A stretch of DNA of 63,290 bases from Terriglobia bacterium (GTDB lineage Bacteria > Acidobacteriota > Terriglobia > JAJPHL01): contig JAJPHL010000033.1 of the NCBI GenBank assembly GCA_021325275.1, forward strand, positions 1-63,290, written 5' to 3'. Numbering within the stretch: position 1 is the stretch's first letter; each line of letters starts with the position of its first letter. A program made the translations under genes and the position numbers. The notes beneath the pieces are model-generated. The model had not been told where the DNA came from. It ran no database searches and saw nothing but the letters and a program-made list of their open reading frames with translations. This document shows positions 1 through 63,290 of the stretch, in pieces.

Positions 1-216
1 CAACCGATAGAGATGTGGTCGACGGAAATACCGCCTGCCACGCAGCCTCGGGGACAGAATGTAACCAAACGCTCGCCAACGTAGCACGAGAAATGTCCAA
101 ACTACAGGCGGAAGGGCGGAGCCCTTCCGCACAAAGCAGCGGCGGAGCCGCTAGAAATTCAAACTGAAGCACCACCGGTTGGACGCATTCGCGCGCTTCC
201 GCGCGAAACAGCCATT
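1..216. other. Left edge, no assignable gene
   Basis: No gene can be named in this stretch. Short open frames run in from the left edge, one of them ending at the TAG at 82-84, but they are too short to recognise as the end of a gene. From about position 105 the sequence is made of small palindromes of intergenic type, and a promoter for the next gene follows. Confidence 0.5.
108..152. repeat. Two small hairpins sharing a GGA loop
   Basis: A perfect hairpin GCGGAAGGGC-GGA-GCCCTTCCGC (108-130) is followed 7 nt later by AGCGGC-GGA-GCCGCT (138-152). Both have the same three-base loop. This is typical of small interspersed palindromic repeats. There is no T-run after either one, so an intrinsic terminator is unlikely. 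Confidence 0.7.
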
Positions 217-225
217 TGATACACT
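217..225 (+). promoter_or_regulatory. Extended -10 box for the VOC gene
   Basis: TGATACACT is a TGn extended -10 ending 7 nt before the ATG at 233. Transcription would start at or next to the start codon, which fits the absence of a Shine-Dalgarno site and supports this start. Confidence 0.5.
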
Positions 226-232
226 CCCGTCC

Positions 233-1153
233 ATGACATTGCGAGCTTTTCTCTTCGCCGCGCTGGCGGCGGCGCTTTCGATGCTGATTCTCACCGCGCA
301 GGACGCGCCGAAGCAAGCAGCGCCACCGGCAACCGCAACCGTCAAGCCGCCCGATGGCGCGACCGTCACGCATTTCCATCATCTTCACTTGAACGCCACC
401 GATCCCGCGGCGGACATCGCGTTTTACACGACCAAGTTTGACGCCGAGAAGGGACGATTCGCGGGAATCATGGACGCCGTGTGGGCGCAGAAATCGTGGA
501 TGCTGTTCAACAAGGTGAACAGCGCGCCGGTTTCCGACGTGACCTCGGCGATTTGGCATTTCGGCTGGGGCGCGGAGAACATGCAGGAGACGTATCAGAA
601 GCAGCTCGACGCCGGCACAAAGTTTTCCACGCCGATCACGCCGTTGGGTCCGGGATTCTTCTTCGCCTACGTGCAAGGTCCCGACAACGCGATCATCGAA
701 CTGAACACGGCGCAGCATCATCGCTTCGGCCACATTCATGTGCTGAGCCTCGACCCGATCAAGGCGGGCGAGTGGTATGCCAAATGGTTTAACGCGTCGG
801 GACGCTTGACCAAAGACGTGCGCATGATCCGCGAATTTCCGGTGTCGCCCTCCGCCAGCCTGAACATCGACAACGTGAATCTGATTATTTTCCCGGTGAC
901 CTACGCGCGCGTGCAGTGGCCGGAGTTATGGAAAGATCGCCAGGATTTCGAGTCGCCCAAGGGACACGTGGTCGATCACATCGGTTTCAGCGTCGACAAC
1001 TTGCCGGAGTTCGTCGAGAAGATGCGCAAGGACGGCGTGAAAGTCACCGACGAGATCCGCAGCGTGGCCAACGGCAAGGTCAAATTCGCGTTCATCGAGG
1101 GTCCCGACCACGTGCGGATTGAGTTGGTGGAGGGTCATGCGGCGAAAGAGTAA
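233..1153 (+). CDS. Exported two-domain VOC (glyoxalase-like) protein
   Basis: This 306-aa protein belongs to the vicinal oxygen chelate superfamily, metal-dependent enzymes such as glyoxalases and ring-cleaving dioxygenases. A hydrophobic leader starting MTLRAFLF ends near residue 25 and suggests export. Two VOC modules follow: one from about residue 45, beginning HFHHLHLNATDP, and one from about residue 165, beginning FGHIHVLSLDP and closing with EGPDHVRIELVEG. An in-frame ATG at 179 would put 18 polar residues in front of the signal peptide. The ATG at 233 is preferred because it restores a normal leader and sits just behind an extended -10. The substrate cannot be told. The next gene is convergent, across a hairpin repeat. 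Confidence 0.85.
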   Translation: MTLRAFLFAALAAALSMLILTAQDAPKQAAPPATATVKPPDGATVTHFHHLHLNATDPAADIAFYTTKFDAEKGRFAGIMDAVWAQKSWMLFNKVNSAPVSDVTSAIWHFGWGAENMQETYQKQLDAGTKFSTPITPLGPGFFFAYVQGPDNAIIELNTAQHHRFGHIHVLSLDPIKAGEWYAKWFNASGRLTKDVRMIREFPVSPSASLNIDNVNLIIFPVTYARVQWPELWKDRQDFESPKGHVVDHIGFSVDNLPEFVEKMRKDGVKVTDEIRSVANGKVKFAFIEGPDHVRIELVEGHAAKE

Positions 1154-1158
1154 AACAA

Positions 1159-1213
1159 GTGCTGAGTCCTGAGTGCTGAGTTGTAGTGCTCCGGCACTCA
1201 GGACTCAGGACTC
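1159..1213. repeat. Heptamer-word hairpin, GCTGAGT/CCTGAGT family
   Basis: Tandem 7-nt words (gctgagt, cctgagt) on the left face their reverse complements (actcagg, actcagc) on the right across a tccgg loop. It fills the whole gap between two convergent genes and could act as a two-way transcription barrier. The same words recur near 24.1, 28.0 and 55.0 kb. Confidence 0.8.
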
Positions 1214-1217
1214 TCTA

Positions 1218-1724
1218 CTAGAAGTTCGGCTCGTCCGCCGACGGGCCGTACATTCCCGGCACCGGCACGTTGTTCATGCGCAAGTAAACCGTGAGCTGCG
1301 CGCGGTGATGGATCAAGTGATTCATCACGAAGCTGCGATAGACAGCGGCGCGCGGCATGGCCATGATTTCCTTGCCGGTCATGAGCAGCTTCCAAGTTCC
1401 CATCCATTTTTCGTCGCTGGCAGCGGCCATGGCTTCGCGTCCGGCGGCGACGCACTTGTCGAATTTCGCGAGCAGCGCCTCGCCGGTCTGGGGAATCGGC
1501 TCGGGTTCGAACTTGCCGTTCGGCGCGATGTCCAGGTCGTCGCGCGTGAATGTTTCCTTGCACCAGCCGGGGAGTCCCGCGACGTGACCGGCCACCCATC
1601 CCATCGTGCCGGACTTTTCGTGCGGCTTATAGTCGATCTTGTCGAAGGGAACCCGCTCCAAAACCTTGCGCGTGTTCGCGCATTCCATATCGAATTCGGG
1701 CAACATCGTTTGACTGATTGGCAT
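1218..1724 (-). CDS. DinB-fold family protein
   Basis: This 168-aa protein has the pattern of the DinB/YfiT-like four-helix bundle, a metal-binding fold used by several thiol-dependent transferases and many uncharacterised proteins. Candidate metal ligands are the histidine in WVAGHVAGL (about residue 46) and the pair in NHLIHHRAQL (about residues 136-140). The N-terminus (MPISQTMLPEFD) has no signal peptide. The start was chosen because GGGAGG lies 4 nt upstream, whereas an ATG four codons earlier has no such site. It is convergent with the exported VOC gene. The substrate is unknown. Confidence 0.8.
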   Translation of the reverse strand: MPISQTMLPEFDMECANTRKVLERVPFDKIDYKPHEKSGTMGWVAGHVAGLPGWCKETFTRDDLDIAPNGKFEPEPIPQTGEALLAKFDKCVAAGREAMAAASDEKWMGTWKLLMTGKEIMAMPRAAVYRSFVMNHLIHHRAQLTVYLRMNNVPVPGMYGPSADEPNF

Positions 1725-1882
1725 ACGTCCTCCCAACGCGATTTTATTCGGTTTGCCTGCGGGGAGGTGTTAAGCCAGCGTGTAAAACGCGCCAACTTCC
1801 CCCGGAGGCGTACTCACAATACGGTTTTACTTCGCCCATGTCAAGCAGAATCTTCGTGTTTTGTTCGAAACAGAAAGCGGGA

Positions 1883-2551
1883 TTACTGTTTGTCGAGCTT
1901 TTGATCGAGAATGCCTCGGAGTTCGCGAACCCGCGCGGCGTCGACGGGCGCGGTAAGATCGGGCCTGACGCGGGCGGCGCGGCCGAAGTGGAATTCGCGG
2001 CACGGCGAGTTCATGGATTCGCGGAGATTTGTCGCGTCGAGACCGCCGCCGGCGATGAAACGCAAGCCATCGGGCGGCGCGAGGCGCCAGGAATCCCCCG
2101 TGAGGATGCGATCGGCACGCGCGTGCTTTTGTACGGCGGCGAGTTTTTCATTGGCAGAGCCGGCCGCGAAGTCGAATGCGCGATGCAGCGTCCATTTCCA
2201 ATGCGACGGCATTTCGCGAAGCACCCGATCCATTGACGAAAAATCGAGACGGCCGGACTTGTCGAGCAGGCCGAAGACGATTCCTTCGATGGGCAGCGGC
2301 GCGAAGCTTTCGACCTGCGCGCGCATTTCGGAAATCTCGGCGGTGGATGCAGTGAAGCCGTCATTGACGCGGATCATCACGCGGGCGGGCGTTTCCACTT
2401 CGCAGGCGATTGCCTGGATCACGTTAAGCGGCGGCGTGAGTCCTTGCAAATCGAGACGCGCGCAAATCTCCAGGCGATCCGCGCCGCCTTCCTGTGCCGC
2501 CCGCGCATCGGCGAGTGAGCAACAAATTACTTCGAGGATTCGCTGGATCAC
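1883..2551 (-). CDS. cutC: CutC family protein
   Basis: This 222-aa TIM-barrel protein is recognisable as CutC by its N-terminus ILEVICCSLADARAAQEGGA, the LEICARLDLQGLTPP segment and the HRAFDF motif. CutC was named for copper homeostasis, but its biochemical role is unsettled. The start is a GTG whose bases overlap the TGA stop of ftcD (GTGA, 4-nt overlap). The next upstream in-frame codons lie inside ftcD. The overlap means translational coupling to the histidine-degradation operon, so a role in that pathway or a shared regulator is possible. No metal-binding cysteine cluster is obvious, although there is a Cys-Cys pair near the N-terminus. Confidence 0.85.
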   Translation of the reverse strand: MIQRILEVICCSLADARAAQEGGADRLEICARLDLQGLTPPLNVIQAIACEVETPARVMIRVNDGFTASTAEISEMRAQVESFAPLPIEGIVFGLLDKSGRLDFSSMDRVLREMPSHWKWTLHRAFDFAAGSANEKLAAVQKHARADRILTGDSWRLAPPDGLRFIAGGGLDATNLRESMNSPCREFHFGRAARVRPDLTAPVDAARVRELRGILDQKLDKQ

Positions 2552-4023
2552 GAAGTCATTTCTTCCATGCGCGCGCGGATCGCGTCGGCGACTTGCTTGT
2601 CGGTGATGCTGCCAAGATTCGTCTCCACGTTGGCGAGCGCGCCGCCGATCGCGGCTTCCGCCATCATGCGTCCGACAGCGACGTCCGATGCCATCGATGG
2701 CGAGCCGATTTCCTCGAGGATGGCGAGCGCGGCCTCGACGCGCGTCGCGCGCTCCGCGGTTTCGAGAGGAACTTCGGCGGCGTGTTTCAAGGCCGCTTGA
2801 ATCGCCGCGGGGCGCTCGGGCGAATCTTTGGGCAGTTTGTACGCGGCGGCAACGCCGTTGTACGACTCCGCGTCGCGCTCCACGGCCGCTTCCAGCGCCG
2901 CGCAATCTGCTTCCAGCGCCGTGAGGATCTTGGCGAAGCGCGTTTCATACTGCGCTAGCGTTTTTTTCGTGCGCGACATCGACGCGACCATACGTCCCAA
3001 CGCCGCCGCCATCGCGCCCGCCGCCGCGGCCACACTGCCGCCGCCCGGTGTCGCCGTCGCGGCCGCCACGTCGGCCACAAAATCCGTGAGGGCCGATTTT
3101 TTCGCGGGCCCCGCGGTTGACATCGCTGCCGCCAGGCGATTCTCCACAATCATCGATGGCGAAAAGCCTTCTACCTTTAGATACGCCGCCGCCGCGTCTT
3201 CCAGCGCGCGCTTCGGAATCAGCCCGATAATCTCGCTGCCCACGATGCCCACGCCGAGCGCCGCGGCTTCGGATTTCACCGCTTCGAATGCGGCGGCCAC
3301 CGGCGTGGTTTCGAAGTCGGTGAGGTTCATCGACACTTGCGCCAGATGGCGCGCCTTCAACTCCACGCCCATGCCCTTGACGCACGGCAAACCGCCGGAC
3401 GACGCGCGCACTTTTTTCGCGATGGCCTTGGCGATGGAAACATCCGGCGTATCGAGATTCACGTTATACGCGATCAAAAACTTGCGCGCGCCCACCACCA
3501 CCGCACCGGCCGTGGCGTGCAGTTTGGCCTCGCCGAAATCCGGCTTGCGATCGGGGTTGGTGGCGATCTCGTCGCGCACGCCTTCGAATTGTCCTTTGCG
3601 AATGTTCTCGAGATTCCGGCGCTCCGGCGTTCGCGCCGCTGCCTCGTAGAGGTAAACGGGAACGTGCAATTCTTTCCAAATGCGTTCGGCGGCGGTATTC
3701 GCCAGCGCGATGCAATCGTCGAGCGTGACGCCTTCAATCGGCACGAACGGGACGACGTCGGCAGCGCCCAGGCGCGGATGTGCGCCTTGATGCTTGGTCA
3801 AGTCGATCAACTCGACGGCGCGTTTCACACCGGCGATCGCGGCGTCCACCACGGTTTCGCGCGGCGCCACAAACGTGATCACCGAACGGTTGTGATCGGC
3901 ATCCATCTCTTGATCGAGAATCACCGCGCCGGGCACCGACGTGATCGCCGAGACAACCGCCGCGACTTTCGCCGCGTCGCGGCCTTCACTGAAATTAGGA
4001 ACGCATTCAACGAGTGTTTTCAT
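2548..4023 (-). CDS. ftcD: Glutamate formimidoyltransferase / formimido-THF cyclodeaminase
   Basis: This 491-aa bifunctional enzyme ends histidine degradation. It moves the formimino group of formiminoglutamate to tetrahydrofolate, releasing glutamate, and then deaminates the product to methenyl-THF. The transferase occupies about residues 1-295, with VPNFSEGRD near the N-terminus and the catalytic histidine His82 in AHPRLGA. This is the same residue number as in the mammalian enzyme. The cyclodeaminase follows from about residue 310, with ATPGGGSVAAAAGAMAAAL. The length matches the fused form found in animals and some bacteria rather than separate proteins. It lies 9 nt after hutI and overlaps cutC by 4 nt. 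Confidence 0.95.
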   Translation of the reverse strand: MKTLVECVPNFSEGRDAAKVAAVVSAITSVPGAVILDQEMDADHNRSVITFVAPRETVVDAAIAGVKRAVELIDLTKHQGAHPRLGAADVVPFVPIEGVTLDDCIALANTAAERIWKELHVPVYLYEAAARTPERRNLENIRKGQFEGVRDEIATNPDRKPDFGEAKLHATAGAVVVGARKFLIAYNVNLDTPDVSIAKAIAKKVRASSGGLPCVKGMGVELKARHLAQVSMNLTDFETTPVAAAFEAVKSEAAALGVGIVGSEIIGLIPKRALEDAAAAYLKVEGFSPSMIVENRLAAAMSTAGPAKKSALTDFVADVAAATATPGGGSVAAAAGAMAAALGRMVASMSRTKKTLAQYETRFAKILTALEADCAALEAAVERDAESYNGVAAAYKLPKDSPERPAAIQAALKHAAEVPLETAERATRVEAALAILEEIGSPSMASDVAVGRMMAEAAIGGALANVETNLGSITDKQVADAIRARMEEMTS

Positions 4024-4032
4024 GGGGTGTTT

Positions 4033-5283
4033 TCATGGACGACGTGCGCTGTGAACAATTTTTCCCTTGCGAATGGTCATGGAGCAGGTGTGCATACCAA
4101 GGTAATACGGAATTTCACGATAGTCGGACGCATCGAAAACCGCGATGTCGGCTTGCATGCCGCACTCCAGCGACCCCACCACGCGGCCGCGTCCCGCGGC
4201 GTGCGCCGCATTCACCGTGGCCGCCGTGAGCGCTTCCGCCGGCGACATGCGCATCTGCGTGCACGCGAGCGACATCATCAGCGGCATGCTGAGCGTCGGC
4301 GATGTGCCGGGATTGAAGTCGGTGGCCAGGGCGACCGCCGCGCCGCCGTCGATGAGCCGCCGCGCGGGTGGATACGCGAGACCTAAAAACATGGAACAGC
4401 CAGGCAACAATGTGGCGATGGTGCGCGATTTTGCGAGCACCGCGATGTCCGCGCGCGTGACGCAATCGAGATGATCGGCGCTCGCTGCGCCCATGCGCGC
4501 CGCCATTACCGCCGACCCGGTGCGCGAAAGCTGCTCGGCGTGGATTTTCAATTTCAACTTGTGACGCGCCGCCGTGCGGAAGATGGTGCGCGCTTCGGCC
4601 AGCGTGTACGCGCCGCGATCGCAGAATACGTCGCAGAATTCCGCGAGTCCTTCGCGCGAAACTTGCGGAATCAACTCGTGCGTCAACAGTTTCAAGTACG
4701 CGGCGCGCGGCGTGTCTTGCGGTACGACGTGGGCGCCCAAGAAAGTGGGAATCAATTCGGGCAGCTCGGCCGAAGAAACGTCGCGTACCACCTCTAAAAT
4801 GCGAATCTCGGTTTCGGCGTCGAGACCATAGCCGCTCTTCACTTCGAGCGTCGTTGTTCCGTAGGAGAGCGCGTGCTGGGCATAGTGAAACGCGCGCGCC
4901 GCGAGTTCTTCGCGTCCCGCATTGCGCGTGGTTCGCACGCTCGAGGCGATTCCGCCGCCGGCCTGCGCGATCTCTTCGTACTTGGCGCCGCCGATGCGCA
5001 TTTCGAAATCGGTGAGTCGCGGCGCGGCGAAAACAAGATGCGTGTGACTATCGACAAACGCCGGCAACACGACTTTGCCCGTGGCGTCGATGACCGTGGC
5101 GCGCTTGGCGGCGGGCAATCGCTCGACGTCGCTCGAGCGTCCCGCCGCGACGATCGTGCCGTTGCGCGCCAGCAGCGCGCCGTTTTCGATCACGCCCACT
5201 TCGCGCATGGCGACGCCCCGCCGCGGTCCCGGAGCACCCGAGAGCGTAACAAGCTGCGACGCGCCTGTAATCAGTAATTCCAT
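4033..5283 (-). CDS. hutI: Imidazolonepropionase
   Basis: This 416-aa cytoplasmic amidohydrolase opens the ring of 4-imidazolone-5-propionate to give formiminoglutamate, the third step of histidine degradation. The metal site is visible as VDSHTH (His80, His82). Other parts of the fold appear as KIHAEQ (about residue 250), ADHLD and LATDFNPG (about residue 328). The length is normal for HutI. It follows hutU by 12 nt and precedes ftcD by 9 nt on the same strand, so the three form one transcript. The start ATG has only a weak ribosome-binding site, which suggests coupling to hutU translation. Confidence 0.95.
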
Positions 5284-5295
5284 CTCGGCTGCCGG

Positions 5296-6966
<1,671 letters not shown>

Positions 6967-6983
6967 GATTGTTTCCCTCTCTG

Positions 6984-6992
6984 ATCGTATCA
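6984..6992 (-). promoter_or_regulatory. Extended -10 promoter of the hut operon
   Basis: Read on the minus strand, the sequence is TGATACGAT, a TGn extended -10. It lies 17 nt upstream of the hutU ATG and is followed by the Shine-Dalgarno sequence. Exactly the same 9-mer precedes the CoxG-like gene at 49.3 kb. Confidence 0.5.
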
Positions 6993-7027
6993 TTTTCAAC
7001 GCGTTGGCGGTTTTCCGCGGCTCGTTC

Positions 7028-7046
7028 GACTTAGTTGTTGTAAGTC
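7028..7046. promoter_or_regulatory. Inverted repeat in the hut/VOC divergent gap
   Basis: GACTTA-GTTGTTG-TAAGTC is a 6-bp-arm inverted repeat in the roughly 100-nt gap between the divergent hutU and VOC genes. It could be an operator for either direction. No regulator is encoded next to it. Confidence 0.35.
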
Positions 7047-7071
7047 AAATTTCCCCTGGAGGATCGCAACA

Positions 7072-7416
7072 ATGAAGATGATGTTGGCGTGGTACCCTGT
7101 GAAAGATTTGAAGGCGGCGTCGAAGTTTTACGGCGAAACGTTAGGACTGAAAAAGCTCTACGAGATGCCGGGATGGGCCGAGTTCGGCGAAGGCACCGAC
7201 TCGCCGACGATCGGGTTGAGTGAAACGCAACCGGGCGCGGGCGCGACCGTCGTGCTCGCGACGGACAACATCGACGCGACGCGCGCGGATTTCGAACGGC
7301 GCGGCGTGAAGTTTCTCGGCGAGACGCGCGAGATTCCCGGCATCGTGCGGCTCGCGTCGTTCAGCGATCCCGCCGGCAATCACTTGCAACTCGCGCAAAC
7401 GCTGTTGAAAACGTAA
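7072..7416 (+). CDS. VOC family protein (glyoxalase-like)
   Basis: This 114-aa single-module VOC protein starts MKMMLAWYPVKDLKAASKFY and ends with FSDPAGNHLQLAQ, the usual last strand carrying a metal-ligand position. It is cytoplasmic. GGAGG lies 10 nt upstream of the ATG. A sigma-factor gene starts 13 nt after its stop, so the two are probably one transcription unit. VOC proteins of this size act on diverse small molecules, and the substrate cannot be inferred. Confidence 0.85.
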   Translation: MKMMLAWYPVKDLKAASKFYGETLGLKKLYEMPGWAEFGEGTDSPTIGLSETQPGAGATVVLATDNIDATRADFERRGVKFLGETREIPGIVRLASFSDPAGNHLQLAQTLLKT

Positions 7417-7429
7417 GGAGACCGCGTCA

Positions 7430-8233
7430 ATGGAAGAGCTTCAACTCGTAGATGCCGCGAAAAACGGCGACCGCGCCGCGTTCGGCACGCTGGTGGAGCC
7501 GTGGCGCGGACCGTTGTTCGGATACATCTACCGGATGGTTTCCCTGCGCCAGGACGCCGAGGATTTACTCCAAGACGTCCTGGTGCGGGCGCTCGAAAGC
7601 TTACCGAGTTTTCGCCGCGACTCGCGATTCAAGAGCTGGCTTTTCGGAATCGCCACGCATGTGTGTCTCGATCACTTGCGCGGGAAGAAGCGGTGGCGCG
7701 TGGAAGCGCAGCTCGAGGGCGAGAAGGAAGCCGACAAGACGCCCGGCGCGATCGAAGGATTGCGCGCGCTGATGTCGGCGCCCGATTTCATCTTCGAAAT
7801 CCGGGAACACATTTCGTTTTGCTTCACGTGCATCGGGCGATCGCTGCCGCCCGAACAACAAGCGGCGATCGTGCTGCGCGAGATGCTGGGATTTTCGAAT
7901 GAAGAAGCGGCCGGGATGATGGAAGTGTCGGAGCCGGTGTTTCGTCATCGCTTGTCGGACGCGCGCTCCACGATGATCAAGTCGTATGAAGGATTGTGCC
8001 GGTTGATCGGCAAGGAAGGCGTGTGCTATCAGTGTGAGGGCTTGCGGCAGATTGCGCCCTTGAAGAATCAAGGGCCTCCACTGGTGGCGATCACTCCAAA
8101 GGGCGGGACCGTGACGCCGGAGTCTTTGTTCGATGCGCGAATCGACATTGTGCGCGAGGCCCCGCTCGAAAACGGGACGACGCGCACGATGCACGACCGT
8201 TTCTACGCGAATCTGGCGGCGCGCGAGGCGTAA
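7430..8233 (+). CDS. RNA polymerase sigma factor, ECF type
   Basis: This 267-aa protein directs RNA polymerase to alternative promoters. Region 2 lies at about residues 10-90, with the typical LFGYIYRMV and DAEDLLQDVLVRA segments. The region 4 helix-turn-helix lies at about residues 140-190, with LPPEQQAAIVLREMLGFSNEEAA. About 70 further residues follow, including CYQCEG, which is longer than a minimal ECF factor and could bind a ligand or metal. AAGGAG lies upstream of the ATG. No anti-sigma factor gene is next to it. The adjacent VOC gene may be its target, or the C-terminal extension may do the sensing. Confidence 0.85.
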   Translation: MEELQLVDAAKNGDRAAFGTLVEPWRGPLFGYIYRMVSLRQDAEDLLQDVLVRALESLPSFRRDSRFKSWLFGIATHVCLDHLRGKKRWRVEAQLEGEKEADKTPGAIEGLRALMSAPDFIFEIREHISFCFTCIGRSLPPEQQAAIVLREMLGFSNEEAAGMMEVSEPVFRHRLSDARSTMIKSYEGLCRLIGKEGVCYQCEGLRQIAPLKNQGPPLVAITPKGGTVTPESLFDARIDIVREAPLENGTTRTMHDRFYANLAAREA

Positions 8234-8367
8234 TTTGGAGTGCGGCGACTTGTCGCCGCTTTGGTAGCCCGCGGCTTGACGCGGGCCGCGCTACGCATAG
8301 TTTCAAACAGGCGCGCGAGTCAAGCCTCGCGCGTCGAAAGCGGCGACAAGTCGCCGCACTCCAAATT
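8232..8367. repeat. Nested palindromic element with 31-nt perfect arms
   Basis: The arms at 8232-8262 and 8337-8367 are perfect 31-nt inverted copies. Each contains an inner palindrome CGGCGAC-TT-GTCGCCG. The 74-nt interior holds a second inverted pair, GGCTTGAC and GTCAAGCC. The left arm begins inside the stop codon of the sigma-factor gene, and the right arm ends at the TG of the next promoter. It resembles a REP/BIME or MITE-type unit and has no coding capacity. Confidence 0.85.
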
Positions 8368-8375
8368 GGTACAAT
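8367..8375 (+). promoter_or_regulatory. Extended -10 box for the BNR-repeat gene
   Basis: TGGTACAAT (TGn extended -10) ends 6 nt before the ATG at 8382, predicting a leaderless or nearly leaderless transcript. Its first base is the last base of the palindromic element. Confidence 0.5.
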
Positions 8376-8381
8376 GCGTCC

Positions 8382-9392
8382 ATGAGATTCACTGTGTTTT
8401 TCCTGGCGGGCGCGGCCGTGGCGCAAGCGTGGATTCCCCAAGTTAGCAACACGACGGCGAGTTTGCGCGGTGTCAGTGCGGTGAACGAGCGCGTGGTATG
8501 GGCGTCGGGCTCGGGCGGCACGGTGCTGCGCACCACTGACGGCGGCGAAACGTGGAAGGCCGCGAAAGTGCCCGGAGCCGAATCGCTCGACTTTCGCGGG
8601 ATTCGCGCCATCGACGAGAACACCGCGTTTATCCTGAGCATCGGCGCGGGTGAGAAGTCGCGCGTGTACAAAACGTCCGATGCCGGCGAGCATTGGACGC
8701 TCATGTTCACCGAGCCCGATCCGAAGGGCTTTCTCGACGCGATCGCGTTTTGGGATGCGTCGCATGGCATCGTGCTCGGCGACGCGCTCGACGGCTCCGC
8801 CGAAGTTCGTACGACGACTGACGGCGGAAAAACTTCGACGCGTCAACAGACGCCGCCGGCGATCGACAAAGAAGGATCATTCGCCGCGAGCAACACGTGT
8901 TTGATCGTGCGCGGTAAGGAAGACGCGTGGTTCGTCACGGGCGGTGTTGGCGCGGGGCGTGTTTTTCACTCGACCGACGGCGGCGTGCATTGGACGGTCA
9001 CGGCAACGCCCATTCGCAATGACTCCGCGTCTGCCGGCATTTTCTCCATCGCGTTTTCCGATGATCAGCACGGCATCGTGGTCGGCGGAGACTACGCGAA
9101 GGATAAACAAAGCACTGGCAATATCGCATTTACATCTGACGGTGGAAAGACTTGGACTGCGCCGAGCTCACACCCGGCTGGATTTCGCTCGGCCGTGGCG
9201 ATCGTAGGCAAGATGTGGATTGTTACGGGAACATCCGGTTCGGATTGCTCTGTCGACGGCGGCGCCAGTTGGGACCTATTTGACAACCGGTCGTTCAACG
9301 CAATGGCTTTTGTGAACGAAACGGGATGGGCTGTCGGAGCGCGGGGGAGAATCGCAAGATTCTCCCCCAAGCGCCAGATCGTGGTTGGCTAA
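8382..9392 (+). CDS. Exported Ycf48/BNR-repeat beta-propeller protein
   Basis: This 336-aa protein has a short signal peptide (MRFTVFFLAGAAVAQA). Several BNR/Asp-box style repeats follow, such as LRTTDGGETWKAA, YKTSDAGEHWT, FHSTDGGVHWT and FTSDGGKTWT. These are the blades of a beta-propeller as in Ycf48-like or photosystem II assembly factor-like proteins. In non-photosynthetic bacteria this group is annotated only as oxidoreductase or BNR-repeat protein, with no proven activity. Its TAA stop interlocks with the TAG stop of the convergent gene. Confidence 0.8.
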   Translation: MRFTVFFLAGAAVAQAWIPQVSNTTASLRGVSAVNERVVWASGSGGTVLRTTDGGETWKAAKVPGAESLDFRGIRAIDENTAFILSIGAGEKSRVYKTSDAGEHWTLMFTEPDPKGFLDAIAFWDASHGIVLGDALDGSAEVRTTTDGGKTSTRQQTPPAIDKEGSFAASNTCLIVRGKEDAWFVTGGVGAGRVFHSTDGGVHWTVTATPIRNDSASAGIFSIAFSDDQHGIVVGGDYAKDKQSTGNIAFTSDGGKTWTAPSSHPAGFRSAVAIVGKMWIVTGTSGSDCSVDGGASWDLFDNRSFNAMAFVNETGWAVGARGRIARFSPKRQIVVG

Positions 9393-12300
9393 TGCACGGC
9401 GATCGTCGCCGTATTACTCGCGATTCCATTCTGCGTAAGCACCACCGACACTGACCCTCCGCTCGGCGTACCCGCCGGGACCACTGCGTTTACCTGATAG
9501 AGTCCCACGAAGCCCGGCGCGAGACCCGCGTACGGGACATTCGTCGCCGTGACTCCACCGATGGTCACGGTGACCGGCGTTGTTACCGCCGTACTCGCGG
9601 GCGCGGCTGCGCCCGTCGCTACCGCCGGCGTGGTGGCGCCGAGTCCCGTGCAGAAAATCACGATTACTTGGCCGACGCTCGTGGGATTCGTCGAATCCGT
9701 CACGGTGTTGTTCGGATTCAGAATCGCGCCTTGATTCGAGGCGCCTGTTTCCGAGGCGATGAAGATGCCCGGATGCGCTGGTCCCAACGTCACGGGAACG
9801 GGCACGCTGTCGGTTTCGTCGGAGCCGGTCTTGATCGCGCGCGCCACCACCGCTGTTTGCGCACTCGGCGTGAGTTCGGCCGGCACTTGCGCGTTCACTT
9901 GGCCGGTGGCCGAGAAGAACAGCGGCATGTCGATGCCGCCCATGCTCAGCTTGATTCCGCCGAGCGTCACGGGAAGCGGGAAGCCGGAGTTCTGATTCCC
10001 GTTTGACGATGCGAGATTCACTCCGAAGACCGAGACGATGCTGCCCGGCGCAACGTCTGCGTTGGGCGCGAAACTCGCGCCGTTCACCACGCCGCCAAAC
10101 GCGACCGCCGGCGGCGGAGCGGTGTTGGCCGCGACCGTTCCCGGCACGGTGGTCTTGGCGGGCGCCAGCGGCGCTTGCATCGCTTGGATCGTTACCGACG
10201 CGGGATTGGCGGTCGCCGGATTCCACGTGGCCGAGTAGATGCCGCCGCCCACATTCGCGAGCGCCAGCGGCGTGTCGCCGGTGGAGAACGTCGCGAGCAC
10301 GGTCGCGCCCGTCACCGGATTCGCGCAGTTGTCGACCACTTGCGCTTCCAGATCGACCGGCCATCCCACCGTCGACGCGAAGTTGCTGCCGAGTGCGCGC
10401 ACGGCCATGATCAATTGATTCGGCGTACACGTGGCGCCATCGGCGCTGCGCACGGATTCGGCCGACACGCCGCTGGTGGAGGGAATCACCAGGAACACGT
10501 TGATGTCCTGCGACGGCAGCGTGGACCCGTAGGACACGGTCACCACGCCTTGATACAGGCCCGGCGTCGAGGGCAGCCCCGCGCCCGCGGCGCTCACCGC
10601 CACTGTCGCCGAAGGAAGCACGGTGGCCGTCGATGGTCCCACCGAGAGCCAATTGCCGCCGGAAAGCGTTCGCGCGCTCATGGTCGCGGAAATCGATGTT
10701 TCGCTGAACAGCGTGAAAGACTGTTGCAACTGATTCGGCGTGAGGATCAAACCCACCGGATAGACCGTGACCGATGGCGTCGCGGTGATATTCATCAGCA
10801 CGCAGATATATTGCGGCGGCAGTGGATTCGTGGTGCCTCCCTGGCTGATTTGCAGCGCGCCGTAGTGCGGACCGGCGGCTTGTCCCTTGGGATTGGCAGT
10901 GATGGTGAACGAGGTCGTCCCGCCGCTCGCCAGTTGGAAGGGAACCGTGGCGCTGAAACTGAGCCAGTCCGAGCCGGAAACAATGTTGGTGTAAATGTTT
11001 TCCGACGCCGATCCGGGATTGGCGATCGTCACGGTCTGCGTTTGCGGCGTCGATCCCGCGGCCATCGTGAAACTGACTCCGCTCTGTCCAAGCAAGAGCA
11101 GCGGACCATTCGCCGTCACCGTGAGCAGCACGGAAACCGTCTTGGCAATCGCGGAACCGGTGGCGACCGAAACTTGACCGCTGTAGATTCCCGGCTTGAG
11201 GTTTGCGGCGTTGTAGTTCACTTGCACGGCCGCGGGCGCGTGCAGCGTGGCGCTGCCGGAATTCGGCGAAACGCTCAGCCAATTGCCGCCGTTCAGCGTG
11301 GTGGACGTGGCGGTCCAACTCAAACTGCCCGATCCGGAATTGCCCACGGAAATACTCGCGGCCGGCGGATTGATTCCCGGCAATGTTTGCGGCGAAAGGA
11401 GCACCGGCAACACGGTGAGCGAACCGACAGACGCGGCCGTGACCGTCAAATTCACCGTGACGTTCAACGACATCGGCGATCCGTTGGGGTCCGAAATGTT
11501 GACCGTGCCCTGATACGATCCCGCGGTGAGCGTTTGCGACGCGGAGTTCGGGAAAACGAGTATCGACGCGGGGAAGACTCCGCCCGAAGGAGTGGCGCTG
11601 AGCCAACTGACGTTTGATGAAACTTGCGCGGTTGCCAGCCAAGTACTCGTCGCCGGTGTCGCGGCTAGCTGCACGGATTGCGCGGCGGCGTTGGTTCCTT
11701 CCACTTGCGTGAACGTCAGCATGCTGGGCGTGGCGGAAATCGTGGGACCCGCGACGTTCAGTGTGACACTCATGGTCACGGGCGTGCTGCTGCCCACTTG
11801 TACGCTGATGCCGCCGAGATATTGTCCCGTGTTCAAGCCGTTCAGCGACACGCTGGCCTGAAACGATCCGTTGCCCGTTCCCGATGACGGCGTGAGGGTC
11901 AGCCAACTTCCGCCCGATTGCGTGGATGCGGTGGCGGTCCATCCGTTCGGGGTCGTCACGGTGACAGCTTGCGGCGTGGGATTCGTGCTGCCGAACGTTC
12001 CGCCGAACGTCAGCGAGGTGGGCGCCAGCGTCACCGCCGGCGGCGCCACGATCAGCGTCACTTGCGTGTAGGACGGCGTCGCATTGCTGATCATGATGAG
12101 TCCGCTGTACGTTCCCACGGCGAGACCCGTCACGTTCGGTGAAACGATCAAGTTGGTCGCCGAACTGGTGAGTGTCGGCGGATTGCCGGTGGAACTGTTC
12201 TTTCCGTCGGAGAGCACCAGCCAATTTCCGCCGCTGCTGGTGGAAACGGTGGCGGTCCAAGTGGCCGTGAACGTGCCGGAACTGGCCACCGACAGCGCCA

Positions 12301-12736
12301 ATGTCTGCGTCGGCGGATTTGATCCCTGGTTGGCGTTGAACGTCATCGTGCCCTCCACATGAAACGTGACCGGAACGATGATTTGCGGCTCTTGTCCCAC
12401 CTGCACGGTCACCGAAGCGCTGTAATCGCCTTGCGGTAATCCGGCGTTGTTCACCGACACGTTGATCGCGCCGCTGCCGCTGCCCGACATGTTGTCGATG
12501 GTGGCCCAGTTGCCACCCTGCGGAGTGTTCACGGTGACAAAGGCGGTCCAGGTGGGATCGAATGCCGTCGAGTCTACGTTCACCATCAATTGCTGGGAAT
12601 TGGGATTGGTGGCGGCATTCACGATCACGGAAAACGTCAGCGAGTTCGGCGTAACGGTGCTGAGCGCAGGGCTTCCCGCGAAAGCGGAGACGGACAACGT
12701 AAGCAGAGCGATGGCGACCAGACTGCGTGTCTTCAT
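9389..12736 (-). CDS. Large secreted BACON/Ig-like repeat protein with TIGR03437 C-terminus
   Basis: This 1115-aa secreted protein has the signal peptide MKTRSLVAIALLTLSVSAFA. About seven beta-sandwich repeats of roughly 90 residues follow, each with the pattern P-x-x-LTF, then GGNWL, then GLxxGxYSG. These are BACON-like modules, often involved in binding carbohydrate or mucin-like surfaces. A divergent Ig-like segment containing GATVLATFSTGD comes next. The last ~230 residues, from GGVVNGASFAPNADVAPGS to the end, are the TIGR03437 domain typical of Solibacter-group secreted proteins. A weak GAGG site precedes the ATG. It is probably cell-surface or secreted. Its ligand is unknown. Confidence 0.88.
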   Translation of the reverse strand: MKTRSLVAIALLTLSVSAFAGSPALSTVTPNSLTFSVIVNAATNPNSQQLMVNVDSTAFDPTWTAFVTVNTPQGGNWATIDNMSGSGSGAINVSVNNAGLPQGDYSASVTVQVGQEPQIIVPVTFHVEGTMTFNANQGSNPPTQTLALSVASSGTFTATWTATVSTSSGGNWLVLSDGKNSSTGNPPTLTSSATNLIVSPNVTGLAVGTYSGLIMISNATPSYTQVTLIVAPPAVTLAPTSLTFGGTFGSTNPTPQAVTVTTPNGWTATASTQSGGSWLTLTPSSGTGNGSFQASVSLNGLNTGQYLGGISVQVGSSTPVTMSVTLNVAGPTISATPSMLTFTQVEGTNAAAQSVQLAATPATSTWLATAQVSSNVSWLSATPSGGVFPASILVFPNSASQTLTAGSYQGTVNISDPNGSPMSLNVTVNLTVTAASVGSLTVLPVLLSPQTLPGINPPAASISVGNSGSGSLSWTATSTTLNGGNWLSVSPNSGSATLHAPAAVQVNYNAANLKPGIYSGQVSVATGSAIAKTVSVLLTVTANGPLLLLGQSGVSFTMAAGSTPQTQTVTIANPGSASENIYTNIVSGSDWLSFSATVPFQLASGGTTSFTITANPKGQAAGPHYGALQISQGGTTNPLPPQYICVLMNITATPSVTVYPVGLILTPNQLQQSFTLFSETSISATMSARTLSGGNWLSVGPSTATVLPSATVAVSAAGAGLPSTPGLYQGVVTVSYGSTLPSQDINVFLVIPSTSGVSAESVRSADGATCTPNQLIMAVRALGSNFASTVGWPVDLEAQVVDNCANPVTGATVLATFSTGDTPLALANVGGGIYSATWNPATANPASVTIQAMQAPLAPAKTTVPGTVAANTAPPPAVAFGGVVNGASFAPNADVAPGSIVSVFGVNLASSNGNQNSGFPLPVTLGGIKLSMGGIDMPLFFSATGQVNAQVPAELTPSAQTAVVARAIKTGSDETDSVPVPVTLGPAHPGIFIASETGASNQGAILNPNNTVTDSTNPTSVGQVIVIFCTGLGATTPAVATGAAAPASTAVTTPVTVTIGGVTATNVPYAGLAPGFVGLYQVNAVVPAGTPSGGSVSVVLTQNGIASNTATIAVH

Positions 12737-12886
12737 GGAAACCTCGGTGGATAAAATGTTGGCGCGGTATTACGCGCGCGATGCGTTAATGCGCATGAAT
12801 CAGTGCTCGCACGCTCCGATACATCATAACCGAAAGTTCGCAAAATGGAATCGCGCGTTGGCCAAAGGCCCGCGCGTGTTCCGCTA

Positions 12887-12895
12887 TGGTAAAGT
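12887..12895 (+). promoter_or_regulatory. Extended -10 box for the amidase
   Basis: TGGTAAAGT (TGn extended -10) lies 8 nt before the ATG at 12904. No Shine-Dalgarno site is present, so a leaderless mRNA is predicted. Confidence 0.45.
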
Positions 12896-12903
12896 GGCCT
12901 TCC

Positions 12904-14463
12904 ATGTTCGCTATGCATCGAATATTTGCCATTGTTGGACTTGTTCTGCCGCTCGCGGCCCAGGGAGCGCCAAAACCGCCTGCGCCTTTCGAAGTCGAAG
13001 AGGCGACCATCGCGCAAGTCCACGAAGCGATGAAGGCGGGACGCCTCACCTGCCACGATCTCGTCGAGAAATACCTGAAGCGCATCGAGGCCTACGACAA
13101 GAACGGTCCCGCGATCAATTCGCTGGTGGTCCTGAATCCCAACGCTTTGAAGGAAGCCGACGAAATGGATCGCCGCGCGACCCAGGGCCCGTTGCACTGC
13201 GTGCCGATCATCGTGAAAGACAACATGGAAACCATCGGCATGCAATCCGCCGACGGCGCGTTGGCGTTGGCCGGCTTCATCTCCGACAAAGACGCGTTTC
13301 AGGTGAAGCGCGTGAAGGAAGCGGGCGCGATCGTGCTGGCGAAGTCGAACATGGCGGAGTGGGCATTCAGTCCCTACGAAACGGTGAATTCGATTTTGCC
13401 GGGATACACGAAAAATCCTTACGCGCTCGACCGCGTCACGGCGGGATCAAGCGGAGGAACGGCGGCGTCGGTGGCGGCCAGTTTGGGGCTGGTGGGTTTG
13501 GGTAGCGACACCGGCAATTCCATCCGCGGGCCGTCGTCGCACCAAGCGCTGGTGGGCATTCGCTCGACCATGGGATTGACCAGCCGCGCGGGAGTCGCGC
13601 CGCTATCGCTGCTCGCCGATATCGCGGGACCGATGGCGCGCACCGTGGAAGACGCGGCGCGCGTCTTCGAAGCGATTGTCGGCGAAGACCCGGCCGATCC
13701 GGTGACGGCAGCCGCACGTGACCATATGCCGAAGCCCGGCGCCTATCTTGCGGCGCTCGATCGCGATGGACTGAAGGGCGCGCGCATCGGCGTGCTGCGT
13801 CAGGCGTACGAGCGCGAGTCCACGGACCCTGAAATCGTGCGTGTCTTCATGAAAGCAGTCGACGACATGCGTCGCGCCGGAGCGATCATAGTCGATCCCG
13901 CGAAAGTGGATTTAAGCGATGCGCGGCGTGGCGGCGGGGATGCTGGTCCATGCATGGGATTCAAGTACGACATCAACCGTTACCTTGCCGCGCAGGGCGA
14001 TCGCGTGCCGTTGAAGACGCTGGCGGCGATTATTCAATCGGGGCGCTTCCATCCGTCTTCCCAACGGCGGCTGGAGCAGGCTGAACGCGGACCGGAAAAT
14101 GGTCCCGAGACGCCGGCGTGTCAAGCGGAGATGGCGTATCGCGAAAAAGTGCGTGTCGCAGTGCTGAAGACGATGGACGAATCGAAGCTCGACGCGATGG
14201 TTTATCCGACGTGGAGCAATCCGCCGCGTTTGATCGGCGATTTGAACACGCCCGCCGGCGACAACAGTCAATTCTTTTCGCCGACCACTGGATTTCCGGC
14301 GATCAACGTGCCGATGGGATACACGCGGGGCGGAGTGTTGCCCGCGGGTCTGACGATTTATGGCCGCCCGTGGTCGGAAGCGGTGTTGTTGCGGATCGCG
14401 TACGCGTACGAGCAGGCGACCCAACATCGTCACGCGCCGGCGAGTACGCCGCCGTTGCGATAA
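12904..14463 (+). CDS. Exported amidase (amidase signature family)
   Basis: This 519-aa amidase-signature hydrolase has a cleavable leader (residues 1-21, ending LAAQGAP). The Ser-cisSer-Lys catalytic triad is visible. The lysine is Lys105 in PIIVKDN. The cis-serine lies in TAGSSGGTAAS at 179-189. The nucleophile is Ser206 in SDTGNSIRGPS. Exported members of this family hydrolyse small amides or act on peptides and N-acyl compounds, and the substrate is not inferable here. A start nine bases later is also possible. The one chosen fits the -10 box. A long perfect hairpin follows the stop. Confidence 0.9.
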   Translation: MFAMHRIFAIVGLVLPLAAQGAPKPPAPFEVEEATIAQVHEAMKAGRLTCHDLVEKYLKRIEAYDKNGPAINSLVVLNPNALKEADEMDRRATQGPLHCVPIIVKDNMETIGMQSADGALALAGFISDKDAFQVKRVKEAGAIVLAKSNMAEWAFSPYETVNSILPGYTKNPYALDRVTAGSSGGTAASVAASLGLVGLGSDTGNSIRGPSSHQALVGIRSTMGLTSRAGVAPLSLLADIAGPMARTVEDAARVFEAIVGEDPADPVTAAARDHMPKPGAYLAALDRDGLKGARIGVLRQAYERESTDPEIVRVFMKAVDDMRRAGAIIVDPAKVDLSDARRGGGDAGPCMGFKYDINRYLAAQGDRVPLKTLAAIIQSGRFHPSSQRRLEQAERGPENGPETPACQAEMAYREKVRVAVLKTMDESKLDAMVYPTWSNPPRLIGDLNTPAGDNSQFFSPTTGFPAINVPMGYTRGGVLPAGLTIYGRPWSEAVLLRIAYAYEQATQHRHAPASTPPLR

Positions 14464-14474
14464 GAAAGAACCTC

Positions 14475-14556
14475 ACCGCAGATGAACACAGATGAACGCA
14501 GATAAAAACGGATAGCGCATCGTTTTTATCTGCGTTCATCGGCGTTCATCTGCGGT
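14475..14556. repeat. Long hairpin of GAACGCAGAT words
   Basis: Arms at 14475-14510 and 14521-14556 are 36 nt long with about two mismatches and a 10-nt loop. They are built from the 10-nt word gaacgcagat and a variant. The element separates the convergent amidase and PAP2 genes and could terminate both. A relative lies at 51275-51363. Confidence 0.9.
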
Positions 14557-14566
14557 AAGGTTTGTC

Positions 14567-15178
14567 TTATTTTTTCTGGCTCTTCACGCGACCCGCTTGC
14601 GGCGGATACGGTCCCGGCACCGCGGCGATCAACAGAAATGCGAACGCCCATCCGGCCAGTACGTCGGCGGTCCAATTGAGTCCTAAGTAAACTTGCGTCC
14701 ACCCGACCAGCGCCGCGATCACGCACCCGACGGTCAGCACGAACGCCTTGCCGTCCGGCCAAATTTCGCCGACCACTTGGAAGAACGTGAACCACACCGC
14801 CAAGCCCACCACGGCGTGATCGCTTGGGAATGAATATCCCCAGAAGTCGCTCGATTGCGCGATGGTTCCCGGGCGGGCGCGATGCACAAAAGACTTCACG
14901 GCTTCCGCGATCAACTGCGACGTCGCCAGCGCGCCCAAGGGTCGCAGTGCCAGCCACACCCAGCCCGGCCGCCAGTAAATCGCAAACGCCAGCGTGACGA
15001 GAGGGATCGTCACCATCCAACTTCCCAGGTAGTCGACGATGCGCACCACGTCGACCAGTTCCTTGGGGCGCAAGTACATCGCACCGAGCATCGCGCGGTC
15101 GTAGCGCATCAGAAACCACGCCAGCCCGGCGAGCCCGCCGCCCCCGAGCGCCAAGCCAATCCGAACGCGACTGTTCAT
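14567..15178 (-). CDS. PAP2-fold membrane protein, catalytic motif 3 degenerate
   Basis: This 203-aa polytopic protein belongs to the type 2 phosphatidic acid phosphatase family. Motif 1 (KSFVHRARP) and motif 2 (SFPSDH) are intact. Motif 3 should be SR-x5-H-x3-D but reads TQ-x5-N-x3-D (TQVYLGLNWTAD near residues 170-181). The transition-state arginine is thus a glutamine and the nucleophilic histidine an asparagine. This was confirmed from the codons. By family knowledge such a protein should not form the phosphohistidine intermediate, so it may bind rather than hydrolyse lipid phosphates. It starts 21 nt after the ssb stop on the same strand. Confidence 0.85.
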   Translation of the reverse strand: MNSRVRIGLALGGGGLAGLAWFLMRYDRAMLGAMYLRPKELVDVVRIVDYLGSWMVTIPLVTLAFAIYWRPGWVWLALRPLGALATSQLIAEAVKSFVHRARPGTIAQSSDFWGYSFPSDHAVVGLAVWFTFFQVVGEIWPDGKAFVLTVGCVIAALVGWTQVYLGLNWTADVLAGWAFAFLLIAAVPGPYPPQAGRVKSQKK

Positions 15179-15199
15179 TGGAGGGTCATGGGACGGTCG

Positions 15200-15685
15200 T
15201 TAGAATGGAATATCGTCGTCGCGAAGATCTTCGTGCGGACCATCGTCGCCGGCCGGAGGACCGCCCTGCACGGGACGCGCCGCGGGACGCGCGGGACGCG
15301 GGCGCGCTTCGCTGCGGGCGCCACCGCCGCCTTCGCCACCGCCGCTTTCACCCTTGCCGCCGGCGAAGACCACATCTTCCACCACAATGTCGGTGGCGTA
15401 ATGCTTCACGCCGTCTTTTTCCCACGAACGATTCTTGATGCGGCCTTCGACGTAGACGCGCGATCCCTTGGTGAGATATTGCGTCAAGTTCTCCGCCGTT
15501 TTGCCCCAAATCACGAGATTGTGCCAGTCGGTTTCTTCCTGCCACTCGCCACTCGATTTGTCCTGCCAGCGGCGGCTGGTGGCGAGACTGACTTTCGATA
15601 GCGCTTGCCCGGAGGGAGTGAACGTCAATTCGGCGTCGCGACCCAGGTTTCCGAGCAAAATTACTTTATTCACGCTGCGCGGCAT
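15200..15685 (-). CDS. ssb: Single-stranded DNA-binding protein
   Basis: This 161-aa protein has an OB-fold (residues 1-110) that starts SVNKVILLGNLGRDAEL, with KGSRVYVEGRI and the DNA-binding aromatic residues in WQEETDWHN. A Gly/Arg/Pro-rich linker follows. The acidic tip DDDIPF is the conserved docking tail for replication and repair partners. The length is normal. It protects single-stranded DNA in replication, recombination and repair. It is transcribed toward the PAP2-like gene, 21 nt away, and that pairing is not a usual ssb neighbourhood. Confidence 0.97.
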   Translation of the reverse strand: MPRSVNKVILLGNLGRDAELTFTPSGQALSKVSLATSRRWQDKSSGEWQEETDWHNLVIWGKTAENLTQYLTKGSRVYVEGRIKNRSWEKDGVKHYATDIVVEDVVFAGGKGESGGGEGGGGARSEARPRPARPAARPVQGGPPAGDDGPHEDLRDDDIPF

Positions 15686-15719
15686 GGAACGGCCTCATTT
15701 CTATTTTGAGATGAAAGAG

Positions 15720-15728
15720 AGTATAACA
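15720..15728 (-). promoter_or_regulatory. Extended -10 promoter of ssb
   Basis: On the minus strand the sequence reads TGTTATACT, a TGn extended -10. It lies 34 nt upstream of the ssb ATG, giving a short normal leader. No clear -35 box is seen. Confidence 0.5.
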
Positions 15729-15734
15729 CGTGAT

Positions 15735-15887
15735 GTCAGAACCATCTGCGGTAGCAGATGGGCTCGCTAGCGTTGGTCCTCACAACCGCCTCCGCAGGGC
15801 GCGCGACTGGTCCCAATTTGCTTTGCTTCAACCGTACGTGTTTGGAAAAGACCAGCGAGTCCATTCGCTACCGCGAATGGTTCTGAC
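15735..15887. repeat. Palindromic repeat, GTCAGAACCAT family, copy 1
   Basis: Inverted 34-nt arms at 15735-15768 and 15854-15887 start with gtcagaaccat and contain an inner palindromic core around gcggtagc. About 85 nt separate them. The same arm sequence forms the hairpin at 40627-40708. It lies in the gap between the ssb promoter and the kinase gene. Confidence 0.85.
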
Positions 15888-15906
15888 AACGGCAGGAGAC
15901 AACACG

Positions 15907-18678
15907 CTACTCGGCAAAAATCGTTCCGAAGGCCGGCTTGCCGGCCAACGCGGCGCGAAATGCGTACACCGCGGGAATCGCGCACGCCGCCAGCGCCAGC
16001 ACCGTGCGATTGAAATACCACACGGACGGATCGGGCGTCACCGGCATGTAGGTGAGAACCTGCAAAGTGAAGTTGAACGCGATGAGCGTCAAAATCCCGC
16101 GACGGCTGCAGGAAAGAACGGTGGCCGCGATCAAGATCACGGCGCCGGGAATGTCGAGCCAAAGATTCTCACCGCTCGCGAGGAAGGGCGCAATCACCAA
16201 AACTGCCACCGCTTCGGCGATCCACTGACGTTTGATCAGCACACGAATCACGAAAACATAGAGTGCGATTCCCAGGCAGTTCACCACCGCGTTGACAGCG
16301 TAGGTCGGAATCTCCGAAGCGGCGCCGTTGAACGACGCCAATGCGACGCTCTCGAAACCATTGGTGGTTTCACCGCGCAGGTTGAACCACACGACAGAGG
16401 CGTTGGCGATCGACATGATGAAGGAAACCACCGCCCCCAGCGCCACTCCGAGCAACACGTCGGCGCCCACTAGGGGATCGCGAATCCGGCCGGCCAGCAC
16501 GCGCGTCCACGAAGTCATCGCTTGCGGCCAGCGGCGCCGCACGTACGGTTCCAGGGCGACGTAGGCAATCGCACCGAGGCCGGCGGCCCACAATCCCAGG
16601 GCCACGCCGAGGATGAAGATCTGCCATTCCATCTGTGGGGTTCCCACGTAGTGCGCGCGCATGAGCCAGCGCGCAATATCCATGCACAAGACAAAAACGC
16701 CGATGCGCACCGCGCCCAAATGATCGGCGCGGCCCATGCGCCAGTTCCGCCACGCCAGCACCATGGACAGTGCGACCAATCCCAGCACCAATCCGAACAC
16801 CACCCGCTGTGCGACGTTGGCGCGCGTACTGGTGGTGGGATTGCCGGCATCGCGGTTCGCCGTTGTCCATGGAGCAATCACTTCGAAGTACACCGGGCGT
16901 CCACGATAGTTCGCGGCCACCACGTGAATCACGGTGTTGGGACTCTGTGCGTAGCTACCGCGCCATCCGGCAATCTGATCGAACGGCGACGGCGGCAGCC
17001 AAATGGGATTTTCCGGCGTAAAGCGCGAGGCATCTAAGCGCGACTCGGCGAACAGCGGCCAACTCGCGGCTTCGGCCGGTGCAGGACCGCTTGGCGGCGG
17101 CGAGGTTTCGTGCGACGTGAGTTGGCGCGGTACGGCGTCAAAGTAGACCACGGCGCCATTCGGCTCGGTGGAAACCGCTACCATTCCCGACATGTTCGTG
17201 GCCGGATAGGTTAAATCCACGGAGCCGGAAAAAGGATTGGGAAACAAATCGCGGGGACTTTGCCGGTAGAAAAACCGCACCGCGCCTTGTTCCGCCGTTT
17301 TCCAATCTCCGATCTGCTGCGATTTGGGCAGATGCATGGCGCGATCACGCAGGAATCCGATGTTGCGACTAAACCAATACGCGTTGTCGTGCGGCGACGG
17401 ATTGTATCCGGCTTTGCTGACGATCTCACGCGCGTGATCCACGAGTACGTCGGGCGATTTTTCCGCCGGCGCGACGCCGAGATCGCAGGAAAACGGCGCC
17501 AGCATCACCACGCCGATCATCGCCACGCTGGCCAATCCGAGAATGCCCCACGCCGTTTTCACTTCCAGCGCGCCTTCGCCGCCCGACGCGGCGACCATTT
17601 CCGGTGACGGCGTTTCTCCCGCCGCGAGCGCCGCGGCTACTGGATCTCCGCCAGGGAGTTGCGCGGCTACCGCGAGCGCGCTGGTCGGCCGGCGGCGCGG
17701 ATCGCGCTCCAGGCAGCGCATGATCGCGCGTTCTACCAGCGGATCGATGTCATGCACCAGCGTCGACGGCGAGGTCGCGGATTCTTCGTGCGCCTTTGTC
17801 AACTCGGCAAGGGTCGGCGCGTGAAACGCGCGCTTGCCGGTGAACATTTCGTAGAGAATCAGGCCGAGCGAGAAAATGTCGCTCTGCACGCTGACGCCGT
17901 CGCCCGCGAATTGCTCAGGCGCCATGTAGGCGGGCGTTCCGGCGCGCGAGTGATCTTCCTTCAATTCGCCGGCCAGTCCCGCGATGCCGAAATCGGTGAT
18001 GTGCGCGCGGCCGCGGCCGTCGATCATGATGTTGGCCGGCTTCAGATCGCGATGCAGTACTTCGTTGTCGTGCGCGGCGGCGAGTCCCGCGCAGAGCTGG
18101 CGCGCGAGTTCCAGCGCTTTATCCGGCGGCAGGCGGCCGATGCGCCGGAGCAGAGACGCGAGATCCTCGCCGTCGATGTACTCCATCGTCAGGAAGATTC
18201 GCCCTTCGGCCTCGCCGATGTCGTAAACGCGGCAAACGTTGGGATGCGCGATTTGCCGCGCGATGCGCACTTCGCTGTGGAAACGCTCCAGCGCCGCCTC
18301 GTCGGAGGTGAGCGTGGTGGGCAGGAATTTCAGCGCCATGTCCTGATCGAGCGTCAGATCCTCGGCGCGATAGACCTCGCCCATGCCGCCTTTTCCCAGC
18401 AGATTCACGACGCGATAGCGGCTGGCGATCGTGGTGCCCGGCGGAAACGACGGTTGCGCGGCGGTGCGGTGTCCAGTGGTCTTCGTTGTGCCGGCGCTCA
18501 GGCTCGAGGAGAGAAACGGTCGCGCAGGCGTCGGCGTGGGGCGTGGCGTGAGGGGAGCCGTGGGCCCTCCGATTGGCGTGCGCGGTGTCGGTGAGCCCGT
18601 TACGGTCACGTCACCGGTGACGGTCTCGTCGTTCCCGCAGCCGCACGGCATTTCCTTTTTGCAGGACGGACAAATCAT
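15907..18678 (-). CDS. Ser/Thr protein kinase with polytopic membrane C-terminus
   Basis: This 923-aa Hanks-type kinase has an N-terminal Cys cluster (CPSCKKEMPCGCG, residues 3-15), probably a small zinc ribbon, and then a Pro/Thr-rich linker. The kinase domain runs from about residue 88 to 345, with the glycine loop GKGGMGEV (95-102), Lys117, HRDLKPAN with Asp211, and DFG at 229-231. A membrane segment near residue 380 leads to an extracytoplasmic region of ~230 residues. The last ~290 residues hold several hydrophobic spans (about eight). All catalytic residues are present, so it should be active. The polytopic C-terminus is unusual and may sense a membrane signal. Targets are unknown. Confidence 0.92.
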   Translation of the reverse strand: MICPSCKKEMPCGCGNDETVTGDVTVTGSPTPRTPIGGPTAPLTPRPTPTPARPFLSSSLSAGTTKTTGHRTAAQPSFPPGTTIASRYRVVNLLGKGGMGEVYRAEDLTLDQDMALKFLPTTLTSDEAALERFHSEVRIARQIAHPNVCRVYDIGEAEGRIFLTMEYIDGEDLASLLRRIGRLPPDKALELARQLCAGLAAAHDNEVLHRDLKPANIMIDGRGRAHITDFGIAGLAGELKEDHSRAGTPAYMAPEQFAGDGVSVQSDIFSLGLILYEMFTGKRAFHAPTLAELTKAHEESATSPSTLVHDIDPLVERAIMRCLERDPRRRPTSALAVAAQLPGGDPVAAALAAGETPSPEMVAASGGEGALEVKTAWGILGLASVAMIGVVMLAPFSCDLGVAPAEKSPDVLVDHAREIVSKAGYNPSPHDNAYWFSRNIGFLRDRAMHLPKSQQIGDWKTAEQGAVRFFYRQSPRDLFPNPFSGSVDLTYPATNMSGMVAVSTEPNGAVVYFDAVPRQLTSHETSPPPSGPAPAEAASWPLFAESRLDASRFTPENPIWLPPSPFDQIAGWRGSYAQSPNTVIHVVAANYRGRPVYFEVIAPWTTANRDAGNPTTSTRANVAQRVVFGLVLGLVALSMVLAWRNWRMGRADHLGAVRIGVFVLCMDIARWLMRAHYVGTPQMEWQIFILGVALGLWAAGLGAIAYVALEPYVRRRWPQAMTSWTRVLAGRIRDPLVGADVLLGVALGAVVSFIMSIANASVVWFNLRGETTNGFESVALASFNGAASEIPTYAVNAVVNCLGIALYVFVIRVLIKRQWIAEAVAVLVIAPFLASGENLWLDIPGAVILIAATVLSCSRRGILTLIAFNFTLQVLTYMPVTPDPSVWYFNRTVLALAACAIPAVYAFRAALAGKPAFGTIFAE

Positions 18679-18687
18679 GCGCCCGCT

Positions 18688-18693
18688 AGTTTA
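18688..18693 (-). promoter_or_regulatory. -10 box for the kinase gene
   Basis: On the minus strand TAAACT ends 9 nt before the kinase start codon. No Shine-Dalgarno site lies in between. A very short or absent leader is predicted. Confidence 0.35.
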
Positions 18694-18717
18694 CACCAAC
18701 GTCCCAAGGCAGCGCAT

Positions 18718-18884
18718 GACACAGAGAATTCTTGACACAGAGATCACGGAGAACACGGAGCACACGGAGAAAGGCAAAGGCAAAAGGCAAAAGGAAGGCC
18801 CGTCACCGGAACGATCCGATGCGCTCTTGTTTTTCTCTGTGTCCTCCGTGTTCTCTGTGCCCTCTGTGTTAAATCTCTCTGTGG
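18718..18884. repeat. Long inverted repeat of CACAGAGA/CACGGAGA words
   Basis: The left side has tandem words of the type acacggaga and then the 7-nt word aaaaggc. The right side has the complementary words (tctctgtg, tccgtgtt, cctctgtg). Together they form a long imperfect hairpin between the kinase promoter and the stop of the VOC gene. The aaaaggc word is the one that builds the array at 46.5 kb. Confidence 0.8.
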
Positions 18885-19283
18885 TTAGTTCCCGCCGGAC
18901 GCCGCGGCCATTTGCGCGAACGTCACATAATGTCCGCCGGGATCGCGCACCCCGAATTCGCGTGATCCGTAAAACGTGGTGCGCGTGTCGAAGGCTTTGG
19001 GCGTGTCTTTCAGCGCGGCCAGCGGCTCCTCGAGATTCTCCACTTCGAGATACAGAAACGTAGGTCCCCTGCGGAAGTCCGCGGCCATGGCCGCGATGTC
19101 GCCTTCGCCCGAGGCGTAGGTTTGATACATCAACTCGACGGGTCCGTTTTGCAGCATCACGAAACCCAGCTTGTCGCCGTGCGGGACCTCAACGGTTTTC
19201 GCAAAGCCCAGGCGCTCCCAAAACGCGACGACCGGCTCGATCTCGGCGACGAACAGTACGGCGGTGCACTTCTTGGCGGTCAT
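18885..19283 (-). CDS. VOC family protein paired with a PadR regulator
   Basis: This 132-aa glyoxalase/bleomycin-resistance-like protein starts MTAKKCTAVLFVAEIEPVVAFWERLGF and ends with FGVRDPGGHYVTFAQ. AGGAGG sits 5 nt before the ATG at 19283. Nineteen upstream in-frame codons were discarded because they would run through the operator region. It is transcribed divergently from the PadR gene across a 75-nt gap containing two near-identical operator-like sites. It is therefore likely to be the regulated target, perhaps a drug- or toxin-inactivating or -binding protein. Confidence 0.88.
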   Translation of the reverse strand: MTAKKCTAVLFVAEIEPVVAFWERLGFAKTVEVPHGDKLGFVMLQNGPVELMYQTYASGEGDIAAMAADFRRGPTFLYLEVENLEEPLAALKDTPKAFDTRTTFYGSREFGVRDPGGHYVTFAQMAAASGGN

Positions 19284-19306
19284 ATGTTCCTCCTGTGACA
19301 ACAACG

Positions 19307-19354
19307 CTAGTCTAATTAAGACTAGGTTTCTTGTCAACATCTAATTTAGACTAG
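19307..19354. promoter_or_regulatory. Two operator-like sites between VOC and padR
   Basis: TCTAATTAAGACTAG (19311-19325) and TCTAATTTAGACTAG (19340-19354) differ at one base and are spaced 29 bp start to start, close to three helical turns. The first is the core of a palindrome, CTAGTCT-AATTA-AGACTAG (19307-19325). PadR proteins bind such AT-rich palindromes as dimers. The second site ends 4 nt before the padR start codon, so self-repression is expected. Confidence 0.65.
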
Positions 19355-19358
19355 TGTC

Positions 19359-19964
19359 ATGCCCCGAACGAAGAATCTGGAACTCACCACACCCGACCTC
19401 GTCCTGTTGAGCTTGCTTTCCGAGCAGGCGATGCACGGTTATCAGGCCAATCTGGAACTGGAGCGCCGGTGCATTCGCGATTGGGCGGCGATCTCCCGCC
19501 CGCAAGTCTACTATTCGCTCGAAAAACTGGCTCGCCAGGGCATGATCCGCGCGGCCTCGGACGAAGGAGATGCGGACGGACCCGAGCGTCACGTTTATTC
19601 AACGACGGCCCGCGGTTTGCAAGCGCTGGCCGACGCACTGGGCTCGGCGGAGTGGACGAATCAGCGCGACCGCCCGCCGTTTCTTACCTGGCTCGCCCTC
19701 AGTTGGCGCTTGCCGCCGGCGATTGTGCGCGCGCAGATCGAACGTCGCCGCGATTTTCTCGAAGAGGAACTCGCGCGCGAGCGCGAGACTCTCCGGGGCG
19801 TAATACAAGAGGTAGGGCACCGCGATCACGAGGCCGTGTGGATGATCTCGCTGATGATTGCGCAATTCGAAACGGAACTGCGCTGGCTGAAGAAGGTCGC
19901 GCGGCGATTGCCCTATCGCGCGCCTGCCAAGAATCACGGCCACAAGGAAAGCAAGGTCGGTTGA
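19359..19964 (+). CDS. PadR family transcriptional regulator
   Basis: This 201-aa protein has the PadR winged helix at residues 8-90. LVLLSLLSEQAMHGYQ is followed by SRPQVYYSLEKLARQGMI, the recognition helix, and RHVYSTTARGLQAL, the wing. The C-terminal half has the PadR dimerisation helices (about residues 100-185), so this is the longer two-domain form. PadR regulators usually repress a neighbouring detoxification or efflux gene until a small aromatic or drug-like ligand binds. Here the neighbour is the divergent VOC gene. No Shine-Dalgarno sequence is visible before the ATG, which follows operator 2 almost directly. Confidence 0.92.
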   Translation: MPRTKNLELTTPDLVLLSLLSEQAMHGYQANLELERRCIRDWAAISRPQVYYSLEKLARQGMIRAASDEGDADGPERHVYSTTARGLQALADALGSAEWTNQRDRPPFLTWLALSWRLPPAIVRAQIERRRDFLEEELARERETLRGVIQEVGHRDHEAVWMISLMIAQFETELRWLKKVARRLPYRAPAKNHGHKESKVG

Positions 19965-19965
19965 C

Positions 19966-20144
19966 ACAAAGCACACAGAGGACGCAGAGAACACAGAGAA
20001 AAACAAAAATCATTTGGCGCGATGTACAGCATGCACAAGATTTTCGTTGGCACTCGAGCGTGCAGGCTGTGAATCTGTTCCATTCGAGCTTCTTGTTTTC
20101 TCTGTGACCTCTGTGCGCTCTGTGATCTTTGTGTCAAGGTGCCT
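19966..20144. repeat. Long inverted repeat of CACAGAGG/CGCAGAGA words
   Basis: The left arm (19966-20009, words such as acacagagg and acgcagaga) pairs with the right arm (about 20094-20144). A spacer of about 85 nt between them shows no coding. The same word family occurs at 18.7 and 56.5 kb. The rest of the gap up to the riboswitch (20145-20213) shows nothing clear. Confidence 0.8.
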
Positions 20145-20213
20145 AGGTTGATTACTTCGCCCGAAGGAGTGTTGCGCCGCGACGCGTTTTGCGCAATGAT
20201 GGTGGTTGTAAGC

Positions 20214-20282
20214 AAGGGTGAAGGGGTTCACCTTTAACCGCCGGTCCCTCCGATTTTTCAGGACGGCTGATGACTCCTGACA
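20214..20282 (+). ncRNA. Fluoride riboswitch (crcB motif)
   Basis: The aptamer core is recognisable as GGTGAAGGGGTTCACC followed by TTTAACCGCC and GGCTGATGACTCCTGA. P1 pairs GGTG with CACC. P3 pairs GCC(G)GTCC with GGACGGC. The GGGGT loop can form the pseudoknot with ACTCC in the conserved GATGACTCCT tail. It lies 67 nt upstream of a fluoride exporter gene, the classic target. Binding of fluoride would relieve transcription termination or translational block. A further stem around 20282-20312 may be the expression platform. Confidence 0.9.
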
Positions 20283-20349
20283 AGCTGGACTTGTCGCGGC
20301 GTCATGGCCTTTCCGCAACAAGCCAGCAGAATACAGAGAGAGGTTTGCC

Positions 20350-20724
20350 GTGGATCGATATCTAGTCGTATTGGCCGGTGCGGGACTGGGTGGATTGGGC
20401 CGCTACGCGCTCGGCACGTGGATCATGGAAAAGTCCGGCGCGCGCTTTCCGCTGGGGACATTTTTCATCAACGTGAGTGGCGCCTTTCTCATTGGGCTGC
20501 TGATGACCATGTTCACCGAACGTCTGATGCCGCATCCCAATTGGCGGCTATTCTTAGTAGTAGGCGTGCTCGGCGGCTACACCACGTTCTCAAGCTTCGA
20601 GTGGGAAGCGTATTCGGCCGTTCGCGGCGGCGACCGCTGGATGGGCTTGTTGTACGTGGCGTCGAGCGTGATCCTGGGATATGTCGCTGTGTGGCTCGGC
20701 GCGGTGCTCGTGGCTCGCCGCTAG
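20350..20724 (+). CDS. crcB: Fluoride ion channel CrcB/Fluc
   Basis: This 124-aa, four-helix membrane channel exports fluoride as a dual-topology dimer. Family hallmarks are GLGRYALGTW near residue 18, GTFFINVSGAFLIG with the conserved Asn (about residue 42), and GGYTTFSSFEWE with the pore-lining Phe and Ser/Thr track (about residue 75). It starts with GTG. No better start is in frame with the family N-terminus. The riboswitch upstream places it under fluoride control. The DUF190 gene starts 10 nt after its stop, a common pairing. Confidence 0.95.
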   Translation: MDRYLVVLAGAGLGGLGRYALGTWIMEKSGARFPLGTFFINVSGAFLIGLLMTMFTERLMPHPNWRLFLVVGVLGGYTTFSSFEWEAYSAVRGGDRWMGLLYVASSVILGYVAVWLGAVLVARR

Positions 20725-20734
20725 GAGGAATCGA

Positions 20735-21073
20735 ATGCTGTCGGAAGGTCCCGCCAAGAAGGTCACGATTTTCCTAAATGAAGACGCGAAACGGCGTGCC
20801 GGATCGTTGCACGAAGCGATCATGCAGTTTTTGTTGCGCAAACAGGTCGCCGGCGCGACCGCCATCCACGCCTTCGAAGGCTTTGGCGCGCATCACGTGA
20901 TGCACACTCCGCGCATCGAGGCGCTCGCCGAGCACTTGCCGGTGCGCATCGAGTTTGTCGAAACCGCCGCGACGGTCGAGGCGCTTCTGCCCGAGCTCTG
21001 CGAAATGGTCACCGACGGGCTGATCGAAGTGCAAGAGACCACGGTCGTGAAAGTGGCGCGGTCCGCGCGCTGA
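20735..21073 (+). CDS. DUF190 family protein (PII-like fold)
   Basis: This 112-aa cytoplasmic protein belongs to DUF190. It shows KKVTIFLNEDAKR and the AIMQFLLRKQVAGATAIHAFEGFGAH segment, which carries the conserved glycine-rich turn. DUF190 proteins are predicted to have a PII-like fold and are often encoded next to crcB, but their job is not established. TAGGAGG lies 6 nt before the ATG at 20735. The in-frame extension upstream overlaps crcB and was rejected. It is expected to share the fluoride-induced transcript. Confidence 0.88.
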   Translation: MLSEGPAKKVTIFLNEDAKRRAGSLHEAIMQFLLRKQVAGATAIHAFEGFGAHHVMHTPRIEALAEHLPVRIEFVETAATVEALLPELCEMVTDGLIEVQETTVVKVARSAR

Positions 21074-21088
21074 GACGACTGCGATTTC

Positions 21089-21097
21089 TGGTAAGCT
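21089..21097 (+). promoter_or_regulatory. Extended -10 box for the toxin-antitoxin pair
   Basis: TGGTAAGCT (TGn extended -10) ends 6 nt before the ATG of the antitoxin gene. A leaderless mRNA is predicted. It lies just after the DUF190 stop, so the pair has its own promoter. Confidence 0.45.
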
Positions 21098-21103
21098 GAA
21101 CCA

Positions 21104-21379
21104 ATGAGTGAGCGACAGCACGCCCACGAACTGCTCGACCAACTCGGTCCTGACCAGTTGGCTGCCGTCAGCCATCTGCTGGAGACGATGGTCGGAACGG
21201 AAGAGGACCGCGACACGCTTAGCCCTGCCGAACGCCAAGCGATCGCCGAGGCGGACGAGTGGCGCAAGCACAACCAGCCGATTTCGAACGAAGAGGTCTT
21301 AGCGGATTTTGGGCTGACGGCAGGCGATTGGGAAAAGATGGGACAGGAGCCGCACGACCGGTCCAGGCACAATGGGTAA
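21104..21379 (+). CDS. Antitoxin of a RelE-type module
   Basis: This 91-aa acidic protein starts MSERQHAHELLDQLGPDQL. A helical N-terminal half is followed by a segment rich in Glu and Asp (EEDRDTLSPAERQAIAEADE) that could wrap the toxin. It overlaps the toxin gene by 8 nt, the normal order for type II modules. No clear ribbon-helix-helix motif is visible, so how it autoregulates is open. Identification rests mainly on its size and its partner gene. Confidence 0.75.
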   Translation: MSERQHAHELLDQLGPDQLAAVSHLLETMVGTEEDRDTLSPAERQAIAEADEWRKHNQPISNEEVLADFGLTAGDWEKMGQEPHDRSRHNG

Positions 21380-21623
21380 GCGCGTTGTTTGGATGGCGCA
21401 AGCCAGGGCCGATCTTCGCGCCATCCCGCAGCCAATCGCGCTCCAGATTCTAAAAACACTCGCACGCTACGTTCAAACCGGCGAGGGCGATACCAAGCAG
21501 CTTCGCGGCATCGAGCCGCCGCTGCTCCGGCTAAGGGCTCAGGATCACCGAATCTTTTTTCGCCCCAGCGCAGATACCATCGAAGTCTCTCGCGTACTTG
21601 ACCGGAAGGACGCGTATCGCTAA
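21372..21623 (+). CDS. RelE/ParE-superfamily toxin
   Basis: This 83-aa basic protein starts KRVVWMAQARADLRAI. It continues with the pattern of RelE/ParE toxins: a long helical hairpin, then LRGIEPPLLRLRAQDHRIFF and the last strand TIEVSRVLDRKDAYR. RelE-like toxins cleave mRNA on the ribosome, whereas ParE-like ones inhibit gyrase. The Arg-rich segment and the C-terminal RKDAYR fit the RelE side. It is translated with the antitoxin through an 8-nt overlap. Confidence 0.85.
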   Translation: MGKRVVWMAQARADLRAIPQPIALQILKTLARYVQTGEGDTKQLRGIEPPLLRLRAQDHRIFFRPSADTIEVSRVLDRKDAYR

Positions 21624-21636
21624 TGTTTCTGACTCC

Positions 21637-21936
21637 ATGAAACGTCCCAAATCGCTATTCACGATCGTAATGGGTTTTGAAGGGACCACCTCGGTGTCCC
21701 AGTTCCGCGCTGTCTCCGTTCAGGATGCATACGATCGTTGGCTCCGTGCGCTTCGAAGACCTCGCGAATACGGGCTAACCGCGCGCCAGCGGAAGCTGCT
21801 GTCCAAGGCCTTCGACGACGGCATAGGGCCCGTACGGCTCAAGGGTCTTACGAATGCGTGGTGTACTAGCGTTCTTGCAGCGGACGACAGTTCGTGCGCT
21901 CTCCTGAATATTGTTGAAACGGCGGCTCACAGTTGA
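21637..21936 (+). CDS. Small hypothetical protein
   Basis: This 99-aa protein is not recognised. It has no signal peptide or membrane segment. The N-terminal part (FTIVMGFEGTTSVSQFRAVS, then AYDRWLRALRRP) looks like one compact alpha/beta unit and ends with a Cys- and Ser-containing tail. The ATG at 21637 was chosen; a start 13 codons earlier would overlap the toxin end. The stop codon lies inside the rplM -35 box. Base composition is less GC-rich than the flanking genes. It could be a remnant of the same accessory insertion as the toxin pair. Confidence 0.5.
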   Translation: MKRPKSLFTIVMGFEGTTSVSQFRAVSVQDAYDRWLRALRRPREYGLTARQRKLLSKAFDDGIGPVRLKGLTNAWCTSVLAADDSSCALLNIVETAAHS

Positions 21937-21962
21937 CGAAATCGCACTTTTCACGGTAGAAT
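21933..21962 (+). promoter_or_regulatory. Promoter of rplM-rpsI
   Basis: TTGACG (21933-21938) and TAGAAT (21957-21962) are spaced 18 nt. The predicted start near 21969 gives a leader of about 33 nt, which contains a weak CAGGG ribosome-binding site before the ATG at 22002. Confidence 0.65.
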
Positions 21963-22001
21963 CAGTAGTTTGTTCACTCTTGGTGAAAGCGAGTTACAGG
22001 G

Positions 22002-22433
22002 ATGACGACGTATTTCCCATCTTCTTCGCTCGAAGGAAAACAGTGGTTGATCATCGATGCCGATGGTCAAGTGCTGGGCCGCCTGGCGGCGCGCGTGGCG
22101 CGCCTGCTCATGGGCAAGCACAAGCCCACCTATACCACCTTTATCGATACGGGCGATCATGTTATAGTCATTAATGCGAGCAAGATCCAGCTTACCGGTA
22201 ACAAGCTGAACCAAAAACTCTACCGGTATTACTCCGGATATCCAGGCGGCCTGCGTGAGGATAAGGCTGCCCATGTCAAAGAGACCCGCCCGGACCGCAT
22301 GGTTCGCGAGGCCATCGAGGGCATGCTTCCGAAGAACAAGCTGGGCAAGGCGATGATCCGCAAGCTGAAGGTTTACGTGGGCGATAAACATCCCCACGCC
22401 AGCCAGAAGCCGGTCGCCGCGCCCGCCCGATAG
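22002..22433 (+). CDS. rplM: 50S ribosomal protein L13
   Basis: This 143-aa protein of the large subunit matches L13 throughout: WLIIDADGQVLGRLAARVARLLMGKHK near the start, DTGDHVIVINASKIQLTG, YRYYSGYPGGLR, and MLPKNKLGKAMIRKLKVYVGDKHPH near the end. The length is normal. It is the first gene of the universal rplM-rpsI pair, 41 nt before rpsI. In E. coli, L13 represses its own operon, and a leader-based control here is possible but no conserved structure was recognised. Confidence 0.98.
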   Translation: MTTYFPSSSLEGKQWLIIDADGQVLGRLAARVARLLMGKHKPTYTTFIDTGDHVIVINASKIQLTGNKLNQKLYRYYSGYPGGLREDKAAHVKETRPDRMVREAIEGMLPKNKLGKAMIRKLKVYVGDKHPHASQKPVAAPAR

Positions 22434-22474
22434 GCGAATCAAGGAAACATAAGCGAACGTAGAAAAGGATTCGA

Positions 22475-22966
22475 ATGGCAGAAGAAACAGAACAGCAGCA
22501 ACCGGTCGCCGCAGCCGCACCCACCGTACCCGCACCACCAGCCGAACCTGTGGAGCCGGCGCCGGTCTTGAGTCCCAACTTTACGCGTGCCTACGGCACG
22601 GGACGCCGCAAGGAAGCGGTTGCGCGCGTCTATCTGTTGCCCGGATCGGGCAAGTTTACGGTGAACGGCCGCACGGTGGAAGATTTCTTCCCGCGGCAGA
22701 CCTTGCGATTTGTCGTGTTTCAACCGCTCGACGCCACCAACACGAAAGCGCTGTTCGATGTGCGCGTGACGGTGCGCGGCGGCGGTCCGATGGGTCAGGC
22801 TTCGGCCACGCGCCTGGGAGTGGCGCGGGCCTTGCTCGAGTACAACATCGAGCTGCGCAAGAAACTCAAGAAGCTCGGATTCCTCACGCGCGATGCGCGT
22901 GTGCACGAGCGCAAAAAGTACGGTCAGAAGGGCGCTCGCAAGCGCTTCCAGTTCTCGAAGCGTTAA
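22475..22966 (+). CDS. rpsI: 30S ribosomal protein S9 with N-terminal extension
   Basis: This 163-aa protein carries the S9 core from about residue 36 ([15 protein letters not shown]) to the tRNA-contacting C-terminus [17 protein letters not shown]. The first ~33 residues are an Ala/Pro/Glu-rich tail ([18 protein letters not shown]) absent from most bacterial S9 proteins of ~130 aa. AAGGA before the ATG at 22475 supports the extension as real. The Lys-Arg C-terminus is intact. Confidence 0.97.
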
Positions 22967-22972
22967 TGGATC

Positions 22973-22999
22973 GCGGGGACCGCGCGTTGCGGTCCCCGC
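22973..22999 (+). terminator. Strong hairpin after rpsI
   Basis: GCGGGGACCGC and GCGGTCCCCGC form a perfect 11-bp stem with a 5-nt loop, seven bases after the rpsI stop. A T-run follows only about 14 nt downstream, so termination efficiency is uncertain. The 230-nt gap to rpsB also serves as the rpsB leader. Confidence 0.6.
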
Positions 23000-23196
23000 C
23001 TTATCTTGGCGTTGTTTTTTTCCTGGTTTGGGTCTGTGGTCTCGCGGTTGACCTGTAGGTTTCTCGGAGAGAGTCCACCCCATCCTTTCCTGGTTTTCAT
23101 CGGGAGCGTTCCCGTTGGCGCCGGGAAATTTAAATCCGGCCGGGCCAGTTCGCCGGACGGATTGCACACTTCCCTGCGGGGAATAAAGGAGGTTGT

Positions 23197-24066
23197 TTGC
23201 CGTCTATCACCATGAAGGAATTGCTCGAGGCGGGAGTCCACTTCGGGCACCAGACCAAACGTTGGAATCCCAAGATGAAGGAATACATCTTCGGAGAACG
23301 CAACGGGATCTACATCATCGACCTGCAAAAGACCCTGAAGATGTTCAAGGAAGCGGCCAAGTTCGTCGCCACCATCACCGGCGAGGGAAAGACCGTGTTG
23401 TTCGTCGGGACCAAGCGCCAAGCGCAGGAGGCCGTTTCGGAAGAAGCGGGCCGCTGCGGCATGTACTACGTGAATCAGCGCTGGCTCGGCGGATTGCTCA
23501 CCAATTTCACTACGATCCAGAAGTCGATCAAGCGGCTCAAGGAAATCGAAACGATGTCGCAAGACGGGCGCTACGAGATGCTTCCCAAGAAGGAAGTGAT
23601 CAAGCTCGAACGCGAGCGCAAACATCTCGAGCAGAACCTCTCGGGCATCAAAAACATGGGTTCGCTGCCCGACGCGCTGTTCGTCATCGACTCCCACAAG
23701 GAGCAGATTGCGGTGCGCGAAGCGCGCAAACTGGGCATCCCGGTGATCGGCATCGTCGACACCAACTGCGATCCCGAGGAAGTGGATCACATCATCCCGG
23801 GCAACGACGACGCGCTGCGCGCCATTCGCTTGTTCACTTCGAAGATCGCCGATGCGTGTCTCGAAGGACGCGGCCTTGCCGAGCGCAATCAGTCGGAGAG
23901 TCCGGCGGCGGAAGAAGAAGCCGAAGCGGATTATTCGATGGCCGAATTCGGATCGTTCACGGCGATTCCCGCCAAAGACGAAATGCCGGAAGACCTTGTG
24001 GAACGCAAGGGACCGGCGTCGGAAGGCGAGCCGGCGGCGGAACTCGAACCGGCGGCCAAGGCGTAA
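23197..24066 (+). CDS. rpsB: 30S ribosomal protein S2
   Basis: This 289-aa protein matches S2 ([22 protein letters not shown], then [22 protein letters not shown] and [14 protein letters not shown]). The start is TTG at 23197. AAAGGAGG ends 4 nt upstream of it, and the resulting N-terminus [12 protein letters not shown] aligns with the usual S2 N-terminus. The ATG five codons later would be too far from the Shine-Dalgarno site. An acidic Ala/Glu-rich tail of ~50 residues extends the C-terminus. It is first of rpsB-tsf-pyrH-frr. Confidence 0.97.
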
Positions 24067-24070
24067 ACCA

Positions 24071-24180
24071 GTGCTGAGTCCTGAGTGTTGAGTGCTGAGT
24101 CCGGAAGGACCAGCACTCGGCGACTCAAGCCTCGGCGCTTTTTTCTCATTCTCAGCACTCAGGACTCAGCACTCAGCACT
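24071..24180. repeat. Heptamer-word hairpin between rpsB and tsf
   Basis: Left words gctgagt, cctgagt, gttgagt, gctgagt (24071-24102) face right words ctcagca and ctcagga (24151-24180) across about 45 nt containing a T6 run. The right arm ends 5 nt before the tsf start codon and occupies the place of a Shine-Dalgarno site. It belongs to the same word family as the elements at 1.2, 28.0 and 55.0 kb. Confidence 0.85.
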
Positions 24181-24185
24181 TTCTT

Positions 24186-25055
24186 ATGATTACCGCACAG
24201 CAAGTGAAAGACCTGCGCGAGAAGACCAGCGCGCCCATGATGGATTGCAAAAACGCTCTCACCGAAGCCAACGGCGATATGGCCGCGGCCGAGGTGATCC
24301 TGCGCAAGCGCGGCATCGCCACGGCGCAGAAGAAGGCCGGCCGCGCGGCGCAAGAAGGATTGGTCGCTACCGTGGTCCGTCCCGACGCTTCGGTCGGCGC
24401 GATGCTCGAAATCAATTGCGAAAGCGACTTTGTGGCGCGCACCGATGCGTTCCAAGCGTTGCTCAAGAATCTCACCGAGCAAGTGGCGGCGCAAAATCCC
24501 GCATCGCTCGAAGCATTTCTCGATTCGCCGTACGGATCGAGCGGACACTCGGTGAAGGAAGCGGTCGGCGAGGCCGTCGGCAAACTCGGCGAGAACATTG
24601 TGGTGCGCCGTTTCGCAAGGTACGCCCACGAGGGCAACGGCTGGATGTCCAGCTACGTCCATCACGGCAAGATTGGTGTGCTTGTGCAGGCGTCGACCGA
24701 CAAGCCCGCGACCGACGCGCTGAAGGAAGCGCTGAAAGACGTGGCCATGCACGTAGCGGCATCGGATCCCCGCTGTATCGCGCGCGAGCACGTCGATTCG
24801 GCGCTGCTCGCCACCGAGCGCGACATCCAATTGTCGCGTGCGCGGACCGAAGGCAAGCCCGAAAAAATCCTCGAGAAGATCGTGGAAGGGCGTCTCGCCA
24901 AGTTCTACGAGGAAATTTGCCTACTGGAGCAGCCCTTCATCCGCGAAACGAACATGAGCGTGTCGCAATGGCTCGGTTCGAAAGCCGGGGAGATCGGCAA
25001 AGTCAACATTGTGGCGTTCACCCGCTTCAAAGTGGGCGAAGGCGTGGCAGCGTAA
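24186..25055 (+). CDS. tsf: Elongation factor Ts
   Basis: This 289-aa guanine nucleotide exchange factor recycles EF-Tu-GDP. The N-terminal module is classic: ITAQQVKDLREKTSAPMMDCKNAL, then ILRKRGIATAQKKAGRAAQEG. The EF-Tu contact motif is EINCESDFVARTDAF. The second half of the core dimerisation domain (HMH-like region VAMHVAASDPR) is present. The length is normal. The start is fixed by family alignment, yet the 20 nt before it show no Shine-Dalgarno sequence, only the arm of a hairpin repeat. Confidence 0.97.
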   Translation: MITAQQVKDLREKTSAPMMDCKNALTEANGDMAAAEVILRKRGIATAQKKAGRAAQEGLVATVVRPDASVGAMLEINCESDFVARTDAFQALLKNLTEQVAAQNPASLEAFLDSPYGSSGHSVKEAVGEAVGKLGENIVVRRFARYAHEGNGWMSSYVHHGKIGVLVQASTDKPATDALKEALKDVAMHVAASDPRCIAREHVDSALLATERDIQLSRARTEGKPEKILEKIVEGRLAKFYEEICLLEQPFIRETNMSVSQWLGSKAGEIGKVNIVAFTRFKVGEGVAA

Positions 25056-25059
25056 CGGC

Positions 25060-25178
25060 GAGTTCCGAGTTCCGAGTACCGAGTTCCGAGTCAAGAACCG
25101 AGGCGAGTTTCGAGTCCGAGTTCCGAGTTAAGAACCGACCTAGTTTTCACTCGGAACTCGGAACTAGGAACTCGGAAC
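25060..25178. repeat. Heptamer-word hairpin (TTCCGAG words) between tsf and pyrH
   Basis: The left half repeats the 7-nt word ttccgag with variants (taccgag, tttcgag). The right half (25150-25178) has ctcggaa words. The arms can fold into a long imperfect hairpin within the otherwise conserved tsf-pyrH operon. A new -10-like TACAAT (25190-25195) follows, so pyrH may be transcribed separately. Confidence 0.85.
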
Positions 25179-25220
25179 TTTCCTTGTAGTACAATCTTTC
25201 CAGCACCCCAGGAGAAGCCC

Positions 25221-25973
25221 TTGGCGTCTGCGCCGGTCTACAAGCGAGTCCTCATCAAACTAAGCGGGGAAGTATTGGCTGCCGGACAAGGTTTCGGCAT
25301 CAACGCCGCGCGCACCAAGGAAATCGCCGAAGAACTCGACGACTTGCACCGCATGTCGGTGGAAGTGGCGGTGGTGATCGGCGGAGGCAACTTCATTCGC
25401 GGCGGCGCGCAAGAGGCCGCTGGACACATCGAACGCGTGGCCGCCGACCACATGGGCATGCTCGCCACGGTGGTCAACGCGCTGGCGCTGCAAGATGCGC
25501 TCGAAAAACTGCATTGCTTCACGCGCGTGATGACGGCCATCGAAATGAATCAAGTCGCCGAGCCGTTCATCCGCCGCCGCGCGATTCGCCATCTGGAAAA
25601 AGGACGCGTGGTGATCTTCGGCGCGGGAACGGGCAGTCCGTTCTTTTCCACCGACACCGCGGCGTCGCTGCGCGCCATGGAAATCAAGGCCGACGTGATC
25701 CTGAAGGCCACCAAAGTCGACGGCCTGTACGACGCCGATCCCGCCAAGGTGAAAGACGCGCAACTGGTGCCCGAAATCAGCTACAGCGACGTGCTGGTGC
25801 GCAACCTGGGCGTCATGGATTTCACGGCCATCTCCATGTGCCGCGATTACAAGCTCCCCATTGTTGTTTTCAACCTCAACGTTCGCGGAAACATGCGGAA
25901 AATCGTGCTCGGCGAAAAAATCGGATCGCTGGTTCACGCCGAGGCAGACGTTCCGCAGGCCGTCGGACACTAA
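25221..25973 (+). CDS. pyrH: UMP kinase
   Basis: This 250-aa amino-acid-kinase-fold enzyme phosphorylates UMP to UDP. Family segments are [15 protein letters not shown] near the start, [28 protein letters not shown] and [15 protein letters not shown]. The start is TTG at 25221 with CAGGAG 7 nt upstream, and no ATG lies near the family N-terminus. The bacterial hexameric form is regulated by GTP and UTP. It lies 18 nt before frr, the usual order. Confidence 0.97.
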
Positions 25974-25991
25974 AAAACGAGCGGAGACCGT

Positions 25992-26555
25992 ATGGAATCT
26001 CTCAAAGAAGTGGTTCCTGTAACTCGCAAGCGAATGGAGAAAGCTGTCGAGGATTTACGCGCCGAACTGAGCAGCGTGCGCACCGGCCGCGCGTCGGTGA
26101 ACCTGCTCGATCACATCAAAGTGGATTACTACGGCACGCCCACGCTGGTGAATCAGATGGCCACGCTTTCGGTGCCGGAAGCGAGCATGGTGGTGGTGCA
26201 GCCGTGGGACGTCACGCAGATCGGCGCGATCGAGAAAGCGATCCGCGCGTCGGACCTGGGGCTGAATCCCATGAACGACGGCAAAGTGGTGCGCGTGCCG
26301 GTGCCGCCGCTCACCGAGGAACGCCGTAAGGATCTGGTGAAGCATCTACACGGGGCGGTGGAAGCGCATCGCATCGGCGTGCGCACGGCGCGTCGCGAGG
26401 CCAACGAAGCGCTGAAGAAACTGATGAAGGACAAGAAAATCAGCGAAGACGACGAGCGCAAGGGTCTCGATGAAGTGCAGAAACTCACCGACGACTTCAT
26501 CAAGAAGCTCGACGATTTGAGCAAGACCAAGGAAGCGGAAATACTAAAGGTCTGA
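25992..26555 (+). CDS. frr: Ribosome recycling factor
   Basis: This 187-aa protein splits post-termination ribosomes together with EF-G. It has the two-domain RRF layout: helical domain I at both ends, domain II in the middle (NLLDHIKVDYYGTPTLVNQMA to VVQPWDVTQIGAIEKAI), then DLGLNPMNDGKVVRVPVPPLTEERRK and the closing helix. The length is normal. GCGGAG lies upstream of the ATG. It follows pyrH by 18 nt. Confidence 0.98.
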   Translation: MESLKEVVPVTRKRMEKAVEDLRAELSSVRTGRASVNLLDHIKVDYYGTPTLVNQMATLSVPEASMVVVQPWDVTQIGAIEKAIRASDLGLNPMNDGKVVRVPVPPLTEERRKDLVKHLHGAVEAHRIGVRTARREANEALKKLMKDKKISEDDERKGLDEVQKLTDDFIKKLDDLSKTKEAEILKV

Positions 26556-26567
26556 GGCGGGCGGCCC

Positions 26568-26930
26568 ATGGGATTAACTCACGTGACGGTTCGAATGAGC
26601 AGGCTCGCCGGCAAGGGCCGGGTCTACGAAGCGGACTGCTTGGTGGACACTGGCGCGCTTCATTGCCTCGCACCTGGGGACCGTCTCCGCGCCGCCGGGA
26701 TCAAACCGGAAGGGAAGGCCGTTTACGAGTTGGCGAACGGCGAGCCGGTGGAGTACGAATACGGATTTGCGCGAGTCGAATTCATGGGGTCGATGACTGT
26801 TGCGCAAGTCATCTTCGGTCCGTCTGGCGTCGAGCCAATCCTCGGAGTTGTAGCCCTTGAGAACACCGGCATTATGGTTGATCCCGCAAGACAAACGCTG
26901 AAACGATTGCCCGCCATACCTTTGAAATAA
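26568..26930 (+). CDS. Retropepsin-like (clan AA) aspartic protease
   Basis: This 120-aa single-domain protein has the retroviral-type active-site motif DTGA inside CLVDTGALHCLAP (about residues 24-36). Strands end in PILGVVALENTGIMVDP, the Ile-Leu-Gly element typical of bacterial clan AA proteins. It would act as a dimer. No signal peptide or membrane segment is seen. It starts 12 nt after frr on the same strand and is probably cotranscribed, which is an odd neighbour for translation genes. Activity and target are unknown. Confidence 0.82.
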   Translation: MGLTHVTVRMSRLAGKGRVYEADCLVDTGALHCLAPGDRLRAAGIKPEGKAVYELANGEPVEYEYGFARVEFMGSMTVAQVIFGPSGVEPILGVVALENTGIMVDPARQTLKRLPAIPLK

Positions 26931-26952
26931 GCCTGCCATCGATCCGTGCTGC

Positions 26953-26976
26953 GCGGCGCGCAAACTTGTGCGCCGC
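26953..26976. terminator. GC-rich hairpin after the protease gene
   Basis: GCGGCGC and GCGCCGC flank a 10-nt loop that can pair further (GCAA with TTGT). It lies 23 nt after the protease stop. No T-run follows directly. The remaining ~180 nt before the next gene show no other clear feature. Confidence 0.45.
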
Positions 26977-27160
26977 CAGCGAGAAACTTCGCGTCCCACG
27001 TAATCCTTACATTCTTTTACGGCGCCTCGCTGCTTGTTCTCGGCGTATTTTCAAATACATAAGTTTGGCAAGTTGTTTGCTCTTCTCTTCTCGACCCCAC
27101 AAAGGGCGGCGCGCCAAGCATCTCGATGCCACAGCGCCATTTCAACAGGAGGAAACTTCC

Positions 27161-28000
27161 ATGTCCGAAGAGATCAACGTCCAGCAGAATCAAAAAGAGC
27201 ACGGATCGATCATGCAGGCTCTGGCCATCGCGGCGCTCGTGGTGGCGTTGGGCGCCATGGCTTTCGTGCAAGTTGGTATGAAGCACGAGCAAGAGCGTAC
27301 GAATGCCGCTCTCTCGGATCTCACCGAAAAGAATCAAGCCAAAATGGAAGCGATGGAGCAGCGCACCGCGGCTCTTGAACAAGACGCCGCCGCGTTGCAC
27401 GCGCTGGGCATCGACGCGACCACCGCGATCAAGGATACGCAACGCCGCCTGGCTGTGACGAATGCACAGACCACCAAGAAGTTCAGTGCGGCGATCGACC
27501 AAGCGCGTTCGGAATCCGAAAAGGCGCTCGGCGATCTGTCCAATGCCAGCGAACAGAAGTTCGGATCGCTGAACGGCGATCTGACGAACGTCCGCGGCAC
27601 TCTCGACGAAACCAAGGGCACCTTGACCGGCGTCTCCGAGAAGCTCGACAAGACCGTCGGCGATCTCGGCGAAGCCAGCGGTGTGATCGCCAAGAATCAC
27701 GAGGAATTCCTGGCGCTGAAGCGCTCCGGCGAACGCGACTACGCCGAGTTCGACCTGAAAAAGGCCAAGGATTTCACGCGCGTCAGCGACCTGGGTCTGC
27801 GCCTCACCAAGACCGACACCAAGAACCAGAAGTACACCGTGTCGGTGAAAGTGGCGGACAAGCAACTCGAGAAGCGCGACAAGACGGCGCTCGAACCGAT
27901 CCAGTTCTATCTCCCCGGCGGACACAAGATGGTGGAGATCGTGGTTTGGGACGTGGACAAAGATCACGTCACCGGCTACGTGAGTGCGCCGAAGTCCTAA
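27161..28000 (+). CDS. Membrane-anchored coiled-coil protein, unknown
   Basis: This 279-aa protein has a short cytoplasmic N-terminus, one membrane helix (about residues 18-40, QALAIAALVVALGAMAF), and then a long helical region (about 45-190) rich in Ala, Lys, Glu and Thr with coiled-coil heptads. The C-terminal ~85 residues form a small domain (RDYAEFDLKKAKDFTRVSDL to VWDVDKDHVTGYV). AGGAGG lies 7 nt before the ATG. An in-frame extension of 65 codons lacks support. It resembles proteins that reach into the periplasm from the inner membrane. No function can be named. Confidence 0.8.
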   Translation: MSEEINVQQNQKEHGSIMQALAIAALVVALGAMAFVQVGMKHEQERTNAALSDLTEKNQAKMEAMEQRTAALEQDAAALHALGIDATTAIKDTQRRLAVTNAQTTKKFSAAIDQARSESEKALGDLSNASEQKFGSLNGDLTNVRGTLDETKGTLTGVSEKLDKTVGDLGEASGVIAKNHEEFLALKRSGERDYAEFDLKKAKDFTRVSDLGLRLTKTDTKNQKYTVSVKVADKQLEKRDKTALEPIQFYLPGGHKMVEIVVWDVDKDHVTGYVSAPKS

Positions 28001-28003
28001 CAA

Positions 28004-28039
28004 CTCAGTGCTGAAGTCCTGAGTGCTGAGTGCTGAGTA
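28004..28039. repeat. One-sided GCTGAGT heptamer array
   Basis: The words gctgaag, cctgagt, gctgagt, gctgagt appear without a facing complementary arm. This is the same family as the hairpins at 1.2, 24.1 and 55.0 kb, but as a single side. It may be a solo or decayed copy. Confidence 0.7.
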
Positions 28040-28138
28040 GAAACGTCCCCCATGCAAGCGAGGTCCCGGAGCCGGTCCAAGGATTTGGCCGGCTCCGGCC
28101 CTCGACCTTCCGCCGTTTCCCCGCCGCCATTCTTCGCA

Positions 28139-28144
28139 TAAAAT
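28139..28144 (+). promoter_or_regulatory. -10 box for the S9 peptidase
   Basis: TAAAAT ends 7 nt before the ATG at 28152, and there is no Shine-Dalgarno sequence. A leaderless mRNA is predicted. Confidence 0.4.
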
Positions 28145-28151
28145 GTAACGG

Positions 28152-30038
28152 ATGCCTCAGCCGATTCCGCTCATTCCTCGCTCGATCATTTTTGGAAATC
28201 CCGTCAAAGCAATTCCTCAACTTTCGCCCGACGGCGCACGCATGTGTTATCTCGCGCCCGATGAAGGCGTGCTCAACGTGTGGATGCGCACGATCGCACC
28301 GGGAGCGGGCGGCGACGACGACCGCGCGATCACGCGCGATCGCGGGCGGGGAATCCGTGAATATTTTTGGTCCGAGGACGGCCGCTACGTCTTGTATCTG
28401 CAAGATCAAGCCGGCGACGAAAACTGGCACCTCCACGCCGTCGATCCGGCGACACTCGAGGATCGCGACCTGACGCCGTTCGAAAACGTTCGCGTCGACG
28501 GCGTTCAAACGAATCACAAATTCCCCGGCCATATTCTGTTCGGCATGAACCAGCGCGATGCCAGCGCCATGGACATGCATCGCCTGGATCTCGCGACGGG
28601 TGAAATCACGATGGTCGCGCAGAATCCGGGAGACTATACGTCGTGGATCGCCGACAACAACTTTGAAGTGCGCGCGGCGATGGCCGCACTGGAAGACGGC
28701 GGCACCGAACTTTTGCTGCGCGACGGCGGCGTGGACTTTGAGTCGTTCATCATTTGGGGACCCGACGATCAACAACAACTGGTCGGCTTCACGCCGGACA
28801 ATCACGGTTTGTATCTCGAAGACAGCGCCGGCGTAAACACCACCGAACTGTACGAGATGGACATTGCCACGCGCACGAAGAAAACGATCGCCGGTGATCC
28901 CACCGTCGATCTCGGGCCGGTGATGATTCATCCCACGCGGCATCACGTGCAGGCGGTGGCGTGGGCCAAGGACCGCTTGCGATGGAAGGCGCTCGACCCA
29001 ACACTGGAAGCGGACTTCGCGGCGCTCGAAAAAGTTTTCCCTGGACAATTCGACATTGCCAGCCGCGATCGCGCCGACACGAAATGGCTCGTGGTCTTTG
29101 GCGCGGACAAAGATCCGGCGCGTTATTACGCCTGGGATCGGGCCACGAAAGCGGCTACGTTTCTCTTCGCCGCGAGGCCGGCGCTGGAAGACTACACGCT
29201 GGCGCCGATGCGCGCGGTGACCATCAAGTCGCGCGACGGCTTGGACTTGGTGAGCTATCTGACGACGCCGGCAAATCTCGAAGCGAAGAATCTTCCGATG
29301 ATCCTGAACGTTCACGGCGGTCCTTGGGTGCGCGACACGTGGGGCTATCATCCTGAAGCGCAGTGGTTCGCCAATCGCGGATACGCGTGCTTGCAGGTGA
29401 ACTATCGCGGGTCGACGGGATTCGGGAAGAATTTTGTAAACGCGGCCAATCGCGAATGGGGCGCGAAAATGCACGACGATCTGGTGGACGCCGTGGCGTG
29501 GGCCGTGGCCGAAGGCGTGGCCGATCCCAAGCGCGTAGTGATCTACGGCGGGTCGTATGGAGGATACGCGGCTCTCGTCGGTGCAGCCTTCACGCCGGAT
29601 TTGTTCGCTGCGGCCGTCGACATCGTGGGTCCTTCGAACTTGATGACACTGCTCAACTCGATTCCGCCGTATTGGGCTCCGGCGCTAGCGATGTTCCGCG
29701 TGCGCGTGGGCGACAAAGAGACGGAGCGGGAATTCCTGGAGTCGCGCTCGCCGCTGTTTAAGGCGGACAAAATCAAAATTCCCATGCTGATCGCGCAGGG
29801 CGCCAACGATCCGCGCGTGAAACAACCCGAAGCCGAGCAAATCGTGAAGGCGCTGCGTGAAAAAGGCAAGGAGGTCGATTACCTGCTGTTCCCGGACGAA
29901 GGCCACGGCTTCGCGAAACCGGAAAATCGCATGGCGTTTTACGCCGAGGCCGAACAGTTTTTAGCGCGGCAAATCGGTGGGCGCGCCGAGCCGCCGTCGG
30001 ACGCCGAGGCGGCGTTACTCGAGGGGCTTCGGAAATAA
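28152..30038 (+). CDS. S9 family prolyl oligopeptidase-like peptidase
   Basis: This 628-aa cytoplasmic serine peptidase (no signal peptide) has an N-terminal seven-bladed beta-propeller (about 1-350) that limits access to short peptides. The alpha/beta-hydrolase domain starts near residue 365 (LPMILNVHGGPWVRD, oxyanion side). The nucleophile is Ser468 in GGSYGGYAA. The acid is the Asp in AQGANDPRVKQ, and the base is the His in DEGHGFAKPEN. The order and spacing fit the acylaminoacyl-peptidase/DPP4-like group. All three catalytic residues are present. Confidence 0.93.
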   Translation: MPQPIPLIPRSIIFGNPVKAIPQLSPDGARMCYLAPDEGVLNVWMRTIAPGAGGDDDRAITRDRGRGIREYFWSEDGRYVLYLQDQAGDENWHLHAVDPATLEDRDLTPFENVRVDGVQTNHKFPGHILFGMNQRDASAMDMHRLDLATGEITMVAQNPGDYTSWIADNNFEVRAAMAALEDGGTELLLRDGGVDFESFIIWGPDDQQQLVGFTPDNHGLYLEDSAGVNTTELYEMDIATRTKKTIAGDPTVDLGPVMIHPTRHHVQAVAWAKDRLRWKALDPTLEADFAALEKVFPGQFDIASRDRADTKWLVVFGADKDPARYYAWDRATKAATFLFAARPALEDYTLAPMRAVTIKSRDGLDLVSYLTTPANLEAKNLPMILNVHGGPWVRDTWGYHPEAQWFANRGYACLQVNYRGSTGFGKNFVNAANREWGAKMHDDLVDAVAWAVAEGVADPKRVVIYGGSYGGYAALVGAAFTPDLFAAAVDIVGPSNLMTLLNSIPPYWAPALAMFRVRVGDKETEREFLESRSPLFKADKIKIPMLIAQGANDPRVKQPEAEQIVKALREKGKEVDYLLFPDEGHGFAKPENRMAFYAEAEQFLARQIGGRAEPPSDAEAALLEGLRK

Positions 30039-30307
30039 ACGATAGTGCCAGTCCTGGGCGAGTCTGTGTAACTCGGCAGCAGGAGCCTGCGCAACATACT
30101 CCGACAATTCGGCCCTCAAGCCTGCAGAGCGGGCGCGATAATGTTAGCCCCTGGCGAGGCGCAGCTTGCCGAGCCTGGGGTTTACTTTGAGAAAAGCGAG
30201 CCTGCGGTGCAGGCGGCACAGACGTTCGGCGTTTCTGTTGTCGCCAGCTCCGCAGGCTTTACGCTCCAGACCGGCAACCCTGTGACGGAATCGCTCGAGG
30301 AAAGTGC
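30039..30307. other. Long intergenic stretch with small palindromes
   Basis: No gene is supported in the 323 nt between the peptidase and BlaI genes. It contains an imperfect palindrome around 30138-30182 (agcccctggcgag facing gccgagcctgggg) and a perfect small one, GCCTGC-GGT-GCAGGC, near 30203. These look like further interspersed intergenic repeats. The right end holds the BlaI promoter region, listed separately. Confidence 0.6.
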
Positions 30308-30353
30308 TTGACATAAGGACTATGGCGATAGTAGGTTGAAGAACGTAGATAGT
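30308..30353 (+). promoter_or_regulatory. Promoter and operator-like repeat of the blaI operon
   Basis: TTGACA (30308-30313) is a consensus -35. The -10 is weak (TAGGTT at 30332, 18-nt spacing). Between them lies the inverted repeat ACTAT-GGCG-ATAGT (30319-30332), and a further ATAGT half site at 30349-30353. BlaI/MecI repressors bind short dyads of this type in their own promoters. Confidence 0.5.
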
Positions 30354-30361
30354 TTAACGCC

Positions 30362-30748
30362 ATGCCCCTTCCAAAACTCACCAAGCTGGAGCTTCAGATC
30401 ATGGACGCCCTGTGGAGCCGGGGTCCGTGCTCGGTCCGCGAGATTCAAGAATCGTTTCCCGCCAGGAAGCGACCTGCTTATACGACGGTCCAGACAACGG
30501 TCTACCGCTTGGAGAGCAAGAAGGCGCTGCGGCGCGTGAAAAAGATCGCCACTGCGCTGATCTTTGAGGCGGCGATGTCGCGCGAGGAAGCGCAAGGCCG
30601 CCTCATCGATGACTTGCTGGCGTTGTTCGGGGGCCGTAGCCGTCCCATCATGGCTCACCTGATTGAGTCGGGCAATCTCAGCCTGGACGAGGTGCGCGAC
30701 GCCGAGCGGACGCTCCTGAGACTCGCGGAGGAGGACCGGCAGGAATGA
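30362..30748 (+). CDS. BlaI/MecI/CopY family repressor
   Basis: This 128-aa winged-helix repressor starts with LTKLELQIMDALWSRGPCSVREIQ and continues with PAYTTVQTTVYRLESKKALRR, the recognition helix and wing. A C-terminal dimerisation helix follows (about residues 75-128). Members are inactivated by cleavage when a partner M56 peptidase such as BlaR1 or MecR1 is triggered. That partner is encoded here with a 4-nt ATGA overlap, so the pair should form one sensing circuit. It most likely represses its own operon through the dyad upstream. Confidence 0.93.
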   Translation: MPLPKLTKLELQIMDALWSRGPCSVREIQESFPARKRPAYTTVQTTVYRLESKKALRRVKKIATALIFEAAMSREEAQGRLIDDLLALFGGRSRPIMAHLIESGNLSLDEVRDAERTLLRLAEEDRQE

Positions 30749-32544
30749 ATCTCCCATCCTTGTTGCCGCCGTTGGCAAATCATCTGTGGCAGTCGACGTT
30801 ATTTGCAGGGGCTGCGGGCGCGCTGGTACTCGCTTTGCGAAGAAATCGTCCGCGAGTGCGCCATTGGGTATGGTTCGCGGCTTCGTGCAAGTTCCTTGTA
30901 CCGTTTTCCGTGCTCATAGCCGCGGGCAGCCACATCCCATGGCGGCTGAGCGCGGAGCGGGCGCCATCCGATTTTCCCGCCATCTCCTACGTCGCGTTGG
31001 GAATCAACCAACCGTTTTCGGTACCGCTTACTTCGTCTCCCCCGTTCGTGTCCACAGCGAATGCGGCGAGTTTACTCCCAGCGACGCTCTGGTTGATCTG
31101 GGCGTGCGGGTTTCTCGGGATCTCTTGCTCGTGGTGGACTCGCTGGCGGCGCGTCCAGGCGGCGGTTCGCGCGGCCTCTCCTGTGCACCTTGGCGTTCCG
31201 ATCCCCACAGTGTCCTGCGCCACTTCCATGGAACCAGGCGTCTTCGGCATCTTCCGCCCGGTGCTATTGCTACCGGAAAGCGTGTTCGACCGGTTGACCT
31301 CCGCACAAGTCGGCGCTGTGATCGCCCACGAGATGGCGCACGTCCGCCATCGGGACAATCTCGTCGCCACGGCGCAGATGTTTATCGAAACGGTCTTTTG
31401 GTTTCATCCGCTCGTTTGGTGGATCGGAAAGCGGATGCTAGCCGAGCGGGAGTGCGCCTGCGACGAGGAGGTCTTGAGCTTGGGCTGCGAGCCGCGAGTC
31501 TATGCCCAAGGGATTCTCAATATCTGCAAGTTGTACGCGGACTCGGGATTGGTATGCGTAGCCGGGGCATCGGGATCGAATCTCAGGAAGCGAATCGAGA
31601 CAATTATGCTCAATCGCGCTTCCGTGAGACTGAGCCTGGCAAGGAAAACACTACTGGCCGTCGCCGGATCGATTGCTCTTACGGCTCCGATTCTAGCGGG
31701 AATAATGAATGCGCCATCGATCCAGGCCCCATCATCCGGAGCGACGCGTTTTGAAGTGGCGTCCATTAAGCCGACGTCTCAGCAACCTGGGGATCTTCAA
31801 GGCCTCGGAGATGTTCGCATGCTTCCCGGTGGCCGGCTCCTGGCGGAAAAGGTTTCCCTGCGCTATTTCATCCAAAATGCCTATGACCTAAAGCCTTTCC
31901 AAATTTCGGGAGGCCCTTCGTGGATCAATTCCGCGCACTACGACATTGACGCGAAGGCGGATGGAGATCCAAACCGGAGCCAGCGCCGTCTGATGATGCA
32001 GGCGCTTCTCCAAGACAGGTTCAAGCTCAAAGTCCATCGCGAGACGAGACAATTGCCCGTCTATGAGCTGATCGTGGCAAAGGGCGGGCCAAAACTGGCA
32101 GAACCAAAGGAAGGGAGTTGCACCGCGTCCGACCCGAATGAAAGTTCATTCCCGCCGACGCCCGGTCAGTTGCAAGCGTGCGGCCGCGTCTTGGTGATGA
32201 TGTCACGCTCGGGCGCGCAACTGCGAGGCGGCAAGATTTCCATGACAGAGTTGGTCCGCGTGCTTTCGAATGTCCTTGGAAGGACCGTGGTGGACAAGAC
32301 TGGTTTCCAGACAGCCTTCGACGTCCAGCTATTGTTCACGCCCGACGACACATTGGCCGGGCTCCCGGCGCCGCCGCCCAGTCTTTCGCCTTCCAGTGAT
32401 TCCACGAGGCCCGCGCCGTCGCCTGATGCTTATGGCAACCTATTCGCGGCGATACAGCATCAACTCGGGCTGAAGGTGGAGTCCACGAAGGGTCCCGTGG
32501 ACGTACTGGTCATTGACTCTGTAGAGCGGCCATCGGCGAACTAA
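30745..32544 (+). CDS. BlaR1-like M56 metallopeptidase fused to TIGR03435 domain
   Basis: This 599-aa integral membrane sensor-protease has N-terminal transmembrane helices (about residues 5-120). The zinc motif HEMAH lies at 195-199, with the further ligand probably in AERECACDEEVL. Another membrane helix lies near residue 300. In BlaR1 a penicillin-binding sensor follows. Here the outer part, from about residue 336 (FEVASIKPTSQ) to 595, is instead a TIGR03435-type domain known from Acidobacteria, with ISGGPSWINSAHYDIDAKADG. It should cleave the neighbouring BlaI-type repressor on an unknown signal. The start overlaps the blaI stop. Confidence 0.9.
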   Translation: MNLPSLLPPLANHLWQSTLFAGAAGALVLALRRNRPRVRHWVWFAASCKFLVPFSVLIAAGSHIPWRLSAERAPSDFPAISYVALGINQPFSVPLTSSPPFVSTANAASLLPATLWLIWACGFLGISCSWWTRWRRVQAAVRAASPVHLGVPIPTVSCATSMEPGVFGIFRPVLLLPESVFDRLTSAQVGAVIAHEMAHVRHRDNLVATAQMFIETVFWFHPLVWWIGKRMLAERECACDEEVLSLGCEPRVYAQGILNICKLYADSGLVCVAGASGSNLRKRIETIMLNRASVRLSLARKTLLAVAGSIALTAPILAGIMNAPSIQAPSSGATRFEVASIKPTSQQPGDLQGLGDVRMLPGGRLLAEKVSLRYFIQNAYDLKPFQISGGPSWINSAHYDIDAKADGDPNRSQRRLMMQALLQDRFKLKVHRETRQLPVYELIVAKGGPKLAEPKEGSCTASDPNESSFPPTPGQLQACGRVLVMMSRSGAQLRGGKISMTELVRVLSNVLGRTVVDKTGFQTAFDVQLLFTPDDTLAGLPAPPPSLSPSSDSTRPAPSPDAYGNLFAAIQHQLGLKVESTKGPVDVLVIDSVERPSAN

Positions 32545-32550
32545 CTCTGC

Positions 32551-33066
32551 ATGAAGGCATCTTTCCTGTTCGTGGCGGTCGCGCTGCTGGCGCAAGGAAC
32601 GAACCCGGATTTTACGGGCCGATGGGAAATCGACAAATCCGCTTCCACCGCCAAGACGACCTTCGTCAAGCATCCTGAATTGCACGGCCCTCCCGCGCCC
32701 ATCGCGGCGGAAGGTCACGCCTTCGATACGATGCGGCCTCAGACCATCGCGCATCGCGAACCGACTCTAACGATTGCCGACGAGGCGGAGGGAAACCGGC
32801 CACGGCGAACCTTCAAATTGACCACCGATGGCAAGCCCAACGTGAACGAACTTCCAGGCGGAGGCGTACAACGCTCATCGACACGATGGGAGGGAAAAGA
32901 CTTGGTGACCGATTGGACCTTCGATCGAGAGGGACAAGTAATCATGCAGGGAACCGACCGCCGGACTCTATCCGAAGACGGTTTGAGGTTCACCCAGGAG
33001 CAAACGGTCCTGACACCACTCCATGAAACGCGGTCCCACATGGTTTGGATTCGAAGAAATCGGTGA
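32551..33066 (+). CDS. Small secreted protein in the BlaI/M56 operon
   Basis: This 171-aa protein has a signal peptide (MKASFLFVAVALLAQG). A beta-rich body follows, starting FTGRWEIDKSAS and containing repeated short strands (RTFKLTTDGKP, STRWEGKDLVTDWTF). The FTGRW start and strand pattern recall lipocalin-like secreted proteins common in Acidobacteria, but no specific family is certain. It starts 6 nt after the M56 gene and so shares its transcript. It could be the ligand-binding partner or the output of the sensor. The last residues (WIRRNR) are basic. Confidence 0.75.
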   Translation: MKASFLFVAVALLAQGTNPDFTGRWEIDKSASTAKTTFVKHPELHGPPAPIAAEGHAFDTMRPQTIAHREPTLTIADEAEGNRPRRTFKLTTDGKPNVNELPGGGVQRSSTRWEGKDLVTDWTFDREGQVIMQGTDRRTLSEDGLRFTQEQTVLTPLHETRSHMVWIRRNR

Positions 33067-33084
33067 AGCGCAAATCGGAAAATC

Positions 33085-33121
33085 TTGACCGCGACACGCC
33101 GCTGAATGAATAATCATTCAG
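33085..33121 (+). promoter_or_regulatory. TetR promoter with overlapping palindromic operator
   Basis: TTGACC (33085-33090) and AATAAT (33109-33114) are spaced 18 nt. A perfect dyad CTGAATGA-ATAA-TCATTCAG (33102-33121) covers the -10 and ends 1 nt before the ATG at 33123. Its GAATGA half sites resemble those of fatty-acid regulators of the TetR class. The predicted transcription start is at or next to the start codon, so the mRNA is close to leaderless. Confidence 0.7.
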
Positions 33122-33122
33122 A

Positions 33123-33719
33123 ATGGCGGCGAAGCGTAACGGCGAGGGCGACAAGCGCGAGCAAATCTTGCGCGCGGCGGCGACGGTGTTTGCGTCCAAA
33201 GGATTTTTCGGCGCGCGCGTGTCGGAAATCGCGGCGAAAGCGAAGGTCGCCGACGGCACGATCTATCTCTACTTTAAAAGCAAAGAAGAAATCCTGGCGG
33301 CGCTCTTCGCGCTGGCGATGACGCAGTTTCTCGAGCGCGCACGCGGCGAACTCGCGACGCTGGAAGGCGCGCAAGCGCGCCTGGAGCGTCTGGCGCAATT
33401 TCATCTGGAACAAGTAGGATCGAATCGCGATCTCGCGATCGTCTTCCAAGTGGAGCTGCGGCATTCGCAGAAGTTCATGGAGCGCGTCTCCACCACGATT
33501 CTCGCCGACTACCTTAAATTGATCCAGCAAGTGATCGGCGAGGGGCAAGCGCAAGGCGTTTGGCGGAAAGAATTGCCGGCGTCGACGATGGCGAAATGCT
33601 TTTTCGGCATGCTCGACGAGATGGCAACGAATTGGGTCTTGAGCCATCGCCAGTATCCGCTCGGCGATCTTGCGCCCGTGGTGAGCGATTTGTTCATTGG
33701 AGGACTTCGCGCGCGATGA
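33123..33719 (+). CDS. TetR family regulator of the adjacent acyl-CoA synthetase
   Basis: This 198-aa regulator has an N-terminal helix-turn-helix at residues 12-58 (REQILRAAATVFASKGFFGARVSEIAAKAKV, written here in parts: ILRAAATVFASKGFFG, VSEIAAKAKVADGTIYLYF). A helical ligand-binding domain follows that resembles FadR-type regulators binding acyl-CoA. It overlaps the start of the acyl-CoA synthetase gene by 4 nt (ATGA), so both are made from one message. The palindrome over its own promoter suggests it represses the pair and is released by long-chain acyl-CoA. Confidence 0.92.
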   Translation: MAAKRNGEGDKREQILRAAATVFASKGFFGARVSEIAAKAKVADGTIYLYFKSKEEILAALFALAMTQFLERARGELATLEGAQARLERLAQFHLEQVGSNRDLAIVFQVELRHSQKFMERVSTTILADYLKLIQQVIGEGQAQGVWRKELPASTMAKCFFGMLDEMATNWVLSHRQYPLGDLAPVVSDLFIGGLRAR

Positions 33720-35488
33720 GCGCTCCGTTTTCCACGCTCGCGGAAATGTTCTTGCAGATCGTTTACCGCGAACTGAAGCGCAAACGCCGCGACTTCGTTC
33801 GCTTCAAACGCGACGGCGTTTGGCACGACCTGTCCGCGGAGGAATTCTTCCGCCGCGTCGTGCGACTCAGCGCCGCGCTCTTGCGTGCCGGTCTCGCGCC
33901 GGGCGATCGCGTGGCGATTCTTTCTGAAAACCGTCCCGAGTGGGCCATCGCGGATTACGCGTGCATCGGCGCGGGACTCGTCATCGTACCGATCTATCCC
34001 ACGCTGACGGCCGAGCAAACGCGTTTCATCCTCGAAGACTCGGGCGCACGGGCGATTTTCGTTTCCGACGCGACGCAGCAAGCGAAAGTCGAGAGCGTGC
34101 GCGCGCAGTTGCCGAACCTCGCGCGCGTGATCTCGATGTCGACAGATCTCGACGCCATATACGGAACTGGAGCCGGCGAAGCCCTAGGGGCGTTCGTCGC
34201 GCGCTGTCGCGACGAGATTCATTCCGACGCGCTCTTCAGCATCCTCTACACGAGCGGCACGACGGGCACGCCGAAAGGCGTGATGTTGACGCATCGCAAT
34301 CTCGTGTCCAACGTTTTGGGGTCGCGCAAACTCGTGGACGAGCACGACGTGGCGCTGAGTTTCCTCCCGCTCAGTCACATTTTCGAACGCATGGCCGACT
34401 ACACGTTTTACTATCACGGCGCGACGATTGCATATCTCGGGTCGATCGACGAAGTGCCGGCGGCGCTGGCGGAAGTGAAACCGACTGTCATGTGCGCCGT
34501 TCCGCGATTCTTCGAGAAACTCTACGCGCGCGTCATTGAGCAAGTGAATCTCGCGCCGCCGCTGCGGCAGAAAATGTTTTGGTGGGCCGTGGGAGTAGGG
34601 AAGCGTCGCTTGGCTTCGACGCTCGCCGGCAAGCACGTGCCTCTGACGGTTGAAATGCAATTTGCGATTGCCAATGCCTTGGTCTTCGCGAAAATGCGCG
34701 AGCGCATGGGCGGACGTCTTCGGATTGTCGTCTCGGGCAGTGCGCCGCTGGCCCGCGAACTCGCGGAGTTTTTTCTGGCGTGTGGCACCACGCTGCTGGA
34801 AGGCTACGGTCTCACCGAAACGTCGCCGGTGTTGTGTGCGAATGTTCCTGGCGCGATTCGCCTAGGTACCGTGGGTCGCGCGATCACAGGCATCGAACTG
34901 AAAATCGCCGAGGACGGCGAGATTCTGGCGCGCGGCGACTCGATCATGGCCGGCTACTACAAGCGGCCCGATGAAACGGCCGAAGCGATCGTTGACGGCT
35001 GGTTTCACACCGGCGACATCGGCCACATCGATGCCGACGGCTATCTCACCATCACCGATCGCAAAAAGGATTTGCTGAAAACCGCCGGCGGAAAATTCGT
35101 GGCGCCGCAGCCGATCGAAAACAAGCTGAAGCTGATTCCCTACGTGAAGAGCGCCGTGGTGCTCGGCGACAAGCGCAAATTCGTCTCGGCGCTTCTGGTC
35201 GTGGATCTCGAAAAGCTTTCGGCGTACGCGAAGTCGCAAGGCATCGCGTTCGAGAAACCGACGGAGTTGCTCACGAATCCGCAAATCAACGCCTTCATGC
35301 AATCGCTGGTCGACGCCGCCACGCCCGATCTCGCGCATTTCGAGCGCATCAAGAAACTGCTGCTCGTCGACCGCGATTTCTCCATCGCCGACGGCACGCT
35401 CACGCCCACGATGAAAGCTCGCCGCTCGGCGGTGGAGAGCTACTTCAAGGCCGGCATCGATGGTTTGTACGATGAAGCCGCCGAGTAG
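33716..35488 (+). CDS. fadD: Long-chain acyl-CoA synthetase (AMP-forming)
   Basis: This 590-aa adenylate-forming enzyme activates fatty acids to acyl-CoA. The phosphate-binding motif is LYTSGTTGTPKGVMLTH (about residues 175-191). YGLTETSP lies near residue 362, and GWFHTGDIGHIDADGYLTITDRKKD, the hinge and P-loop partner, is seen in parts near residue 430. The catalytic lysine region LTPTMKARR is close to the C-terminus. The ATG at 33716 overlaps the tetR stop. Its last ~75 nt are echoed by a decayed copy at 38.4 kb. Confidence 0.92.
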   Translation: MSAPFSTLAEMFLQIVYRELKRKRRDFVRFKRDGVWHDLSAEEFFRRVVRLSAALLRAGLAPGDRVAILSENRPEWAIADYACIGAGLVIVPIYPTLTAEQTRFILEDSGARAIFVSDATQQAKVESVRAQLPNLARVISMSTDLDAIYGTGAGEALGAFVARCRDEIHSDALFSILYTSGTTGTPKGVMLTHRNLVSNVLGSRKLVDEHDVALSFLPLSHIFERMADYTFYYHGATIAYLGSIDEVPAALAEVKPTVMCAVPRFFEKLYARVIEQVNLAPPLRQKMFWWAVGVGKRRLASTLAGKHVPLTVEMQFAIANALVFAKMRERMGGRLRIVVSGSAPLARELAEFFLACGTTLLEGYGLTETSPVLCANVPGAIRLGTVGRAITGIELKIAEDGEILARGDSIMAGYYKRPDETAEAIVDGWFHTGDIGHIDADGYLTITDRKKDLLKTAGGKFVAPQPIENKLKLIPYVKSAVVLGDKRKFVSALLVVDLEKLSAYAKSQGIAFEKPTELLTNPQINAFMQSLVDAATPDLAHFERIKKLLLVDRDFSIADGTLTPTMKARRSAVESYFKAGIDGLYDEAAE

Positions 35489-35510
35489 CGAAACTTTTAC
35501 AATTGATACC

Positions 35511-35539
35511 TTGACGTTCTACATATGCTCCCCGATGAT
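35511..35539 (+). promoter_or_regulatory. Promoter of the ADOP gene
   Basis: TTGACG (35511-35516) and GATGAT (35534-35539) are spaced 17 nt, giving a leader of about 20 nt. Half sites TCTACA and TGTAGA flank the -10 region and could bind a regulator. Confidence 0.5.
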
Positions 35540-35565
35540 ACGTGTAGATCGTCTAGGCATAAGCA

Positions 35566-38250
35566 ATGGAGAACCGCGAAACCAAGCTCGACAAAGAAAT
35601 CCGCTTCCACTTCGAGCAACAAGTGGAAACGCTCATGGCGCAAGGCTTGACGCGCCCAGAGGCCGAACGGCGGGCGCGTCTGGAGTTCGGCGGCATCGAA
35701 CAAGTCAAGGAAGAATGCCGCGAATCGCGCGCCGCGTTCCTGTGGCACACCACCATGCAGGACCTTCGCTACGGCCTGCGCATGCTGTGGAAGAGTCCCG
35801 CGTTCACGGCCATCGCGGTGCTGTCGCTGGCCCTGGGAATCGGCGCGAATACCGCGATTTTCAGCGTGATCGACGCGCTGCTGCTTCGCAATCTGGCGGT
35901 GCGGAATCCCGAACAACTAGTGATGCTCACCAAGGTGCTGTCCGGCGATCCTCAATTTACTTTTCAGCTTCCCGACCTCGATCGGTATCGCGCGCTCACG
36001 CAGGTGTTTGCCGATATCGGCGCGGTGGTGCCCGTGGATCGCTCCGGCATTACGGTGGATAACGGCGCAAACGGCACACCAACGTCGGACGATGCGTCGG
36101 TTCGCATTGGGCTCGTGAGCGGCGGCTATTTTTCGACGATGGGCGCCGGCCTGCAAATGGGCCGCGCCATCGCGCCGGATGACGACCAAGGTCTGGGCGG
36201 AAATCCCGTCGCGGTGATCAGCCACGGTTATTGGCAACGCAAGCTTGGACTCGATCCCAGCGTGGTTGGGCGAACGTTTACGCTCAACGGAATGAAATAC
36301 ACGATTCTCGGCGTCACCGCGAAGGACTTCACCGGCGATTGGGTCGGACGTCCCTTCGATATGTGGATTCCGGTCTCCATGATTTATCAGGTGATGCCCG
36401 AACTTCCGCCGGGTGGCCGCGGATCGCGATTGAACTTTCGCTTCATCGCGCGTCTCCGCCCCGGAGTGACGAATGCGCAGGCGCAGACGGTGAGCCAGGG
36501 CGTGCTCGAGCAACTTCAGAAAGAAGGCCCCGCGGCGGACGCCAACGAAAAAGTGACCCTTCGTCTCGATTCCATGGCGCGCGGATACTCTCCGCAGCGC
36601 GACATGTTCCGGCAGCCGCTGGCGATCCTGATGGCCATGGTCGCCGCGGTGCTGCTGATCGCGTGTGCCAACGTTGCCAATTTGCTCTTGGCTCGCTCGA
36701 CGGCGCGCCGCCGCGAGATCGCGGTGCGCTTGGCGATCGGCGCGGGACGTGCGCGGATCATTCGTCAATTGCTGGTGGAGAGTCTGTTACTCGCGGTCGC
36801 CGGCGGCGTTTTGGGATTGCTATTCGCTTTGTGGGGCGCGAACGCCTTGACCGCGTTTGTACGGAGCGGACCGGCCGGCGGACTCACGGGTCTTGCTTCC
36901 ATCGATTTGGATTTGCATTTCGATGGACGAATCCTGGCGTTCGATCTGGCGCTCTGCTTCCTCACCGGAATCGTGTTTGGACTCGCGCCCGCGTGGCGCG
37001 GGTCGAACGTGGCGCTTTCGCCCGCCCTTTCGAAACGCGGCGCCGAAAGCGGCGCGGCGGGACGATTCCATCTGCGAAACCTGCTGGTGGTCGCGCAAGT
37101 CGGCGTGTCGCTGGTTCTGTTATGCGGCATGGGATTGTTTCTTCGCTCGCTGCACAACTTGCGATCGGAGAGTCTGGGTTTCGAACGTGATCGCCTGCTG
37201 TTGGTTTGGACGCGAACGGGAGAAACAGGACGCCCGCCCGCCGGCCAAGCCGCGCTGTTTGAAGAAGCGCAGCGCCGGATTTCCGGACTTCCCGGCGTTG
37301 TTTCTGCCAGCCCGTCGGTCTATGGAATTCTCGCGTACTCGTCGGGCGGAGATGGTCCGCCGGTGACCGCGGACGGTTATACTTTGAAGCCCAACGAGGA
37401 CCCGCGGGCCTATTTTCACATCGTGGGGCCGCGCTTTTTTGAGACCGCCGGCATTCAACTTCTTGAAGGACGCGATTTCAACGAACGCGACGACATGGCC
37501 ACGCAAAAAGTCGCCATCATCAGCCAGAGCATGGCGCGGTACTTCTTCGGCAACGCCAGCCCGCTGGGCCGTCACGTGAGAGCGAACTTCGGCAATAATC
37601 CGCCGCTCTTGGTTGTCGGTGTTGTGGCGGATGCCAAGTCGAACTCGATGCGCGATCACAACCACATGACGTTTTACTATCCGGTGCGCCAGCAAATCGG
37701 AATGCGCTTGATTCGCATGTGCCTGGTCGTGCGCACCGCGGGACCACCGACGGCGGTGGCCGCCAGTGTCCGTCAAACATTGCGTCAAATCGATTCGCGC
37801 CTGCCGATTCTGCGGATCGATACCGTGGATGAACAAGTCGACGACATGCTGGCGCAGGAACGTTTGATCGCGGATCTCTCGCTCTGCTTCGGCATCGCCG
37901 CCGTTCTACTCGCCTGTTTGGGATTGTATGGAGTCATTTCGTACACCGTCGTGCAACGCACCGGCGAGCTCGGAATTCGCATGGCGTTGGGCGCGCAACG
38001 CAGTCAAGTGCTCGGCATGATCTTGCGCGAAAGTCTTGTGCTGACGCTCTCGGGAGTCGCGATGGGAGTGCCCGCCGCGTTGGCTGTTGCGCCGACCATC
38101 GCGAACCGTTTGTTTCAGGTCGGCCCGAGCGATCCGGCGACCATCGGCGTGGCGGCATTGCTCATGATCATCGTAGCGATTGTGGCCGGCGCGATTCCGG
38201 CGATGCGTGCGTCGCGGGTGGATCCGATGGTCGCGTTGAGGTATGAATGA
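35566..38250 (+). CDS. ADOP-type MacB/FtsX permease
   Basis: This 894-aa permease is of the kind called acidobacterial duplicated orphan permease. An N-terminal cytoplasmic prefix domain (residues 1-70, [37 protein letters not shown]) precedes the first membrane helix. Two repeats follow, each a periplasmic MacB-type core and an FtsX helix bundle. Characteristic parts are [17 protein letters not shown] near residue 85, [21 protein letters not shown] in the middle, and [20 protein letters not shown] with a final [10 protein letters not shown]. No ATPase gene is adjacent, as is usual for this group. The transported substrate is unknown. Confidence 0.93.
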
Positions 38251-38312
38251 CGCGCCGTCTCCTGGCGATCGCGTGCTTGTTCTTTGCTGCGTCGGTGCGT
38301 GCCGACAACTGA
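38247..38312 (+). pseudogene. Signal-peptide stub, truncated secreted-protein gene
   Basis: An ATG overlapping the ADOP stop (ATGA) opens a 21-codon frame, [21 protein letters not shown], given here as its parts [13 protein letters not shown] and AASVRADN, ending in TGA at 38310. It is a textbook signal peptide with a cleavage site and then nothing. The likeliest reading is the surviving 5' end of a secreted-protein gene that was once translated together with the permease. A short leader peptide is an alternative. Confidence 0.5.
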
Positions 38313-38363
38313 CCGCTGGTTGCTTCCGTCCCGCTAGCCCACGCGCGGTGTGTCATAATCGTT

Positions 38364-38447
38364 CCATCGCCGACGCCCACGATGAAGGCGTGCCGCTAAT
38401 CCGTCGAGAGCGATTTCATAGCGGGCATCGATCAGTTGTACGAAGAA
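38364..38447 (+). pseudogene. Relic of the 3' end of an acyl-CoA synthetase gene
   Basis: This stretch aligns without gaps to the end of the intact synthetase gene. Positions 38373-38447 match 35402-35476 at about three quarters of the bases by eye. The upstream CCATCGCCGAC block also matches after a 9-nt deletion. In the same frame it reads TPTMKACR, stop, then SVESDFIAGIDQLYEE, against TPTMKARRSAVESYFKAGID and GLYDEAAE in the intact gene. An internal TAA (38397-38399) shows it is decayed. It lies on the far side of the ADOP gene. Confidence 0.75.
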
Positions 38448-38460
38448 CCAAAAACGGCTA

Positions 38461-38832
38461 ATGAGTGGCAGCAGAAGTCGAACCGCCCACGATCGACCCA
38501 ATTTGCTTGTAGCAACCAAGCTACTGCACACGGCCGCCTGGGCGTTCTTCGTGGCCTGCATTTTAGGAATACCCGTTTCCGCCAGCCACGGGGACCTTCG
38601 CGCGGCGGGCATTCTCTCGACGGTAGTGCTAATCGAGTGCGCCGTGTTGGCGTTGAATGGTGGGCGATGCCCGCTCACCGACGTCGCACGACGTTATACA
38701 GATGAGCAGAAAGCTAACTTTGACATCTATCTGCCTCTGTGGCTGGCTCGGCGCAATAAGGCTATCTTTGGAACGCTCTTCGTGTTGTCTGAACTTTACG
38801 TGCTCGCGCTTTGGCTTACACACGGCCGTTGA
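38461..38832 (+). CDS. Small four-helix membrane protein, unknown
   Basis: This 123-aa protein has about four hydrophobic helices (starting near residues 18, 48, 85 and 105). The loop motif NGGRCPLTDVARRYTDE recalls the GWxCPLT loop of DUF2784-like membrane proteins, but the match is not certain. The last helix ends LFVLSELYVLALWL. It starts just after the synthetase relic, and the ATG overlaps TAATGAG with no good Shine-Dalgarno sequence. Function is unknown. Base composition is less GC-rich than that of its neighbours. Confidence 0.65.
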   Translation: MSGSRSRTAHDRPNLLVATKLLHTAAWAFFVACILGIPVSASHGDLRAAGILSTVVLIECAVLALNGGRCPLTDVARRYTDEQKANFDIYLPLWLARRNKAIFGTLFVLSELYVLALWLTHGR

Positions 38833-38869
38833 CCCTTCACGGCAAGCCGTGTGTGATCGAGTGGCGGTC

Positions 38870-38878
38870 TGCTATAAT
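38870..38878 (+). promoter_or_regulatory. Extended -10 box of rpsA
   Basis: TGCTATAAT is a perfect TGn-TATAAT extended -10 ending 7 nt before the rpsA ATG. No Shine-Dalgarno sequence is present. Transcription should begin at or within a base of the A of ATG. Confidence 0.65.
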
Positions 38879-38885
38879 TGTGCCG

Positions 38886-40604
38886 ATGCCGAAAAAGTCC
38901 ATGGAAGAAACGGAAGAGCAGGGAGAGGTGTCCTTTGGCGACATCCTGAAGGAGTTTGAGAGCCACAAGCCCTCGCGCGAGGAGCCTGAGGCCGCCCCGA
39001 AGGGTGGCAAAGGCGCAGCCAAAGGATCGCACACGCCGCCGCGACGCGGCACGGTCGCGGGCGTTTCCGGCGATTGGGTGCTGGTCGACTTCGGCGCGAA
39101 GTCCGAAGGCGTGATTCCCGCCGCCGATCTTCAGGACGCCGAGGGCCATCTCACCGTGCAGCGCGGCGACACGTTCGATATCGCCATCACCGGCCGCAAC
39201 AATGAAGGACTCGTGACGCTCTCGCGTATCAAAGGCGCGCGCCCGCGTGATTGGTCCGCGCTCGAAGCGGCCTTCAACAACAAGGAAATCGTTGCCGGCC
39301 GCGTGACCGGCCAAGTGAAAGGCGGATTCACCGTCGACGTCGGCGCGCGCGCGTTTCTGCCCGCGTCGCGCTCGGGCGTGCGCGATGCCGCCGAGATGGA
39401 AAAGCTTGTCGGCCAGGAAGTCCGCTGCCGCATCATCAAGTTTGACGTGGAAGACGAAGATCTCGTCGTCGATCGCCGTTCCGTGATCGAGGAAGAAGCG
39501 CATTTGGCGCGCCAGAACACGCTCTCGACGCTCGAGGAAGGCGCGATCGTGCGCGGCACCGTGCGATCGCTGGCGTCGTACGGCGCGTTCGTGGATTTGG
39601 GCGGCGTCGATGGATTGTTGCACGTTGGCGACATTTCGTGGTCGCGCGTGGCCGATCCCTCGAAAGAATTGACCGTCGGCGATGTGCTCGATCTCAAAGT
39701 TTTGAAGCTCGATCGCGAGAGCGGCAAGATTTCCCTCGGCCTGAAGCAGATGTATCCCGATCCGTGGGAGGAATCGACCAAGACGCTGGCGGTCGGTGAT
39801 CGCATCAACGGCGAAGTTACGCGGCTCACCGATTTCGGCGCGTTCGTGGAAGTGCTGCCGGGCGTGGAAGGGTTGATACACGTGTCGGAAATGTCGTGGA
39901 TCAAGCGCGTGCAGCGTCCCTCCGACGTAGTGAAGAAGGGCGAGCGTGTCGACGCGGTGATCCTGAAGCTTGATCCCGCGGGGCGCCGCTTGAGTCTCGG
40001 ACTGAAGCAAGTCCTCGGAAATCCCTGGGACACGATTTCGGAACGCTATCCGAACGGTAAGATCGTCGAAGGCAAAGTCACGCGGCTCGCCAAGTTCGGC
40101 GCGTTCGTGGAAGTGGAAGAAGGCATCGACGGATTGATCCACGTCTCCGAATTCACGAACGAAAAACGCATCGAGCATCCCAGCGAAGTGGTGAAGATCG
40201 GCCAGATTGTTCGCGCCGTGGTCCTTTCCGCCGACAAAGACAGCAAGCGATTGAAACTCGGCATGAAGCAACTGGAAGCCACGTCCGCCGACCAATTCCT
40301 GCAGGAAACCAAAGTCGGCGACCGCGTCAGCGGACGCGTGTTGCAAGTGCGCGGCAACAAGGTTACCGTGCAGTTGGGCGAAGGCGTGGAAGGCGTGTGC
40401 GCGGTGGAGGAAGCCGCCGCCGCGAGCGTTCCCGCCGCCCCGCCCACCGGCGGATCGCTGGCCGCGCAGCTGGCCGCGGCGTGGAAAGGCACCGCGAAAC
40501 CGGTGGCGTCGGCGAATGAGCCGTATCGCGAAGGACAATTGCGCTCCTTCAAGATCCGCGCGATGGATACGGCCAGCCGGCGTATCGAGTTGATCCCTGC
40601 GTAA
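38886..40604 (+). CDS. rpsA: 30S ribosomal protein S1 (six S1 domains)
   Basis: This 572-aa RNA-binding protein brings mRNA to the 30S subunit. Six OB-fold S1 repeats are visible. They start near RGTVAGVSGDWVLVDFG, VAGRVTGQVKGGFTVDVG, VRGTVRSLASYGAFVDLGG, INGEVTRLTDFGAFVEVL, VEGKVTRLAKFGAFVEVEEG and VSGRVLQVRGNKVTVQLG. The N-terminal ~50 residues are charged, and the linker after repeat six is Ala/Pro-rich. The ATG at 38886 was chosen because it sits directly behind a consensus extended -10. An in-frame ATG 25 codons earlier would overlap that promoter. Confidence 0.93.
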   Translation: MPKKSMEETEEQGEVSFGDILKEFESHKPSREEPEAAPKGGKGAAKGSHTPPRRGTVAGVSGDWVLVDFGAKSEGVIPAADLQDAEGHLTVQRGDTFDIAITGRNNEGLVTLSRIKGARPRDWSALEAAFNNKEIVAGRVTGQVKGGFTVDVGARAFLPASRSGVRDAAEMEKLVGQEVRCRIIKFDVEDEDLVVDRRSVIEEEAHLARQNTLSTLEEGAIVRGTVRSLASYGAFVDLGGVDGLLHVGDISWSRVADPSKELTVGDVLDLKVLKLDRESGKISLGLKQMYPDPWEESTKTLAVGDRINGEVTRLTDFGAFVEVLPGVEGLIHVSEMSWIKRVQRPSDVVKKGERVDAVILKLDPAGRRLSLGLKQVLGNPWDTISERYPNGKIVEGKVTRLAKFGAFVEVEEGIDGLIHVSEFTNEKRIEHPSEVVKIGQIVRAVVLSADKDSKRLKLGMKQLEATSADQFLQETKVGDRVSGRVLQVRGNKVTVQLGEGVEGVCAVEEAAAASVPAAPPTGGSLAAQLAAAWKGTAKPVASANEPYREGQLRSFKIRAMDTASRRIELIPA

Positions 40605-40626
40605 ATCGTGGCTCGCGTTTTGCGGT

Positions 40627-40708
40627 TGTCAGAACCATTCGCGGTAGCGAATGGGCTCGCTGGCCCCGGCGTTAGCGAGCCCATCCGCTACCGCGGATGG
40701 TTCTGACA
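40627..40708. repeat. Palindromic repeat, GTCAGAACCAT family, copy 2
   Basis: Arms of about 35 nt (from tgtcagaaccat to ggctcgct, and its reverse complement) enclose a 12-nt loop. Each arm has an inner palindromic core around cgcggtagcg. It is a compact version of the element at 15735-15887. It lies 22 nt after the rpsA stop and may end that transcript. Confidence 0.88.
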
Positions 40709-40727
40709 GCGCGCACCCGCGCTGCGG

Positions 40728-40733
40728 TACAAT
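40728..40733 (+). promoter_or_regulatory. -10 box for the ABC transporter
   Basis: TACAAT ends 9 nt before the ATG at 40743. No Shine-Dalgarno site is present. A leader of at most a few bases is predicted. Confidence 0.4.
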
Positions 40734-40742
40734 AAACCATCC

Positions 40743-42563
40743 ATGCGAGAGCTGCTGCGCTTGATGCGCTACGCGCGCCCGTATACCGCGCGCCTGCTAG
40801 CTTCGGTCGTGCTGATGTTCTGCGCCGAATTCTTCGACGCCGGCAGCATCTTGCTGATCCGCCCGGTTTTCGATCGCGTGCTGAATCCCGCCGCCACCGG
40901 ACCGGTTCTGCTGTTCACAATCCCGTACATCAATCGAGCGCTGTACCTGAACAGCGTGATGCCCGCCGTGATCCACAATGTTTTTACGATGGTGGCGACG
41001 GCGATCCTCATCGCGGCCGTCGGCAAAGCGGCATTCGAATATGCCGGCGACTACTTGGTTCATTACGTCGGCTTCGCCGTGATCTCCGATCTGCGCAATC
41101 AGGTTTATGAGAAGGTGATTCACCAATCGGCGCGATTCTTTCACGAGCATTCCACGGGAAAACTGATGTCGGCGATCGTCAACGACATCGAGAAAATCCA
41201 GTTGGCGGTGTCGCATTTGCTGGCCGATTTCCTGCGCCAAACTTTCATGCTCGTCACCATGACGATTTTGCTCGTGGCCATGGACATGAAACTGGCGCTG
41301 ATCATTCTTCCGTTGCTGGTGCTGGTGGTCTTCTCGTTTTCCGTGCGCATCGGACGCCGTGTGCGCAAGACGTCGCGCAGTACGCAGGATAATGTCGCCG
41401 ACATCAGCCAGATTTTGCAGGAGACCATTAGTGGCAATCGCATCGTGAAGGCGTTCGGCATGGAGAAGTTTGAAGTGAAGCGCTTCCGCGACGCGGCGCG
41501 CCGCCTTTTCCAAATCAACTTGCGCTACGTGCGCGCGCAGGCGCTCAGTTCGCCGTTGATGGAATTGCTCGGCGGCGTCATGATCGTGCTGCTGCTGGCG
41601 CTGGGACGCCGGCAAGCCGTCACCGCGGGGCCGGACGCATTCACGGCGGGCGCGTTTCTTGTGTTTGTGATCACGCTGCTGCGTTTGTACGAGCCGATCA
41701 AGCGGCTCACCGGAATCAACAACGCGTTTTCGCAGGCGCTGGGCGCGTCGGCCGTGGTGTTTCAGTACCTGGATTTGAAAGACGAAATCGCCGATGTCGC
41801 GGGAGCAAAACCGCTGGCGGCGTTTCAAAAGTCGGTGGAGTTCGAAAACGTGCGCTTCTCTTACGACGGCGGAGCGCCGGTGCTGCGCGATATCAACTTG
41901 CGCGCCACGCACGGCCAGATGATCGCGATTGTCGGCACCAGCGGAGTGGGGAAGACGACGCTCGTGAATTTGCTGCCGCGCTTCTTCGACGTAACCTCCG
42001 GGCGTGTGCTGCTGGATGGCCGCGACGTTCGCGACATTACGATTGCCTCGCTGCGGGCGCAAATCGGCATGGTGACACAGGAGACGATTCTGTTTCACGA
42101 CACAGTGCGCAGCAACATTGGCTACGGCCGTCCCGGCGCAACGCAAGCGGAGATCGAGCACGCGGCGCGCGCGGCGTTGGCGCACGATTTTATCTCGCAG
42201 CTTCCGTCGGGATACGATACCGTGATCGGCGAACGCGGGCAGCGCTTAAGCGGCGGCCAGCGGCAGCGTTTGGCGATCGCGCGCGCGCTGCTGAAGAACG
42301 CGCCGCTGCTGATCCTCGACGAAGCCACCAGCGAACTCGACACCGAAAGCGAACGCGAAGTGCAGAAGGCGCTCGGCAACTTGATCGAAGGACGCACGGT
42401 GTTCGTGATCGCCCATCGCCTCTCGACGATTCACGCGGCCGACCGCATTGTGGTGCTCGACGGCGGGCGCATCGCGGAGTCCGGCACGCACGACGAGCTG
42501 ATCGAGCACGGCGGCGTGTATCGGAAGCTGTATGAAATGCAGTTTGAGGGAGTGAGGAAGTAG
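40743..42563 (+). CDS. MsbA-like ABC exporter (fused permease and ATPase)
   Basis: This 606-aa half-transporter works as a homodimer. The six-helix exporter domain covers about residues 1-330, and the ATPase domain 360-600. Walker A is GTSGVGKTTL (about residue 400). The Q-loop is MVTQETILF. The signature is LSGGQRQRLAIARALL, followed by Walker B LLILDEATSELD and the switch His in VIAHRLST. The overall pattern fits the MsbA/lipid-exporter group, which would flip lipid A core or other lipids across the inner membrane. Substrate assignment is by similarity only. Confidence 0.9.
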   Translation: MRELLRLMRYARPYTARLLASVVLMFCAEFFDAGSILLIRPVFDRVLNPAATGPVLLFTIPYINRALYLNSVMPAVIHNVFTMVATAILIAAVGKAAFEYAGDYLVHYVGFAVISDLRNQVYEKVIHQSARFFHEHSTGKLMSAIVNDIEKIQLAVSHLLADFLRQTFMLVTMTILLVAMDMKLALIILPLLVLVVFSFSVRIGRRVRKTSRSTQDNVADISQILQETISGNRIVKAFGMEKFEVKRFRDAARRLFQINLRYVRAQALSSPLMELLGGVMIVLLLALGRRQAVTAGPDAFTAGAFLVFVITLLRLYEPIKRLTGINNAFSQALGASAVVFQYLDLKDEIADVAGAKPLAAFQKSVEFENVRFSYDGGAPVLRDINLRATHGQMIAIVGTSGVGKTTLVNLLPRFFDVTSGRVLLDGRDVRDITIASLRAQIGMVTQETILFHDTVRSNIGYGRPGATQAEIEHAARAALAHDFISQLPSGYDTVIGERGQRLSGGQRQRLAIARALLKNAPLLILDEATSELDTESEREVQKALGNLIEGRTVFVIAHRLSTIHAADRIVVLDGGRIAESGTHDELIEHGGVYRKLYEMQFEGVRK

Positions 42564-42567
42564 AATT

Positions 42568-42646
42568 TCGGTTGCTGGTTGCTGGTGCTGGTTGCTGGAA
42601 AAGCAACCGCCCGAACCAGCAACCAGCACCAGCAACCGGCAACCGA
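42568..42646. repeat. Heptamer-word hairpin (GGTTGCT words) before yicC
   Basis: Arms at 42568-42598 and 42616-42646 are 31 nt with a single mismatch and a 17-nt loop. They are built from the word ggttgct. The right arm ends 4 nt before the yicC start codon, and the left arm starts 4 nt after the ABC-transporter stop. The gap is entirely hairpin. Confidence 0.92.
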
Positions 42647-42650
42647 TTTT

Positions 42651-43553
42651 ATGCTCAGATCCATGACAGGCTACGCCGCCGCGACCGCCACGCACGACGG
42701 CGCGACGGTTACCGTGACACTGAAAAGCGTGAACCACCGCTTTCTCGATTTACACCTCCGCGTGCCGGCGGAGGTCGACGCGCTGGAGCCCAAGCTGCGC
42801 CAAACGCTTCGCTCGAAACTGGCGCGCGGACATATCGACGTCACAGTCATGGTGGAGCGTCCCGGCGCGGTGGAGGTCCACTTCGATCGCGCGCTGGTGC
42901 GTGGATACTACGAAGCATTCGACAAACTTCGCCAGGAAGTTCATTCCACGGCGGAGCCGGACTTGAACGCGCTGTTGAAAATTCCCGGCGCAGTGAATGT
43001 CGCGCCGTCGACAGCGGCGGGAGAATCACAGTTGGAGGAACTCGAGCGCCTGTTGTTCACCGCGCTCGGTCAAGCGCTGGAAGCGCTCGACAAGATGCGC
43101 CGTCACGAGGGCGAAGTGCTGTGCCGTGAGCTGCTCGATCGCGCGGGCGCGCTGAACGTGCTGGCTTCGCGCATCGAAACGCTGCGCGAAGGCGCCGATC
43201 GGCGAATCTACGATCGCTTGAAGCAGCGCATCACCGAGTTGACCGGCACCGCCGCCACTCCTGAACGGATCGCCCAGGAAGCGGCGATCCTGGCCGAGCG
43301 CGGCGATGTGTCCGAAGAGATCCAGCGGTTAAAGTCGCACGTGGGGCAGTTCCGCGATACACTGAATGCACCGCCGGATGGCGGCGAGACCGGCAAGCGT
43401 TTCGATTTTCTTTTGCAGGAAATGAATCGCGAGGCCAACACCATCCTTTCAAAGACTTCGGGTGACGGCGCAGGCTTGGAGATTACCGATCTGGCCATCC
43501 AAGCCAAGGCGGAGATTGAAAAACTGCGCGAACAAGTGCAAAATCTACAATAG
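42651..43553 (+). CDS. yicC: YicC/YloC family endoribonuclease
   Basis: This 300-aa protein has the family N-terminus MLRSMTGYAAAT, then SVNHRFLDLHLRVP. The C-terminal DUF1732-type segment reads GKRFDFLLQEMNREANTI with a closing coiled-coil tail (EIEKLREQVQNL). YicC is now regarded as a metal-dependent endoribonuclease acting on structured RNA. It opens the yicC-gmk-rpoZ-coaBC cluster widespread in bacteria. The ATG follows a long hairpin by only 4 nt, and no Shine-Dalgarno site exists. The family alignment still fixes this start. Confidence 0.94.
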   Translation: MLRSMTGYAAATATHDGATVTVTLKSVNHRFLDLHLRVPAEVDALEPKLRQTLRSKLARGHIDVTVMVERPGAVEVHFDRALVRGYYEAFDKLRQEVHSTAEPDLNALLKIPGAVNVAPSTAAGESQLEELERLLFTALGQALEALDKMRRHEGEVLCRELLDRAGALNVLASRIETLREGADRRIYDRLKQRITELTGTAATPERIAQEAAILAERGDVSEEIQRLKSHVGQFRDTLNAPPDGGETGKRFDFLLQEMNREANTILSKTSGDGAGLEITDLAIQAKAEIEKLREQVQNLQ

Positions 43554-43571
43554 GGGTTTTTTCCGGCCGGA

Positions 43572-44273
43572 ATGAGCCAGCCAAGCGGTTCGTGCACGAA
43601 CGTGATCATTGTCAGCGCTCCCTCCGGCACGGGGAAGACCGTTTTGTGCCGCGCGCTGATGGAGGAAGTGGGAGGCTTGGTTTTTTCCATTTCGTGCACC
43701 ACGCGCCCCATGCGGCGCGGCGACGTGGACGGCGAAAATTATTACTTCACGGACGTGGCGCGCTTCGATGAAATGCAGCAGCGCGGCGAATTCCTGGAGA
43801 ATTTTCCGGTGTACGGCAAGAAGTACGGAAGTCCGCGGGCGTTTTTGGATCTGGCGTACTCCACGGGCAAGGACTTGCTGCTGGATATCGACGTGAAAGG
43901 CGCGGCGTTGCTGCGCGGCACCATCGGACACACGATTTCGGTGTTCATCATGCCGCCGGGATTTCAGGAGTTGGAGCAGCGTCTGCGGGATCGCCAGGAT
44001 TTGCAAGACGACGTGATTCGCCGGCGTCTGGATTTTGCGCGCGGCGAAGTGCAAGGGAGCTGCGATTACGATTACGTGATCGTGAATCGCACCGGCGATG
44101 GCGGTTTGCAAGATGCCAAGAAGCGCCTGAATTCCATCGTGCGATGGGAACGCGCGCGCCGGCAGGGAACCGACGACAACGCGGAAGCCGCCGAATGGCG
44201 AGAGATTGCGGAGAAATGCCGCCGGACAGCGGTGGCGGCCGAGATTCAACCGATTTTGGAAACGTTCAAGTAG
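43572..44273 (+). CDS. gmk: Guanylate kinase
   Basis: This 233-aa enzyme phosphorylates GMP to GDP. The P-loop SAPSGTGKT lies at residues 16-24. The GMP-binding region is CTTRPMRRGDVDGENYYF, followed by FLENFPVYGKKYGSP and DIDVKGAALLR. The lid and C-terminus (RLRDRQDLQDDVIRRRLDFA) are normal. It is about 25 residues longer than the E. coli enzyme, divided between both ends. It lies 18 nt after yicC and 12 nt before rpoZ. Confidence 0.96.
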   Translation: MSQPSGSCTNVIIVSAPSGTGKTVLCRALMEEVGGLVFSISCTTRPMRRGDVDGENYYFTDVARFDEMQQRGEFLENFPVYGKKYGSPRAFLDLAYSTGKDLLLDIDVKGAALLRGTIGHTISVFIMPPGFQELEQRLRDRQDLQDDVIRRRLDFARGEVQGSCDYDYVIVNRTGDGGLQDAKKRLNSIVRWERARRQGTDDNAEAAEWREIAEKCRRTAVAAEIQPILETFK

Positions 44274-44285
44274 CGGAGGAGCAAA

Positions 44286-44492
44286 ATGCAAGAAGGACCG
44301 ATGGAAGATTTGGAACGCGTGGAAAGCAAGTTTCGTTTTGTGCACGTGGCGGCGCGCCGCGCGCGCCAGTTGATGGGCGGAATGCCCGCGATGGTGGACG
44401 GCACGGGCCGCAAATCGACGCGCGTGGCCGAGGAAGAAGTGCTGCGCGGTTTGATCGAGTACGAGACGTTCACCACCAAGAAGGAATCATAG
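44286..44492 (+). CDS. rpoZ: RNA polymerase omega subunit
   Basis: This 68-aa omega subunit assists assembly of the beta-prime subunit. The core is RFVHVAARRARQLMGG, with the moderately conserved VAEEEVLRGLIEYE at the end. It is shorter than the 91-aa E. coli protein but typical of many phyla. GGAGG lies upstream. Its position between gmk and coaBC is the classic one. Confidence 0.93.
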   Translation: MQEGPMEDLERVESKFRFVHVAARRARQLMGGMPAMVDGTGRKSTRVAEEEVLRGLIEYETFTTKKES

Positions 44493-44510
44493 TTCAGGGA
44501 AGATAACCAG

Positions 44511-45746
44511 ATGCGCGTCTGCATCGGCGTCGGCGGCGGGATCGCGGCTTACAAGTCGGCGGAGCTCGTCCGCCGGTTGCAGGACCGCGGCTACGAAGTG
44601 CAAGTGGTGATGACGCGCGCGGCGTGCCAGTTCATCACGCCGCTGACAATGGCGTCGCTCTCGGGACGCAAGGTCATCACCGGCCTCTTCAATAATGGTT
44701 CCGATGGTCCCGCCGGTGAAGCCAACATCGATAGCGCGATCGAGCACATTGCCGTCGCGCAAACCATCGACCTTTTGTTGATCGCGCCGGCCACCGCCGA
44801 TTTACTGGCGAAAATGGCGCGCGGTCACGCCGACGACTTCCTCACAACATTGCATCTGGCCACGCAGGCGCCGCTAGTGATCGCGCCGGCGATGAACGTG
44901 AACATGTGGACGCATCCCGCCACGCAGGAGAATCTCGCGATTCTCAAGGGTCGCGGCGCGCGCATCGTCGATCCCGCCGAAGGATACTTGGCCTGCGGCA
45001 TGACCGGTGCGGGCAGGCTCGCATCCACCGATGCGATTGTGGCGGCGGTGGTGGAAACTTTAGATGCCGCCGCGCTGCCCAAGAATTTGCAAGGACACAC
45101 GGTGCTGGTGACCGCTGGTCCCACACAAGAGGACGTCGATCCCGTTCGATACATCACTAATCGCTCCAGCGGCCGCATGGGATACGCGATCGCTTCCGAA
45201 GCGCGGCGGCGCGGTGCGCACGTCGTGCTGGTGAGCGGTCCCACGGCGCTCGCGGCGCCCGACGGCGTGGAACTGGTCGCGGTGCGATCGGCGGAGGAGA
45301 TGCGGGACGCCGTGTTATCGCACTTGGATCGCGCGAACATTGTAGTGATGGCAGCGGCGGTGGCCGACTATCGGCCGGCGCGGCGCGCCGAGCAAAAAAT
45401 CAAGAAGAACGCCGCGCCGCTGACGATTGAGCTCGAATCGACGCCCGACATTTTGCGAGAAATCGCCGCCCGCCGTGGCGAGCGTTTTGTGGTGGGCTTC
45501 GCCGCCGAGACGGAGAACCTGGTGGCCAACGCGAAGCGCAAACTCGAAGCCAAGAATCTCGATATGATCGTCGCCAACGACGTCAGCGGCACCGACACCG
45601 GTTTCGATTCCGAATTCAATGCCGCCGTAATTCTTTCGCGCGATGGCGAGCCGGTGGAGTTGCGGCGCATGACCAAGCAAGAAATGGCGGGCCGTATTCT
45701 CGATGAAGCGGCCGCACGCATCAGAACGCCGGTGCCGGCACGATGA
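44511..45746 (+). CDS. coaBC: CoaBC: phosphopantothenoylcysteine synthetase/decarboxylase
   Basis: This 411-aa bifunctional coenzyme A enzyme begins with the flavin-dependent decarboxylase (CoaC). It has GVGGGIAAYKSAELVRRL near the N-terminus, the PAMNVNMW active-site segment (about residue 128) and the ACGMTGAGRLA loop (about residue 163). The CoaB synthetase starts near residue 198 (VLVTAGPTQEDVDPVRYI, NRSSGRMG) and contains MAAAVADYRP and the lysine-rich KIKKN motif. It overlaps the uracil-DNA glycosylase gene by 4 nt. Confidence 0.96.
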   Translation: MRVCIGVGGGIAAYKSAELVRRLQDRGYEVQVVMTRAACQFITPLTMASLSGRKVITGLFNNGSDGPAGEANIDSAIEHIAVAQTIDLLLIAPATADLLAKMARGHADDFLTTLHLATQAPLVIAPAMNVNMWTHPATQENLAILKGRGARIVDPAEGYLACGMTGAGRLASTDAIVAAVVETLDAAALPKNLQGHTVLVTAGPTQEDVDPVRYITNRSSGRMGYAIASEARRRGAHVVLVSGPTALAAPDGVELVAVRSAEEMRDAVLSHLDRANIVVMAAAVADYRPARRAEQKIKKNAAPLTIELESTPDILREIAARRGERFVVGFAAETENLVANAKRKLEAKNLDMIVANDVSGTDTGFDSEFNAAVILSRDGEPVELRRMTKQEMAGRILDEAAARIRTPVPAR

Positions 45747-46498
45747 ATGAAATGGCCGACGCCCTGCGTTTCTATCGCGACCTGGGATTCGAAGAAATTT
45801 ACGTGCGTCGCAGTGAAGTTGCCACCGCCGCGGCGCCCGCACCCACACCCGTCGTCGCTGTTACTCCAAAACAGGAGCGTCCCGTCGTGATTACTCCCGC
45901 CGCACCGGCCCCGCTATTCACGCCGTCTTCTGAAACGCTCGAACAAGTTCGCGCCGACTTGGGCGAATGCACGCGATGCAAGCTGCATTCCACGCGTCAC
46001 TCCATCGTTTTCGGAAGCGGCAATCCCAAGGCGGAAGTGGTTTTCGTCGGGGAAGGACCGGGGGCGGACGAAGACGCGCAGGGACTCCCGTTCGTGGGCC
46101 GCGCCGGACAACTTCTCACGCAGATGATCGACAACAGCGCGCAACGCATGGGCGTTCCGCTGCGCCGCGCCGATTGTTACATCTGCAACGTGGTGAAGTG
46201 CCGTCCGCCGGCGAATCGCACGCCGGAAAAAGACGAAATGGAGACGTGCTCGCCGTTCCTGATGCGTCAGATCGCCGCGATTGCCCCGCGGGCGATCGTC
46301 GTGCTGGGTGCGACGGCGGCGCGCGCGCTGCTCGGCACCAACGAACCGATGCATCGCCTTCGCGGGCAGTGGTTCGATTTCCATGGCGCTAAGCTTCTCG
46401 TGACGTTTCACCCAGCGTATCTTCTGCGCGATCCGCATAAGAAGAAGGAAGCGTGGGAAGATATGCAGCAGTTGTTTAGGTTTCTTTACGATCGGTAG
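45743..46498 (+). CDS. Family 4 uracil-DNA glycosylase (iron-sulphur)
   Basis: This 251-aa enzyme removes uracil from DNA. The catalytic domain starts near residue 70. The 4Fe-4S ligands should be Cys76, Cys79, Cys153 and Cys169 (CTRC, VKCRPP, METCSP). The 153-to-169 spacing matches the last pair in Thermus UDGA. Motif 1 is [20 protein letters not shown], and motif 2 is FHPAYLLR near the C-terminus. The first ~65 residues are a separate N-terminal segment ([17 protein letters not shown] and an Ala/Pro linker). It is translated with coaBC through an ATGA overlap. Confidence 0.94.
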
Positions 46499-46509
46499 CG
46501 TCAAGACAG

Positions 46510-46592
46510 AAATCAAAAATCAAAAATCAAAAATCAAAAATCAAAAGGCAAAAGGCAAAAGGCAAAAGGCAAAAGGCAAAAGGGCAAAAGGC
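46510..46592. repeat. Heptamer array: AAAAATC then AAAAGGC
   Basis: About four or five copies of the 7-nt word aaaaatc are followed by six or seven of aaaaggc, with no facing complementary arm. It lies just after the uracil-DNA glycosylase stop. The strand asymmetry (all purine-rich) could bend DNA or give U/C-rich RNA from the other strand. The aaaaggc word also occurs inside the element at 18.7 kb. Confidence 0.92.
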
Positions 46593-46668
46593 ACTCCCAG
46601 ACGCCTTTTTCCGCCGTTCGGCGCGCCTTCGTTGCCATTCGCGCCGGCTGGCTTGACCTTCGGCGTGG

Positions 46669-46938
46669 GTGGTCCTCATACTGAAGGTGTTGCGAAAGAA
46701 TCTCAAAGAGGGCTCTCGGCTCGTGGACCTGCGCAAGGGCGAGGCGGCGATTCTTGAGCGCCTCGATCTTCCCGGCGAAGACGCGCAGCGCCTGATGGAG
46801 TTGGGATTTCTTCCGGGCGCGCAGATCAGCGTGGCGCACAGCGCGCCGGGCGGCGATCCTTTGGTGTTTCGCGTCGACGGGTCGGAGGTCGCACTGCGCC
46901 GCGAGACGGCGCGTCACTTGGCGATCAAGAGGCTTTGA
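46669..46938 (+). CDS. feoA: FeoA family protein
   Basis: This 89-aa SH3-like protein works with FeoB in ferrous iron uptake. The family core is GSRLVDLRKGEAAILERLD, then RLMELGFLPGAQISV and DPLVFRVDGSEVALRRETA. The start is uncertain: GTG at 46669 gives 89 aa, and a second GTG at 46687 would give 83 aa, closer to other FeoA proteins. No clear Shine-Dalgarno sequence helps. It is 44 nt upstream of feoB. Confidence 0.9.
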   Translation: MVLILKVLRKNLKEGSRLVDLRKGEAAILERLDLPGEDAQRLMELGFLPGAQISVAHSAPGGDPLVFRVDGSEVALRRETARHLAIKRL

Positions 46939-46982
46939 ATCCAACAGAACAGCCGAGTTCGCGATAAACTAATAGAGTAGGC

Positions 46983-48881
46983 ATGAGTACCGCCGCACAT
47001 TGCGAGACGCACGGTCCTGAGATTCCCGCGTCATACGGGACGCTGAAGACCGTGGTGTTGGTCGGCCCGCCGAACTCCGGCAAGACCACGCTGTTCAATC
47101 AACTCACGGGACTCAATCAGAAGGTTGCGAATTTTCCGGGCGTCACGGTCGACCATCACACGGGACTCGCGTCGCTCGGCGAGGGCCGCGCCGTACGCAT
47201 CATCGACCTGCCGGGAATCTACAGTCTCGCGGCGCGCTCGGAAGATGAACGCATCGCCTACGAAGTGCTCACCGGACAACGCGCCGACACGCCGAAGCCC
47301 GACGCGATCCTGCTGGTGCTCGACTCCACGAATTTGACGCGACACTTGATGCTCGCCGCGCCGATTCTCTCGCTGGGCGTGCCGACGCTCGTAATCCTGA
47401 ACATGGCCGACGACCTGAAAACGCGCGCCGGCAAGATCGATCGCGAGGCGCTGGAACGAGAGCTCGGAACGAGCGTTGTTATGGTGGCCGCGCGCTCGGG
47501 CCAGGGCGTTGACGGCGTGCGCGAATTTCTGGCGTCGCATATGGCCGCACCGAAACCGGTGCTGCTGCCGGTTTTGCAAGACGTTCCGAAGTGCCGCGAG
47601 TGGGCGGGATCCATCGGAATGTCGGCGGCGTATCGTCCGCCGATTCCACCCAAGTGGACGCGCCGTCTTGACAATGTTTTCTTGCATCCAGTGGCGGGTC
47701 CGGCGGTCTTCGGTCTGATCGTGATCGCGGTGTTTCAAACGATTTTCACGGCGGCCAAGCCGCTGATGGACGGCGTCCAGCGGCTCTTCGACAATTCCGG
47801 CGCCTTCATCGCCACCAGCGTGCCGATTCCGTGGCTGCGTTCGCTCCTCACCGAGGGCGTGTGGGCAGGCGTCGGGTCAGTGGTGAAGTTTTTGCCGCAG
47901 ATTCTGCTGCTGTTTCTGTTCATCGGCCTTCTTGAAGACTCCGGATATTTGGCGCGCGCCGCGCTGATTGCCGACCGCACCATGGCGCGCTTCGGCTTGC
48001 AGGGGAAATCGTTCATCCCGCTGCTTTCGGCGTACGCGTGCGCCGTACCCGCGGTGATGGCCACGCGCACCATCGAGAACAAACGCGACCGCACGGCCAC
48101 CATCTTGATCGCTCCGTTCATGACGTGCTCGGCGCGATTGCCGGTGTATACGCTGATCGTCGCGGCGTTTATTCCCAAACGTCCTGTGTTCAACGTGCCG
48201 GTGCTATCGGGGTTGTTGAGCCAGCAAACCGCGGCGATTCTGGGACTCTACGCGCTGGGCTTTGCCGCGGCGGTGCTCACGGCGCGGGTGCTGAAATCGT
48301 CAGTGTTGCGGAGCGAGCGCACATCGTTTTTGCTTGAAATGCCGTCGTACCGCTGGCCGACTTTTAGATCACTGGGCTTGCGTTTGCTCGATCGCGGGAG
48401 AGTATTTTTGGTGCGCGCGGGCACGGTGATTCTGGCCGTAACGGTCGGCCTGTGGATCACGGCGAATCTACCGTATCACCACGGCAAACCGCCGGCGATC
48501 GAGGATAGTCTCGCGGGTACCGTCGGACGCACCATCGAGCCGGTCATCAAACCACTGGGTTTCAACTGGAAGGTCGGCATCGGATTGATAACGTCGCTGG
48601 CGGCACGCGAGGTGATCGTTGGCACGCTCGGCACGATCTACGGCTTGGAAAAAGGGGCCGACGAGCATTCGCTCGACCTCCAAGCGTCGCTGCATCGCGA
48701 CTTGACACTCGGTGGCGCGATCGCGCTACTGGTGTTTTTCGCGTTTGCGATGCAATGTACGTCGACCATAGCCGTGGTGCGCCGCGAAACCGGCGGATGG
48801 AAGTGGCCGGCGATCCAGTTTGCCTACATGACGGCGCTCGCGTATCTCGGCGCGTTGGCCGCGTATCACATTTGGTCCTGA
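46983..48881 (+). CDS. feoB: Ferrous iron transporter FeoB
   Basis: This 632-aa membrane GTPase imports Fe2+. The G domain is at residues 20-190: G1 GPPNSGKTT, G2 with NFPGVTVDHHTG, G3 DLPGIYS, and G4 NMAD. A helical linker is followed by about eight membrane helices containing the two Gate segments and the conserved Cys in YACAVPAVMATR. The C-terminal Gate-2 part holds ITSLAAREVIVGTLG. The length is slightly short of the ~770-aa E. coli protein, as in many bacteria. It overlaps the convergent CoxG-like gene by 16 nt. Confidence 0.96.
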   Translation: MSTAAHCETHGPEIPASYGTLKTVVLVGPPNSGKTTLFNQLTGLNQKVANFPGVTVDHHTGLASLGEGRAVRIIDLPGIYSLAARSEDERIAYEVLTGQRADTPKPDAILLVLDSTNLTRHLMLAAPILSLGVPTLVILNMADDLKTRAGKIDREALERELGTSVVMVAARSGQGVDGVREFLASHMAAPKPVLLPVLQDVPKCREWAGSIGMSAAYRPPIPPKWTRRLDNVFLHPVAGPAVFGLIVIAVFQTIFTAAKPLMDGVQRLFDNSGAFIATSVPIPWLRSLLTEGVWAGVGSVVKFLPQILLLFLFIGLLEDSGYLARAALIADRTMARFGLQGKSFIPLLSAYACAVPAVMATRTIENKRDRTATILIAPFMTCSARLPVYTLIVAAFIPKRPVFNVPVLSGLLSQQTAAILGLYALGFAAAVLTARVLKSSVLRSERTSFLLEMPSYRWPTFRSLGLRLLDRGRVFLVRAGTVILAVTVGLWITANLPYHHGKPPAIEDSLAGTVGRTIEPVIKPLGFNWKVGIGLITSLAAREVIVGTLGTIYGLEKGADEHSLDLQASLHRDLTLGGAIALLVFFAFAMQCTSTIAVVRRETGGWKWPAIQFAYMTALAYLGALAAYHIWS

Positions 48882-49288
48882 AGCCTCTGGAGGAAGTGCG
48901 TGATGGCTTTCACCGCCGCTTTCTCAATCATTCGATCGCCAATCGCCGAAATCAATCCGCCGACGTTGAAGTCCGCGCGATATGCGATTTGCGTTGCTTC
49001 TGTCAGATCGATCGTCGCCGTTCCTTCGATTGAACTTCCTACACCTTTCGCGCTGAACGCCAGCGTGTAATGCTCCGGTGGCCGCGACTCGTTCACAGTT
49101 ACAGTGCCCTCGGCGCTGCCGCGAAGTCCGCCCACGCCTGCTGAAACTTTGATCCGAAACACATTTTCGCCGCAAGGCGCGAACTCTTCGCACCCAGGTA
49201 GGATGCTCTTCAGAACCTCGCCGTCGAGTAGCGCCGCGAAGACGCGATCGCGCGGGATGGACGCGGTTGCCGTGCCTTGAATGGTCAT
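48866..49288 (-). CDS. CoxG/SRPBCC family protein
   Basis: This 140-aa protein belongs to the carbon monoxide dehydrogenase subunit G (CoxG) branch of the SRPBCC/START-like fold. It starts MTIQGTATASIPRDRVFAALLD, with the expected ILPGCEEF and a GTATIDLTEATQ strand. CoxG is thought to take part in assembly or membrane anchoring of molybdenum hydroxylases. None are encoded nearby, so this may be a solo lipid-binding member. An extended -10 lies 8 nt before the ATG. The 37-codon upstream extension was rejected. The end overlaps feoB. Confidence 0.85.
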   Translation of the reverse strand: MTIQGTATASIPRDRVFAALLDGEVLKSILPGCEEFAPCGENVFRIKVSAGVGGLRGSAEGTVTVNESRPPEHYTLAFSAKGVGSSIEGTATIDLTEATQIAYRADFNVGGLISAIGDRMIEKAAVKAITHFLQRLQDQM

Positions 49289-49296
49289 CTGCTTGA

Positions 49297-49305
49297 ATCG
49301 TATCA
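49297..49305 (-). promoter_or_regulatory. Extended -10 box for the CoxG-like gene
   Basis: On the minus strand TGATACGAT ends 8 nt before the ATG at 49288. It is identical to the hutU extended -10. A leaderless mRNA is predicted. Confidence 0.5.
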
Positions 49306-49317
49306 GAGGGAAAAACA

Positions 49318-49326
49318 TGCGATAAT
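49318..49326 (+). promoter_or_regulatory. Extended -10 box for the copper monooxygenase gene
   Basis: TGCGATAAT (TGn extended -10) ends 5 nt before the ATG at 49332. This promoter and the CoxG promoter face away from each other within 30 nt. Confidence 0.5.
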
Positions 49327-49331
49327 GTCGA

Positions 49332-51257
49332 ATGCTCAAGCGAGCTCCCCTGCTGTTCGGCCTCGTGCTTATCGCGACACTCTCGCAAGCCCAATCCACG
49401 CCGACCTTCGATAAGGAAGTCGTGCGGATCTTTCAGGCGAACTGTCAGAATTGCCATCACACCGGCGGCATCGCGCCGTTCTCACTGATGGATTACGCGA
49501 GCGCGCGTCCCTGGGCCGTGGATATTCGCGATCAAGTTTCGACGCACACGATGCCGCCGTGGAAGCCGACGCAGGGCGCGGGCGTGTTTCAAGGCGCGCG
49601 CGTGATGTCGCAGGCGGATATCAACACCGTGATTGCTTGGGTGAACGCCGGATCGCCCGAAGGCAACGCGTCGGACTTGCCCACGCCGCTCACATTTCCG
49701 AATGGCTGGGTGCTGGGGCAGCCGGATCTCGTCTTGAACATGGCCAACCCAGCAGCGGTGTACGCCGCGGGCGCGGACATCTACCGCTGCTACAGCTTGA
49801 AGACGAATCTCCCCGCCGACACCTACTTAAACGCGATTCAACTACGCCCCGGTGATCCCACGGTTGTGCATCACGTGGTGTTGTTCAGCGACACGGCGGG
49901 ACAATCCGCGCTGCTCGACACCGGCAACGGCTATCCGTGTTTCGGCGATCCCGGATTTACACCCGACTATAAATTCTTCGGCGCGTGGGCGCCCGGATCG
50001 ACGCCCGCGTTCTTGAGTCCCGGCACCGCGATGTTGATCCCCAAGGGCGGATACATCGCGATGCAGGTGCACTATCATCCCAGCGGCACGGCCACCAGCG
50101 ATCAAACGCAAGTTGGTTTGTATTTCACCAAGGCGCCCATCGACAAGCTGGTCAACTTCAGCATCATGGTCAATTTCCTTTTCACGATTCCCGCGGGGAA
50201 TTCGCACTATCCGGTGGGATACACGGGTCCGGCGCCGGCCACGTCGCATCTCACGCACATTTTCCCGCATCAACATTTGCTGGGCGTCGAATCGCACACG
50301 CAACTCGTTTCGGGATCCACGATCACGCCGCTCATCGACATTCCCAATTGGGATTTCAACTGGCAAGGGCTGTACCAATACCTGACGCCGATCCCGATGA
50401 AGTCCACCGACACGCTGCAATTTACGAAGTACTACAACAATTCGGTGACGAATCCGAACAATCCGAATAATCCGCCGGTGCCGGTGGGTTGGGGCGAGCA
50501 GACCACCGACGAGATGGCGGTGGACCTGATTGGATACACGAAAGATTCGCAGCATTTGATTCCGCCCACGTTTACGTCGGCGAACATCGTAAACGCGGCG
50601 AGCTACGCGGGCGGTTCCGTGGCGCCGGGCTCGATCATGTCGCTGTTCGGCTTGGGCCTGGGATCGAATTGGGCGTCGGCGGCGGGAAGCGTGCCCACGA
50701 CGCTGGCGAACACGAAGATCACCGTGAGCGGTGTGACCGGCTCGGTGCCGCTTTTCTACGCGTCGCCGACGCAGGTGAATTTCCAGATGCCGTACGAGGC
50801 GTCGGGCAATATCACTCTGACGCTCATTCGCGAAGACAATCAGACGACGGCGGTCACGATTCCCGTGGGCGCGGCGCAACCGGGATTGTTCAGCATGAAC
50901 TCGAGCGGCGCGGGACCGGCCGCCGCGCAGCGCGCCGATACGTCGACGCTGACGAGCGCGAATCCGGCGAAACGCGGCGAAGTCGTCGTGCTGTACGCGA
51001 CGGGTCTCGGCAAGTTGAACGCGAACGTCGCGACGGGACAAGCGGCGTCCCAGGCGGCGGTCGCGTCGAACGCGGTGACGGTGACGATCGGTGGACGCAC
51101 CGTGACGCCGGACTACGCGGGAATCACGCCGGGCTTTGTGGGCTTGTACCAGGTGAATTTCCACATCCCCGCGGATCTCGCGACGACGGGCGACGTCCCC
51201 GTGACGATCGCGTCGGCGGGCGTGGTGAGCAACACGGTGACGATCGCGATCCAGTAA
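49332..51257 (+). CDS. Cytochrome c / copper monooxygenase-like / TIGR03437 fusion
   Basis: This 641-aa exported protein has a signal peptide (residues 1-20). A haem-binding motif CQNCH lies at 38-42. The next ~280 residues resemble copper type II, ascorbate-dependent monooxygenases, with TVVHHVVLF, GYIAMQVHYHP and FPHQHLLG offering the His pairs for two copper sites. From about residue 415 (NIVNAASYAGGSVAPGS) to the end it is a TIGR03437 domain. By family it could hydroxylate a substrate using electrons from the cytochrome part. The reaction is not known. The start fits the extended -10. Confidence 0.85.
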   Translation: MLKRAPLLFGLVLIATLSQAQSTPTFDKEVVRIFQANCQNCHHTGGIAPFSLMDYASARPWAVDIRDQVSTHTMPPWKPTQGAGVFQGARVMSQADINTVIAWVNAGSPEGNASDLPTPLTFPNGWVLGQPDLVLNMANPAAVYAAGADIYRCYSLKTNLPADTYLNAIQLRPGDPTVVHHVVLFSDTAGQSALLDTGNGYPCFGDPGFTPDYKFFGAWAPGSTPAFLSPGTAMLIPKGGYIAMQVHYHPSGTATSDQTQVGLYFTKAPIDKLVNFSIMVNFLFTIPAGNSHYPVGYTGPAPATSHLTHIFPHQHLLGVESHTQLVSGSTITPLIDIPNWDFNWQGLYQYLTPIPMKSTDTLQFTKYYNNSVTNPNNPNNPPVPVGWGEQTTDEMAVDLIGYTKDSQHLIPPTFTSANIVNAASYAGGSVAPGSIMSLFGLGLGSNWASAAGSVPTTLANTKITVSGVTGSVPLFYASPTQVNFQMPYEASGNITLTLIREDNQTTAVTIPVGAAQPGLFSMNSSGAGPAAAQRADTSTLTSANPAKRGEVVVLYATGLGKLNANVATGQAASQAAVASNAVTVTIGGRTVTPDYAGITPGFVGLYQVNFHIPADLATTGDVPVTIASAGVVSNTVTIAIQ

Positions 51258-51274
51258 TTATGGGCGGCGGCAAG

Positions 51275-51363
51275 AAATGCAACCGCCGATGAACGCAGAT
51301 GAACGCAGATAAGAAAACGCCGCATTGATCGGCGTTTATCGGCGTTCATCTGCGGTTGCATTT
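51275..51363. repeat. Long hairpin of GAACGCAGAT words, copy 2
   Basis: The left arm starts aaatgcaaccgc and continues with gaacgcagat words. The right arm is ggcgtttatcggcgttc and on to ttgcattt. The outer 12 nt pair perfectly. It is a relative of 14475-14556 but with different outer arms. It lies between the copper monooxygenase-like gene and the hydrolase gene. Confidence 0.88.
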
Positions 51364-51374
51364 TCTTTGCCACA

Positions 51375-52391
51375 ATGCAGAACGGTTTTCATCCTACTTC
51401 CTACAAAGCAGCATGGTGGCTGCCCGGCGCGCATCCTCAGACTGTGTGGGGTCGCGCGCAGCGTTCGAAGACGCTGGTCGCGATGCGCCGCGAAGCGTTG
51501 CCCACGCCGGACGGCGACGAGTTGCTCATCGATCACCTCGACGCCCCCAGTGCCGAAAATGCCCCGCGTGTGATTCTGCTGCATGGCCTGGAAGGCAGCT
51601 CGTATTCCGTCTACATGCAAGGCATGATGCAGCTTGCTCAAGCGCGCGGATGGGCCGCGACGGCCGTAAATTTTCGCTCCTGCGCGCGGCTGCCGGACAA
51701 TTTGACCTACATGATTCCGAACAATCGCCCGCGCATGTATCACTCGGGCGAAACCACCGACATGGATCATGTCTTCCGCACGTTTCGAGCACGCGAGCCC
51801 GAGCGTCCATTGTTCGCCGTGGGGGTGTCGCTGGGCGGAAACGCGTTGCTGAAGTGGCTGGGCGAACACGCCGGCGAAAACCTCCTGCGCGGCGCGGCGA
51901 CGCTCTCGGTTCCCTACGATCTCGGTGCGGGATCGAAGCATCTGGAAACGCCGGTGGGCCGATTTTACCTGCGAAACTTCCTAAAGACGCTGATCCCGAA
52001 AGCCGTGCGCTGCGCGAAAACTTTTCCGGAAGCCGCCGCGCGCATCGACGTCGCGGCCACCGAGCGTTCTGAAACGTTTTGGACCTTCGACGATGCGGCG
52101 ACCGGGCCGCTGCACGGTTTCAAGGATGCGCGCGAATACTACACGCTTTGCAGTTCCATTCATTTCGTCGGCCGCATCGACACGCCCACGCTGTGCATCT
52201 CCGCCGCTGACGATCCCTTCCTGCCGCGCCGCGTGTTGGGGGAAGTGGAACAGGCGAAATCCAATGCAGTACGCCTGCTGATCACGCCGAACGGTGGTCA
52301 CGTGGGATTTGTCGCCGGGCCGCGGCCGAAGTACGCGCGCTATTGGGCCGAGGAAACCGCGCTGGCCTGGCTGGCGCATCTGGCCGGATAA
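51375..52391 (+). CDS. YheT-like alpha/beta hydrolase
   Basis: This 338-aa hydrolase of the YheT/ABHD1-3 group has PGAHPQTVWGRAQR near the start, the oxyanion segment ILLHGLEGSS, and NFRSCARLPD in place of the usual RGxG loop. The nucleophile motif is GVSLGGNALLKWLGE. The acid is in SAADDPF and the base in NGGHVGF. Members hydrolyse esters or lipids in the cytoplasm. No signal peptide is seen. The start lies 11 nt after the hairpin repeat. Confidence 0.9.
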   Translation: MQNGFHPTSYKAAWWLPGAHPQTVWGRAQRSKTLVAMRREALPTPDGDELLIDHLDAPSAENAPRVILLHGLEGSSYSVYMQGMMQLAQARGWAATAVNFRSCARLPDNLTYMIPNNRPRMYHSGETTDMDHVFRTFRAREPERPLFAVGVSLGGNALLKWLGEHAGENLLRGAATLSVPYDLGAGSKHLETPVGRFYLRNFLKTLIPKAVRCAKTFPEAAARIDVAATERSETFWTFDDAATGPLHGFKDAREYYTLCSSIHFVGRIDTPTLCISAADDPFLPRRVLGEVEQAKSNAVRLLITPNGGHVGFVAGPRPKYARYWAEETALAWLAHLAG

Positions 52392-52429
52392 GCCCGTTCC
52401 ACATCGTGGAATCGCGTTCCACGCAACAC

Positions 52430-52463
52430 GTCCGAAACGGACCCGGAGTGGTCCATTTCGGAC
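52430..52463. promoter_or_regulatory. Inverted repeat upstream of hppA
   Basis: GTCCGAAACGGAC and GTCCATTTCGGAC form a near-perfect inverted pair around an 8-nt spacer. Each arm is partly palindromic itself. TTGACC (52474-52479) and a TTAAAT or TATTAA -10 follow, so this may be an operator next to the hppA promoter or the terminator of the upstream gene. Confidence 0.5.
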
Positions 52464-52561
52464 CGTTCGCTCCTTGACCGTTTCGCAAACTGCGTATTAA
52501 ATGAAACAGCGTCCTCTTACGGGGCGGTCGTGCGTGTGTGTCATTTTTGGAGGCAATTCCT

Positions 52562-54988
<2,427 letters not shown>

Positions 54989-55000
54989 AACGGAAAACTA

Positions 55001-55066
55001 GTGCTGAGTGCTGAGTCCTGAGTCCTGAGCTGTTACTCAGCACTCAGCACTCAGGACTCAGGACTT
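55001..55066. repeat. Heptamer-word hairpin, GCTGAGT/CCTGAGT family
   Basis: The left side has gctgagt twice and cctgagt twice. The right side (55036-55066) has actcagc twice and actcagg twice. The arms pair but with mismatches at the variable base of each word. It directly follows the hppA stop. Confidence 0.85.
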
Positions 55067-55148
55067 ATTAAACGCATTTAGCACACAATTCGACCGCCAA
55101 AATCGTCCATTCGATGGTTCTTCGCTGTGGAAGCGGCGCGTCCACGCA

Positions 55149-55154
55149 TAAGAT
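55149..55154 (+). promoter_or_regulatory. -10 box for inositol-phosphate synthase
   Basis: TAAGAT ends 7 nt before the ATG at 55162. There is no Shine-Dalgarno site, and a leaderless mRNA is predicted. Confidence 0.4.
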
Positions 55155-55161
55155 GTTGGGC

Positions 55162-56463
55162 ATGAACATTTCACCCGCAACAGGAAAGCTTGGTGTGCTC
55201 ATCCCAGGGATGGGCGCGGTCACCACGACGTTTATCGCCGGCGTGGAGGCCGTTCGCCGCGGCGCGGCGGAGCCGATCGGCTCATTGACGCAGATGGGCA
55301 CGGTACGCTTGGGTAAACGCACCGACAATCGCGTGCCGGCGATCCGCGACTTTGTGCCCCTGGCAGGACTCGACGATCTGGTCTTCGGCGGTTGGGACAT
55401 CTACTCGGACAATTGCTACGAAGCCGCCGTCCACTCGGGCGTGCTGGAGCGTCCGCTGCTCGATTCACAAAAAGAGTTCCTGAGTTCCATCAAGCCGATG
55501 CCCGCGGTTTTCGATCAGGATTATGTGAAGCGCATCAACGGGCCGAACGTCAAGAAATACGCCAACAAGTGCGTCGCCGCGGAAATGATTGGAGAAGACA
55601 TTCGCCGCTTCAAGGCCGACACGGGCGCCGATCGCCTGGTGATGATCTGGATTGGATCGTGCGAGGCGTTTCGCACGCCGTCGGAAGTTCACTCGACGCT
55701 CGCCAAGTTCGAGCAGGGTCTGAAGAACAACGATCCGCTGATCGCGCCGAGCATGATCTACGCCTACGCGGCGTTGAAGCAGGGCATCAGCTCCATCAAC
55801 GGATCGCCAAACTTGTCGAACGACATTCCCGCGCTGCAAGAACTAGCGCGGCGCAACAACGTGCCGATCGCCGGCAAGGATTTCAAAACTGGGCAGACTT
55901 TGGTGAAGACGGTCATCGCGCCGATGCTGAAGTCGCGGCTACTCGGCTTGAGCGGATGGTTTTCCACCAACATCCTCGGCAATCGCGACGGCGAAGTGCT
56001 CGACGAGCCGGAGTCGTTCAAGACGAAGGAAGAAAGCAAGCTCAGCGTGCTGCACGAAATCTTGCAGCCGTCGGTTTATCCGCAGCTCTACAAGGATTTT
56101 CACCATCAAGTGAGGATCAACTACTACCCGCCGCGCGGCGACAACAAAGAAGGATGGGACAACATCGATATTTTCGGATGGCTCGGCTATCCGATGCAGT
56201 TGAAGATCAATTTCCTATGCCGCGATTCGATCCTGGCCGCGCCGATCGTGCTGGATCTCGTGCTGTTCATGGATCTGGCGCAGCGCGCGGGTCTGGGCGG
56301 CATTCAGGAGTGGCTGTCGTTTTACTTCAAGAGTCCCATCACGCCCGAGGGATTGTATCCGGAGCACGATTTGTTCATTCAGTTGATGAAACTGAAGAAC
56401 ACGCTGCGCTGGATGAAGGGCGAGGAGTTGATTACGCACCTCGGCCGCGAGTATTACGATTGA
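55162..56463 (+). CDS. ino1: Inositol-3-phosphate synthase
   Basis: This 433-aa NAD-dependent enzyme turns glucose 6-phosphate into 1L-myo-inositol 1-phosphate. The N-terminal nucleotide-binding segment is LGVLIPGMGAVTTTFIAG. GGWDIYSDNCYEAA and the catalytic C-terminal part with GKDFKTGQT, GWFSTNILGNRDG and the final EGLYPEHDLF region are all present. The length fits the longer bacterial branch. Inositol may serve phosphoinositide lipids or compatible solutes. A start at 55114 was rejected because it would overlap the -10. Confidence 0.95.
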   Translation: MNISPATGKLGVLIPGMGAVTTTFIAGVEAVRRGAAEPIGSLTQMGTVRLGKRTDNRVPAIRDFVPLAGLDDLVFGGWDIYSDNCYEAAVHSGVLERPLLDSQKEFLSSIKPMPAVFDQDYVKRINGPNVKKYANKCVAAEMIGEDIRRFKADTGADRLVMIWIGSCEAFRTPSEVHSTLAKFEQGLKNNDPLIAPSMIYAYAALKQGISSINGSPNLSNDIPALQELARRNNVPIAGKDFKTGQTLVKTVIAPMLKSRLLGLSGWFSTNILGNRDGEVLDEPESFKTKEESKLSVLHEILQPSVYPQLYKDFHHQVRINYYPPRGDNKEGWDNIDIFGWLGYPMQLKINFLCRDSILAAPIVLDLVLFMDLAQRAGLGGIQEWLSFYFKSPITPEGLYPEHDLFIQLMKLKNTLRWMKGEELITHLGREYYD

Positions 56464-56474
56464 GGTCAAGACGT

Positions 56475-56594
56475 TAGCCGAAGGTCGGCGGTTTTCTTTT
56501 AACGCAGAGGACGCAGAGACGCAGAGAACCGCAGCAGATTTTCTCTGCGTCTCTGCGTTCTCCGCGTTAAAACAAAACCGTTGGCCTTCGGCTA
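56475..56594. repeat. 120-nt hairpin with CGCAGAGA words
   Basis: The outer arms TAGCCGAAGG and CCTTCGGCTA, a second pair CGGTTTT and AAAACCG, and inner tandem words (acgcagagg, acgcagag) with their complements pair almost end to end. The word part is the same family as the elements at 18.7 and 20.0 kb. The outer arms are unlike them. It is likely a transcript end or boundary. Confidence 0.88.
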
Positions 56595-56658
56595 GTTCTT
56601 TTTTAGCGTCGTGGCCGCCGCCCTCCTTCGTGTGCTAGATTGTGCGTCGGAGGCAACA

Positions 56659-57153
56659 ATGAAACGCATCGCATTGGTTCTGTTAGCCGCGGCACTCTTT
56701 TCATTCGTCGCGCACGCGCAAGATGGTCCACCCACGCCGGACAAGCAAATCCGCAGTGTGTTCGACGACATTTCCGGCCGCGTCCTGGCGATGGCCAAAG
56801 ATTTTCCCGAAGCCAAGTACGACTACACGCCGCAAGCCGGTGTGCGATCGTTCCGTGAAGTGATCGTGCATCTCACCAGCGGTTTTGTGGTGGCCGCCAA
56901 ACGCGGTCGCGGCGAAAAGTACGACTGGACCGAGATCGATCCCAAGACTCTGCCGACTAAAGCGGCGGCCGTCGCGGCGCTTGAGAAAGCGATTCACGAC
57001 GCGAGCGAGGCCCTCAAGGACGAGCCGAAGGCCCAGTTCGCGGTCAGCATCGCGCCGTGGCTGGGATGCGTCGAGCATTCCGGCGAGCACTACGGCCAGT
57101 TGGTTGTGTACTACCGGAATAATGGCTTGGTCCCGCCGGAATCCCGAAAGTAG
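56659..57153 (+). CDS. Secreted DinB-fold protein
   Basis: This 164-aa protein has the signal peptide MKRIALVLLAAALFSFVAHA. A DinB-like helical bundle follows, with REVIVHLTSGF (first His about residue 74) and CVEHSGEHYGQLVVYYR with the second and third His (about 137-141), the usual metal ligands. It differs from the cytoplasmic DinB protein at 1.2 kb by being exported. Exported DinB proteins are frequent in Acidobacteria and unexplained. GGAGG lies 5 nt before the ATG at 56659. Confidence 0.85.
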   Translation: MKRIALVLLAAALFSFVAHAQDGPPTPDKQIRSVFDDISGRVLAMAKDFPEAKYDYTPQAGVRSFREVIVHLTSGFVVAAKRGRGEKYDWTEIDPKTLPTKAAAVAALEKAIHDASEALKDEPKAQFAVSIAPWLGCVEHSGEHYGQLVVYYRNNGLVPPESRK

Positions 57154-57204
57154 CGCCACCGGCGTCGCGGAATGGGCCGCAACATAACTTCATAAAGGAA
57201 TGGT

Positions 57205-57234
57205 TTGGAAAACGTTCCCGCTGGGGAGTATACT
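57205..57234 (+). promoter_or_regulatory. Promoter of the Gfo/Idh/MocA gene
   Basis: TTGGAA (57205-57210) and TATACT (57229-57234) are spaced 18 nt. The leader to the ATG at 57323 is about 80 nt and contains GGGAGG. Confidence 0.6.
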
Positions 57235-57322
57235 GGCGGTGTGTAACGCTAAAGGACGCCAGTGGCTCGCCGCGGGGAAGGCGCGCTGGCAGACATTTTT
57301 GGCCACATTCTTGGGAGGACAC

Positions 57323-58768
57323 ATGGCGGAAGAAAAACGGGGAGAAATCAACCGTAGAGACGTGTTGAAATCGGGCGCGGCTGCCGCGGCCCTGACCGGA
57401 ATCACTTTTATCACCAAGCCGGAGCGCGTCTTCGGCGCCAACGATCGCGTACGCATCGCCACTTGCGGCGTGCATGGACGCGGCAAGAATCACATCACGT
57501 CGTTCAGCAAGAATCCGAACTCGACGATCGCTGCGATCGTCGATCCCGACGATAACGTCGCCGCGAACTGCCAAAAGTGGATGGAAGGACAAAACTTCCC
57601 CAAGGCGGAAGCCTTCCGCGATGTGCGCAAGGTTCTCGCGGACAAGAATATCGACGCCATCTCGATTGCGGCGCCGAATCACTGGCACTCCTTGCTGGCG
57701 ATCTGGGCGCTGCAGGCCGGCAAGGACGTTTACTGTGAGAAGCCGGTGTCGCACAACCACTGGGAAGGCTGGCAAGTGGTGCAAGCGTCCAGGAAGTACG
57801 ACAAGCAGATCATCGTGCATGGCAGCCAGTCGCGCGCGGCGGTGGCCATCAACGAAGCCGTCGACAACATGCGCAGCGGTTTGATCGGCGAAGTCTACAT
57901 GGCGCGCGGATTGTGCTTCAAGTGGCGCGACACCATCCTCAAGAAGGGGCCGTCGCCGGTGCCCGCGGGCGTCGACTACGATTTGTGGACCGGTCCCGCG
58001 CCGATGAAGCCATTTACCGAGAATCGCTTCCACTACAACTGGCACTGGATTTGGGACACCGGCAACGGCGACATCGGCAACCAGGGCATCCACGAGCTCG
58101 ACAAAGCGCGTTGGGGCCTGGGCGTCGATTATCCGGTGAAGGTGTCGGCGATCGGCGGACATTTCATGTTCGACGACGATCAGGAAACGCCGAACACGCT
58201 CACCGCTTCCTTCGAGTTTGAGAAGGACGGCAAAAAGAAGATGCTGGTCTTCGAAGTTCGCCACTGGCTCACCAACAACGAAGTCAGCGCCGTCGGCGAG
58301 CAAGAAGCGTACGTTGGGGCGAATGGCGAAGTGTCCGACGCCAAGCGCCCGCCGCGTCCTGCCGCCACCGACAAATCCGGTGCGCCGCGTGGCCCGCGCC
58401 AACACGACACCATCGCCAACGAGTATTACGGCTCCAAGGGCTATCTGGCGATTACGAATTACAACGCCTATAAGTCCTATCTTGGACCGTCGCACGAACC
58501 CGGGCCCGAGAAGCACGTGGAAGACGGCGACAACAACTTCAAGAATTTCGTGGAAGTGGTGCGCAGCCGCAAGCACGAAGACATCAAGGCGCCGATCGAA
58601 GAAGGACACAAGTCCTGCACGCTGATCCATCTGGCCAATGCGTCATATCGCCTGGGCCGGACGATCAACTTCGATCCCGCGACGCAAAAGGTCAAGGGCG
58701 ATTCGGAAGCGCAGGCGCTCTTGAACGGCAGCTATCGCAAGGGCTACGAAGTTCCGGCCAAGGTGTAG
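57323..58768 (+). CDS. Tat-exported Gfo/Idh/MocA oxidoreductase
   Basis: This 481-aa predicted NAD(P)-dependent sugar oxidoreductase begins with a Tat-type signal (NRRDVLKSGAAAAAL, residues 11-25). A Rossmann domain follows (VRIATCGVHGRGKNH about residue 45, NPNSTIAAIVDPD). The YCEKPVSHNHWEG segment carries the conserved catalytic EKP. The C-terminal GFO/IDH/MocA domain contains NWHWIWDTGNGDIGNQG and the His of NQGIHELD. Such exported members are abundant in Acidobacteria and Planctomycetes and are assumed to act on sugars in the periplasm. GGGAGG precedes the ATG at 57323. Confidence 0.92.
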   Translation: MAEEKRGEINRRDVLKSGAAAAALTGITFITKPERVFGANDRVRIATCGVHGRGKNHITSFSKNPNSTIAAIVDPDDNVAANCQKWMEGQNFPKAEAFRDVRKVLADKNIDAISIAAPNHWHSLLAIWALQAGKDVYCEKPVSHNHWEGWQVVQASRKYDKQIIVHGSQSRAAVAINEAVDNMRSGLIGEVYMARGLCFKWRDTILKKGPSPVPAGVDYDLWTGPAPMKPFTENRFHYNWHWIWDTGNGDIGNQGIHELDKARWGLGVDYPVKVSAIGGHFMFDDDQETPNTLTASFEFEKDGKKKMLVFEVRHWLTNNEVSAVGEQEAYVGANGEVSDAKRPPRPAATDKSGAPRGPRQHDTIANEYYGSKGYLAITNYNAYKSYLGPSHEPGPEKHVEDGDNNFKNFVEVVRSRKHEDIKAPIEEGHKSCTLIHLANASYRLGRTINFDPATQKVKGDSEAQALLNGSYRKGYEVPAKV

Positions 58769-58791
58769 CGCGTCGGCAGTTCAGAGAAGGG

Positions 58792-58830
58792 AACGGGCGG
58801 AGGCCAATGGTCTCCGCCCGTTTGTATTTG
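58792..58830 (+). terminator. Intrinsic terminator of the oxidoreductase gene
   Basis: AACGGGCGGAG and CTCCGCCCGTT form a perfect 11-bp stem with a 9-nt loop, 23 nt after the stop codon. A T-rich tail (TGTATTTG) follows. The next promoter starts one base later. Confidence 0.8.
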
Positions 58831-58839
58831 TGCTACGCT
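58831..58839 (+). promoter_or_regulatory. Extended -10 box for the ParDE pair
   Basis: TGCTACGCT (TGn extended -10) ends 8 nt before the ATG at 58848. There is no Shine-Dalgarno site. A leaderless mRNA is predicted. Confidence 0.45.
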
Positions 58840-58847
58840 GAAATCAT

Positions 58848-59129
58848 ATGGACGTGCAATTGACGACCGATCAGAAAGCGTTTGTTCGCGATGCCATCGA
58901 GAGTGGGCGGCTTCACCGCGAGGAAGACGCTGTTCGAGAGGCGCTATCCATGTGGGAGGATCGAGAGCGTTTACGGCACGAGACTCTCGCGGCGGTCGAC
59001 GAGGCCGAAAGGTCCTTGGCGCGGGGCGAGGGTCGTCCGATTACGCAAGAATCCATGAGGGAGCTCGCCGAGAGCGTGAAGCAAAGAGGGCGCGCACGCT
59101 TGGCGGCCGAGCGGCGCCCGTCGCGGTAA
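58848..59129 (+). CDS. ParD/CopG-like antitoxin
   Basis: This 93-aa protein starts MDVQLTTDQKAFVRDAIESGR, a ribbon-helix-helix strand and helix. REEDAVREALSMWEDRER follows, the second helix of ParD-type antitoxins. The charged C-terminal half (SVKQRGRARLAAERRP) would wrap the toxin. It should repress its own promoter. The toxin ATG follows directly after its TAA. The -10 box upstream supports the start. Confidence 0.88.
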   Translation: MDVQLTTDQKAFVRDAIESGRLHREEDAVREALSMWEDRERLRHETLAAVDEAERSLARGEGRPITQESMRELAESVKQRGRARLAAERRPSR

Positions 59130-59429
59130 ATGGGACATCTCCGCACACCTCAGGCGGATGCCGATCTCGACGAGATCTGGTATTACGTGGCGACAAGAAG
59201 CGGCAGCATCGAGATTGCTGATCGCTTGGTGGATTCCCTCACCGATCGTTTCTATCTGCTTGCGATGTATCCCCACATAGGACGCTCCCGCGATGAAGAC
59301 CTGCAGGTCGGTCTGCGCAGTTTCCCAGTCGGTGAGTACGTTATCGTCTACCGAATCCAGGATGGAGACATCTTCGTTCTCCGCGTTTTGCACGGTCGCC
59401 GTGACATTTCTGCATTCTTCGGCCGCTAA
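59130..59429 (+). CDS. ParE/RelE-superfamily toxin
   Basis: This 99-aa protein has the ParE pattern: LRTPQADADLDEIWYYVA, a helical hairpin, then YPHIGRSRDEDLQVGLRSFPVGEYVIVYRI and the last strand IFVLRVLHGRRD (given in parts). ParE toxins poison DNA gyrase. Conserved Arg and Tyr residues (RSFPVGEY, VYRIQDG) are present. It starts at the base after the antitoxin stop and ends 1 nt before the stop of a convergent gene. Confidence 0.9.
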   Translation: MGHLRTPQADADLDEIWYYVATRSGSIEIADRLVDSLTDRFYLLAMYPHIGRSRDEDLQVGLRSFPVGEYVIVYRIQDGDIFVLRVLHGRRDISAFFGR

Positions 59430-59430
59430 C

Positions 59431-59835
59431 CTACTCTACCGTGACCGTGCCCGATCCGGCGCGCGACGTTTTTCCGTCGCGCACCGTCATGATGTCGTAG
59501 GAATAGCGCTGCCCCGACTTCGCGGCGTCGTGGACCTTGCGCGGTCCCGCGGGTCCCTGGAACGGTTCCACGTTGAAGCTCGATTTATCGGCGGGCGTGT
59601 TCGGTGCGACGAAAGGGCTGCCGTAGTTCTTGTCGGTCCAAACGATCTTGTAGGTTACCGAGTCGTTGTTCTGGAAATAAACCTGGTCGGTCTTGCGGCT
59701 CGCGATGTCGAGATTCGACGGCGTGGCCCGGCCGCTCTTGATTTGCACCATGAGGCGCGCGCCCGGCGGCGCGGCGACAACTGCTAGCGTGAACAACAAA
59801 GTAAGCGCAGCAAGAGAGCGATAGGAAATACGCAT
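59431..59835 (-). CDS. Small secreted protein, unknown
   Basis: This 134-aa protein has a signal peptide (MRISYRSLAALTLLFTLAVV). The body is beta-rich (YFQNNDSVTYKIVWTDKNYG, KVHDAAKSGQRYSYDIMT, SRAGSGTVTVE) and looks like a small Ig-like or cupredoxin-shaped sandwich. Cysteines and obvious metal ligands are missing. GGAGG lies 10 nt before the ATG. No family is recognised. It is convergent with the ParE gene, with only 1 nt between the stop codons. Confidence 0.7.
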   Translation of the reverse strand: MRISYRSLAALTLLFTLAVVAAPPGARLMVQIKSGRATPSNLDIASRKTDQVYFQNNDSVTYKIVWTDKNYGSPFVAPNTPADKSSFNVEPFQGPAGPRKVHDAAKSGQRYSYDIMTVRDGKTSRAGSGTVTVE

Positions 59836-59904
59836 TCAATCAATCCTCCACGAACAATCATACTCGATTGCGCGCGAAGTCGGTGAGCGCGGGCGACCGC
59901 AGTG

Positions 59905-59910
59905 TATTCT
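59905..59910 (+). promoter_or_regulatory. -10 box for a VOC gene
   Basis: TATTCT ends 8 nt before the ATG at 59919. No Shine-Dalgarno site is present, so a leaderless mRNA is predicted. Confidence 0.35.
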
Positions 59911-59918
59911 CAAGTTCT

Positions 59919-60326
59919 ATGGCGAATATTGATCTGCTGGCCCTGATCGTGCGCGACTACGACGCCGCCATTCGTTTCTTTGTCGACGTGCTAGACTTTG
60001 AGTTGGTGGAAGACTCGCCGTCGCTGACCAACGATGGGCGTCCCAAACGCTGGGTGATCGTCAGGCCGCGCGGCGCGCAGACCGGCATTCTCCTCGCGCG
60101 CGCCGACGGCGAACATCAGGCCGCCACGATCGGTCAACAGTTCGCCGGCCGCGTTGGTCTCTTCTTGCGAGTGGAAGACTTCGACGCTACCTACCAGCGA
60201 ATGAAGGACGCGTCGGTTCGTTTTGTAAAAGAACCTCGCGAGGAACCTTACGGCAAGGTCGCCGTCTTCGAAGACCTCGAAGGGAATCGCTGGGACTTGC
60301 TTGGTCCACGACCAATCAAGTTGTAA
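59919..60326 (+). CDS. VOC family protein
   Basis: This 135-aa single-module glyoxalase-like protein begins NIDLLALIVRDYDAAIRFFVDVL and ends KVAVFEDLEGNRWDLLGPR. The middle shows RWVIVRPRGAQTGILLARADGE, the pattern of the CatA-like or PhnB-like branch. The ATG at 59919 was chosen for its -10 spacing, and a start 17 codons upstream would add a polar tail. It is the fourth VOC gene in the window. Substrate unknown. Confidence 0.85.
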   Translation: MANIDLLALIVRDYDAAIRFFVDVLDFELVEDSPSLTNDGRPKRWVIVRPRGAQTGILLARADGEHQAATIGQQFAGRVGLFLRVEDFDATYQRMKDASVRFVKEPREEPYGKVAVFEDLEGNRWDLLGPRPIKL

Positions 60327-60338
60327 GTTGGAGGCGCT

Positions 60339-60710
60339 TCAAAGCTTGCCCCAGCAGTCCATGAGTTTTGCAGCGGCGGCCGCTTGGCACCCATCGAACG
60401 CCAAAATTGCGTTGTCCAGCGCGAGATCGTAGTCGTCAAAACACTTCGTGAAATCTTTTTTCTTGCTGGTCCGCAAGCATTCGATGAAAGCGTCATCCGC
60501 ATCGCCGACAGCCTGTGAGTATGTGTTTTCGCACTTCGCCAGGGCATTCACGTACTCCTCCAGGCAGTCAAAAAAATCATCGGACACTTCGGCCTTGGCC
60601 GGTGCATTGACCTGCGCCAGAGCGAGCATCATGCCCGCGCGACGCAGTTTGCCGTGTCGCGCGACACTCCGTGCCAAACCCTTCGATAGATCTTCAAATC
60701 GGTGCGCCAT
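60339..60710 (-). CDS. Small six-cysteine helical-repeat protein, unknown
   Basis: This 123-aa protein is not recognised. The N-terminus (RFEDLSKGLARSVARHGKLRR, then AGMMLALAQ) recalls the DLAKAL...RRxALRRLG leaders found before export signals in some bacteria, but it lacks a normal Tat box. Six cysteines at 49, 60, 78, 90, 108 and 119 give spacings 11-18-12-18-11, that is three repeats of ~30 residues, each with C-x10/11-C. The repeats look alpha-helical (DDFFDCLEEYVNALAKCE, DDAFIECLRTS). AAGGAG precedes the ATG at 60710. It is divergent from another unknown gene. Confidence 0.75.
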   Translation of the reverse strand: MAHRFEDLSKGLARSVARHGKLRRAGMMLALAQVNAPAKAEVSDDFFDCLEEYVNALAKCENTYSQAVGDADDAFIECLRTSKKKDFTKCFDDYDLALDNAILAFDGCQAAAAAKLMDCWGKL

Positions 60711-60863
60711 GGTGAAAACTCCTTTCGCGTGGATAATCAGCCGCAATAGTGCCACTCGGCGCCGGCAATTGTCAACTTAATGTCAAATTAATTCCCTTCC
60801 AAGGGCCGGGATTTGCTACAGTGCGCTGAGGGAAGGCGTGAATTTCGGAAAAGGGGAACCATA

Positions 60864-61187
60864 ATGACGCACAATGAACAGCGCAAGCATGTGGAACTCG
60901 TCCCGGTGGCCGGAGCGATTCAGTTCGGTTCGGTCGAGGGCAAGTGCGGAGCGAAAGCGAACCTCTGGAATTCGAACCAGCCGGTACTCGTGATCGTAAT
61001 CATCATCAACGTCGGGATCTGCAGCCTCGACGTTTTAGTGAACGGCGTGCCGACACGCCAAATTCCATCGCGGGCCCGCCGTCCGGAAATCATAGTCGCG
61101 CCGGGCGCCACCACGATCGACGTGGATTGCATCATGAACGTCAAAGACGGCGACTGCGACTATTTCTTTTTCTTGATTCCTCTTTGA
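60864..61187 (+). CDS. Small hypothetical protein
   Basis: This 107-aa protein is not recognised. It has a charged N-terminus (MTHNEQRKHVELV), a very hydrophobic stretch near residues 40-55 (PVLVIVIIINVGICSLDV), and alternating strands (PEIIVAPGATTIDVDC). It looks beta-rich rather than truly transmembrane. Three or four cysteines are spread through it. GGGGAA lies before the ATG at 60864. It is divergent from the six-cysteine gene, with a ~150-nt shared promoter region. The stop is 10 nt before the convergent permease stop. Confidence 0.6.
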   Translation: MTHNEQRKHVELVPVAGAIQFGSVEGKCGAKANLWNSNQPVLVIVIIINVGICSLDVLVNGVPTRQIPSRARRPEIIVAPGATTIDVDCIMNVKDGDCDYFFFLIPL

Positions 61188-61197
61188 TATCGATGAG

Positions 61198-62697
61198 CTA
61201 GCGATTTGCGATCTTGCTGTGACTTTGGCCGTAGGTGAAATAGACCACTAGGCCCACCACCAGCCACACGATCAAGCGCATCCATGTGGCAAATGGCAGG
61301 CTGGCCATCAGCCCGGCTGAAACCAGGATGCCCATAATCGGCGTGAATGGCATCCACGGCGCGCGGAAGGGACGCGGCAAGTCGGGACGCCGCGACCGCA
61401 ACATCCAAACGCCCGCCGAGACGATCACGAACGCCAGCAGCGTTCCGATGTTCACGAGATCGCCCAGCGTACCAATAGGAATCGTCGCGCCGAAAAACGC
61501 CACCACAATTCCCACGATGATTGTGGAGATCCACGGCGTCTTGCGCGTGGGATGAATCGCGCCGGCCGATGCGGGCAGCAGGCCGTCGCGCGACATCGCG
61601 TAGAATACGCGCGATTGCCCGAGCAGCATCACCAGCATCGTTGTGCTCAGCCCCAAGATCGTGCCGAAGCGCACCAGAGTCCCGCCCCACGACACGCCCG
61701 TTGCGTCCATGCCCAGCGCCACCGGCGCCGCGACCATCAGGCGGCGATACGGCACAATCGCCGTGAGCAAACCCGCGACAACAATGTAGAGCACTGTGCA
61801 GATGGCCAGTGATCCCAGAATGCCGATCGGCATGTCGCGCTGCGGATCCTTCGCTTCTTGCGCGGCCGTTGACACGGCGTCAAAGCCGATGTACGCGAAG
61901 AAAATCACCGACGCGCCGCGCGCAATGCCCGACCATCCGAATTTCCCGAACACGCCTTCGTTCGGCGGAATGAACGGATGCAGATTCTGGCGCGCTAGAT
62001 CGGGATGCGCGCTCACGAAGATCGCCGCCACGCCGATGAACACCAGCACCGTGGCGACTTTCACCGCCACCAGGACCGTGTTCAGCGTCGCCGACTCCTC
62101 GATGCCTAGCACCAGCACCGCCGTGACAACGAGGATTGCGACAAATGCCACCAAGTTGAACGCGGCGGTGGCGTGCGGCATTCCCGTGGTGTCGATTCCG
62201 GCCAGCGTCGCGAGCGGCGTCCAGCGACCTTGATACTTCACAAGCTCGGTGCCGGGCGTATCGATCAATTGCGGGGGAATCTCGATGCCGAGGGTGGCCA
62301 TGAGTCCCGAGAAATTCGCCGACCATCCGGAGGCCACGGTCGCCGCGCCGAAGGCATACTCCAGGACCAAGTCCCAGCCGATGATCCACGCAAAAATTTC
62401 GCCTAGCGTGGCGTATCCGTAGGTGTAGGCCGATCCGGCCACCGGGATCATCGAGGCGAACTCGGCGTAACACAATCCGGCGAAGACGCAGCCAAACGCC
62501 GACAGCACGAAGGAAAGGACGATCGCGGGTCCGGCGTTGGCGGCGGCCGCCGTTCCGGTGAGGACGAAGATGCCAACGCCGATAATCGCGCCGATGCCCA
62601 GGGAAATCAGGTTCCATGGTCCTAGGGCGCGGCGCAGCGTGCCGCTTTCGGCTTCCGCAAAGACGGTTTCAAGAGGTTTTGTTCGGAGCAAGTTCAT
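61198..62697 (-). CDS. APC superfamily amino-acid permease
   Basis: This 499-aa transporter has about 12-14 membrane helices. Helix 1 carries the unwound substrate-binding motif GIGAIIGVGIFVLTG (about residues 35-50). It resembles the cationic amino-acid transporter group (YfnA/CAT) in the long loop before helix 5, YAEFASMIPVAGSAYTYGYA and FFAYIGFDAVSTAAQEAKDPQRD (given in parts). It imports amino acids, perhaps basic ones. The substrate is by analogy only. A plain start ATG at 62697 is used. Confidence 0.9.
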   Translation of the reverse strand: MNLLRTKPLETVFAEAESGTLRRALGPWNLISLGIGAIIGVGIFVLTGTAAAANAGPAIVLSFVLSAFGCVFAGLCYAEFASMIPVAGSAYTYGYATLGEIFAWIIGWDLVLEYAFGAATVASGWSANFSGLMATLGIEIPPQLIDTPGTELVKYQGRWTPLATLAGIDTTGMPHATAAFNLVAFVAILVVTAVLVLGIEESATLNTVLVAVKVATVLVFIGVAAIFVSAHPDLARQNLHPFIPPNEGVFGKFGWSGIARGASVIFFAYIGFDAVSTAAQEAKDPQRDMPIGILGSLAICTVLYIVVAGLLTAIVPYRRLMVAAPVALGMDATGVSWGGTLVRFGTILGLSTTMLVMLLGQSRVFYAMSRDGLLPASAGAIHPTRKTPWISTIIVGIVVAFFGATIPIGTLGDLVNIGTLLAFVIVSAGVWMLRSRRPDLPRPFRAPWMPFTPIMGILVSAGLMASLPFATWMRLIVWLVVGLVVYFTYGQSHSKIANR

Positions 62698-62815
62698 GCC
62701 GCCAGTGTGCGGGAAGTCGCAGGTGACCGGCGGTGACGTTCAGGTGATTTTTTTGTGATGGCGTTGAAAACAGGGAAGGGGCGGCTGCCTTTATTCAAAG
62801 CGCGCCACCCCTTTC

Positions 62816-62859
62816 GAAACGTGCGGGTCGAAAACCTGCAAGTCGAAAACGTGCGGGCT
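62816..62859. repeat. Three 14-15-nt tandem units
   Basis: Three imperfect copies of gaaaacgtgcgggtc (gaaacgtgcgggtc, gaaaacctgcaagtc, gaaaacgtgcgggct) lie end to end and reach the stop codon of the PEGA-domain gene. It is another short-word array, with a 15-nt unit. Confidence 0.7.
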
Positions 62860-63268
62860 AAAGAGCCGGGTGCAAGTGGACCGTCTTGCCTAGCGCCACG
62901 TAAACGGATTCGTTAAATGCCGTCCGCTCGCCCTCGCGGATCTGTACATTGTAGCTTCCGGGGCGCAGATGCATCGTCTTGTTGTCATGCGTAGTGCCGG
63001 CATAGGACCCATTGATGAAGACTTGCGCGTCCTTCACCTTGGTATCGATCTTCACTTCGCCGGAATTCGGGTAGTAGCCGTAGCCGTATCCGTATCCGTA
63101 GGCAGGACCCCAATAAGGTCCCCAGTAAGGACCCCAGCCATAACCCCAGCCGGGACCGAAACCGCCGCCCACGAACACTCGAACGTGGCCGCGCTGCGCA
63201 CTCGCGGCCGGTACCACCGTCAAAACCGTGGCCAGTGCCAAGCCAAGAATCAGAAGTCCTCTTTTCAT
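62858..63268 (-). CDS. Secreted PEGA-domain protein
   Basis: This 136-aa protein has a signal peptide (MKRGLLILGLALATVLTVVP, cut after ASA). A Gly/Tyr/Trp/Pro-rich repeat follows (WGYGWGPYWGPYWGP, then YGYGYGYGYY). The C-terminal PEGA-type beta domain starts at about residue 70 (GEVKIDTKVKDAQVFINGSY, ending with TVHLHPAL). PEGA domains sit on cell-surface or kinase-attached proteins and often bind carbohydrate or protein. The low-complexity part suggests a surface role. GGAGG lies before the ATG. Confidence 0.88.
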   Translation of the reverse strand: MKRGLLILGLALATVLTVVPAASAQRGHVRVFVGGGFGPGWGYGWGPYWGPYWGPAYGYGYGYGYYPNSGEVKIDTKVKDAQVFINGSYAGTTHDNKTMHLRPGSYNVQIREGERTAFNESVYVALGKTVHLHPAL

Positions 63269-63290
63269 ATAACCTCCAATCCGCGGGCCC

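Follow-up and report, generated by a model that had tools for sequence, protein, structure and literature searches.

The window, that is, the whole stretch of 63,290 nucleotides analysed here from a Terriglobia bacterium, contains a small gene, P0001, whose product carries six regularly spaced cysteines, and this raises the question of what kind of protein such a regularity describes. Helical hairpins with nested disulfides are already known from plants, as defence peptides, and from mitochondria, as proteins of the intermembrane space. Plant alpha-hairpinins are antiparallel helix-loop-helix peptides with two or three disulfides and a palindromic cysteine spacing, occurring in a 4C form, CX3C-X4-20-CX3C, and a 6C form, CX3CX3C-X4-20-CX3CX3C (PMC11591084). 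CHCH or twin CX9C proteins form a helical hairpin in which two CX9-10C motifs are joined by two disulfides (PMC8773535). A search of the literature for a bacterial counterpart of the nested-disulfide hairpin found none.

Results

The reading frame that an earlier inspection of the letters (hereafter the sequence-only reading) had assigned to P0001 was confirmed, as shown in Table 1. Its product is strongly acidic and ends in CWGKL. The leader had been called odd and had been taken to suggest export. Our analysis revealed that it reads MAHRFEDLSKGLARSVARHGKLRRAGMMLALAQVNAPAKA, running from a basic n-region through a weakly hydrophobic stretch, AGMMLALAQV, to NAPAKA just ahead of the mature part, which is a plausible cleavage site. 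None of the Tat models matched it, and AlphaFold2 confidence was low across residues 1-40. Read from the sequence, the leader is weak and atypical as a signal peptide, whereas the signals of the relatives described below are clear. The suggestion of export is supported by the signal peptides found in all of these relatives, and we infer export for P0001 itself. Around P0001 and its divergent neighbour P0002, no promoter- or terminator-like sites were found, a result that is little informative for this phylum.

Table 1. Positions of P0001, of its parts and of other features in the window
Feature	Positions	Strand	Remarks
P0001 gene	60339..60710	minus	123 aa; AAAGGAG 5' of ATG; coding-like codon-position G+C
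P0001 residues 1-40, leader (putative export signal)	60591..60710	minus	read from sequence
P0001 residues 41-123, mature domain, predicted antiparallel helical hairpin	60342..60590	minus	AlphaFold2
P0001 proposed cysteine ladder C49-C119, C60-C108, C78-C90	60354..60566	minus	geometry; paired presence or absence of rungs in relatives
P0002, divergent neighbour	60864..61187	plus	107 aa, 4 Cys; unrelated orphan adjacent to P0001
Fluoride riboswitch aptamer RF01734	20208-20286	plus	45.4 bits (gathering score 34)
ParD-like antitoxin (weak match), directly followed by ParE-family toxin gene	58848-59429	plus	
Small, apparently secreted protein	59431-59835	minus	no significant family match
PEGA-domain protein, apparently secreted	62858-63268	minus	G/Y/W-rich stretch

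The six cysteines, at residues 49, 60, 78, 90, 108 and 119, show exactly the 11-18-12-18-11 spacing reported before. Each of the nested pairs 49/119, 60/108 and 78/90 sums to 168, the mark of an antiparallel hairpin with its centre near residue 84. For six cysteines placed randomly in 82 residues, a perfectly palindromic spacing has p = 0.0012. Eleven residues make 3.06 helix turns and 18 residues make 5.0; the three cysteines of each predicted helix lie on one face, and the probability of both helices being so coherent is about 0.0001. When P0001 was modelled alone, AlphaFold2 placed helices at residues 44-81 and 84-122, the ten-residue blocks of the domain having pLDDT values of about 75-97. 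With the 16 relatives included, the same hairpin was obtained at a mean pLDDT of 96.4 and a pTM of 0.81. The mature part is predicted to be a single antiparallel hairpin, its helices about 38 residues long, with three nested staples. Where the sequence-only reading had seen three C-x10/11-C helical units and possible disulfide-stapled helical hairpins, the two models support the stapled hairpin, with disulfides proposed from the geometry, and correct the three units to one hairpin. Fold searches with this hairpin returned generic helical hairpins, such as de novo designs and ATP-synthase c subunits, at Z of about 9-11, which reflects only a common helical arrangement.

The regularity had also been described as three repeats of about 30 residues, and these were not confirmed. 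The best internal offset, 30, gave 9 identities in 52 positions; p was 0.54 when every offset between 15 and 44 was considered, and 0.09 when the cysteines kept their places. An internal repeat was rejected, since away from the cysteines it is no better than chance. What looked like a repeat is the cysteine ladder together with a heptad-like C-Y-A-A-A-C stripe.

Searches with P0001 as a single sequence gave nothing convincing in its own genome, in its order (2 genomes), in its class (399 genomes, where the top matches were inspected singly and dismissed), or in the genome_contigs, plasmids and phages sets. No match was obtained by sequence searches of the PDB, and DNA patterns with three or six cysteines gave matches swamped by chance and low-complexity sequence. 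The earlier statement that no known family came to mind was borne out in Pfam and NCBIfam, where no family fits P0001. The top Pfam match, the plant PMEI domain PF04043 (helical), was at chance level, scoring 14 bits where the cut-off is 29, and the CHCH family fell short with 10.7 bits against 27.2.

When the phylum was searched with P0001 (396 genomes), a weak match was obtained, L076, with E = 0.047 per genome, which taken alone would be chance level. L076 is small, carries a signal peptide and has the cysteine spacing 4-11-18-13-18-11-4, and as a query in its own class it gave strong matches, with E values down to about 1e-44 outside its own genome. The likely relatives of P0001 number 16 and are encoded by 8 genomes, some of which have two or three copies; all 8 belong to a single taxonomic family (f18) of a different acidobacterial class. 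The protein family so formed (L072/L100, L076, L086-L092, L095-L099, L101 and L102) is not among the entries of Pfam or NCBIfam. Fifteen of the 16, one of them with an extra cysteine, have the spacing 4-11-18-(12 to 14)-18-11-4, in which the turn is the sole variable part, the central cysteines standing 12-14 positions apart. A hydrophobic N-terminal signal peptide, read by eye, is present in every one of them, and all sixteen look exported. They are small, mostly acidic, and predicted to form a hairpin. In the family alignment, a QxSPSAP-type tail is conserved past the last cysteine in most relatives.

The one exception to the common spacing, L098 (4-29-14-29-4), lacks only the third and sixth cysteines, which are one nested pair. 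P0001 in turn lacks only the first and eighth, the outer rung, and has D and L in those columns. A half-lost rung was seen in none of the 17 sequences (16 relatives and P0001). That rungs are absent as pairs, in L098 and in P0001, is the best evidence for nested disulfides, although it rests on two independent losses.

We further searched genome_contigs with an eight-cysteine DNA pattern, which samples only a fraction of the possible family members; it found 92 stretches, 80 of which were made into loci, and after removal of cysteine-crowded proteins two were left, both of them known relatives. A profile search of the class of P0001 (249 genomes) found no other genome with a convincing match; the matches L105-L108 were dismissed, not being open, cysteine-patterned genes. 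By single-sequence and profile searches alike, no second case was found in the class of P0001.

Scored against a profile from which it had been left out, P0001 reached 29.3 bits, and 1000 shuffles of its sequence with the cysteines fixed scored at most 19.0. When shuffling kept both the cysteines and the hydrophobic pattern, 1 in 1000 reached the score of P0001; when six residue classes were kept in place, 83% did. True members of the eight-cysteine family, scored by leaving each one out, reached 51-112 bits versus 29 for P0001. As the residue-class shuffles equal P0001 and the members score higher, the similarity is one of cysteine spacing and amphipathic pattern. P0001 and the family have in common the inner spacing 11-18-(12 to 14)-18-11, the length of the turn, the predicted hairpin, a small size and, for most members, an acidic character. 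In contrast, the outer rung (Cx3C), a signal peptide that is clear and the tail of QxSPSAP type, the last of these usual though not universal, belong to the family, and P0001 has none of the three. Because the outer rung is absent, we call P0001 a likely divergent relative and not a full member of the eight-cysteine family.

Homology drawn from cysteine spacing and amphipathic pattern leaves room for convergence, since spacings of 11 and 18 are compatible with a helix. P0001 and the family could have arrived independently at the same nested-disulfide hairpin, and the matching 11-18-n-18-11 would then be a matter of helix geometry, as may be argued from the residue-class shuffles that score level with P0001, from its solitary occurrence in its class, and from the small number of helix-compatible spacings that exist. 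We regard this as fairly unlikely, though it is the rival to be taken most seriously: both inter-rung spacings and the turn length agree between P0001 and its relatives, and, as a rough yardstick, both spacings would coincide by chance in about 0.7% of cases if drawn evenly from some 12 helix-compatible ones. Moreover, the arrangement is rare, without another convincing profile match in the 249 genomes of the class. On balance, common descent of P0001 and the eight-cysteine family is more likely than not. The most likely reading is that P0001 belongs, as a divergent member with three rungs, to an acidobacterial family in which most of the other proteins have four.

The divergent neighbour P0002 had been described as another unknown small gene, and this description holds: it has no match in Pfam or NCBIfam, and no relative in 389 genomes of the class, where one weak match lay within an unrelated long frame. 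The pair had further been put forward as a possible undescribed small system, whose homologues should keep both the cysteine spacing and the partner gene. The spacing was indeed kept; a counterpart of P0002 was absent from all 14 of the relatives' loci examined, so that a two-gene system is unsupported. Among the relatives' loci, L206 (G696:C1 1547202-1548159) has two tandem eight-cysteine hairpin genes, apparently from a local duplication. In L201, L203 and L207 the hairpin gene and a long gene that has TSP_3 repeats, or resembles one that does, diverge from each other, and these three loci and L202 have an HDOD-type gene or similar neighbour in common.

Discussion

Our results suggest that P0001 is probably a small extracytoplasmic hairpin with three nested disulfides, likely a divergent relative of the eight-cysteine family, for which a role as a binding module may be proposed. 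Under this proposal, P0001 would be exported by means of its weak signal peptide, and its cysteines would be oxidised outside the cytoplasm to give a disulfide ladder. The pairs C49-C119, C60-C108 and C78-C90 would then zip the hairpin shut, yielding a rigid, acidic (net charge -10) and protease-resistant rod. Such a rod might serve to bind other molecules, a secreted peptidase or an envelope protein being possible targets, and a hyperstable binding module would be the most economical role for it. A hint of a peptidase-related role may be seen at three of the relatives' loci: in L210 the hairpin gene has a matrixin (M10) gene 78 bp upstream of it on the same strand, and the relatives in L214 and L212 have a zincin-domain gene and a subtilase gene beside them, respectively.

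These secreted peptidases would also suit a defence peptide or peptidase inhibitor resembling the alpha-hairpinins, a group that has trypsin inhibitors, and also a six-cysteine form, among its members (PMC11591084). P0001 shares with them a helix-turn-helix, antiparallel by prediction, a palindromic arrangement of cysteines and, as proposed here, nested disulfides. The cysteine spacing differs, however: alpha-hairpinins are short, with rungs 4 residues apart, whereas in P0001 the rungs stand 11 and 18 residues apart on helices of about 38 residues, and the CX3C-Xn-CX3C motif is absent from its 11-18-12-18-11 pattern. P0001 is also strongly acidic, unlike cationic membrane-active peptides, and among the neighbours scanned no peptidase gene adjoins it. 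We consider such an identity unlikely. The mitochondrial CHCH proteins COX17, MIA40 and COA6 differ as well, being eukaryotic with two rungs and CX9C motifs, whereas P0001 has three cysteines per helix at distances of 11 and 18.

Metal binding had been raised as the other possibility for the cysteines. In this case their thiols would stay free and coordinate a soft metal such as Cu(I) or Zn, either in a single chain or in a dimeric four-helix bundle, like copper chaperones or Csp-type storage proteins. That each helix has its cysteines along one face and that P0001 is acidic are consistent with such a bundle. Cysteine pairs normally oxidise outside the cytoplasm, however, and it is there that the relatives are exported. 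The pairwise loss of rungs is what would be expected of disulfides; moreover, the cysteines are not clustered but 11-18 residues apart along the helix, and no metal-related gene occurs among the neighbours of P0001 that were scanned. A thiol bundle is unlikely on this evidence. Equally improbable is a cytosolic helical hairpin with a fortuitous cysteine pattern, which would fit the weak hydrophobic core of the leader and its lack of a Tat match, but neither the palindromic, face-aligned cysteines of P0001 nor the export of its relatives.

Returning to the exported, disulfide-laddered hairpin, we tentatively suggest, with rather less than even confidence, that P0001 and its relatives represent an undescribed bacterial family of such proteins with three or four rungs, in which rungs are gained or lost whole and which may serve as hyperstable binding modules, perhaps as regulators of secreted peptidases. 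Bacterial hairpins with as many as four rungs, including natural variants that are exactly one rung short, would offer a ready means of testing what a ladder of disulfides contributes to the stability of helices and how such ladders are put in order by oxidation pathways. They would also supply a small scaffold of very high stability, and would allow genes that lack a curated family to be named.
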